Source: a bacterium
GTDB lineage: Bacteria; Patescibacteriota; Patescibacteriia; Patescibacteriales; VMTK01
Length of the DNA: 36,789 nucleotides
Assembly (NCBI GenBank): GCA_030693295.1
Contig: JAUYAT010000033.1
Span: 1-36,789, forward strand
Reading direction: 5' to 3'
Shown: positions 1-36,789 of the stretch, piece by piece
Numbering within the stretch: position 1 is the first letter of the stretch
Layout of the letters: each line of letters opens with the position of its first letter
Notes under the pieces: generated by a model
The model's input: only the letters and a program-made list of their open reading frames with translations
Told to the model about the DNA's origin: nothing
Databases searched by the model: none
Made by a program: the position numbers and the translations under genes

Positions 1-1586
1 GTTTCATTGGCATCGTCCACTTCAACCCTGATATCCCGCTCTTTTAATTCTCGCGCCAGTTTACGGCAATATTCAATATGCCCGGCGCCGACTGAAATTA
101 TTTTCACCTGCGCCGGCGACAGCCATACCGGAAAAGCGCCGCCAAAATACTCAATTAATAAAACAAGGAATCTTTCATAGGAACCCAATATCGCCCTATG
201 CACCATTACCGGATTTACTTCCTGGCCTTTTTCGTTGGTATAAACGAGATTGAATCTTTTGGGTGTGGCGAAATCAAGCTGTACTGTTGGGATTTGAATT
301 TCTTTTCCTATGGCGTCTTTAAACATAAAATCAAGCTTAGGCCCGTAAAGCGCGGCTTCTCCTTCGCATCTTTTCGCGTTTAAGCCCATTTCATTGGAAA
401 TTTCCTGTAGCATTTCCTCGCATTTATCCCAATCTTCGGGCTCGCCGATATATTTTTCAGGATGACTATAATCTCTGACCGACAGCGAAACCCAGTGGCC
501 GCCCCAAAGTCCGAGCGCGCTATAAAAATTCTTTATTATGTTAATCATATTAATCACTTCTTGTTTGACTTGATCAACTCGGCAAAAAGAATGGCCGTCT
601 TCAACCGTTATCGCGTAAACTCTGTTTAAACCGCCGACCTCGCCTGTTTTTTCGGCACGATACTGCTTTTCTGATTCCATATATCTTATAGGCAAGTCGC
701 GGTACGAACGTATTTTTGAAGCGTAAATTTGGGTTTGATGAGGGCATTGGACCGGCTTCATAACAAATTCATGCCCCCTGTCCGATGACACATGGAATAA
801 TTCATCGGCAAATTTTTTAGCGTGGCCTGATAATTCAAACAATTCAATTTTCGCCAAATGGGGAGTCATAACTTTTTCAAAGCCGTAACTTCTGCAAACC
901 GTTTCAATATGCTTTTTTAACTCATCAATAATAATAACTCCCTTGGGCGTAAACAAGGGGAGCCCCGCGCCGACTAAATCGGAAAAGCAAAATAAATCCA
1001 GCTCTTTGCCCAGCTTCCTGTGGTCTCTTTTTTCCGCTTCCTCCATCATCTTTAAATATTCATCCAGTTCCGCTCTTGTTTCAAAAGCGACTCCGTAAAC
1101 GCGAGTCAGCATTTTATTTTTCTCATCGCCCCGCCAATAAGCGCCGGCTAATTTAGCCAGTTTAAAACTGCCCTTGGCGATTTTGCCGGTTGACGCGATA
1201 TGCGGTCCGGCGCAAAGATCAGTAAACTCGCCCAGTTTGTAATAACTTACTTTTGTCTCGCCGGCTATTTTCAAATCTTTAATCAGCTCGGCTTTGTAAA
1301 TCTGCCCCGCTGATTTTTCTTTTTTTGCCGCCTCGTCAATATCCATCTCAAATCTTTCAAATTTTAAATTCTGCTTTATGATGTGATTCATCTTCTTCTC
1401 AATTTTTATCAAATCATCCTCGCCTATTTTTTTATCGCCGAAATCAAAATCATAATAAAAACCGTTTTCAATCGCCGGCCCGATGGCGAATTTAACATCA
1501 GGCCAAAACTCGGCTGCGGCCAAGGCCATGATATGGGACAAAGAATGGCGCATTGTTTCCAATTGATTTTTATTTTTTTCAGACAT
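1..1586 (-). CDS. thrS: Threonyl-tRNA synthetase, C-terminal part beyond window
   Basis: Charges tRNA-Thr with threonine in the cytoplasm. About 528 codons are visible; the anticodon-binding end is cut by the left edge. From the start the protein enters directly into the editing (SAD) domain: HSLSH gives the HxxxH zinc motif and DLCAGPH the Cys/His partner. The class II core follows, with KPVQCPH (core zinc Cys), motif 2 around QYRAEKTGE and motif 3 around GSYERFLVLLIEYFGG. The usual N-terminal TGS domain is absent, which is known for some reduced bacteria. The start is ATG at 1584-1586; a second CAT at 1588-1590 is out of frame. It begins 6 nt after the stop of the 538-residue gene, so the two are probably co-transcribed. 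Family assignment is secure; loss of TGS is read from the sequence. Confidence 0.95.
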   Translation of the reverse strand, partial: MSEKNKNQLETMRHSLSHIMALAAAEFWPDVKFAIGPAIENGFYYDFDFGDKKIGEDDLIKIEKKMNHIIKQNLKFERFEMDIDEAAKKEKSAGQIYKAELIKDLKIAGETKVSYYKLGEFTDLCAGPHIASTGKIAKGSFKLAKLAGAYWRGDEKNKMLTRVYGVAFETRAELDEYLKMMEEAEKRDHRKLGKELDLFCFSDLVGAGLPLFTPKGVIIIDELKKHIETVCRSYGFEKVMTPHLAKIELFELSGHAKKFADELFHVSSDRGHEFVMKPVQCPHQTQIYASKIRSYRDLPIRYMESEKQYRAEKTGEVGGLNRVYAITVEDGHSFCRVDQVKQEVINMINIIKNFYSALGLWGGHWVSLSVRDYSHPEKYIGEPEDWDKCEEMLQEISNEMGLNAKRCEGEAALYGPKLDFMFKDAIGKEIQIPTVQLDFATPKRFNLVYTNEKGQEVNPVMVHRAILGSYERFLVLLIEYFGGAFPVWLSPAQVKIISVGAGHIEYCRKLARELKERDIRVEVDDANE

Positions 1587-1591
1587 ACATA

Positions 1592-3208
1592 TTAATCCCT
1601 AATCTCTATCTCAATCCTATCGGCTAAATTAGGGACTTTATTTATAAATGAAGGATAAAATTTAATTTCATAATCCGCAATCTCCGGCATATTTTTCAAA
1701 TAAACGTCCAACTGCTCGCGGCTAAGCCCTAATATTTTATCCCTTTCCACGATATCGGCGCCCTCCCGGGCGGTTATTTTGCCGCTAAAGCTCGCATTCA
1801 ACGAAGCGGAGCCCTGATTTATATTATAACCGTTTAAGCCGTAGCTGATATTGTCTTTTCCAAATTCCGCTAATTTTTTGTCATCGGACAAAATTGAATT
1901 CAGCTTTTGCTGAGCCAGCTTAAAAATATCATCTTCATTAAAAGCGACCACTATCACGTTGGTTTTCATAGTGACGGGAAATTCATCTTTTTCTTCGCCT
2001 ACTTTGCCGCCGACTTCCTGGCTGATTGAATTGTTGTCAATATCGTAAATCACCCTGCTATAATCTTTATAATTCTCGCCGATTTCAACTTTGGCTTTTT
2101 CCAGCAAACTCTCTCTTAAATCCTTAACGGCCGTTTCAATATCGGCTTGCTGTATATACTTTTTAACTTTCCGGGAATACTCCATCGGCTCTTTGCTCTC
2201 GCCGTAAATCTTGTCCTGCAAGCCGGCCCAAAGGCCGGGTATGATAAAATGAGCCGCGGCTATTGCCATTTCCGGGTTGACTTCATCAGCGTAAACATCC
2301 GCCTCAACCTGGCCTCCGGCGGGAACGGTAATTGTATTTTTCAATCTGAACAATTTATTGTCCGGCGAAAGAAATCTCGTTGTCGCCACCAGCTGCTGGC
2401 TTCTGTTGTAATTATTGAATACGATGATTTTGCCTTTCACCTCTTCGCCAACCGTTTCAATGCCGCTCCCGGCGTAAGTTTTGCTTTGCTCAATCTCGGC
2501 TTGCTTAACCTCCCCTGTTACGGCGCCGCCGGCCGCTGTTCCCTTGTCTTTATCAAGAATGTCAACAATCAAATTGCTGTTTATGGCTTCCTGCTTGGGC
2601 AAAATGGTTATTGTTACTTTGACAAATGAAAAATAAAAAATCGCGGCTAAAAGCATAACCGTTAGTATGATAAAACTATACGCGATTTTGCGGTAAACGG
2701 CTATTGACCTGTCCTTACCGGCCGTTTTTTCCGCGAGCTCTTTATCAACCGCGTTAACTTTATCAGCTTGCGGCTCTTTAATATTTATTATTTTATTAAC
2801 TTCAAGATTTTTAATCGCTGATAATTCATTTTGCGCATCCGGCGCTTTTTCTTCCTGAGAAATTGACTTTAGCACAATCTCGGCTTTAGTCGCCTCTTTC
2901 GGCTCCGGCGCCGGAGCTTCTTCCGGTTTTTTCTCCGGCATAATCGCGTTTACCCCGTTAGAAAGCCCCAACCCTCGGGTTGGAGATGAGTGTAATCCAG
3001 CTTCTTTATTCTTAGCCCCGCCCTTTCTAACGGGGTTTACGGCTATTACCATTCGTTTAAGCGCCTTGACAGGCGTAATGGCGCCGGCGGGCTGTTTCGG
3101 CTTCGGCGCTTTGGACTGCTTTTTTATTAAAACGGCTTTGCCCGGCTTGGCTGATTTGCGTCCGCCAGCCGGCGGATTGATTTTTTTTACTTTAATTTTA
3201 GTTGGCAT
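1592..3208 (-). CDS. Single-pass membrane protein with baseplate-J-like extracytoplasmic region
   Basis: A 538-residue protein of unknown function. Residues 1-170 are a basic, Pro/Ala-rich, then acidic low-complexity cytoplasmic stretch; one membrane segment lies at about 175-196 (FIILTVMLLAAIFYFSF); the remaining ~340 residues are predicted outside. The outer part has the pattern GKIIVFNNYNRSQQLVATTR ... PGLWAGLQDKIYGES, which I associate with proteins annotated baseplate J/gp47-like in CPR genomes; this is recall of a family pattern, not a search. Residues 57-87 are encoded by a palindromic repeat inserted in frame (see repeat at 2948-3040). It lies between dnaE/IS and thrS on the same strand. 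It could be an envelope or secretion-apparatus component; no catalytic motif is visible. Confidence 0.75.
   Translation of the reverse strand: MPTKIKVKKINPPAGGRKSAKPGKAVLIKKQSKAPKPKQPAGAITPVKALKRMVIAVNPVRKGGAKNKEAGLHSSPTRGLGLSNGVNAIMPEKKPEEAPAPEPKEATKAEIVLKSISQEEKAPDAQNELSAIKNLEVNKIINIKEPQADKVNAVDKELAEKTAGKDRSIAVYRKIAYSFIILTVMLLAAIFYFSFVKVTITILPKQEAINSNLIVDILDKDKGTAAGGAVTGEVKQAEIEQSKTYAGSGIETVGEEVKGKIIVFNNYNRSQQLVATTRFLSPDNKLFRLKNTITVPAGGQVEADVYADEVNPEMAIAAAHFIIPGLWAGLQDKIYGESKEPMEYSRKVKKYIQQADIETAVKDLRESLLEKAKVEIGENYKDYSRVIYDIDNNSISQEVGGKVGEEKDEFPVTMKTNVIVVAFNEDDIFKLAQQKLNSILSDDKKLAEFGKDNISYGLNGYNINQGSASLNASFSGKITAREGADIVERDKILGLSREQLDVYLKNMPEIADYEIKFYPSFINKVPNLADRIEIEIRD
2948..3040. repeat. 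Palindromic repeat inside a coding region
   Basis: Outer arms ACCCCGTTAGAAAG (2952-2965) and CTTTCTAACGGGGT (3023-3036) are perfect inverted repeats, with an inner hairpin CCAACCC/GGGTTGG at 2968-2983. The element adds about 30 in-frame residues to the low-complexity N-terminal region of the 538-residue membrane protein. Confidence 0.8.
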
Positions 3209-3260
3209 ATAAATTTATGTTTTATATTGATAAACGTTTAACGGCAATATCTATTTGTTA

Positions 3261-4256
3261 TTATAACAAAAAATCGGCTATTCGTCTAATTTTGTACGAT
3301 TGCATAGTCAAGGTTACCTTTTCAGGAGGTATTATGTATAAAGAATTAAATAAAGAACCGGCGATTTTTTGCGCCGGCGTCAGCCGGTTCATGCCATAGC
3401 CGCCATGGCGGCGCTGCTCATTGTAATATACCAGCCATTGCTGTAATTTGTAATCAATTAAGTTGACATCATCGTAGAAACCGCAGTATTTCCAGAAAAA
3501 CTCATTTTTAACAGTGCGGTGGAATCGTTCAATCTTGCCATTTTGCTTTGGCTGATGCGCCTCATTAACAATAGGCTCAATGCCGATTGACCGGCAAAAG
3601 GCGGATATTTGGTTTTTGCTCCTGTTGTCTATTCTGATTCGTTTGATAGTGTAGGGCGCGCGCTCAATTAGGTATTTGATGAAGTCAATGGCGTTTTCCG
3701 CTGTTTCCCTGGCATACATTTTACCGCCCACATGGCGGGAACAGTCATCAATGGCGTCAAAACAACAGAGCTGCCGGCCGCGGCCAAATGGATAGCAGGC
3801 ATCTAATTGCAATTCTTCTCCCGGCGTTTCCATGCAATATAGTTGGGGTTTGCGCTTCTGTGGCTTGATGCATTCCCGGCAATAACGGATACGGTTACGG
3901 CGCAATATGCGGAAAACAGTTGATTGGTGCAGCTTGACGGCATATCGATCAAATAACATATCTGACAGTTCCACCGGACCGGCATAGATATTGTTCCTGG
4001 CCAGGCCGCAGACTATGTTTTCCAGCCAAACTGGTGTCCGATTACCGGCCGTAAAACCATTTTTAGGGCCTGGCGGCCGAGGAATCAGGGCGGCTTCGCC
4101 GCCTTCAAGATAATGTTTTTTTAAGCGGGAAAATGATTTGGGGTGCAAATGCAGCAATTTAGCCCCGTCTTTGCAGAGCATTGTCTTGGCTAAGCAAGAG
4201 TCTAAAATGTTTTTTTTCATAGCGATTAAAGCCTCTTGGGTGTTTCTTCTTGACAT
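3261..4256 (-). CDS. IS481-family DDE transposase
   Basis: A 331-residue transposase: an N-terminal helix-turn-helix region (about 1-60), a middle HTH-like region with LHQSTVFRILRR (110-120), then an integrase-core (rve) domain. Candidate catalytic residues are D152 (LQLDACYPF), D210 (IRIDN) and E243 (NGKIERFHR), giving the D-E spacing of this group. Residues after the second Asp read RIDNRSKN, where the family usually has DNG-S/E-F, so the active site is slightly atypical. Translation runs out of the element: codon 322 straddles the left IS end, and the last ten residues plus the TAA (3261-3263) come from flanking DNA. Start ATG at 4254-4256. It is oriented like dnaE, whose stop lies 94 bp upstream. 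Confidence 0.9.
   Translation of the reverse strand: MSRRNTQEALIAMKKNILDSCLAKTMLCKDGAKLLHLHPKSFSRLKKHYLEGGEAALIPRPPGPKNGFTAGNRTPVWLENIVCGLARNNIYAGPVELSDMLFDRYAVKLHQSTVFRILRRNRIRYCRECIKPQKRKPQLYCMETPGEELQLDACYPFGRGRQLCCFDAIDDCSRHVGGKMYARETAENAIDFIKYLIERAPYTIKRIRIDNRSKNQISAFCRSIGIEPIVNEAHQPKQNGKIERFHRTVKNEFFWKYCGFYDDVNLIDYKLQQWLVYYNEQRRHGGYGMNRLTPAQKIAGSLFNSLYIIPPEKVTLTMQSYKIRRIADFLL
3277..3292. repeat. Target-site duplication, left copy
   Basis: GCTATTCGTCTAATTT occurs here and again at 4350-4365, exactly flanking the insertion sequence. Read on the minus strand it contains the last four codons and stop of dnaE, so this copy is the displaced original 3' junction. Confidence 0.9.
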
Positions 4257-4349
4257 ATGGTTGGCAAAAATTATTAGTTAAATAATCCTGCCACCAGTAT
4301 ACCTTAGAACGAAACCCCAAAGGTAACCCTAATTGCTGCAATTGTAACA
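3293..4349 (-). mobile_element. IS481-type insertion sequence, 1057 bp, complete
   Basis: The element runs from TGTACGATTGCA (left) to the complement of TGTTACAATTGCA (right); these imperfect terminal inverted repeats continue to a shared GGTTACCTTT (3312-3321 and complement at 4319-4328). It is bounded by identical 16-bp direct repeats (3277-3292, 4350-4365). Start with TG and end with CA, a single DDE transposase gene and a long target duplication fit the IS481 family; the family name is inferred from the transposase. The intact, identical duplication suggests recent insertion. Confidence 0.9.
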
Positions 4350-4365
4350 GCTATTCGTCTAATTT
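4350..4365. repeat. Target-site duplication, right copy
   Basis: Identical 16 bp to 3277-3292. This copy supplies the actual last codons (KLDE) and the TAG stop (4351-4353) of dnaE, so the insertion left the polymerase gene intact. Confidence 0.9.
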
Positions 4366-7300
4366 GCTTAATAAACGATTAATTTCTTTAATTAAAGATT
4401 CGCAAGGGTTAACTTTAAAATCTGTTTCAATATTTGAAGATTTAATTTTAAAATAAACTTTTTTATCGCCCTGATGTTTCGTCAACAACTCTTTTAATTC
4501 GCTTAAAATATCGGGATTATAATTTTTATTCAGCGCGATATATAAATTTGTCTCGTCTGTTAAAACCGCTGAATTTAATTTTGCGAAATTTTTCTTTATC
4601 GCGTTATTTACAATTCCGTTTTCTTTTTTAAATTTAATTATCGCTTGCTCAACATTTTCTAAAGTGAGTTCAATCGCCTTGTTGCATAATAATTTGATTT
4701 CATGGTCTTTATCCGACAGCTTGCCTCGGCAAAGAACCGCTTCGCCTTCACGCCAGATTGCCGCTGTTTCTTTAAGCAGAGACGGAAAAACCAATATTTC
4801 CATGCCGCCGGATAAATCTTCAATTTTAACGAAAAGCATAGGTTCATTGGCGCGGGTCATTATTTTTTGTATCTTTGTTATGATGCCGGCGATATCAACT
4901 TGGTCCTGGTTAAGATGGGCGCGGCATTCCGCTATTGCGGCAACCTTGCCGCTTAAATATTTTTTGTAATCAACGAAGGGATGCTCGGTAATGTAAAGCC
5001 CGAGCAATTCTTTTTCCCATGCCAGCTTTTCCCGGCGGTTCGCCGGCGCGCATTGCTCCAATTTTATTTTATTATCCATCTTCAAGCCGGGAGCATCGGC
5101 AAAAAGGCTGACTTGGCCGTTGTCGCGGCTTTTGTTTATGCCTTTATTGAACTTGAGCAAATTATCCATATTGCCAAGCAATCGCCCACGTTCGCCGAAT
5201 TGGTCAAAACTGCCGCATTTAATTAAGCTTTCCAATGATTTTTTGTTTAAATCCTTGTCATTGACTCGCTCCAAAAAATCGGTTATGTCTTGATAGGGCC
5301 CGTTTTTCTTACGCTCCTTGATTATCACGTCAACAATATTATTGCCGATATTTTTAACGGCCTTGAGCCCGAAGCGGATGGTATTGGCTTTTTCATCCCG
5401 GCTGACGATTTTATTTTTAACCGTGCCGCTGGTGATAACGGTAAACGAAGCGAATGATTGGTTTATGTTAGGAGGAAGAACTTCAATGCCCATATAGCGG
5501 CATTCTTCTATTTCAATGGCGATTCTGTCTATATTTTCCTGGTCGCTGGTTAAAAGAGCCGCCATAAATTCAGTCGGCCAATTGGCTTTTAAATACGCGG
5601 TCTGATAGCCGATTAAGGCGTAGCAGGCGCCATGGCTTCTGTTAAATCCATAGCCGGCGAACGGCTCAATAAACGAGAATATTTTTTCAGCCAGCTGGCT
5701 GGCAATTCCGTTTTTAACGCAGCCGTCAATGAATTTTTCTTTTTGCTCCGACAAAAGCTTGGGAATTTTCTTTCCCACGGCTTTTCTTAACACATCGGCT
5801 TCAGCCATGGAAAAGCCGGCTAACGCCCGCGCCATCTGCATAACCTGTTCCTGATAAATCGCCACGCCGTAAGTTTTGGACAAAATCGGCTCCAGCTTCG
5901 GATGCAGATATTGCGGCTTTTTCCTGCCCTGCTTGCCGGCGATATAATTCGGTATCCATTCCATCGGCCCCGGACGATACAATGACACCATGGCGATTAT
6001 ATCCTCAAATTCAGTCGGCTTGAGCTCGCGCAAATAGCGCTTCATGCCGCTGCTATTATGCGCGACAAACCCGTTTGCGATAAAATTATTGCCTGGCGAT
6101 TGCATAGCAATATCATAAGTCATTTCTTTGCCGCTATATTCAATTTTCTTAATTTTAACAAAATAAAAATTTTCTGGAATTTTGGGACATTCCCAATTAA
6201 TTAATTTTTTATACTTTAAAGCAAACTCGGAAAATTTCGTAGAGCTGATTAAAACAAAATTATATTGAGGATATTGTTCTTGAAATAAATCTATTTTTTC
6301 TTTATCTAAGTCATGCAGCCATCCTTTAATTTCATAATAAGTATTATTTGATTCTGTATAAAAATCAGGGGTGTAATGTAAAATATTCCCGTTAGGCCTT
6401 CTTAATTCAAATGTTTCCGGCTCATATTGATATTCTAAATTATGCAATTTTAATATCCTGGCGAAATCAGCCTCCCATGTGGAACGCACATAATGCCCCA
6501 AGTCTTTTCTAAATCCTCCTTTTCTATGCGGAGAGGGCTTGCCAAACATGGGATTGCCGGCTCCTCTGAATTTTTCAGATAATGCTGTTTTTCTCTTTTC
6601 CGCTTCTTCTTTGCCATAAAAATCTTCAAAAGTTCTGCCTGAGAGAGCCTTGGATATTTTCTGGCCCATTTCTTTTACTCTTTTTGAATTTTCAATATTT
6701 AATCCTTGATTCCATGGCTTGCCGCCGCTTTGATAAAACTTAATTCTAGCTGCTTTAATTTTTTCTCTTGATTCTTTTTTACTTGGATTGCTGTAAAATC
6801 GCGCCGAGCATCTATAACAAAAATCGCTTTTGCCTTCTTTTTGCCCGTTTATTTGTTTCCCGCATTTTTGGCATGTGTTATAAAATAAATGCTTTGCCTT
6901 GGCTTTTATTAAAATTTTATCTCCCCGTTTTAAATCCCCCAGCGTCTTCCAGCCGTTATCAGTTAAAAACTGATGTTTTTTTGTGGCCTTAATGTGCCAA
7001 TTATTTTCCGCTATTAAATTATAAACTTCTTTTTCCCCGCTTTTGATAACTTTTATTATTTTATTTTTATGGACTTTGCCGTCATTAACATAAACGGATA
7101 ATAATTTTTCTTTCAAATGCTTATTTTCATACAATTTTTTTATGGTTGTATTGGATATTATTGTATCTCCTGACAAACATTCCAATTGAAAAATTCCGGT
7201 TGTTTCCCCGTCTTGCAATAATTTATACGCCCCTTTGTCGTCCAAAGGGATTTTATCAATATTAATTTCCAATCCGCGCGTATTTTTTATAATCTTTATG

Positions 7301-9066
7301 GCGGATTCAATGATGGTTAAATTTTTCAATCCCAAAAAATCCATTTTTAAAAGCCCCAAATCTTCCACCGGATGCAGGCTGTATTGCGAAACAATCGTCC
7401 TGTCTGACGAAGAAGCGTATTGCAGAGGCACATAATTAGTCAGGGGATTTTTAGTGATTAGGACGCCGCAGGCGTGCGTTGAAGCGTGCCGCGCCACTCC
7501 CTCAAGGCGCTTGGCGTAATCAATAATTTTGCGCGCCGCTTCTTCCGTTCTGTAAATTTCTTTTAATTCGCCGACAATTTCCAGCGCCTGTTTAATTTTT
7601 GAAAACATCGGTATCATCTTGGCCAGCTTGTCGCAATAATCATAAGGGTAGTCAAGCGCTCTGCCGACATCTCTTATCGCCGCCCGCGCCGCCATAGTGC
7701 CGAAAGTGATGATCTGCGCCACGTGGTCTTGGCCGTATTTTTCCTCAACATAGCGGATTACTTCGTCGCGCCTGATATCGGCGAAATCCAAGTCAATGTC
7801 AGGCATGGAAATGCGGTCCGGATTTAAAAAGCGCTCAAACAATAAATCATATTCCAACGGGTCAAGATTGGTTATGCCAGCCAAGTAAGAAACAAAGGAG
7901 CCGGCGGCGCTGCCGCGCCCGGGCCCCACCACGATATTGTTATTTTTAGCCCAATTGACAAAATCAGCCACGATTAAAAAGTACGGCGAAAAGCCCATTT
8001 TCTTTATTACGGACAATTCATAATTCAATCTTTCCAATTTTTGCCGCAAAATTTCGCCATCACTATTTTTTTCTCCGCTCTCTTCATTTTTCGCGAACTC
8101 CTGGTATGATTTAATTATTTTTTCTTTGTCATAGCCATACCTCTTGGCCATGCCTTCCAGGCACAGCTCTGTAAGATATTCATCCGCGCTTTTGCCGCCG
8201 GGCACCTGGAAAGAAGGCAGATGAGTCTGTCCCAGCTCTATCTCCAAATTGCATTCGCCGGCGATCTTAACGGTATTTTCTATGGCCTGCGGCGTGTCTT
8301 TAAAAGTTTTTGTCATCTCGCCGGTGGAGCGGAAAGAATAATTTTCCCCCACCATGCTCATTCTGTCGCGATCCTCTTTTTTCTTTTTGGTCTGCAAGCA
8401 TAACAGCACGTCCTGCGCTTCGTCATCATCTTTATTTAAATAATGAACGTCATTGGTCGCGACTAATGGCGCGCCAGATTCTTTTGAAAGCTGTATCAAT
8501 TTTTTGTTCACCTCGGCCTGATGCTCCAAATTCGGATGATCCTGCAATTCAAGATAAAAATTCTCTTTGCCGAAAAGCTCTTGATATTCCGAAATTCTTT
8601 TTTTCGCTTTGTCCATCTTCCCGGCGACAATCAGTCTGGGAATTTCCCCGGCCAGACAGGCCGACATGGCGATGAGCCCCTGGCAATGTTCTTTTAAAAC
8701 TTCCCAATCAACGCGCGGCTTATAGTAAAACCCTTCCATGTGGGCGATTGAAGTAAGTTTGATTAAATTATTATATCCTTCGTTATTTTTCGCCAAGAGC
8801 ACGAGATGATAATTTTTTTCATCTGATCTCGTATTTTTATCAAGCCGCGAACCCGGAGCCAAATACGCTTCAACCCCGATAATCGGCTTAATGCCCGCCT
8901 TTTTGCATTTTTGGTAAAATTCAATAACCCCATACATTACGCCATGGTCGGTTAAGGCCAGGGCTTCGGCCCCGTCTTCTTTGGCGCGGTTAACCAGATC
9001 GTCAATTTTGGCGAGTCCGTCAAGCAGAGAATAATGGCTATGGACATGGAGATGGACGAATTTCAT
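4351..9066 (-). CDS. dnaE: DNA polymerase III alpha subunit, intein-containing precursor
   Basis: The replicative polymerase catalytic subunit, made as a precursor of about 1571 residues; after removal of a 375-residue intein the mature protein is about 1196, normal for DnaE. The N-terminal PHP domain is marked by HLHVHSHYSLLDG. The polymerase active-site motif is PDIDLDF, preceded by GPGRGSAAGSF; KMDFLGL precedes the intein; RPGPM and GYGFNRSHGACYALIGYQTAYLKA-type finger motifs follow it. A C-terminal OB fold lies around VDIAGIITKIQ. I choose ATG at 9064-9066 because DnaE proteins usually begin directly with the FVHLHVHS strand; an in-frame TTG lies four codons upstream. The intein splits the conserved FQLE/SSGM motif. 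The stop codon lies inside the IS target duplication. A promoter is visible just upstream. Confidence 0.97.
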   Translation of the reverse strand: MKFVHLHVHSHYSLLDGLAKIDDLVNRAKEDGAEALALTDHGVMYGVIEFYQKCKKAGIKPIIGVEAYLAPGSRLDKNTRSDEKNYHLVLLAKNNEGYNNLIKLTSIAHMEGFYYKPRVDWEVLKEHCQGLIAMSACLAGEIPRLIVAGKMDKAKKRISEYQELFGKENFYLELQDHPNLEHQAEVNKKLIQLSKESGAPLVATNDVHYLNKDDDEAQDVLLCLQTKKKKEDRDRMSMVGENYSFRSTGEMTKTFKDTPQAIENTVKIAGECNLEIELGQTHLPSFQVPGGKSADEYLTELCLEGMAKRYGYDKEKIIKSYQEFAKNEESGEKNSDGEILRQKLERLNYELSVIKKMGFSPYFLIVADFVNWAKNNNIVVGPGRGSAAGSFVSYLAGITNLDPLEYDLLFERFLNPDRISMPDIDLDFADIRRDEVIRYVEEKYGQDHVAQIITFGTMAARAAIRDVGRALDYPYDYCDKLAKMIPMFSKIKQALEIVGELKEIYRTEEAARKIIDYAKRLEGVARHASTHACGVLITKNPLTNYVPLQYASSSDRTIVSQYSLHPVEDLGLLKMDFLGLKNLTIIESAIKIIKNTRGLEINIDKIPLDDKGAYKLLQDGETTGIFQLECLSGDTIISNTTIKKLYENKHLKEKLLSVYVNDGKVHKNKIIKVIKSGEKEVYNLIAENNWHIKATKKHQFLTDNGWKTLGDLKRGDKILIKAKAKHLFYNTCQKCGKQINGQKEGKSDFCYRCSARFYSNPSKKESREKIKAARIKFYQSGGKPWNQGLNIENSKRVKEMGQKISKALSGRTFEDFYGKEEAEKRKTALSEKFRGAGNPMFGKPSPHRKGGFRKDLGHYVRSTWEADFARILKLHNLEYQYEPETFELRRPNGNILHYTPDFYTESNNTYYEIKGWLHDLDKEKIDLFQEQYPQYNFVLISSTKFSEFALKYKKLINWECPKIPENFYFVKIKKIEYSGKEMTYDIAMQSPGNNFIANGFVAHNSSGMKRYLRELKPTEFEDIIAMVSLYRPGPMEWIPNYIAGKQGRKKPQYLHPKLEPILSKTYGVAIYQEQVMQMARALAGFSMAEADVLRKAVGKKIPKLLSEQKEKFIDGCVKNGIASQLAEKIFSFIEPFAGYGFNRSHGACYALIGYQTAYLKANWPTEFMAALLTSDQENIDRIAIEIEECRYMGIEVLPPNINQSFASFTVITSGTVKNKIVSRDEKANTIRFGLKAVKNIGNNIVDVIIKERKKNGPYQDITDFLERVNDKDLNKKSLESLIKCGSFDQFGERGRLLGNMDNLLKFNKGINKSRDNGQVSLFADAPGLKMDNKIKLEQCAPANRREKLAWEKELLGLYITEHPFVDYKKYLSGKVAAIAECRAHLNQDQVDIAGIITKIQKIMTRANEPMLFVKIEDLSGGMEILVFPSLLKETAAIWREGEAVLCRGKLSDKDHEIKLLCNKAIELTLENVEQAIIKFKKENGIVNNAIKKNFAKLNSAVLTDETNLYIALNKNYNPDILSELKELLTKHQGDKKVYFKIKSSNIETDFKVNPCESLIKEINRLLSKLDE
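6055..7179 (-). other. DnaE intein with PD-(D/E)XK-type homing endonuclease
   Basis: A 375-residue in-frame intein. Splicing residues: Cys1 (block A, CLSGDTII), block B with T66-x-x-H69 (IKATKKHQF), block F/G YDIAMQSPGNNFIANGF ending VAHN with His374 and Asn375, followed by Ser as +1 residue. Between the HINT halves lie a four-cysteine zinc knuckle (C103, C106, C121, C124), a NUMOD3-like segment with GNPMFGK (about 208-214), and a nuclease-like domain with WEADF (E236), YTPDF (D272) and YYEIKG (E283-x-K285). The last three resemble a PD-(D/E)XK active site; no LAGLIDADG motif is seen. All splicing residues are present, so it should be active. Domain naming is by motif only. Confidence 0.93.
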
Positions 9067-9098
9067 TGTTTTAGGCAATTAGAAAATATTACTAATAT

Positions 9099-9126
9099 AG
9101 TATAACATTTTAAGCCGAGTTGGCAA
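9099..9126 (-). promoter_or_regulatory. Promoter for dnaE
   Basis: On the minus strand -35 TTGCCA (9121-9126), 16-bp spacer, -10 TATACT (9099-9104). Transcription would begin near 9092, about 26 nt before the ATG; no clear Shine-Dalgarno is present. Confidence 0.55.
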
Positions 9127-9247
9127 ATTTTTTCTTGAAACAAAAAAAGCCATTTCATAATATAAAAACGGCTCTTATTTGCTCCTCCTTTTATTCTTTT
9201 TTATAAAAAATCATTTTATTGCGTAATTATAAAAAAATATACATTTA

Positions 9248-9363
9248 CTATTCACGCCTGCAAATTTCCATTTTTTTGCCGATTTTTTCTTCTATATATT
9301 TCCGGCTTCCTCATAGCCGCCGATTAAATCAACCAGCCCCTGTTCCAAAATAAAATAACTTAC
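9248..9363 (-). pseudogene. Possible decayed gene fragment
   Basis: The minus strand reads ILEQGLVDLIGGYEEAG, then a stop at 9292-9294; shifting one frame at that point continues as YIEEKIGKKMEICRRE to a stop at 9248-9250. The joined string looks like the end of a real protein; the GLVD-IGG pattern recalls the end of S49/SppA-type peptidases, but this is weak. No start is present. The rest of 9127-9359 is A/T-rich with no gene seen. Confidence 0.25.
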
Positions 9364-9566
9364 CAATTTTTATATCCTTTTTTGCCTGTAAAAAAATTAT
9401 AGTTGCCACGGTTTGACCAGTTATTCCACTTATAACTGTCCGAATTAGAACGATAATGTGGTTGGACGTATGAGCCACTTGAACGGCGATAATAGCCATT
9501 AACTCTTGTGTAAGCCAATGCTGTTGAGGATAACAGCGTAAATGTAGTTATAAAAACTAGTTTGAT
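9360..9566 (-). CDS. Small secreted protein, no standard start codon
   Basis: A 68-codon frame reading IKLVFITTFTLLSSTALA then YTRVNGYYRRSSGSYVQPHY and further, ending TGKKGYKNW. The first part is a textbook signal peptide with an AxA-type cleavage site (ALA); the mature ~50 residues, rich in Tyr, Asn, Ser and Arg, match a family pattern of small secreted bacterial proteins (VxGYxRxxGxYVxPHYRSNxD...N). Codon 1 is ATC at 9564-9566, where ATG would be expected, and an in-frame TAG lies just upstream. Either ATC is used, the gene is silenced by one base change, or the base is a sequencing error. It overlaps the stop of the 117-residue gene by a few bases. Function unknown. Confidence 0.6.
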   Translation of the reverse strand: MKLVFITTFTLLSSTALAYTRVNGYYRRSSGSYVQPHYRSNSDSYKWNNWSNRGNYNFFTGKKGYKNW

Positions 9567-9910
9567 TCCAAGCTACTTAATAATTGTCCAAACATATTTT
9601 TCTTTGCTAAATTCGTTGTTTGTATTTCTTTTGGAAATATCGCACATTGCATAAAAAAATCAGAGCATTCTATTAACTTTTTTATCATTTCTTCGCATAA
9701 CTGATGATATATTAACAACGACGCTAAATAACCTTCATCAGTTCCTTTTAAATTCATCTTATCTGCTATCTCGTTTAAATCTGTAAGAAAATCAAGCCTT
9801 TCAAATTTAGGCCACTTTTCTATATTGCCAATTCTTAAACATAATTTTTCTTGGTAAGTCATATATTTATTTTGTTGCGGCGAAGTGGTAAATGGCAGGG
9901 CGAACACCAT
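9557..9910 (-). CDS. Hypothetical protein, 117 residues (or 101 from internal ATG)
   Basis: I do not recognise this protein. It is mostly helical, soluble, with no signal peptide; Cys and Leu are scattered (CLRIGNIEKWPKFERLDFL, then YHQLCEEMIKKLIECSDFF). Two starts are possible: ATG at 9908-9910, or ATG at 9860-9862 giving MTYQEKLCLRIG, which I think more likely because the first 16 residues (LPFTTSPQQNKY) include a 17-bp motif (9868-9884) that also sits upstream of the NYN gene. It follows the 180-residue gene by 20 nt and leads into the small secreted gene, so the three may share a transcript. Confidence 0.5.
   Translation of the reverse strand: MVFALPFTTSPQQNKYMTYQEKLCLRIGNIEKWPKFERLDFLTDLNEIADKMNLKGTDEGYLASLLIYHQLCEEMIKKLIECSDFFMQCAIFPKEIQTTNLAKKNMFGQLLSSLESN
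9868..9884. repeat. 17-bp motif before a gene start, copy 1
   Basis: TATTTTGTTGCGGCGAA is identical to 11318-11334. On the minus strand both copies lie immediately 5' of a likely start codon (here ATG at 9860-9862). Confidence 0.6.
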
Positions 9911-9930
9911 AATATCAAAACGTCTATATT

Positions 9931-10473
9931 TTATTCTTTAGCGATATTCACCTTTTTTAGGGCTTGCTTAAAAATCGCATCGATTGCTTTACAATTTACA
10001 ACATACCAAGATAGAGCAAGTGTTTTTTGTATAGGGTTTAATTTTTTGCCAAATAAAAAATTATTTTTAAAAAATTCATGACTCTCTGTTTTTGTTATAT
10101 TACGAAAAAAGTTTTGTATTTTCTTAATATCATCAATAATGAAATTCATTTGTATATACAGATCGCCATCATCTTTAATTTTGTGATTATCCATAACAAA
10201 AAAAGCAAGTAGCTGTGTTTTAATGCTGTTGAGCTTCCTAATTTCCAATAAATCATATAAATGTGATAATAGTAATTTTTTTTGCTCGGTTGTAGAAAGC
10301 ATAATATTTCCTTCTGCATCTTTTACCGGCTTCTTAACTCCGTCTCTAATTATAGCTGTATATAATCCAGAAGCTATATCTTTTTGAGAAACATTTTTCT
10401 TGAAAAAGTTGAACATAAAATTCTGCCCCGCTGTAGTCTCCTCCACAAAAGGACTGTGGCGTTTCTGCGGCAT
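9931..10473 (-). CDS. Hypothetical protein, 180 residues
   Basis: Not recognised. It is lysine-rich, mostly helical, without membrane segments. Residues 1-19 (MPQKRHSPFVEETTAGQNF) look unlike the rest and their DNA contains a CCACA/TGTGG hairpin (10441-10457), so the real start may be the internal ATG beginning MFNFFKKNVSQKD at codon 20. It is first in a short minus-strand set with the 117-residue gene. The downstream part (LNPIQKTLALSWYVVNCKAIDAIFKQ) is compatible with a helical bundle. No function can be assigned. Confidence 0.5.
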   Translation of the reverse strand: MPQKRHSPFVEETTAGQNFMFNFFKKNVSQKDIASGLYTAIIRDGVKKPVKDAEGNIMLSTTEQKKLLLSHLYDLLEIRKLNSIKTQLLAFFVMDNHKIKDDGDLYIQMNFIIDDIKKIQNFFRNITKTESHEFFKNNFLFGKKLNPIQKTLALSWYVVNCKAIDAIFKQALKKVNIAKE

Positions 10474-10533
10474 AAAGATTATTTAATCTAATTTTAATTT
10501 ACCATTTTCCCCCTAAAAAATCAACCAAAAATA

Positions 10534-10557
10534 AAATACCGATTTTAATCGGTATTT
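10534..10557 (-). terminator. Rho-independent terminator
   Basis: Perfect 10-bp stem AAATACCGAT/ATCGGTATTT with a 4-nt loop. On the minus strand it is followed by TTATTTTTGG and more T, so it could end transcripts from the NYN gene side. Confidence 0.6.
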
Positions 10558-10588
10558 ATCAATATTTCTAGTAGTATGCGCCGGAATA

Positions 10589-10614
10589 ATGCCTATTTTA
10601 TGTAATTTAGGCAT
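10589..10614. terminator. Hairpin, possible weak terminator
   Basis: ATGCCTA (10589-10595) and TAGGCAT (10608-10614) form a 7-bp stem followed on the plus strand by CTTTT. It lies just upstream of the candidate sRNA promoter. Confidence 0.3.
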
Positions 10615-10640
10615 CTTTTAATTATCCACAACAATTGCTA

Positions 10641-10669
10641 TTGAAATTTTAATAAGTCTATGCTATATT
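10641..10669 (+). promoter_or_regulatory. Promoter of candidate small RNA
   Basis: -35 TTGAAA (10641-10646), 17-bp spacer, extended -10 TGC-TATATT (10661-10669). The predicted start is near 10676. No plus-strand gene follows before the terminator at 10720-10747. Confidence 0.6.
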
Positions 10670-10675
10670 ATAATT

Positions 10676-10750
10676 GTCTTTCAGTTTTAACATAGACTGA
10701 AAGGGTATTACATCCAAGGATCACCCTCCACGCGGAGGGTGATTTTTATT
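10676..10750 (+). ncRNA. Candidate small RNA of about 75 nt
   Basis: A transcription unit with a good promoter and a strong terminator but no reading frame. The predicted RNA has a 5' hairpin (CTTTCAGT 10678-10685 with ACTGAAAG 10696-10703), a single-stranded linker GGTATTACATCCAAGG, and a terminator hairpin of 10 bp (ATCACCCTCC 10720-10729, GGAGGGTGAT 10734-10743, loop ACGC) followed by TTTTATTT. It lies convergent to the NYN gene whose stop is at 10761. I do not recognise it as 6S, tmRNA, SRP, RNase P or a known riboswitch. An alternative is a stray terminator plus a fortuitous promoter. Confidence 0.5.
10720..10747 (+). terminator. Terminator of the candidate sRNA
   Basis: Perfect 10-bp GC-rich stem with ACGC loop and a following T-tract on the plus strand only. 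The minus strand has no T-tract, so it does not serve the NYN gene. Confidence 0.75.
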
Positions 10751-10760
10751 TGTTTCCGAC

Positions 10761-11318
10761 CTACTGCCCTGCTCTATGTTTAAGCTCATGGCCCCAAATA
10801 TCCTCTTCAATTTTAAGCACATCGGAATAGCCATCACCGCCGGTTTTCAATTCTTCGGATATATTATTTTTTGAAGAAAAAATATAAACTTTTTTGCCAT
10901 TATTTTTTAGGTGCGATACCAAAGCGAGAAAGTCAGAATCGCCACTAAACAAAATTGCTAAATGATATTTTTCTACATGAAACATGGCATCAATGGTAAT
11001 TTCCACATCCATATTGCCTTTTTCTTGAATAGCTTGGCCTTGATCAGTCATTAAATGTATTCTCTTTAATTCTTTTTTTCTAACTTCAAAGCCAAGCCCC
11101 TTTTTAAGAAAAGTGAAAAATTTATGCTTCGGGTTAAGATCATAACTTCTTGTCCCATCGGCCGGATAAGCAGTGTAATAAAAAACCTTCAATTCAGACG
11201 CCTGAAATTTGTTTTTTAAATATTTTGTCAATTTTTCAAAATCAAACAATTTGCCTTTAGCTTTCTGCGCCTGCCAAAGGTTTGACGCGTCAATAAAAAC
11301 ATAAACTATATTTTCCAT
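10761..11318 (-). CDS. NYN-domain (LabA/DUF88-like) putative ribonuclease
   Basis: A 185-residue single-domain protein of the PIN-like NYN superfamily, which are metal-dependent RNases. Acidic residues sit in the expected places: VFIDASN near the start (D9), NMDVEITIDAM in the middle (two Asp) and FSGDSDFL with two Asp, followed by the KKVYIFSS strand. Length suits a lone catalytic domain. Substrate is unknown. The start ATG (11316-11318) directly abuts the 17-bp motif 11318-11334, and the frame is open a short way upstream (SPQQN), as in the 117-residue gene. It is flanked by parB upstream with about 180 nt between, and faces the candidate sRNA. Confidence 0.85.
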   Translation of the reverse strand: MENIVYVFIDASNLWQAQKAKGKLFDFEKLTKYLKNKFQASELKVFYYTAYPADGTRSYDLNPKHKFFTFLKKGLGFEVRKKELKRIHLMTDQGQAIQEKGNMDVEITIDAMFHVEKYHLAILFSGDSDFLALVSHLKNNGKKVYIFSSKNNISEELKTGGDGYSDVLKIEEDIWGHELKHRAGQ

Positions 11319-11334
11319 ATTTTGTTGCGGCGAA
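11318..11334. repeat. 17-bp motif before a gene start, copy 2
   Basis: Exact copy of 9868-9884, directly before the ATG of the NYN gene on the minus strand. Confidence 0.6.
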
Positions 11335-11437
11335 ATCTCCCATTAGAGGATTCTGCCGATCAAAGCGGTTATAAAACAACATGCTATATAAAACCCTTTT
11401 CCTCTCTTTTAATTTTTCATATTTGTAAAAAAATTAA

Positions 11438-11473
11438 TACAAATTTGTACGTTTATGTAATAATTTTATTACA
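11438..11473. terminator. A/T-rich palindromes after parB
   Basis: Two palindromes, TACAAATTTGTA (11438-11449) and TGTAATAA/TTATTACA (11456-11473). On the minus strand the first is followed by TTAATTTTTTT, so they may end the parAB transcript; an operator role is an alternative. Confidence 0.3.
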
Positions 11474-11500
11474 CTATTAATAAATTCAAGCATTTAAATT

Positions 11501-12379
11501 TTACCGCCTCACTTTCTCCATAATTTCCCCCAGTTCGTCATCGCGGTAAAAATCAATTATAATCTGGCCTCCTTTGCCTTTGCGCCTGATTTCAACTTTG
11601 GCGCCGAAAAAATCGCGCAAAGTTTCTTCCTTATCCCTGTCTTCGTAATTAATTTTTATCCGCGCCGCCTTAGTTCCGCCCATGGTCCGCGCTTCCTTGA
11701 TTGAAGCGCCCACCGTCAAGCCGCCGCGGATTATCTTTTTAAACAAGGCCGATTGCCTGTTTTCCGAATCCAAACCGGCTATTAATTTCGCGTGGCCTTC
11801 CGTAATCTTCCCCTCTATCAGCGCCTGCCGGATTTCCTCCGGCAGATTAAGCACGCGCAAAATGTTTGACACGGAAGAGCGCGCCTTGCCGACCCGTTTC
11901 GCCAATTCTTCCTGGGTTAAATTAAATTCGTCAATCAAACGGCGAAAAGCCGCGGCCTGTTCAACCGCGTTAAGATCTTCGCGCTGAATGTTTTCAATTA
12001 AAGCCATCTCCAGCTTTTCCTGCTCCTCGGCATCGCGCGCGATCGCCGGCACTTTATCCAGGCCGATAATTTTAGCCGCCCTTAAGCGCCTTTCGCCGGC
12101 GATTAATTCAAACCGATCGCCTTTTTGGCTGACGATTATGGGTTGAATTATGCCGTATTGCTTAATTGATTCAACCAGCTCTTCCATCGGCTGATGGGCG
12201 AAGTCTTTTCTCGGCTGCATCGGATTATTACTTATCAAATCAGGCGAAATCTGCAAAATTCTGCTTTTATCCGCTGCGGCCGCCGCCCCGCCCTGCGCGA
12301 AAGGCGGAACGGTTTCAACGGTTTTATTTACTTTTTTAGGAATTAAGGAGCTAAGCCCCCTGCCGAGTCCGTTAGACAT
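11501..12379 (-). CDS. parB: Chromosome-partitioning protein ParB (Spo0J family)
   Basis: A 292-residue DNA-binding CTPase that loads at parS sites and works with ParA in chromosome segregation. The start MSNGLGRGLSSLIPKK is typical. The N-terminal ParB/Sulfiredoxin-like domain has NPMQPRKDF and the GERRLRAAK motif (CTP-binding region); the helix-turn-helix is in the middle (LTQEELAKRVGKARSSVSNILRVLNLP), followed by ITEGHAKLIAGL. A short C-terminal dimerisation region ends GEIMEKVRR. It lies 35 nt after parA in the same operon. I see no parS site (TGTTNCACGTGAAACA) in the window. Confidence 0.97.
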   Translation of the reverse strand: MSNGLGRGLSSLIPKKVNKTVETVPPFAQGGAAAAADKSRILQISPDLISNNPMQPRKDFAHQPMEELVESIKQYGIIQPIIVSQKGDRFELIAGERRLRAAKIIGLDKVPAIARDAEEQEKLEMALIENIQREDLNAVEQAAAFRRLIDEFNLTQEELAKRVGKARSSVSNILRVLNLPEEIRQALIEGKITEGHAKLIAGLDSENRQSALFKKIIRGGLTVGASIKEARTMGGTKAARIKINYEDRDKEETLRDFFGAKVEIRRKGKGGQIIIDFYRDDELGEIMEKVRR

Positions 12380-12414
12380 AAATTAAAATATAAAAAATTA
12401 GAAATTAGAAATTT

Positions 12415-13182
12415 TTATCTTCTCTCTATATCAATAATCTCCCTTGCCAGCCGCTCATAGGCCCTGCCGCCGCTGGATTTAGGATCGTAATGCAGAATGG
12501 AGCGGCCGAAACTCGGAGCTTCGGCCAAGCGGACGCTTCGCGGTATGACCGAGCGGAAAACCCGGTTGGGAAAATATTGGTACAATTCCCGCATTACGGA
12601 ACCGGATAAGCGATTGCGCTTGTCAAACATCGTTATCACCGCTCCTTTAATGCTTAATTCCGGTTTTAAATTATTCTGCACCAAGCTGATTGTTTCAAGC
12701 AGCTGGCTCAGGCCTTCCAAGGCATAATACTCGCTTTGAATGGGAATTAAAACCTCGTCAGCCGCCACCAAGCTGTTTACGGTTAAAAGCCCGAGCGAAG
12801 GCGGTCCGTCAATAATGATATAATCATACTCGTCTTTAATGTCTTGCAAAATTCTTTTTAGCCGGAATTCCCTGTCTTCCATGCCGACCAGCTCAATGCC
12901 TGCTCCGGCCAAAGCGATGGTTGCCGGAGCGACTTTATAGCCCTCCTGCAAAGTATGCTTGATAACTTCATATATCGGCTTTTGCCCGATAAGCGCCTCA
13001 TAAACGCCATGCTCCAAATTCCTGTGGTCAATGCCGATGCCGGATGTGGCGTTCGCCTGCGGGTCAATGTCAACCAGTAAAACCTGCCTGCCAAGATACG
13101 CCAAATAAGCCCCCAGGTTTACCGCGGTCGTGGTTTTTCCCACTCCTCCTTTTTGGTTTACGATGGCGATTATTTTGCCCAT
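12415..13182 (-). CDS. parA: Chromosome-partitioning ATPase ParA (Soj)
   Basis: A 255-residue deviant-Walker ATPase that binds DNA non-specifically as an ATP dimer and is displaced by ParB. The deviant Walker A is NQKGGVGKTTTAVNLG near the start; Walker B-like regions are VLLVDIDPQAN and YIIIDGPPSLGLLTVNSL. Length and order are normal for the chromosomal Soj family (no N-terminal HTH as in plasmid ParA type Ia). First gene of parAB, with a promoter at 13196-13224 that overlaps the tRNA-Leu promoter. Confidence 0.97.
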   Translation of the reverse strand: MGKIIAIVNQKGGVGKTTTAVNLGAYLAYLGRQVLLVDIDPQANATSGIGIDHRNLEHGVYEALIGQKPIYEVIKHTLQEGYKVAPATIALAGAGIELVGMEDREFRLKRILQDIKDEYDYIIIDGPPSLGLLTVNSLVAADEVLIPIQSEYYALEGLSQLLETISLVQNNLKPELSIKGAVITMFDKRNRLSGSVMRELYQYFPNRVFRSVIPRSVRLAEAPSFGRSILHYDPKSSGGRAYERLAREIIDIERR

Positions 13183-13195
13183 AATTTATATGCTT

Positions 13196-13224
13196 ATTAT
13201 ACCCCATCCCGCCTTCTTTGACAA
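13196..13224 (-). promoter_or_regulatory. parAB promoter
   Basis: Minus strand -35 TTGTCA (13219-13224), 17-bp spacer, perfect -10 TATAAT (13196-13201). Its -35 box shares five base pairs with the plus-strand -35 TTGACA at 13218-13223. Confidence 0.7.
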
Positions 13225-13246
13225 TTTTTTCAACATAGATTATAAT
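13218..13246 (+). promoter_or_regulatory. Consensus promoter for tRNA-Leu (and probably the radical SAM cassette)
   Basis: Perfect -35 TTGACA (13218-13223), 17-bp spacer and perfect -10 TATAAT (13241-13246). Start near 13253, about 37 nt before the tRNA. Confidence 0.8.
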
Positions 13247-13289
13247 AAAATTGAAAAAACACTGGCCTTTTAAGCTGGTTTTTATATTT

Positions 13290-13373
13290 GCCTCGGTGGC
13301 GGAACCGGTAGACGCGCACGACTCAAACTCGTGTGGGAGCAATTCCATGAGAGTTCGATTCTCTCCCGAGGCA
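13290..13373 (+). tRNA. tRNA-Leu (anticodon CAA)
   Basis: Acceptor GCCTCGG (13290-13296) pairs with CCGAGGC (13366-13372), discriminator A13373. The anticodon stem CACGA/TCGTG encloses loop CTCAAAC, giving anticodon CAA for the TTG codon. A long variable arm (class II) and the T-arm GAGAGTTCGATTCTC complete it. CCA is not encoded. No terminator follows before the micro-ORF at 13395. Confidence 0.95.
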
Positions 13374-13394
13374 CAAAAAGGAGGCTAGATCGAT

Positions 13395-13445
13395 ATGATT
13401 TGGCTTTTTTGGTCTTTGAAAAAAAATGAGCGGAATAGGAGGTAA
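13395..13445 (+). CDS. 16-residue micro-ORF upstream of the radical SAM gene
   Basis: MIWLFWSLKKNERNRR, preceded by a strong Shine-Dalgarno AAGGAGG (13378-13384) 10 nt before the ATG. Its TAA (13443-13445) directly follows the Shine-Dalgarno AGGAGG (13437-13442) of the next gene, whose AGG AGG codons it uses, implying translational coupling. It may be a coupling leader peptide; the Trp/Phe-rich core (WLFW) also allows, much less surely, a modified-peptide precursor for the radical SAM enzyme. Confidence 0.45.
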   Translation: MIWLFWSLKKNERNRR

Positions 13446-13448
13446 TTT

Positions 13449-14462
13449 ATGCATAGATTAAGGGAGGTTGTTATTGAAACTACCAAACAATGCAATCTTA
13501 ACTGCATTCATTGTGGTTCTGATTGCGGACACAAGACAACGGAGGATGAGCTTTCTGTCGAAGAATGGAGAGATGTGCTTCTCCAGCTTTCCGAAATGAA
13601 AGTTGGAAAAGTCGTTTTTTCTGGAGGGGAACCAACCCTGAAAGATGGTTTTGAAACGCTTCTCGCATTCGCAAGCGTGCTAGGATTGAAAGTGGGGTTC
13701 ATCAGCAATGGACTTTTCGCATTTAGCGAGTCATTACAAGAAGTTATTAGTCGTTGCAATCCTTTCGCAGTCGGATTAAGCATTGATGGATTGAAGCAAG
13801 CCCACAACAAGATCAGGAAGAACCAAAATAGCTGGCAAGGATTGATGCAAAACATTTCAATTCTTCAGAATTTGGGTGTACAAATCTGCGTAGTTACAAC
13901 TTTGCACAAATTGAACTACCACGAACTGCCACGGCTTGCAAGTTTTCTTGACCTCGTAGATGTGGATTCCTGGCAGCTTCAACTCGCAATGCCTTCAGGC
14001 AGAATGAAAAATCAAGTTAATCTGCTGATCAACGAGGACGACTTCAAAAAAATATGCAGAGAAGTATTAGTGTTGAGGAAATTTTATCCGAATATTAATA
14101 TCCAATCGGCAGATTGCTTTGGATTGGCGCCTGAAAATTCAATTAGGTCAGATTACTGGGCAGGATGCCCTGCTGGAATTTCTGCAATGGCAATTGACGC
14201 TTGCGGAAACATAATGCCTTGTCTTTCCTTACAGGACAGTCAGCGGTGTGAAAATATCAAAAACAAACCCATAGTTGAAATATGGGAAAAGTCTTCAGGG
14301 TTTGACTTCAATCGCAAATTCACAAACAAGAATGTGAAAGGGAGGTGTGAGAATTGCAAACTTTTAAGCGAGTGCCGAGGCGGTTGCAACAGTCAATCGT
14401 TTTCGTATTATGGATATTTCCATAGTTCACCATTTTGTTTTACCAGAAGTTTTTACCAATAA
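13449..14462 (+). CDS. Radical SAM/SPASM-domain protein
   Basis: A 337-residue enzyme that should bind one [4Fe-4S] cluster for S-adenosylmethionine cleavage through C15-x3-C19-x2-C22 (CNLNCIHC), with the GGEP SAM motif at 59-62. The C-terminal SPASM region carries C240, C252, C258, C267, C300, C303, C309, C313 and C330, ample for auxiliary clusters. Relatives modify ribosomal peptides, mature quinohaemoproteins or act as sulfatase maturases; the substrate here is not evident. Shine-Dalgarno AGGAGG 6 nt before the ATG. It follows tRNA-Leu and a coupled micro-ORF and precedes an unknown 160-residue gene 18 nt on. Opposite strand to its neighbours; codon choice looks somewhat different, suggesting acquisition. 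Confidence 0.9.
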   Translation: MHRLREVVIETTKQCNLNCIHCGSDCGHKTTEDELSVEEWRDVLLQLSEMKVGKVVFSGGEPTLKDGFETLLAFASVLGLKVGFISNGLFAFSESLQEVISRCNPFAVGLSIDGLKQAHNKIRKNQNSWQGLMQNISILQNLGVQICVVTTLHKLNYHELPRLASFLDLVDVDSWQLQLAMPSGRMKNQVNLLINEDDFKKICREVLVLRKFYPNINIQSADCFGLAPENSIRSDYWAGCPAGISAMAIDACGNIMPCLSLQDSQRCENIKNKPIVEIWEKSSGFDFNRKFTNKNVKGRCENCKLLSECRGGCNSQSFSYYGYFHSSPFCFTRSFYQ

Positions 14463-14480
14463 CGGTCAAAGGAGGAATGT

Positions 14481-14963
14481 ATGAATAACGCCATTGGTTT
14501 AATCAAAGAAGATCTGCGGAGGCATAGGGTAACCGTTACATTGCCCGGCGAGCAGGAAGAAAAATCGCTGTATCTGATATTGATAACAGCGAAAACCAAA
14601 AAGTTTAAAGACTTTGTGGAAACATACGGCAATAAGGTAACAACAACGCATCGGAAAATTGCCCAAAAAGTTTTTGGAGTGTGGGAAACTGAAAACGTCT
14701 ACGGAGCCCTCATTGACGAAAATATGCAAATGATCTTCGCTTTCAATCGTGATTTTGCCGACTATGACAAAACGAAAAAGGCAATCGTCTTCAAGGACAT
14801 TGATGATGTCTTGATAGACAGGATTGAAGTGAAGAAAATTGAATTGGAGGAGAGCGAGGCGCTTCCGATTGGGCCGAAAGAGCGCGGAAGGAGAAATCCA
14901 GACAATATTGGGGAATGGCTTATCAAATACTCCCTCGCCGAGAAGAAAAATAAAATAACATAG
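14481..14963 (+). CDS. Hypothetical protein, 160 residues, linked to radical SAM gene
   Basis: Not recognised. No cysteine, no membrane segment or signal peptide. The N-terminal two thirds alternate strands and helices (VTVTLPGEQEEKSLYLILITAK, VYGALIDENMQMIFAFNRDF); the C-terminal part is charged (GPKERGRRNPDNIGEWL). Start ATG at 14481 with Shine-Dalgarno AAAGGAGG. It is 18 nt after the radical SAM gene and before a shared terminator, so it is almost surely co-transcribed; it could be a partner or substrate of the enzyme, but nothing in the sequence proves this. Confidence 0.7.
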   Translation: MNNAIGLIKEDLRRHRVTVTLPGEQEEKSLYLILITAKTKKFKDFVETYGNKVTTTHRKIAQKVFGVWETENVYGALIDENMQMIFAFNRDFADYDKTKKAIVFKDIDDVLIDRIEVKKIELEESEALPIGPKERGRRNPDNIGEWLIKYSLAEKKNKIT

Positions 14964-14989
14964 CAATAAAAATGTTATTAACAAACAAT

Positions 14990-15021
14990 GAGCGCCAATC
15001 GTAAGAAGGCGCTCTTTTTTT
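14990..15021 (+). terminator. Terminator of the radical SAM cassette
   Basis: Stem GAGCGCC (14990-14996)/GGCGCTC (15008-15014) followed by seven T on the plus strand. Confidence 0.85.
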
Positions 15022-15042
15022 ATTCAATTAAATTTGCGGAAA

Positions 15043-16098
15043 TTAACTTTTAACCTCGCTTCTTTCCGCCGCCTTGCTGTCAAACAAATCATTGATAAAA
15101 ACGCTAACGGCCGTGGCTACCGGAATTGATAAAATCGCGCCTGCCACGCCGGCGATTTTAAATCCCATAAGAAGCACTGCGATGCTAACAATGGGATTAA
15201 GCCCGACCGCTTTCTGCATTATCTTGGGAACTAAAATATTGTTTTCAACCAATTGGATAATGTAATATAAAGCGGCTACAAACAAAGCCAGCATCGGCGC
15301 CTGAGTAAAGGCCAAAAAAACAGCCGGTATGGCGGCTAACATCGGGCCTAAATACGGCACGAATTCAACAAGGCCGGCGATTAAAGCCAACACCAAAGCG
15401 TATTTAACCCCTAAAATAGAGAGCCCTGCGTAAATTAAAATAAAAATAATAAAACTTAATACCAGCTGGCCCCTGAGCCATAAGCCGATCTTTATCTGCA
15501 TGCGATTTATTAACTGCATTATATACGACTGATGCTTAACCGGCGCGATGGACCAGACTAACTTTTTTATGGCGTTTTCTTCAACCACCATATAAAAAGT
15601 CATCACCAATACCAAGAAGAAAGAAAAAATGCCGCCGAATATGTTAGCAACGGTTGAAAAAATGCCGCCGGCGGCTTTCTGCAAATTTGAGCTTATGGAG
15701 CCCAAACTTTCTTTAATGTCATCTATTAAACCGTGCTCAATGGAATATTCTTTAAACGCGGAAAAGCCGGAAATTATTTTTTCAAGATAACGGGGGAAGT
15801 TAGTCGCCAGTTCGCCCACCTGTTCCGCTATCGGCGGTATTATCAAATAAAGAACCGAGCTGATTATTATAAATAAAATAAAATAAATCAATAAAATCCC
15901 GGCGGCTCTGGGAATTTTTTTACTTTGCATCCAATCAACCCACGGATCAAGCGCGCTGGAGAAAATCAACGCTATGAAAAGAATCGCTAAAACATCTTTA
16001 ATTAAATAAACGAAATAAAGCAGCAAGAATATGGAAATAACCTTGATTATGGTTGAGGTGGAAATATTAATATTAATCGGCTGTTTGTTTTCTGTCAT
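15043..16098 (-). CDS. AI-2E family transporter (PerM/YdiK-like)
   Basis: A 351-residue integral membrane protein with about eight helices: paired segments near the N-terminus (TIIKVISIFLLLYFVYLI, VLAILFIALIFSSALDPWVD), IPRAAGILLIYFILFIIISS, a long amphipathic extracytoplasmic region (about 95-145), then four or five helices. The family signature GLVEFVPYLGPMLAAIPA is present. Family members have been linked to autoinducer-2 export or Na+/H+ antiport; substrate here is unknown. It is a single gene with promoter 16128-16156, convergent with the radical SAM cassette. Confidence 0.9.
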   Translation of the reverse strand: MTENKQPININISTSTIIKVISIFLLLYFVYLIKDVLAILFIALIFSSALDPWVDWMQSKKIPRAAGILLIYFILFIIISSVLYLIIPPIAEQVGELATNFPRYLEKIISGFSAFKEYSIEHGLIDDIKESLGSISSNLQKAAGGIFSTVANIFGGIFSFFLVLVMTFYMVVEENAIKKLVWSIAPVKHQSYIMQLINRMQIKIGLWLRGQLVLSFIIFILIYAGLSILGVKYALVLALIAGLVEFVPYLGPMLAAIPAVFLAFTQAPMLALFVAALYYIIQLVENNILVPKIMQKAVGLNPIVSIAVLLMGFKIAGVAGAILSIPVATAVSVFINDLFDSKAAERSEVKS

Positions 16099-16127
16099 AT
16101 TTATTCGCAGTTTGTAAGTATATCTTT

Positions 16128-16156
16128 ATTATAAAACATATTATTAAATTTAGCAA
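16128..16156 (-). promoter_or_regulatory. Promoter for the AI-2E transporter gene
   Basis: Minus strand -35 TTGCTA (16151-16156), 17-bp spacer, -10 TATAAT (16128-16133). Confidence 0.6.
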
Positions 16157-16163
16157 CAAAAAT

Positions 16164-16197
16164 AAAAAAGCGGCCTTTTGGCAAAAACCGCTTTTTT
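16164..16197 (-). terminator. Terminator of groESL
   Basis: Stem AAAAAAGCGG/CCGCTTTTTT with a T-rich tail on either strand; placed 28 nt after the groEL stop on the minus strand. Confidence 0.8.
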
Positions 16198-16224
16198 GTT
16201 TTTTATATTCTATTTTTATATTTA

Positions 16225-17874
<1,650 letters not shown>

Positions 17875-17880
17875 TTATCA

Positions 17881-17915
17881 CATAACATGAAACATGGAAC
17901 ATGAAACATGTTATG
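17881..17915. repeat. ACATGAAACATG-type palindromic repeat between groES and groEL
   Basis: Perfect arms CATAACATG (17881-17889) and CATGTTATG (17907-17915) enclose more copies of the AACATG unit. A related element lies at 18245-18275. In the mRNA it would form a hairpin just upstream of the groEL start. Confidence 0.65.
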
Positions 17916-17941
17916 AAAAAAATTTATTTATAAATAAAAAT

Positions 17942-18232
17942 TTATTCTAATATCGCTATTATATCTCCTTCGCTAATCACCAAATATTCTTCTTCATCCA
18001 CCTTTATCTCGTCAGGAGAATATTTTTTAAACATCACTTTGTCGCCGATTTTTACGCTCATAGGAGCTCTTTGACCGTTCTCCATCAGCTTGCCCGGCCC
18101 GATGGCGATCACCTCGCCCTTTTCCGGCTTTTCCTTGTCAACCGTGTCAGGCAGAACAATGCCGGACTTTGTAACTTCGTCTTCTATTATCGCTTTAACG
18201 ATAACATGATCATGCAATGGTTTTAATTTCAT
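17942..18232 (-). CDS. groES: 10-kDa co-chaperonin GroES
   Basis: The heptameric lid of GroEL, 96 residues. It begins MKLKPLHDHVIVK and has the mobile-loop region EDEVTKSGIVLPDT (about 17-32) and GDKVMFKKYSPDEIKVDEEEYLVISEGDIIAIL at the end. I take the ATG at 18230-18232; an upstream in-frame start at 18322 would fall inside the CIRCE operator and add 30 unrelated residues. First gene of groESL. Confidence 0.97.
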   Translation of the reverse strand: MKLKPLHDHVIVKAIIEDEVTKSGIVLPDTVDKEKPEKGEVIAIGPGKLMENGQRAPMSVKIGDKVMFKKYSPDEIKVDEEEYLVISEGDIIAILE

Positions 18233-18244
18233 ATTGTTTTCCCG

Positions 18245-18275
18245 CAACATGCAACATATAACATGAAACATGTTG
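18245..18275. repeat. ACATGAAACATG-type palindromic repeat in the groES leader
   Basis: Arms CAACATG (18245-18251) and CATGTTG (18269-18275) with inner CAACATATAACATG. It lies in the 5' untranslated region of groES, about 13 nt before the ATG, and resembles 17881-17915. Confidence 0.6.
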
Positions 18276-18309
18276 GATTTAAAAATAATTAATTTTATAT
18301 TATTGAAAA

Positions 18310-18336
18310 TTGGCACTCTCAACCATTAAGTGCTAA
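18310..18336 (-). promoter_or_regulatory. CIRCE operator (HrcA-binding site)
   Basis: On the minus strand TTAGCACTT-N9-GAGTGCCAA, matching the CIRCE consensus TTAGCACTC-N9-GAGTGCTAA at 16 of 18 arm positions. It lies just after the predicted transcription start of groESL, the usual repression position. hrcA itself is not in the window. Confidence 0.9.
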
Positions 18337-18351
18337 TCGCTCGTATTGTGT

Positions 18352-18380
18352 ATTTTAACGAACCATTAATGTCTTGTCAA
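18352..18380 (-). promoter_or_regulatory. groESL promoter
   Basis: Minus strand -35 TTGACA (18375-18380), 17-bp spacer, -10 TAAAAT (18352-18357); start near 18345, immediately before CIRCE. Confidence 0.8.
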
Positions 18381-18396
18381 GGGTTCTTTGCGAGAG

Positions 18397-18834
18397 TTAA
18401 TCAATTTTCTTAATTCTCTTCCATCTTTTTACCGCTTTGGTTCTTGCCAGTTCTTTGGCGATTCTGGCGCTCACATCGGTAAAGGATTTCTGGTCATACT
18501 TTCTCATTTCTTTAATCGTTTGCTCGGCCATGCGGCGCGCTTCCTCAACTCTTTTCACGTCTATTTCTTCGGCGCGCTCGGCAGTATCGGCCAATATGAC
18601 AACTTTATCTTTTAAAACTTCTATAAAGCCGCCGGAAACCGACATAACTTCCCTTATTCCATCGCCTTTTACAACCTCAATCACGCCCGGCATCAACGAA
18701 GCCACTAAAGGAATGTGGTTCGGCAATATGGTAATTTCTCCCTGTTTTGTCGGCACGGTAACCTGCGCAACTTCTTCTTTAAGCACGACTCGCTCGGGAG
18801 TTACTATTTCAAAATTGATTATTTTATTTGACAT
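18397..18834 (-). CDS. atpC: F-type ATP synthase epsilon subunit
   Basis: Central-stalk subunit of F1, 145 residues. The N-terminal beta-sandwich contains FEIVTPERVVLKEEVAQVTVPTKQGEITILPNHIPLVASLMPG and GGFIEVLKDKVVILADTAERAEEID; the C-terminal helical hairpin (about 90-145) is present and ends with a basic extension (KRWKRIKKID). Last gene of the ATP synthase set, 21 nt after atpD. The groESL promoter begins 17 nt beyond its stop. Confidence 0.96.
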   Translation of the reverse strand: MSNKIINFEIVTPERVVLKEEVAQVTVPTKQGEITILPNHIPLVASLMPGVIEVVKGDGIREVMSVSGGFIEVLKDKVVILADTAERAEEIDVKRVEEARRMAEQTIKEMRKYDQKSFTDVSARIAKELARTKAVKRWKRIKKID

Positions 18835-18855
18835 AAGATTTAAAAATAGCTGATT

Positions 18856-20387
<1,532 letters not shown>

Positions 20388-20441
20388 TAAATAATGCTCA
20401 TTTTATAAAATAAAATCCATAAAAATAAAGGGGGGATAAAA

Positions 20442-20723
20442 ATGTTTAAATTTGAAATCTGGCAAGGGTTGCTTTTTTGTTATGGCATAATATTGATTGC
20501 CGTGCTGGCAATGCTAACGGGTTGCTTCGGTCTTTTAAAAGGCCGACCTGCGGCAATATACCGCAAAATCAACGGCATGCTCATAATTGTGATGATGTGG
20601 GCTATAGGGATGGTAACTATTATACTTGCCCTGCCCAACACCTACGGAATTCTAATCGGAATTCCGTGGGCGTATATTGTGTATCGCGCAGATTATCACA
20701 TGCAGTATGAATCATGCCCATAA
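20442..20723 (+). CDS. Small membrane protein interrupting the ATP synthase operon
   Basis: A 93-residue hydrophobic protein, not recognised. Predicted membrane helices are at about 9-30 (LLFCYGIILIAVLAMLTGCFG), 45-65 (MLIIVMMWAIGMVTIILAL) and a weaker one at 67-82 (YGILIGIPWAYIVYRA); the C-terminus is short and polar. Start ATG at 20442 with Shine-Dalgarno AAGGGGGGAT. It has its own promoter and strong terminator, so it is a self-contained unit between atpG and atpD on the opposite strand. Confidence 0.75.
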   Translation: MFKFEIWQGLLFCYGIILIAVLAMLTGCFGLLKGRPAAIYRKINGMLIIVMMWAIGMVTIILALPNTYGILIGIPWAYIVYRADYHMQYESCP

Positions 20724-20737
20724 CCCTCGCAACGCCT

Positions 20738-20774
20738 CGGCAGGGATTACTTTAAGTGATCTCTGCCGTTTTTT
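20738..20774 (+). terminator. Terminator of the 93-residue gene
   Basis: Stem CGGCAG (20738-20743)/CTGCCG (20763-20768) with inner pairing around GATTACTT/AAGTGATC, then six T. Confidence 0.85.
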
Positions 20775-20801
20775 ATTTTCAATCTATTTGCCGCGTTCCT
20801 A

Positions 20802-20895
20802 ACCTCACCTGTCCTCTCCTTGTGAAGGAGAGGAACTATCTAAAAACATTTTGCCTATCTCCCTCTCCTTCGCAAGGAGAGGGCTGGGGTGAGGT
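20802..20895. repeat. Palindromic repeat, intergenic copy of the CCTCTCC family
   Basis: Outer arms ACCTCACC (20802-20809) and GGTGAGGT (20888-20895) and two inner CCTCTCCTT/AAGGAGAGG hairpins; the 23 bp at 20861-20883 are identical to 29076-29098 (metG) and 30308-30330 (rsmI). It lies between the 93-residue gene and the end of atpG. Confidence 0.85.
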
Positions 20896-20905
20896 CTTGA
20901 AGCAC

Positions 20906-21880
20906 TTACTTCGCCAACGCATTCGCGCCGGCCGATATTTCCGCTATCTCCGCTGTTATAGAAGCCTGTCTTGCCTTGTTATAAAAGAGCGTTAACTCAT
21001 TAACCATATCATTTGCCGCGTCAGTCGCCTGATGCATCGCCGCCATGCGCGCGCTATGCTCCGAAGCGTTTGATTCAAGCAATGCCTGATATAACTGCAC
21101 TTCAATCAATCTCGGAATCATTTCATCCAATACTTCTTTCGGGCTCGGCTCAAAGGTATATTCATAAACATATTTTTCGTCAGCCAAATGCCCGCGCTTT
21201 TTCTTTTCAATAAATTCCTTGTCAATGCCCAAGCGGGTGTCTTTTCCGACAATCCCCAAATATTCATCCTCCGTAGTAATGTCAACCGGCAAAAGCTGTT
21301 TTACCCGCGGTATCTGCTTTGAGGCGTTGACATAGTCGGTGTAAGCAACCATTATTTTATCGTATTTGCCGGCGAGATATTCCCTAATAATCATTCGCGC
21401 CACCGGCGCGATTTCCGATATTTCGCTGGCTAAATCCAGCTTGGGAAATTCCGCGGCAATATTATGGCCGTAATAATGATGAACCGCCGCTCCTTTTTTT
21501 CCCATTAATATAAATTCAGCTTCTATGACAATTTTTTCTCCTATGTACTGATGCTTCTTGATTGATTCTTGCGTTTTATTTATAATCGCCGCGTTAAATC
21601 CTCCGCACAACCCGCGGTTGGAAGCGATTAATATTATTCCGATTTTTTTAATCTTTTCTCTTTTAGTTAAGAGCGGATGCGGTTCTTGGCTATTGCCATT
21701 AACCGCCTGCGACAAGTTCAAAACAGTGGCCCAGCTTAAATTGGCGTAGGTTCGGGTGCGCAAAACCGCTTCAATGGCTTTTCTCATCTTGGACGCCGCC
21801 ACCATTTCCATGGCCTTGGTAATCTTTTTGGTATTGGAAATTGACTTTATTCTTCTTTGTATGTCTTTGGTGTTCGCCAT
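20906..21880 (-). CDS. atpG: F-type ATP synthase gamma subunit
   Basis: Rotor shaft of F1, 324 residues, longer than the usual ~290. The N-terminal coiled-coil helix begins MANTKDIQRRIKSISNTKKITKAMEMVAASKMRKA; the Rossmann-like middle has IASNRGLCGGFNAAI; the C-terminal helix is LIEVQLYQALLESNASEHSARMAAMHQATDAANDMV ... YNKARQASITAEIAEISAGA. Extra length lies in the central domain (about 190-245, GIDKEFIEKKKRGHLADEK). It overlaps nothing; the gap to atpA is 4 nt. Confidence 0.96.
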   Translation of the reverse strand: MANTKDIQRRIKSISNTKKITKAMEMVAASKMRKAIEAVLRTRTYANLSWATVLNLSQAVNGNSQEPHPLLTKREKIKKIGIILIASNRGLCGGFNAAIINKTQESIKKHQYIGEKIVIEAEFILMGKKGAAVHHYYGHNIAAEFPKLDLASEISEIAPVARMIIREYLAGKYDKIMVAYTDYVNASKQIPRVKQLLPVDITTEDEYLGIVGKDTRLGIDKEFIEKKKRGHLADEKYVYEYTFEPSPKEVLDEMIPRLIEVQLYQALLESNASEHSARMAAMHQATDAANDMVNELTLFYNKARQASITAEIAEISAGANALAK

Positions 21881-21884
21881 AATC

Positions 21885-23435
21885 TTAATTTGCTGAAATA
21901 TAATCCAACGTTAATTTATAATCAACAATCAACTTTTTCATCTTTTCTTCCAATTTTTCATTAAGCTCCCCTTTTTCCGCGATTTCCTTTAAAATATCCT
22001 TGCCGTTATTTTCCGCGTATTTATTCAAGCCGTTTTCAAATTCGTTGATTTTTTCCACAGGCACGCTGTCCAGCAGACCGGAAATCGCCGCGTAAAATAT
22101 CAATACCTGGTTGGCGACCGGAACCGGCTTGTACAAATCCTGCTTGAATATTTCAATTAATCTTTTTCCTCTTTCAAGTTTTATTTTTGTCTCTTCGTCC
22201 AAATCCGAGCCGAATTGAGCGAATGCCGCCAGCTCGCGGTATTGCGCCGCTTCCAATCTCATTTTGCCGGCGACTTTTTTCATCGCTTTAATCTGCGCCG
22301 CGCTGCCGACGCGGGATACGGAAAGTCCGGCGTTAATGGCCGGCCTCTGCCCCTGATAAAACAAGTCCGGCTCCAGATAAATCTGGCCGTCGGTGATTGA
22401 TATGACATTGGTTGGAATATAGGCGGATACGTCTCCGGACTGGGTTTCAATAATCGGCAAAGCCGTGATTGAGCCGCCGCCATGCTTTTCATTTAACTTA
22501 CAGGCGCGCTCAAGCAAGCGCGAATGAAGATAAAATACGTCTCCGGGATACGCTTCGCGTCCCGGGGGCCTGCGCAAAAGCAGGGAGATTTCGCGGTAAG
22601 CGACCGCGTGCTTGCTCAAATCGTCATAAACTATCAAGACATCCTCGCCTTTGTCCAAAAAATATTCCGCTACGGCGCAGCCGGCGTATGGAGCGATATA
22701 AGCGAGCGATGCCGGATCAGAAGCGCCGGCTAAAACAACGGTTGTATATTCCATCGCGCCGAATTCTTCCAGCTTGGCTACTATACTCGCTATTTTTGAT
22801 TCTTTTTGGCCGATAGCGACATATACGCATTTCATATTCTGCCCTTTCTGGTTGATTATCGTGTCAATGGCAATGGCGGTTTTGCCGATTTGCCTGTCGC
22901 CGATAATCAATTCTCTCTGGCCGCGGCCGATTGGAATCATGGCGTCAATCGCTTTAATGCCGGTTTGCACCGGCTGGCTTACCGACTCGCGGGCTATTAC
23001 GCCCGGCGCGATTTTTTCAACAGGATAAAATTTCTTTGCCTCAATTTCACCCTTGCCGTCCAGCGGCTCTCCCAAAGGATTAATAACTCTGCCAATTACC
23101 GCTTCGCCGACCGGCGCTTCCAAAATTCTTTTTAGACACTTTACTTCATCGCCTTCCTTGATTCCCGTATAATCGCCCAAAATAATCGCGCCCACGCTGT
23201 CTTCTTCAAGATTAAGAGCTACTCCATAGACTTTTTGTAATTCGTGGCTATTCGTGTGTTTGCCAACGGCAAACTCCAGCATCTCGGACATCATGCAGTC
23301 GGACAAGCCCGAAACACGAGCGATTCCGTCGCCGACTTCAATTACCCGGCCGACAGTCTGCTCTTTAATTTCCGATTTATAATCGGCGATTTGCTGTTTT
23401 AATTGTTCAACAATAAAATCTTTAGTTATGGACAT
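21885..23435 (-). CDS. atpA: F-type ATP synthase alpha subunit
   Basis: Non-catalytic nucleotide-binding subunit of F1, 516 residues, normal length. Walker A is [14 protein letters not shown], Walker B region [47 protein letters not shown], and the [24 protein letters not shown] stretch marks the C-terminal domain. Five nt separate it from atpH. Standard in all visible motifs. Confidence 0.98.
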
Positions 23436-23440
23436 AATTT

Positions 23441-23842
23441 TTATTTAATCATTTTATTTCTTAATTCGTTTAATTTCATTTTTAGGCTTCCGTCTAAAAT
23501 CTTGTCTTCATATTTAATAATCACCCCGCCTAAAACATTCTTATCAATTTTCTGTTTTAATAAAACCTTGCGGGCTCCTGATAATTGAACAATATAACCA
23601 TTTAACAATTTAACAATTTTCTTGTCCAGCTCTCTCGCGCTTACAACTTCGGCCTCAACAATGCCTTCTTCTTTATTCCAAATTTTAATAAATTGACAGG
23701 TTATCTTATCCGCCTTGGCCATATCGTTATTTGCGACTAATAATTTAACGAAATTTTCAATAACGCTTTTAATTTGACTGTCTTTCTTGTTATGGACAGA
23801 TTGATATAAACTTTCGACGTATTGTTTCGGGGTGATTTTCAT
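23441..23842 (-). CDS. atpH: F-type ATP synthase delta subunit
   Basis: Peripheral-stalk protein joining F1 to the b subunits, 133 residues from ATG 23840-23842 ([18 protein letters not shown]). An in-frame TTG eight codons earlier lies inside a palindromic repeat and is less likely. It is shorter than the usual ~175, missing part of the N-terminal helical domain, but the C-terminal signature region ends as in OSCP/delta proteins ([38 protein letters not shown]). Confidence 0.9.
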
Positions 23843-23853
23843 AAAAAATTGCT

Positions 23854-23960
23854 TTGTCATTCCCAACTTGATTGGGAATCCAGGTTTTAATGCAACTTCT
23901 CCTGGATTCCCGCTTTCGCTCGCCTCGCTGAAGCTCCGGCGAAGCGGGCGGGAATGACAA
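23854..23960. repeat. TGTCATTCCC palindromic repeat between atpF and atpH
   Basis: Outer arms TTGTCATTCCC (23854-23864) and GGGAATGACAA (23950-23960) are perfect; inner GGGAATCCAGG/CCTGGATTCCC form a second stem. A MITE-like intergenic element. Confidence 0.85.
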
Positions 23961-23967
23961 AAAAATA

Positions 23968-24465
23968 CTATTTTGTATTTTTAATTATCTTTCCAATTAT
24001 CTTTCCGTCTTTCCCGTTGTCCATTCTCTCGCCAAGCACTTTCTCAACCGAAGCCGTGACCAAATCGGCCACTTCTTTTTTTATTTCTTTTAACGTTTTT
24101 GCTTTCTCCTGCTGAATCTTCGCTTTTTCCTGATTAATAATCTGCCCTATCTCTTCTTTGGCGTTAGCTATCGTTTCTTGTTTTCTTTCTTCCGCTCTTT
24201 GCCCGGCTTTTTCCAATATAATTTCCGCTTCTTTTCTGGCGCGGACGATTTCCTTCTTGTATTCTTCCTCGGAGCGCGCCAATTTTTCCTCAATTCTTTT
24301 GGCGTCATCTATGCTTTTCTCAATTTTCTTGGTTCTATCTCCCATTACCCGCATTAACGGCTTTAAAGCGAAAAAATACAAAACGCAAAAAACAATCGCG
24401 AAGTTAATAATTTGCGCGATTAGCAGTTTTATGTCTATGTGGAATGTCTCAATCAATGAATCCAT
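23968..24465 (-). CDS. atpF: F-type ATP synthase b subunit
   Basis: Peripheral stalk of Fo, 165 residues. One N-terminal membrane helix (about 13-33, LLIAQIINFAIVFCVLYFFALKP) is followed by a long charged coiled coil (KKIEKSIDDAKRIEEKLARSEEEYKKEIVRARKEAE). Usual length and layout. The intergenic gaps on both sides carry palindromic repeats, but gene order atpE-F-H is conserved. Confidence 0.95.
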   Translation of the reverse strand: MDSLIETFHIDIKLLIAQIINFAIVFCVLYFFALKPLMRVMGDRTKKIEKSIDDAKRIEEKLARSEEEYKKEIVRARKEAEIILEKAGQRAEERKQETIANAKEEIGQIINQEKAKIQQEKAKTLKEIKKEVADLVTASVEKVLGERMDNGKDGKIIGKIIKNTK

Positions 24466-24474
24466 ATTACTTTG

Positions 24475-24596
24475 AATTACGAAATACTCTTATCAGCGTC
24501 TAATCAGCGTCCCAAATCAGCGAAATATCGGCGTAAACGCTGATTTATCGCTGATGTTTACGCTGAATGAACGCTGATATTATCAGTTTCGTAATT
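24475..24596. repeat. ATCAGCG palindromic repeat between atpE and atpF
   Basis: Perfect outer arms AATTACGAAA (24475-24484) and TTTCGTAATT (24587-24596), with several ATCAGCG units on the left facing CGCTGAT units on the right, so the whole element can fold into one long hairpin. Confidence 0.85.
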
Positions 24597-24651
24597 TACA
24601 GATATTAATAATCTTGCCACTGCCCCAAAATTGGAGCAGTCCGTAAAACTA

Positions 24652-24882
<231 letters not shown>

Positions 24883-24902
24883 TTATTTAAAATTTTTATT
24901 GC

Positions 24903-25751
24903 CTAATGTTCTTCCACGCTCGTACTCATCGTCAGATACGCCAAAATCAGCATAGCAAATATCAGCGCTTGAATCAAGCCAACCACAATTTCTAAAAACA
25001 TAAAAGGGATCGGCAAGCCGAAAGCCAGAATCGCCGCCATTGAAGCCAGCAAAACTTCGCCGGCAAAAATATTGCCGAATAAACGAAAAGACAGGCTGGC
25101 CACTTTGGCTATCTCGCCGATTATTTCAATAAGGCCGACAAACGCTTTTATCGGATTGATTATTAAAACAGTCGGATCTTTAATCACTTTCTTCGGTATT
25201 TCCAAAAATGCTTTAATATTGATAAACTTATTCAAATAATTCCAAACTCCGACAGCCGCGACGCCGAAAATATGGCTGGCAACAACTCCGATAATCGCCA
25301 ACGCCAAAGTCGTATTTAAATCCGCGGTGCCGCCGCGGAAATAAGGTATAAAAATTTTTTCGCCGTGTTCTGATATTACCTGCCCCACCGATCCGACTCC
25401 GGGCAAAAGGCCCATCCAATTAGACAATAAAATCATAATAAAAAAACTGAAAACCAAAGGAAAAAATTTTAACGATTTTTCTCTTGAGCCGGTAACTGAA
25501 TCAAAAATGCTTAGAAACCATTCAATAATCATTTCCATCGCGTTTTGAAAGCCCTTGGGAATCGCGCTTATTTTTGATTTTAAAAATAAACTAACGGCTA
25601 GCACTATTAAAACCACCAGCCAGGAATTAAGCAGAGAATTGGTTACGGGAAAAGCGCCAACATGAAAAATCTGTTCGGCGAACAGAGTGTGTTCATGGAC
25701 AATCTCGCTGTGGGTTTCGGTTAAATTGTGATTTTCTGTTTGTTGGGACAT
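24903..25751 (-). CDS. atpB: F-type ATP synthase a subunit
   Basis: Proton-channel subunit of Fo, 282 residues, six predicted membrane helices. The essential Arg lies in SLSFRLFGNIFAGEVLLASM; the last helix is VGLIQALIFAMLILAYLTMS. The His-rich N-terminus (ENHNLTETHSEIVHEHTLF) is outside the first helix. Ten nt follow atpZ. Confidence 0.97.
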   Translation of the reverse strand: MSQQTENHNLTETHSEIVHEHTLFAEQIFHVGAFPVTNSLLNSWLVVLIVLAVSLFLKSKISAIPKGFQNAMEMIIEWFLSIFDSVTGSREKSLKFFPLVFSFFIMILLSNWMGLLPGVGSVGQVISEHGEKIFIPYFRGGTADLNTTLALAIIGVVASHIFGVAAVGVWNYLNKFINIKAFLEIPKKVIKDPTVLIINPIKAFVGLIEIIGEIAKVASLSFRLFGNIFAGEVLLASMAAILAFGLPIPFMFLEIVVGLIQALIFAMLILAYLTMSTSVEEH

Positions 25752-25760
25752 AAATTTTAG

Positions 25761-26042
25761 TTAATCATTTTTTTTCTCTTTATCATCCTTCTCTATCTTC
25801 CTATATTCCTCCTTCACGGTTTTAACCAATCCAAACATTGAAATTAAAAAAGCAAAGCCGACCGTTGCCAAAAAAAGCAGGGGTTCTGTGCCGTATTTTT
25901 TATCCAGCCATCTTCCCAAAAAAGCCGCGATAATTACCGGCGCCGCGATCCAGCCGGAAAATTTCGCGAACAAAATCAGCGACGGCTGCCACCAAGCAGC
26001 GTTTTTATTATGTTCGGAATTTTTTGTTTCATCGCCTGCCAT
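25761..26042 (-). CDS. AtpZ/AtpI family protein
   Basis: A 93-residue membrane protein with two helices (about 17-41, WWQPSLILFAKFSGWIAAPVIIAAFLG, and 52-72, LLFLATVGFAFLISMFGLVKTV) and a GRWLDKKYGTEP loop, the pattern of AtpZ/AtpI proteins encoded first in atp operons and thought to aid c-ring assembly or ion supply. The start is ATG 26040-26042; the upstream TTG would add residues read from the leader hairpin. Confidence 0.85.
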   Translation of the reverse strand: MAGDETKNSEHNKNAAWWQPSLILFAKFSGWIAAPVIIAAFLGRWLDKKYGTEPLLFLATVGFAFLISMFGLVKTVKEEYRKIEKDDKEKKND

Positions 26043-26067
26043 GATTTTTATTAAAAACAAACAAAAC

Positions 26068-26083
26068 AAGGACATTGGTCCTT
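26068..26083 (-). promoter_or_regulatory. Hairpin in the atp operon leader
   Basis: AAGGAC/GTCCTT with a 4-nt loop, followed on the minus strand by TGTTTTGTTTGTTTTT. It could act as an attenuator between the promoter and atpZ. Confidence 0.3.
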
Positions 26084-26094
26084 TTTATATTTTT

Positions 26095-26123
26095 ATTATT
26101 TAATAAAACAATGAAAAAGTCAA
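26095..26123 (-). promoter_or_regulatory. Promoter of the ATP synthase operon
   Basis: Minus strand -35 TTGACT (26118-26123), 17-bp spacer, -10 AATAAT (26095-26100). Confidence 0.6.
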
Positions 26124-26126
26124 CCC

Positions 26127-26158
26127 CGCCCCGTTTTCGAGCACTCGGGACCGGGGCG
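26127..26158. terminator. GC-rich hairpin after tatD
   Basis: CGCCCCG (26127-26133)/CGGGGCG (26152-26158) with an inner CGAG/CTCG stem; no T-tract, so termination by it is uncertain. Confidence 0.35.
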
Positions 26159-26167
26159 AGCAACCTT

Positions 26168-27007
26168 TCAAATGCCGAAAAATTCTCTGGCATTTTTTGT
26201 TGTAATATCAGCTACTTTTTCAATGCTTAAATTCTTAATTTCAGCGATTCTTTCTGCCACGTATTTTACCAATATCGGCTCATTGCGCTGGCCGCGGTAG
26301 GGCTCCGGAGTCATATACGGGCAGTCCGTTTCAACCATAATTTTCTCCAGCGGCACCCGGCGGATTAAATCATCCCATAAAACGGAAAAAGTGATTAATC
26401 CGGTAAAAGAAATGATTAAGCCCAAATTAAAATATTGCCAAGCCAAATCCTCGTCGCCCGAGTAGCAATGCATCACTCCCCACGGCTTGTCTTTGGAAAG
26501 AATATCCCGATACCGCTTTTTAAAGTCTTTGAGCATGGCCAGCATATCGTCATGGGCCTGGCGGCAATGTATGATTACCGGCAGATCAAGCTCGCGTGCC
26601 AATTTAAACTGCTCAATGAATATTTCTTTCTGCCTTTCCTTGACGGCCGCGGCATTTTGCGTTTTGTCAATATGGTAATAATCCAAGCCGATTTCCCCGA
26701 TAGCCACCGCTTTATTGGATTTGGCCAATCTTTCATAAACCTCATAATTAAAATCTTCCGCGCGGCCCTGAAATTCGTAATCTTCACCCTTGGCTGAAAT
26801 TGACTGAAGATGGATCGGATGCAGGCCGACAGTGGCAAAAACTCCGCGCTCGTATTTATTGGCGTAATCCAGAGCGCGTTTTGATGTCTTGTATTCCGTG
26901 CCCACTAAAATCATCCATATCTCATTATCTAAGGACCGGCGAATCACTTCGTCGGCATCGTCTTTAAAAGCGCTGAAATTTACGTGGGCATGCGTATCTA
27001 TGAGCAT
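26168..27007 (-). CDS. TatD family metal-dependent DNase/hydrolase
   Basis: A 279-residue TIM-barrel hydrolase of the TatD group (3'-5' exonuclease or D-aminoacyl-type activities reported). Metal ligands visible: DTHAHVNF at the start, GEIGLDYYH in the middle, PVIIHCRQAHDD, MHCYSG and ETDCPYMTPEP. Start ATG 27005-27007 (MLIDTHAHV); a TTG three codons upstream is less likely. Last gene of a six-gene run from 32309. Confidence 0.95.
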   Translation of the reverse strand: MLIDTHAHVNFSAFKDDADEVIRRSLDNEIWMILVGTEYKTSKRALDYANKYERGVFATVGLHPIHLQSISAKGEDYEFQGRAEDFNYEVYERLAKSNKAVAIGEIGLDYYHIDKTQNAAAVKERQKEIFIEQFKLARELDLPVIIHCRQAHDDMLAMLKDFKKRYRDILSKDKPWGVMHCYSGDEDLAWQYFNLGLIISFTGLITFSVLWDDLIRRVPLEKIMVETDCPYMTPEPYRGQRNEPILVKYVAERIAEIKNLSIEKVADITTKNAREFFGI

Positions 27008-27035
27008 AAAAAACAAAATTTCTAATTTCTATTTA

Positions 27036-27635
27036 TTATTTTCTTAATATTTTAATATTTCCCATTTCTCTAATATCAACCAATTTAGACGGCTTGCCTT
27101 TTAAAATTCCCGCGTCAACAACCAAATCGGGCTTTTCTCGGTCGAAATATTTTTCCAAATCGCCCACGTCTTTTTTGGGCTCTTCGCCGCTCTTGTTCAA
27201 ACTGGTTGAAACAATCGGCGCCCCGATTTTTTTTATTATTTTAATAAGAAAATCATTTCGGGGCAAACGAACCGCTATGCTATCCTGCCCGGCGGTTAGT
27301 GTTTCCGGCAATATTTTTTTGCTTTTTAACACGGCTGAAACGGGTTTTTTATTTTCAAGCCATAATTTTTTTAAAAAATCGTTCCTCGGCTTATTCACAT
27401 AACAATATTTCTTTAACATTGACAGACTGCTTGCCAAAATCAGCAAAGGCTTATTTTTAGCGCGTTTTTTCATCCTGTATATTTTCTCAATCGCTTTTTT
27501 GTCTGTCGCAAGACAGCCCAGGCCGTAAATCGTATCGGTCGGATAAACAACAATTTTGCCTTGCTTAAAATAATTAATAATTAAAATATAATCCTCTTCG
27601 GTAATTTTATTTAACTTAATATTAATTTTTTTCAT
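27036..27635 (-). CDS. tsaC: L-threonylcarbamoyladenylate synthase (Sua5/YciO/YrdC)
   Basis: Makes threonylcarbamoyl-AMP for the t6A modification of tRNA. 199 residues from ATG 27633-27635; a second ATG (27657-27659) would add eight. The YrdC signature VVYPTDTIYGLGCLATDKKAIEKIYRMKKRAKNKPLLIL is complete, followed by DSIAVRLPRN and VSTSLNKSGEEP. No C-terminal Sua5 domain, so it is the short TsaC type. In the metG-tatD operon. Confidence 0.95.
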   Translation of the reverse strand: MKKINIKLNKITEEDYILIINYFKQGKIVVYPTDTIYGLGCLATDKKAIEKIYRMKKRAKNKPLLILASSLSMLKKYCYVNKPRNDFLKKLWLENKKPVSAVLKSKKILPETLTAGQDSIAVRLPRNDFLIKIIKKIGAPIVSTSLNKSGEEPKKDVGDLEKYFDREKPDLVVDAGILKGKPSKLVDIREMGNIKILRK

Positions 27636-27672
27636 TGCTAAAAATACAGATAAATTCATTGATTCGCGGGAA

Positions 27673-28191
27673 CTATATTATTGACTGCAATTTTTTCAGC
27701 ATCTCGGGCAAAAGCGGTTTTAATATGTCAACAAACTTAATTAAAAATGGCGCCACTTCCGAATTCTTAAGCCACCCGCCGAACAGGCTGTTAATAACGG
27801 CGTAGCGCGATGCCACGTATAAAATCAGGCCCAAAACCAAACCGCCCAGCAAAAAGCCAAGCGCCGCGCCGGCTAAACGATTGATTGTTTTTAAAAACGG
27901 AATGATGGAAATTAAATGAAAAGTCCTGTCAACTAAAGCGAAAGCGAAACAGACCAAGCGGTTTATTATGGTAAATAAAATAATAAAAGCCGCGACTTTG
28001 CCGAGATTGTCGTATCCGAAAAATAAATCCTGCGTCCAGCCAAACGCCGGCAGATAAAAACGGCCGGCAAGCCAGGCCCCAACCACCACGCCGGCAATGG
28101 AGCCCACGGTTTTTATCAGGCCGAAAAACAAGCCGTAAAAAATAAAACCGGCAAGGAGGATAAGCAAAATAATGTCAAAAATTCCTACCAT
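27673..28191 (-). CDS. CvpA family membrane protein
   Basis: A 172-residue protein with four predicted helices: FDIILLILLAGFIFYGLFFG, VGSIAGVVVGAWLAGRFY, VAAFIILFTIINRLVCFAFA and LAGAALGFLLGGLVLGLILY, the layout of CvpA/colicin V production proteins. Its exact role is unknown in most bacteria. It is 16 nt after metG and before tsaC. Confidence 0.85.
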   Translation of the reverse strand: MVGIFDIILLILLAGFIFYGLFFGLIKTVGSIAGVVVGAWLAGRFYLPAFGWTQDLFFGYDNLGKVAAFIILFTIINRLVCFAFALVDRTFHLISIIPFLKTINRLAGAALGFLLGGLVLGLILYVASRYAVINSLFGGWLKNSEVAPFLIKFVDILKPLLPEMLKKLQSII

Positions 28192-28207
28192 AATAAAAAA
28201 TGCTTAA

Positions 28208-29839
28208 TTAAATTCTTGGAAATAATACTTCACTTTTCTTAACTTTTGTATCAGCCGCCAATCCGCCCCACTTAACAGCTTCGTTAAAATCCTTTTTCAT
28301 CTCTTCGGCAGGCGCTAATCCCAATTGCCGCCAAATTTTCTCCGCCGTCTCCGGCATAAACGGCCAAACCATCCAAGCGACAATTCTCAACCTCTCTAAT
28401 ATATTATACATTATTTTCCCAACTTTTTCATCACCATTTTTAATCATCTCCCAAGGCTTATTTTCAGTAATATAATTATCCAAAAATTTAATTTCACCAT
28501 TGATAATATCAATCGCTTTATCTATTCCCGAATTGGCGACTTCATTTTTGTACTTAACTAAACTATGCTTAATTTTGCATTTTAAATTGCCTGCCCGCAA
28601 TGCTTCGCTTGCGATAGCAGGCGGGTCATTTTGATTTTTTGCGCCAGAGGCGCATCCGCCTTGGGCGGAGATTTTTTCATTTTGCATTTTATCCGCCAAC
28701 GCCACCGATCTCGCAACCAAATTCCCGATTCCGTTCGCCAAATCGGCATTGTATTTTTCATCAAACCATTGCCAGCTAATATCGCCGTCATGGCCGAAAG
28801 GCGTGGCGCTCATCAATAAATACCTCGCTCCGTCAACGCCGTATTTATCTATCAAATCCCTCGGCGCTATCACGTTGCCCAGCGACTTGCTCATTTTTTT
28901 GCCGCCAACCAGAAAAAATCCGTGGATAAAAAGCTGCTTTGGCAAGGGCAGGTTTAACGCCAAAAGCATTGCCGGCCAGATTGTGGCGTGAACCCGCAAA
29001 ATATCTTTGCCTATCAACTGAACATCCGGCGGCCACATGCCCCCCTTCGCAAGGGGGGTTAGGGGGGATGTAGCTCCCTCTCCTTCGCAAGGAGAGGGCC
29101 GGGGTGAGGTCGGACCGTCCCATCCCAGCCCGGTTAAATAATTTAAAAACGCTTCCAGCCAGACATAAACAGTATGTTTTTTATCCCACGGCAATTCAAT
29201 CCCCCACTTCACGTTTTTTCTTGAGCAAGAAATATCGCTTAAAGGGTTATTTTTCAAAAAGCTTACAATTTCGTTTTTCCTTTCCGCCGGCCTGACTAAT
29301 AATTCGTCTTTTTTTATCAGCTCTAAAATCCTATCCTGAAAAGCCGACAGCTTGAACATATAGCACTCTTCTTTCATTTTCTGCGGCTCGGTGCCGTGGT
29401 CCGGGCATTTGCCGCCGATCAGCTCTTTTTCCGTTTTATACTGCTCGCATCCCGCGCAATACAGGCCTTCATACTCGCCCTTGTAAATAAAGCCCTTATC
29501 GTATAAATATTGCATCGCGTTCTGCGCCGCTTTGATATGATTTTCATCCGTGGTGCGAATAAACTTATCATGTGAAATATCCAGCTCGTCCCAAGCCAGC
29601 TCAAATTTAGCCGCCAATTCATCAACGAATTCTTTCGGATTTTTGCCGGCTTCCGCCGCCGCTTTCTCAATCTTGGCGCCATGCTCGTCCGTGCCGGTTA
29701 GGAAAAAAGTTTTCTCGCCGATCATCCGATGGTAGCGCGCCAAAACATCAGCCGCGACAGTGGTATAGGCGCTGCCGATATGCGGAATGTCGTTGACGTA
29801 GTAAATCGGGGTGGTTATGTAAAATTTTTTTTCTTTCAT
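28208..29839 (-). CDS. metG: Methionyl-tRNA synthetase with two in-frame palindromic insertions
   Basis: Charges tRNA-Met; 543 residues. Class I motifs: PHIGSAYTT (HIGH) at 19-27 and KMSKSLG at about 315. The zinc knuckle has CAGCEQYKTEKELIGGKCPDHG. The anticodon-binding domain follows (NYITENKPWEM, WMVWPFMPETAEKIWRQLG). Two stretches look foreign: residues ~244-267 (TSPRPSPCEGEG...) encoded by a CCTCTCC-family palindrome, before WPPDVQLIGKD, and residues ~387-417 (GGCASGAKNQNDPPAI...) encoded by another set of palindromes in a linker. Both keep the frame. Ten nt after rsmI. Confidence 0.96.
   Translation of the reverse strand: MKEKKFYITTPIYYVNDIPHIGSAYTTVAADVLARYHRMIGEKTFFLTGTDEHGAKIEKAAAEAGKNPKEFVDELAAKFELAWDELDISHDKFIRTTDENHIKAAQNAMQYLYDKGFIYKGEYEGLYCAGCEQYKTEKELIGGKCPDHGTEPQKMKEECYMFKLSAFQDRILELIKKDELLVRPAERKNEIVSFLKNNPLSDISCSRKNVKWGIELPWDKKHTVYVWLEAFLNYLTGLGWDGPTSPRPSPCEGEGATSPLTPLAKGGMWPPDVQLIGKDILRVHATIWPAMLLALNLPLPKQLFIHGFFLVGGKKMSKSLGNVIAPRDLIDKYGVDGARYLLMSATPFGHDGDISWQWFDEKYNADLANGIGNLVARSVALADKMQNEKISAQGGCASGAKNQNDPPAIASEALRAGNLKCKIKHSLVKYKNEVANSGIDKAIDIINGEIKFLDNYITENKPWEMIKNGDEKVGKIMYNILERLRIVAWMVWPFMPETAEKIWRQLGLAPAEEMKKDFNEAVKWGGLAADTKVKKSEVLFPRI
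28589..28680. repeat. Palindrome cluster inside metG (anticodon-domain side)
   Basis: GCCTGC (28589-28594)/GCAGGC (28617-28622), then GCGCC/GGCGC and CCGCC/GGCGG short stems. The segment adds about 30 in-frame residues not expected in MetG. Confidence 0.7.
29040..29111. repeat. CCTCTCC-family palindromic repeat inside metG
   Basis: Two hairpins: CCCCCC/GGGGGG (29040-29058) and the 23-bp unit 29076-29098 identical to 20861-20883 and 30308-30330; the following GGCCGGGGTGAGGTC tail is also shared with rsmI. Confidence 0.9.
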
Positions 29840-29849
29840 ACTTTTTATT

Positions 29850-30653
29850 TTATTTTCCGATAATCACCACGAACTCGCCCTTTTGCGCGTTCGGATCTGA
29901 TTTTATTTTTTCAATAATGCTTTTTAATTCTCCCCTGTAAACCGTTTCGTGCATTTTAGAAATCTCTCGGCAGACAACAACGGATGTAAAATTAATTTTT
30001 TTATTTTTAATATTTGTTTTTGGTATTTGGTATTTGGTATTTGGTATTTTTTCATCATCCTCCCTTATTGAGCATTTTCGCGCCTCCCTGCCCATCTTTT
30101 CCAATTCTTCCAGTAGTTTTATTATTCTGTGCTTAGATTCATAAACCACTACCGGCCACTCGCTCTCCAAAATCTTCGCTAAAAATGTCTGCCTGCCTTT
30201 TTTATGCGGCGGAAATCCCATAAAAACGAATTTGTCTGTCCGGATGCCGGAGATGGATAGCGCGGCCGTTACCGCCGACGGCCCGGGCACGGATTCAATC
30301 TTTACCTCCCTCTCCTTCGCAAGGAGAGGGCCGGGGTGAGGTCTGTCGCCGAATTTTTCAATCACCGACTGGATTAATTTGCCCCCGGGGTCGGAAATCC
30401 CCGGCGTGCCGGCGTCCGTAACCAAGGCCAAATCTTTGCCTCCTTCCAGCAAACTTAAAACATAATCAATCTTTTTCAAATCGGAATGCTGATGGTAAGA
30501 AATCATCGGAGTCTTGATTTTATAATGATTAAGCAGTTTTCTTGTCACTCTGGTATCCTCGCACAAAATAAAATCAACCTCGCCCAAAACGCGAAGCGCC
30601 CTCAACGAAATATCTTCTAAATTGCCGATTGGGGTGGCTACTATATAAAGCAT
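29850..30653 (-). CDS. rsmI: 16S rRNA (cytidine-2'-O)-methyltransferase RsmI, with insertions
   Basis: Tetrapyrrole-methylase-fold enzyme that 2'-O-methylates C1402 of 16S rRNA; 267 residues. Visible motifs: LYIVATPIGNLEDISLRAL, CEDTRVTRKLLNHY, LVTDAGTPGISDPGGKLI, SVPGPSAVTAALSISG and FMGFPPHKKGR. Residues ~104-116 (RPHPGPLLAKERE) are encoded by a CCTCTCC palindrome; residues ~203-217 (KIPNTKYQIPKTNIKNK) by a four-fold heptamer repeat. The C-terminal MHETVYRGELKSIIE is normal. 12 nt after the unknown membrane protein gene. Confidence 0.95.
   Translation of the reverse strand: MLYIVATPIGNLEDISLRALRVLGEVDFILCEDTRVTRKLLNHYKIKTPMISYHQHSDLKKIDYVLSLLEGGKDLALVTDAGTPGISDPGGKLIQSVIEKFGDRPHPGPLLAKEREVKIESVPGPSAVTAALSISGIRTDKFVFMGFPPHKKGRQTFLAKILESEWPVVVYESKHRIIKLLEELEKMGREARKCSIREDDEKIPNTKYQIPKTNIKNKKINFTSVVVCREISKMHETVYRGELKSIIEKIKSDPNAQKGEFVVIIGK
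30019..30046. repeat. Four tandem TTTGGTA heptamers inside rsmI
   Basis: Four exact 7-bp copies. Since 7 is not a multiple of 3, gain or loss of one copy would shift the reading frame of the last ~65 residues. Confidence 0.9.
30308..30343. repeat. CCTCTCC-family palindromic repeat inside rsmI
   Basis: 36 bp identical to 29076-29111 in metG, read in a different frame. Confidence 0.9.
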
Positions 30654-30665
30654 AAAAGTTATAAG

Positions 30666-32309
30666 TTATACTATTTCGTCCTTGCGCTCTTTAACATACT
30701 TCGTCCATTCTTCGGTCATCTCAACAAAAATCTTAAACGGCGCTTCAATTATAAAATCCAGAATAAAAACAAAAACATTGAGGCGGGAAAATTTTTCGCT
30801 TAGCCATTTGCCGACTTCAACAATCGGCACATAAAAAAAGTCGGCTAAAAATTTGAAAATATTTTCTTTTTGCTCAACGATTATCAATTCGCGCGTTACT
30901 TTTCTGATTCTGATGCTGAAAAAGCTCACTAACGTCAAAAAGAACAAAAAGATTATTATGCTTACAATGCTGAAATAAAATTTATTCAATACCCAGATAA
31001 CCAAGCCGAACGAAAGGAAAAAGGTAATTGAATATATCGCGCTAAAAATTATATTCATTGCCTTGCTCCGCTTGGCCGGCTTGCGCAGCAAAAATGTTTT
31101 TTGGCGCTGTTTTTCCTTAAAAACTATTTCCTCTATCCCTTCAATAATTTTTGCCGTGTTGGCTTCGGCCGGCAGGCGGGTAAATAAAATAATCAAGAAC
31201 AGCAAAAATGGCGGGAAAGCGATGTTAATGGCCAGGGAGGTGTTGTTGATCGTCTGGCCCAGCCACAGTATAACCGGAACTTCCAAAATGACCGCCAAAA
31301 TCATCTTGGTTAAAAAAATATAGGTAATGCTGCGCACCCCGGCCCGGCGCAGTTTTGATTTAACCTCTTTGTATCTTTTGTTGCAGAACTTTTTAATCAA
31401 TCTGGGAAACGCTTTGGGGTCGGTATAAATCTTTTCGTAAACGCCGGTCGGGTCGTCTTCTATGACATCGGTTAAAATCGTAAAATAAACCGTATAGCCG
31501 TTAATAATGCGGTTTAATTGGCCGGTAAGCGGATGAGCGGCTTGGCTGTCAATGGCTTGGCGCAGGGATGTTATGTTTCGCGCCAGCGCGGCGATTTCCT
31601 CGCCGCCGGCATCGGGCCAGCCGGCGTTAAAATATTTAAATAAAATAAATTCAATCATCTCTTTGTCAAATTTCAAATAGTTGCGGTGAATGCCGATATG
31701 AATTTGGATATCCTTGTCTTTCTCGTACGGCAAATCCTCGGGCAATTTAATGCTCTCGCGCAATGTCTCATACATATTGCTTATTACCGTCTGCTTTACC
31801 GCGTCGCGCCCCAGCCTTTCTTCAAGGTCGCAAGCCGCCATAGCGATAATCCAATCGGTCATTTTGCTTTTGGCTCCATTGCCGTTCGGCAATCCGGCCA
31901 AACAATATTTTTTTAACGCGACGTATTTGCCGATTACTTTGCCCATCTCATATATCTTGCTTTCCTCTATTTTATTGTTTGGCAGGTAGCCGGCGCGAAT
32001 TAATTCGGTTAACAGGTGCTTAGCTATGTCATTCTCGTTTCGCGCGCCCTGAATTACAATCTGCCGCTTTATCATCCTTTTAATCGCGTTTTTATGCAAT
32101 AAATTTTCTTCTTTGTAATCAACCGTATTGCGGATCTTCTCGTAATAAAAAGACATTTTGGAAATAAGCTCGGAAACTTTTATTTTGGGCGCGTCGCCGC
32201 TCTTTTCCTCCTCGTTTTGCTTGCGATAAATGGTCTGAAACAGCTTTTTGGCATTTGCCGTCACTTCCATCGGCTTCTCATTTTTTTTAGTTAATGTCGG
32301 GTTGAACAT
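30666..32309 (-). CDS. Membrane protein of unknown function, 547 residues
   Basis: Not recognised; I take it for a CPR-type conserved membrane protein. Residues 1-330 are soluble and helical, with a run of charged segments (ENLLHKNAIKRMIKRQIVIQG; DLPYEKDKDIQIHIGIHRNYLKFDKEMIEFIL). Then come two helix pairs: about 332-352 and 361-382, and 425-445 and 448-470, followed by a cytoplasmic tail with possible amphipathic helices. A DEAD-like or nucleotide motif is not seen. First gene of the rsmI-metG-cvpA-tsaC-tatD run, divergent from the coiled-coil gene at 32497. Confidence 0.7.
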   Translation of the reverse strand: MFNPTLTKKNEKPMEVTANAKKLFQTIYRKQNEEEKSGDAPKIKVSELISKMSFYYEKIRNTVDYKEENLLHKNAIKRMIKRQIVIQGARNENDIAKHLLTELIRAGYLPNNKIEESKIYEMGKVIGKYVALKKYCLAGLPNGNGAKSKMTDWIIAMAACDLEERLGRDAVKQTVISNMYETLRESIKLPEDLPYEKDKDIQIHIGIHRNYLKFDKEMIEFILFKYFNAGWPDAGGEEIAALARNITSLRQAIDSQAAHPLTGQLNRIINGYTVYFTILTDVIEDDPTGVYEKIYTDPKAFPRLIKKFCNKRYKEVKSKLRRAGVRSITYIFLTKMILAVILEVPVILWLGQTINNTSLAINIAFPPFLLFLIILFTRLPAEANTAKIIEGIEEIVFKEKQRQKTFLLRKPAKRSKAMNIIFSAIYSITFFLSFGLVIWVLNKFYFSIVSIIIFLFFLTLVSFFSIRIRKVTRELIIVEQKENIFKFLADFFYVPIVEVGKWLSEKFSRLNVFVFILDFIIEAPFKIFVEMTEEWTKYVKERKDEIV

Positions 32310-32370
32310 AAAAATTTTTAACTTAAATTTATTATCTTAACTTTAACATAATTTTAAGCTAAAATCCATA

Positions 32371-32399
32371 TTGACATAATATATAATTTATGTTATAAA
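32371..32399 (+). promoter_or_regulatory. Strong promoter for the coiled-coil membrane protein
   Basis: Perfect -35 TTGACA (32371-32376), 17-bp spacer, -10 TATAAA (32394-32399); transcription starts near 32406, leaving a leader of about 90 nt. Confidence 0.75.
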
Positions 32400-32496
32400 A
32401 AAGTAGCAAAGATTTTGGAGTTGTGTTAGAATACAATTACCGTAAAAACTCGGTTAAAATAAAAAATTGAACCTTGACAAATAGGAGGTGATAATA

Positions 32497-32853
32497 ATGT
32501 TTTTCTGGCAAGATTTAGGCAAGTTTTTATGGATGCTTTGCAGGGCAGTAATAATTTTCGCGGCCCTTGCCTTTTTTTCTTTGGCTGTTTATTACCGGCC
32601 CGATATCCATGTAAGGAATGTGTTTCAGTTGCTGCAAAATTTAAAAACAGCAAAAACCAGTATTCACGAAAAAATTGAAAAAACAGCGGATGAAAACAAA
32701 AAGTTAAATAAAGAAATACAGATTCTAAAACGAGAAAAAAATGAGCTGAAAGAAAAAAACCAAAATGTGGAAAAACAAATTAACGAAATTGATGAAAGAC
32801 TAAAAGCGTTAGAAAAATTAGAAGAATCAAAAAAGGAGGAAAAGAAAGAATAA
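32497..32853 (+). CDS. Membrane-anchored coiled-coil protein
   Basis: A 118-residue protein: membrane helix at about 10-32 (MLCRAVIIFAALAFFSLAVYY), then a highly charged coiled coil from about residue 50 to the end (ENKKLNKEIQILKREKNELKEKN, EKQINEIDERLKALEKL), rich in Lys and Glu. The start is ATG 32497-32499, set by a perfect Shine-Dalgarno AGGAGGTGAT; a GTG three codons earlier overlaps that site. Function unknown; layout resembles small division- or envelope-associated proteins such as FtsB/FtsL, but the resemblance is only of layout. Confidence 0.75.
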   Translation: MFFWQDLGKFLWMLCRAVIIFAALAFFSLAVYYRPDIHVRNVFQLLQNLKTAKTSIHEKIEKTADENKKLNKEIQILKREKNELKEKNQNVEKQINEIDERLKALEKLEESKKEEKKE

Positions 32854-32889
32854 AAAAAAGAAGAAGAAAGTTCAATATCAAAATAAAAA

Positions 32890-32926
32890 GCCATGTTTGT
32901 CTTTACAAAAAACACGGCTTTTTGAT
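32890..32926. terminator. Bidirectional terminator
   Basis: AAAAGCC-A-TGTTT pairs with AAACA-C-GGCTTTT, followed by TTTTTGATTTTT on the plus strand; A-rich on the other side, so it serves both converging genes. Confidence 0.7.
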
Positions 32927-32943
32927 TTTTATGCCAAGCATAA

Positions 32944-33171
32944 CTAAAGCTTAAAATACTTCTCCACTTCTTTTTTAAGCGACCAAATCTTGTAGGCGCC
33001 GTAAAAAAAGCCGCAAGCGATTACAACCACTGACAGGCCGATAATCAGCCGCAGGACAAAATCAGTCCAGACGATAAGCACGGCTAAAATCAATAAAATT
33101 ACGCCTGTGCCGATTGATGTCCAAATAACGCCGTTGATTTTTCTTTTAATCTGATCAATAAAATTTTTCAT
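32944..33171 (-). CDS. Small two-helix membrane protein, 75 residues
   Basis: Two hydrophobic helices (about 15-36, VIWTSIGTGVILLILAVLIVW, and 40-62, LRLIIGLSVVVIACGFFYGAYKI), with basic ends (QIKRKING; LKKEVEKYFKL). Not recognised. Convergent with the coiled-coil gene. A start at 33169-33171 gives MKNFIDQIKRK. Confidence 0.65.
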   Translation of the reverse strand: MKNFIDQIKRKINGVIWTSIGTGVILLILAVLIVWTDFVLRLIIGLSVVVIACGFFYGAYKIWSLKKEVEKYFKL

Positions 33172-33261
33172 AATTTATAGCATTATAATTTTAAAAAATG
33201 ATATTATTTTTATTATAGCATATCTGCGATAAAACTAAAGATATTTAAGAAAGCTATTAAA

Positions 33262-34368
33262 CTATTCTTTCGCTCCATACCGCCAAGCCGCTATAAAGGT
33301 GGCGATTGGCACGGATAAAATCAAACCGATGCTTCCGGCTAAAGTCCTTACTATTTCCGTGGCAATCTGCTCATTATTGACAACCTGCCCCCAGCTTGAA
33401 AAAGCGCTCGCGCCGGAAATGAACACAATAAGCAAAGGAAGCGACACGCCCGCGTAAGCCAAAAACAATGTATTGGTCATAGAAGCGATATGCGAAACTC
33501 CCACTTTGTAAGCCCGCTTAAAAAGTTCTTTACTCCTAAAGCCGGAATTGGCTATGGCAATCTGCTCAACTGCCGCTACCTGCGAAATAACAACATCGTC
33601 TAATACGCCAAGAGCTCCGATGATAATTCCGGCAAGCAGCAATCCTTTGAAATTAACGGCTTGTTCGCCTATGTATAATAAAAATGACGCTTCTTCGCTT
33701 GTTACTCCGGTTAATTTTGTTAATGAGACAAAAAACCATGACAGCAAAATCGCGATAATCAAACTGAAAAGAATGCTGATAAACGCGATGTGCGAACGGG
33801 CGCAAAAGCCCTCTGTGGCATAAATTATAATAAGCAAAATGATAATAGAGCCGATTAATGTAATTATTAACGGGCTTGTCCCCGCCAATATTTGGGGAAT
33901 GATATATTTAATAATAACCAAAAAGGTCAAAGCCAGCGCCAAAAGGGACCGCGCGCCCTTTCCTCTGCCGACAACGATCAATGTTAACGCAAAAGCAATG
34001 GCAAGCCACCATAGACCCTTTGTCCTCACATAATCGGTAACATAATAAACCGCGTTTCCTTCCGCGTCAAAACTGGCGACCGCGAGAACCCTGTCTCCCA
34101 CTCTGTAAATATTTTTATTAATTACGTCAATTTCGCCAATGCCGTTAAAATTTATTTCCTTGTCTTTGAACGCGCCCTCCAAACCGCGGAGTATTAAATT
34201 TTGCTGCTCGGTTTCGGCGCCGTCGGGCAATATCGTTGTTTTCTGCTCCGTAATTTCAATCACTTCCGCCTTAAAAAACCCGTCCTTTGGCGCGCTGTCC
34301 GCTTGAGCAAAAACAAAAACAGGAATTAATAAAAACAGCGGCAATATGATAAGCTTTTTATAGTTCAT
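33262..34368 (-). CDS. YibE/F family membrane protein
   Basis: A 368-residue protein with an N-terminal signal/anchor (LIILPLFLLIPVFVFAQA), an extracytoplasmic beta-type domain (about 28-120, with KAEVIEITEQKTTILPDGAETEQQ), and about seven helices. The family-type stretch GLLLAGIIIGALGVLDDVVISQVAAVEQI is present, as are SMTNTLFLAYAGVSLPLL and GSIGLILSVPIATFIAA. YibE/F proteins are conserved membrane proteins of unknown biochemical role. Stands alone between small genes. Confidence 0.88.
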   Translation of the reverse strand: MNYKKLIILPLFLLIPVFVFAQADSAPKDGFFKAEVIEITEQKTTILPDGAETEQQNLILRGLEGAFKDKEINFNGIGEIDVINKNIYRVGDRVLAVASFDAEGNAVYYVTDYVRTKGLWWLAIAFALTLIVVGRGKGARSLLALALTFLVIIKYIIPQILAGTSPLIITLIGSIIILLIIIYATEGFCARSHIAFISILFSLIIAILLSWFFVSLTKLTGVTSEEASFLLYIGEQAVNFKGLLLAGIIIGALGVLDDVVISQVAAVEQIAIANSGFRSKELFKRAYKVGVSHIASMTNTLFLAYAGVSLPLLIVFISGASAFSSWGQVVNNEQIATEIVRTLAGSIGLILSVPIATFIAAWRYGAKE

Positions 34369-34482
34369 GGGTTTATTTTTTAAATTTTATGTTTATTATT
34401 TCTGTTGCTGTACTTATAAATAACAACCAATAAAATAATATCTCAACAAAGATTATTTCCAAAAAATCATCCGGATTGTTTT

Positions 34483-35835
34483 TCAGCTTGATTTTTTCAA
34501 CCGCTTCAAAATTACGCCGCCGCTTTTTACAATAAATTCCCGGTTCATTTTTTCTTTTTCCTCATCGGAAAATGACCGGAACTTAAGCGCGTACAGCCGG
34601 GAACAGTCCCTCATTTCTCGGTCTATCTTCAGCACCGATTCGTCAACTTGAAGAGCAACTTCATTAAGCCCCATCAGCCTTAATCCTTTAATTGATCTAA
34701 TGCGGGATAAGGCCACATATCCTTGTCCGGCTTCAAAAGTTTTGGACAAATCAATTTCCGCGGCATCCAAAGTCATCCCCTGTGATTTGTGAACTGTAAG
34801 CGCCCAGGCAAGCCGCAGAGGAATTTGCCTGATAACGGCTTTCAACTCCCCTTTTTCGTTCTCATACTTCCAATCCTCCGGTTCGGCCGCGATTTTTTCA
34901 CCGGAAAAAATTTCCACTATCGGCGCGCCGGTTGTCTTGCTGAAACTTATCACCTTCCCCAACGTGCCGTTGATATATCCGGCTTCATAATTATTCTTGA
35001 TAAAAATCACAAGCGCTCCTTTTTTTAATTTCAACTCCTCAATTACCAGCGATGAATTTAAAATTCTCTCAATATTTTTTCTTGAGCCTTTATTCAAGGA
35101 TTTAAAAATTTTCGGTTCTCCCGAAAGCGCTTCAAGCTCTTCCTTATTAATCCTGTCCACGTCTTCATTGTGCGTATAAAGTTTGGCCGCTTTAAAACTG
35201 TTGGGCAATTCTTTTTTGTAGCAAGAGCGGAAAACATCCATTGAATTTTCCGAAACCGAACCAGCGCGGATTTCATCAAGAATGCTTATCAGCGACTCAT
35301 CGCTCTGCCTGAATTTTTCTTCCAGGTAGCAGACCTTCAAATTCGCCGCTTGCCACTCTCCGGTCTGCCAGGCAAACTTAATGTTTTTTGCCGTTTTGCT
35401 GACTGGCGGCAATTGAAAAAAATCGCCCGATAAAATGATCTGAATCCCGCCGAACGGTTTATCGGAATTTTTAAAAGCCCGCAATATTTTATCAACGGAA
35501 ACAAACAGCTCGGGAGAAACCATGGATATTTCATCAATGATCAAAACTTTCATCGCTCTGAGGCGGCGATAAAGATATTCCTTCTGCAAAAGACAGTCTA
35601 AAAAATAATCGTCAATCCACTCCTTGATTCCAATCCCAAAAAAAGAATGAATAGTCATTCCCCCGATATGAGAGGCGGCGATGCCGGTCGGCGCCGTGAT
35701 AGTCGGCTGTATGTCCCGCTCTTGCAGATATTGGATATACTGATTTAAAAGATAGGTCTTGCCGGTCCCTGCCGAACCTGTTAAAAAAATATTCCTCCCT
35801 GTTTTAAAAATTCCAAACGCAATTTCTTGATTCAT
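34483..35835 (-). CDS. Pif1-like DNA helicase
   Basis: A 450-residue SF1B helicase. Walker A is GSAGTGKT at 20-27, motif Ia TITAPTGIAASHIGGMTIHSFF, Walker B LIIDEIS with D101-E102, motif III ILSGDFFQLPPV, the RRM3/Pif1-type LEEKFRQSD and the C-terminal VHKSQGMTLD and GYVALSRIRSIKGL motifs. Pif1 proteins unwind DNA 5'-3' and resolve G-quadruplexes and R-loops. Many CPR genomes carry this bacterial type. Single gene with an A/T-rich gap upstream. Confidence 0.93.
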   Translation of the reverse strand: MNQEIAFGIFKTGRNIFLTGSAGTGKTYLLNQYIQYLQERDIQPTITAPTGIAASHIGGMTIHSFFGIGIKEWIDDYFLDCLLQKEYLYRRLRAMKVLIIDEISMVSPELFVSVDKILRAFKNSDKPFGGIQIILSGDFFQLPPVSKTAKNIKFAWQTGEWQAANLKVCYLEEKFRQSDESLISILDEIRAGSVSENSMDVFRSCYKKELPNSFKAAKLYTHNEDVDRINKEELEALSGEPKIFKSLNKGSRKNIERILNSSLVIEELKLKKGALVIFIKNNYEAGYINGTLGKVISFSKTTGAPIVEIFSGEKIAAEPEDWKYENEKGELKAVIRQIPLRLAWALTVHKSQGMTLDAAEIDLSKTFEAGQGYVALSRIRSIKGLRLMGLNEVALQVDESVLKIDREMRDCSRLYALKFRSFSDEEKEKMNREFIVKSGGVILKRLKKSS

Positions 35836-35908
35836 TTATTAAAAATTATTTTGATTAAATAATGCCGTAAGAATCTTATTTATTTAACTTTACATTCTTT
35901 TTAAAATA

Positions 35909-35934
35909 AAAACAAGACTAAAAAGTCTTGTTTT
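35909..35934 (-). terminator. Terminator between the small basic gene and the helicase gene
   Basis: Stem AAAACAAGACT (35909-35919)/AGTCTTGTTTT (35924-35934), T-rich tail on either strand. Confidence 0.75.
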
Positions 35935-35947
35935 TGCAAATAAAATA

Positions 35948-35966
35948 CGCCGGCATATTGCCGGCG
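35948..35966 (-). terminator. Hairpin just after the small basic gene
   Basis: CGCCGGC/GCCGGCG with a 5-nt loop, then TATTTTATTT on the minus strand. Confidence 0.65.
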
Positions 35967-35984
35967 CGTTTTATTTTTGTTATT

Positions 35985-36107
35985 TTATTTGCGCTTTTTT
36001 TTCTTGGCTTTTTCTTCAAGCATAACCCGCTTGATTTCCAGCCGCTTCGCAGTCTTATGGGAATGAGCTTTCTTGTGCTTTCCCACTCCCGTGTTTCTTT
36101 TTGCCAT
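35985..36107 (-). CDS. Lysine-rich 40-residue protein
   Basis: MAKRNTGVGKHKKAHSHKTA followed by KRLEIKRVMLEEKAKKKKRK; nearly half the residues are Lys, Arg or His. ATG 36105-36107, stop TAA 35985-35987, two terminator-type hairpins after it. Such short basic proteins commonly bind ribosomal RNA or DNA; I do not recognise a ribosomal protein family. It is too short to judge by codon use, but its clean start, stop and terminators support it. Confidence 0.6.
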   Translation of the reverse strand: MAKRNTGVGKHKKAHSHKTAKRLEIKRVMLEEKAKKKKRK

Positions 36108-36198
36108 AAAAATATTTGATTATTTTCGTTAATTTGGCTCGGATTTTACGCCTCAGCTCGAATTGAATTTAAAAAAAGGTTTTAAACTATTTTATAAA

Positions 36199-36346
36199 AA
36201 GCTTTTAAAAGTGCCCGCCCCCGCTTTTAAAAGCAATCCCCAGTTATTCAACGGGGTAAAAATTTCCCCGCGGGCGAAGCCCGACTTTAGGCGATTTCAA
36301 GTTTTTCTGCGGGCGAAAGCCCGCTCCGCCCCGCACCTGCGGGGCG
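36199..36346. repeat. Cluster of hairpins in the gap 36108-36366
   Basis: GCTTTTAAAA (36201-36210)/TTTTAAAAGC (36225-36234); GCGGGC/GCCCGC (36309-36324); CGCCCCGC/GCGGGGCG (36327-36346); plus a GGGCGAAGCCC palindrome near 36278. No gene is seen in the gap; the repeats may end the SNase transcript. Confidence 0.65.
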
Positions 36347-36366
36347 ATTTGGCGGCAAATTCTTTT

Positions 36367-36630
36367 TTACTTATATCCTTTTCTCCTCATACTACCGTTT
36401 ACAGACTTTCCGCCGATATTAACCTTTGCGACTGTTCTGCCATACGATTTACCAACTGGATTATAATTTACGGTTTTCCCTTCTATTATATCTTCAAGCT
36501 CATGTTTTGCTTGAGCTCCGCCCTTGCAACCCATCTCAGGGGCATCAACATTCGCCAGTCTGACATATGGACCTTTGGAGATTTTAAAGGTATCTCCATC
36601 AACAACCTTTGATACTTTACCTTTTGGCAT
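36367..36630 (-). CDS. Short thermonuclease-like (SNase) protein
   Basis: An 87-residue staphylococcal-nuclease-type OB fold. Conserved residues are placed as in SNase: VVDGDTFKI (Asp), VRLANVDAPE (Arg, Asp, Glu) and YGRTVA (second catalytic Arg). It ends at SVNGSMRRKGYK, at the point where family members have V-N-x-x-M-V-x-x-G-Y-A, so it is a minimal domain rather than cut off mid-fold. It has no signal peptide at this start (ATG 36628-36630), which is unusual for SNases that are often exported. It follows the partial gene by 4 nt. Confidence 0.85.
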   Translation of the reverse strand: MPKGKVSKVVDGDTFKISKGPYVRLANVDAPEMGCKGGAQAKHELEDIIEGKTVNYNPVGKSYGRTVAKVNIGGKSVNGSMRRKGYK

Positions 36631-36634
36631 ATGT

Positions 36635-36789
36635 TTATTTTAATAATAAATTAGAGTCACCTTTTGGAATTTTTTCTATATTCGCGTTCGTAATTCCTTC
36701 TCCTAAATTTTTCATTATATTATATGCAGAAGTTCCGTCTGGCATATAATATCTCTTTCCGTCTTTTGGATTTACATACCAAGCCTCTC
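36635..36789 (-). CDS. C-terminal end of a protein with EAWYVNP-type domain (partial)
   Basis: The last 51 codons of a gene entering from the right. The sequence EAWYVNPKDGKRYYMPDGTS, then AYNIMKNLGEGITNANIEKI, matches a C-terminal module I recall from CPR secreted or nuclease-type proteins (E/A-WYVNP-DGKRYYL-x-A-x-MR-LGLGI). The N-terminal part and function are outside the window. Its stop (36635-36637) is 4 nt before the SNase start, implying an operon. Confidence 0.75.
   Translation of the reverse strand, partial: EAWYVNPKDGKRYYMPDGTSAYNIMKNLGEGITNANIEKIPKGDSNLLLK

Follow-up and report, generated by a model that had tools for sequence, protein, structure and literature searches.

The repeat shared by rsmI and metG is a REP-like palindromic element of about 37 bp, consisting of a hairpin (CCCTCTCCTT-nnn-AAGGAGAGGG) followed by a tail (nnGGGGTGAGGT). 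It is probably a selfish, non-autonomous mobile element whose copies are filtered by the survival of the host reading frame. The window, that is, the whole stretch of 36,789 nucleotides that was analysed, carried the following element copies and host genes.

28208–29839, minus strand: host gene metG, methionine--tRNA ligase, intact (Pfam, NCBIfam)
29850–30653, minus strand: host gene rsmI, 16S rRNA cytidine(1402)-2'-O-methyltransferase, intact (Pfam, NCBIfam)
30306–30343, plus strand: element copy inside rsmI, hairpin then tail, encoding RPHPGPLLAKERE
30308–30330, fold of a single strand: perfect stem of 10 bp with a loop of 3 nt, CCCTCTCCTT-CGC-AAGGAGAGGG
30331–30343, plus strand: unpaired tail ccGGGGTGAGGTC, conserved through GAGGT and little beyond
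29074–29111, plus strand: identical copy inside metG, read in another frame, TSPRPSPCEGEG
29040–29069, plus strand: a further palindrome in metG, built on the same plan, CCCCCCTT-CGC-AAGGGGGG plus tail TTAGGGGGGAT, adjoining the first
20859–20896, plus strand: third copy with 1 mismatch, intergenic, about 10 bp past the atpG 3' end
20802–20834, minus strand: degenerate inverse copy AACCTCACC-tg-TCCTCTCCTT-GTG-AAGGAGAGGA, forming an inverted pair with 20859–20896, tails outward

The 36-bp identity between 30308–30343 and 29076–29111 described in the earlier note was confirmed and found to extend to 38 bp (30306–30343 and 29074–29111), and the peptides given there for the repeat, TSPRPSPCEGEG in MetG and RPHPGPLLAKERE in RsmI, are correct and correspond to two different frames. 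Dinucleotide-preserving shuffles of the window produced no match to the repeat, even when up to 3 mismatches were allowed. Since the hairpin-then-tail order lies on the plus strand and rsmI on the minus strand, the rsmI coding strand reads its copy tail-first. Folded as single-strand DNA, the two strands of the hairpin gave −10.7 and −11.1 kcal/mol (z −2.1 and −3.3). The general plan of the element is a perfect hairpin, a 2-base linker and then the tail GGGGTGAGGT; the stems are kept, the loop and linker vary among copies and the orientation of the loop relative to the tail can be inverted. Conservation stops on the right after GAGGT and on the left just before CCCTC. In 127 copies from Patescibacteria the element ended in GGGGTGAGGT(Y), with the following T present in 97%; the search pattern itself fixes GGGTGAGG, while the T after it is free. 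No clear target-site consensus was found in the columns outside the element.

Other features of the window were also recorded. The second metG palindrome is read in frame as TSPLTPLAKGG and, judging from its letters, the PPFAQGG of the ParB N-terminus VPPFAQGG (parB, 12250–12310) resembles a remnant of this second family (CCCCCCTTCGCAAGGGGGG plus TTAGGGGGGAT). A third, larger palindrome lies at 2947–3041, with arms CGTTTACCCCGTTAGAAAG and 57 nt between them; it is in frame as NPVRKGGAKNKEAGLHSSPTRGLGLSNGVNA in the ORF at 1592–3208 and its core is present at three more places of the genome. Finally, the dnaE ORF (4351–9078, 1575 aa) contains an apparent intein, from CLSGDTIISN to FVAHN, interrupting the polymerase sequence.

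The strict pattern GGAGAG..GGGTGAGG identified 14 copies in the host genome (G000; 1.06 Mb, 62 contigs), and a reversed-pattern control identified none. With the same pattern, seven more element-bearing genomes of the order carried 4 to 19 copies each, again with a control of 0. A copy was considered genic when it lay inside an ORF of at least 120 aa, and the expectation was obtained from random positions drawn from the same stretches around the copies. Thirteen of the 14 copies in G000 and 12 of the 14 in a second genome of the same family (G001) were genic, where 0.82 was expected; in other genomes of the order the proportion ranged from 3/3 (G012) to 3/16 (G040). Most host genes in G000 are recognisable conserved genes. 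Specifically, NCBIfam identified DNA-3-methyladenine glycosylase, RecG (a 390-aa ORF whose match to the RecG models is confined to their first half), RsmH, MurD, CysRS (twice), a NuoF-like protein and UvrC, in addition to the MetG and RsmI known from the window; one cysS copy, on another contig, was identical over the 34 bp searched. Hosts in G001 included CysRS, IleRS, MetG, PheT, MiaA and DNA-3-methyladenine glycosylase. A related repeat, LTPGPSPATAVAGEG, was seen in frame several times within one gene (G001:C44, L355). We rejected a DNA uptake sequence on account of the roughly 14 copies per Mb and the patchy distribution, and an assembly or adapter artefact on account of the presence of the element in many independent assemblies and in isolates.

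A 34-base pattern with 29 fixed bases matched at least 116 stretches of GTDB genomes from at least 10 phyla, the chance expectation being about 2 × 10−6 matches if base composition is assumed to be uniform. Among the matches listed were Patescibacteria, Cyanobacteria including Gastranaerophilales, Armatimonadota, Nitrospirota, Bacteroidota, Ignavibacteria, Kapabacteria, Zixibacteria, Chloroflexi and Gammaproteobacteria. The element was genic in 35/57 copies from other Patescibacteria, 1/14 from Cyanobacteria, 4/21 from Gastranaerophilales and 0/5 from Gammaproteobacteria; in GC-rich groups such as Armatimonadota, the ORF calls cannot be relied on, because the genic fraction of random positions is 0.99 there. 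Within the host's phylum, 20 of 287 sampled genomes carried the stem-tail pattern. In an Armatimonadota genome with 184 copies (G066), 24 of 25 close pairs were inverted, with a spacing of 43–151 bp, as counted by eye among the listed places. Unlike these, pairs in a Gastranaerophilales genome (G060) were direct, about 90 bp apart and different in their linker bases.

We then considered which enzyme could mobilise the element. One reading is that of an ordinary REP/REPIN system, in which a dedicated REP-associated tyrosine transposase (RAYT) would move it. The hairpin architecture and the inverted close pairs of G066, similar to REP doublets, are consistent with this reading, and the order has RAYT-like Y1 genes (L060 and L071) with REP-type flanking hairpins of their own (CGCCAGAGTCCCTTTCAGGAGACTCTGGCG and ACTCCATGCACAGCATGGAGT). 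However, the GTAG tag was absent. Moreover, Y1_Tnp genes were present in 18 of the approximately 19 element-bearing genomes searched, yet none of about 50 Y1 loci in these 18 genomes was flanked by the element when up to 1.5 kb of flank was inspected, including those of the genomes with 86 and 184 copies. The L071 transposase, which is accompanied by ACTCCATG hairpins of its own, has one degenerate copy at a distance of about 0.5 kb. The proximity of element and transposase in G003 was dismissed as coincidental, as the copy lies inside a methyltransferase gene and a ruvB-like ORF separates it from the transposase. With none of the Y1_Tnp genes checked bracketed by the element, a RAYT/IS200-type carrier was rejected, and mobilisation by a dedicated RAYT is possible but rather unlikely.

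The reading frames in which the element is translated were determined in 83 genic copies from Patescibacteria. On its own, the 38-bp element is open in five of the six frames, the sixth being closed by a TGA in GGGGTGAGG. All five stop-free frames were used and the TGA-closed frame was never used. Sixty-six copies were read tail-first, as TSPQPSPSKGEG (TSP, 31), PHPNPLLSKERE (PHP, 24) or LTPTLSLARRG (LTP, 11), and 17 hairpin-first, as PLLxKERxGVR (PLL, 9) or PSPxxGEGRGEV (PSP, 8). This tail-first excess departed from the 3:2 ratio expected from the open frames (p = 1.3 × 10−4) and the three tail-first frames were unequally used (p = 0.009). The metG and rsmI frames are thus two of the five in use, two survivors that share no conserved peptide. 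Because five of six frames are free of stops and the encoded peptides are short, mostly hydrophilic and rich in proline and glycine, most in-frame insertions can survive. When compared to uninserted homologs, host proteins showed net gains of 9, 10, 12 and 13 aa, the empty sites being too diverged for the exact placement of insertion junctions. A single fixed insertion length was therefore rejected, and no one length accounts for the retention of the frame.

Comparison of homologous hosts showed that the same loops had been hit repeatedly. RsmI of most relatives reads EKF-GED-VKIESVPG without any insert, while G000 carries a net gain of 12 aa there, tail-first, and a genome from another family (G033) carries 10 additional aa in this loop, its element being oriented the other way round, hairpin-first. 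In UvrC, the element follows RRFK in a different frame in each of three genomes (G000, G005 and L261). In DNA-3-methyladenine glycosylase, it follows LLGCFLVR, read hairpin-first in the case of G000, G001 and G040 and tail-first in that of L179 and G022; in the G022 glycosylase (L409), two or more palindromic inserts adjoin each other at a codon that carries a single insert in relatives. RecG and CysRS likewise showed repeated insertion. The CysRS of G000 has its inserts near residues 25 and 359, that of G001 near residues 20 and 209; at least two gains or losses separate the two proteins, and the N-terminal insert is read in a different frame in each. Among 59 homologous host pairs with mapped sites, the inserts were within 12 aa of each other in 25, and in 10 of these 25 the frame or orientation differed. 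Since the same loop in homologous hosts bears different frames and orientations, these insertions were independent; some of the remaining same-site, same-frame pairs may be inherited. According to AlphaFold (30 homologs, mean pLDDT 79.6), residues 105–112 of RsmI have a pLDDT below 50 and lie between a helix (89–102) and a strand (119–122), which places the RsmI insert in a loop predicted to be disordered. The insert segment was absent from the solved RsmI structures.

Altogether, these results favour a selfish palindrome filtered by the survival of its host. Such an element would spread by insertion into the chromosome in either orientation, without an evident target consensus, and in Patescibacteria, chiefly in the host's family, it would hit coding sequence as readily as any other. 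Insertions would be kept when they alter the length by a net multiple of three, introduce no stop and sit in a loop able to accommodate 9–13 extra residues, and the inserts would presumably be neutral for the host protein. As no Y1 gene checked is bracketed by the element, we infer how it moves: a trans-acting, probably HUH-type enzyme would act on a single-stranded hairpin intermediate. Several observations count against this explanation, namely that none of the Y1 loci checked is flanked by the element, that genes are not avoided in the host's family even though most random insertions there should be harmful, the 66:17 tail-first excess and the unequal use of the tail-first frames. The lack of gene avoidance means that plain random insertion plus filtering is not enough to explain the pattern. 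A doubtful extension is that the palindrome in Patescibacteria has become adapted to life in coding sequence and is moved by a new, unlinked enzyme. The five stop-free frames, the tolerated linker peptides and the orientation bias relative to the gene could tentatively be regarded as features of such an adaptation. If this were true, streamlined genomes would keep most of their copies inside essential proteins and re-acquire them at the same loops.

The earlier note had argued from the two open frames that selection acts on the element and not on a peptide. The second part of this argument holds: the element is read in all five open frames and in either orientation, and homologous loops differ in frame, so it is not the peptide that is being preserved. 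The first part is not required, since the spread of a mobile palindrome together with the loss of damaging insertions predicts the same pattern: this process would leave only net lengths that are multiples of three, an unused TGA-closed frame and inserts in disordered loops. Selection on the element would mean that the hairpin is useful at the DNA or mRNA level, as a binding site or through mRNA stability or supercoiling, and is hence maintained in genes. Conserved stems next to a variable loop and linker, together with the orientation bias, agree with this proposal, as does the similarity of same-site, same-frame copies, which exceeds that of their coding flanks (0.78–0.97 versus 0.62–0.86) but is inflated by the search, because copies were found by the element's own sequence. 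This evidence is weak. In addition, the rsmI insert is absent from most relatives, the distribution within the phylum is patchy (20/287 genomes), the roughly 14 copies of a genome sit in unrelated genes, which gives no hint of a common regulation, and the copies of Cyanobacteria and Gammaproteobacteria are almost always outside genes. We consequently regard selection on the element as improbable.

Gene conversion within a conserved peptide, which the earlier note had named as the observation that would overturn its reading, was largely excluded for rsmI, since the G033 insert is oppositely oriented, most relatives have no insert and a cysS copy shares the sequence. More generally, recombination or conversion between genes, or the exchange of element-bearing genes among genomes, is very improbable: the metG and rsmI copies are only 1.2 kb apart and identical over 38 bp, and inheritance or transfer with the gene is possible for the same-site, same-frame copies of the glycosylase (G000, G001 and G040) and MetG (G000 and G001), but one cysS copy, on another contig, matches throughout the 34 bp searched, identity ends at the element boundary and, at homologous sites, the element is found in other frames or inverted.

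The preferred reading, that of a mobile palindrome filtered by host survival, has several implications. Protein-coding palindromes have so far been presented as a peculiarity of Rickettsia, and here one 37-bp family does likewise in many Patescibacteria while being nearly identical across at least 10 phyla. Its copies constitute a natural insertion-scanning data set, in which loops of UvrC, RsmI, RecG, CysRS and DNA-3-methyladenine glycosylase were hit repeatedly in any open frame. They also raise the questions of what mobilises an element that has no linked transposase and why small, streamlined genomes do not avoid genes. For annotation purposes, the motifs TSPQPSPSKGEG, PHPNPLLSKERE and LTPTLSLARRG mark inserts, not domains.

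Among known systems, the Rickettsia palindromic elements (RPE; Ogata et al. 2000, 2002) are the closest in their effect on proteins. As they are summarised in later papers (PMC10969869, PMC3733652), the first RPE were about 150 bp long and are said to encode a conserved peptide. Like RPE, the present palindromes are in frame in unrelated housekeeping genes of known function, with intact and probably functional products. Unlike RPE as described in those summaries, the element is about 37 bp, occurs in many phyla and has neither a single conserved peptide nor a preferred frame, as five frames, unequally used, and both orientations were found. With REPs, whose GTAG and CGTC superfamilies include intragenic members (Di Nocera et al. 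2013, PMC3733652), it shares a 20–40 bp hairpin with an unpaired end, a high copy number, inverted pairs (24 of 25 close pairs in G066 and the window pair at 20802–20896), some intragenic copies and a wide, patchy distribution. REPs inside tRNA synthetase and repair genes have been reported, and recB of two Xanthomonas species carries different REPs at about the same site (PMC3733652). In contrast to REPs, the element ends in GGGGTGAGGT, and neither GTAG nor CGTC formed a consensus at its end or in the columns beyond it in the 127 Patescibacteria copies. Mostly intergenic placement, as in REPs, was observed in Cyanobacteria (1/14 genic), while in the host's family the element is mostly intragenic (13/14 and 12/14). 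As with CGTC REPs, no transposase was seen adjoining it (PMC3733652). It resembles REPIN/RAYT systems in the inverted doublets of the Armatimonadota genome and in its presumed non-autonomous mobility (PMC3116915, PMC2817692), and differs from them in that no RAYT adjoined it at about 50 Y1 loci of 18 genomes. Intragenic MITEs such as ERIC and Coxiella QMITE1 (PMC10969869) are likewise small, non-autonomous and capable of in-frame fusions, but MITEs measure 70–300 bp and have terminal inverted repeats (PMC3733652), whereas this element is a single short hairpin plus tail. The open-licence literature searched yielded no paper that describes palindromes inserted into coding sequence in Patescibacteria, and an earlier description of the exact element may exist. 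When compared to the systems above, the majority-genic placement in the host's family, the occurrence in all open frames, the recurrence at the same sites across families and the cross-phylum identity are new.
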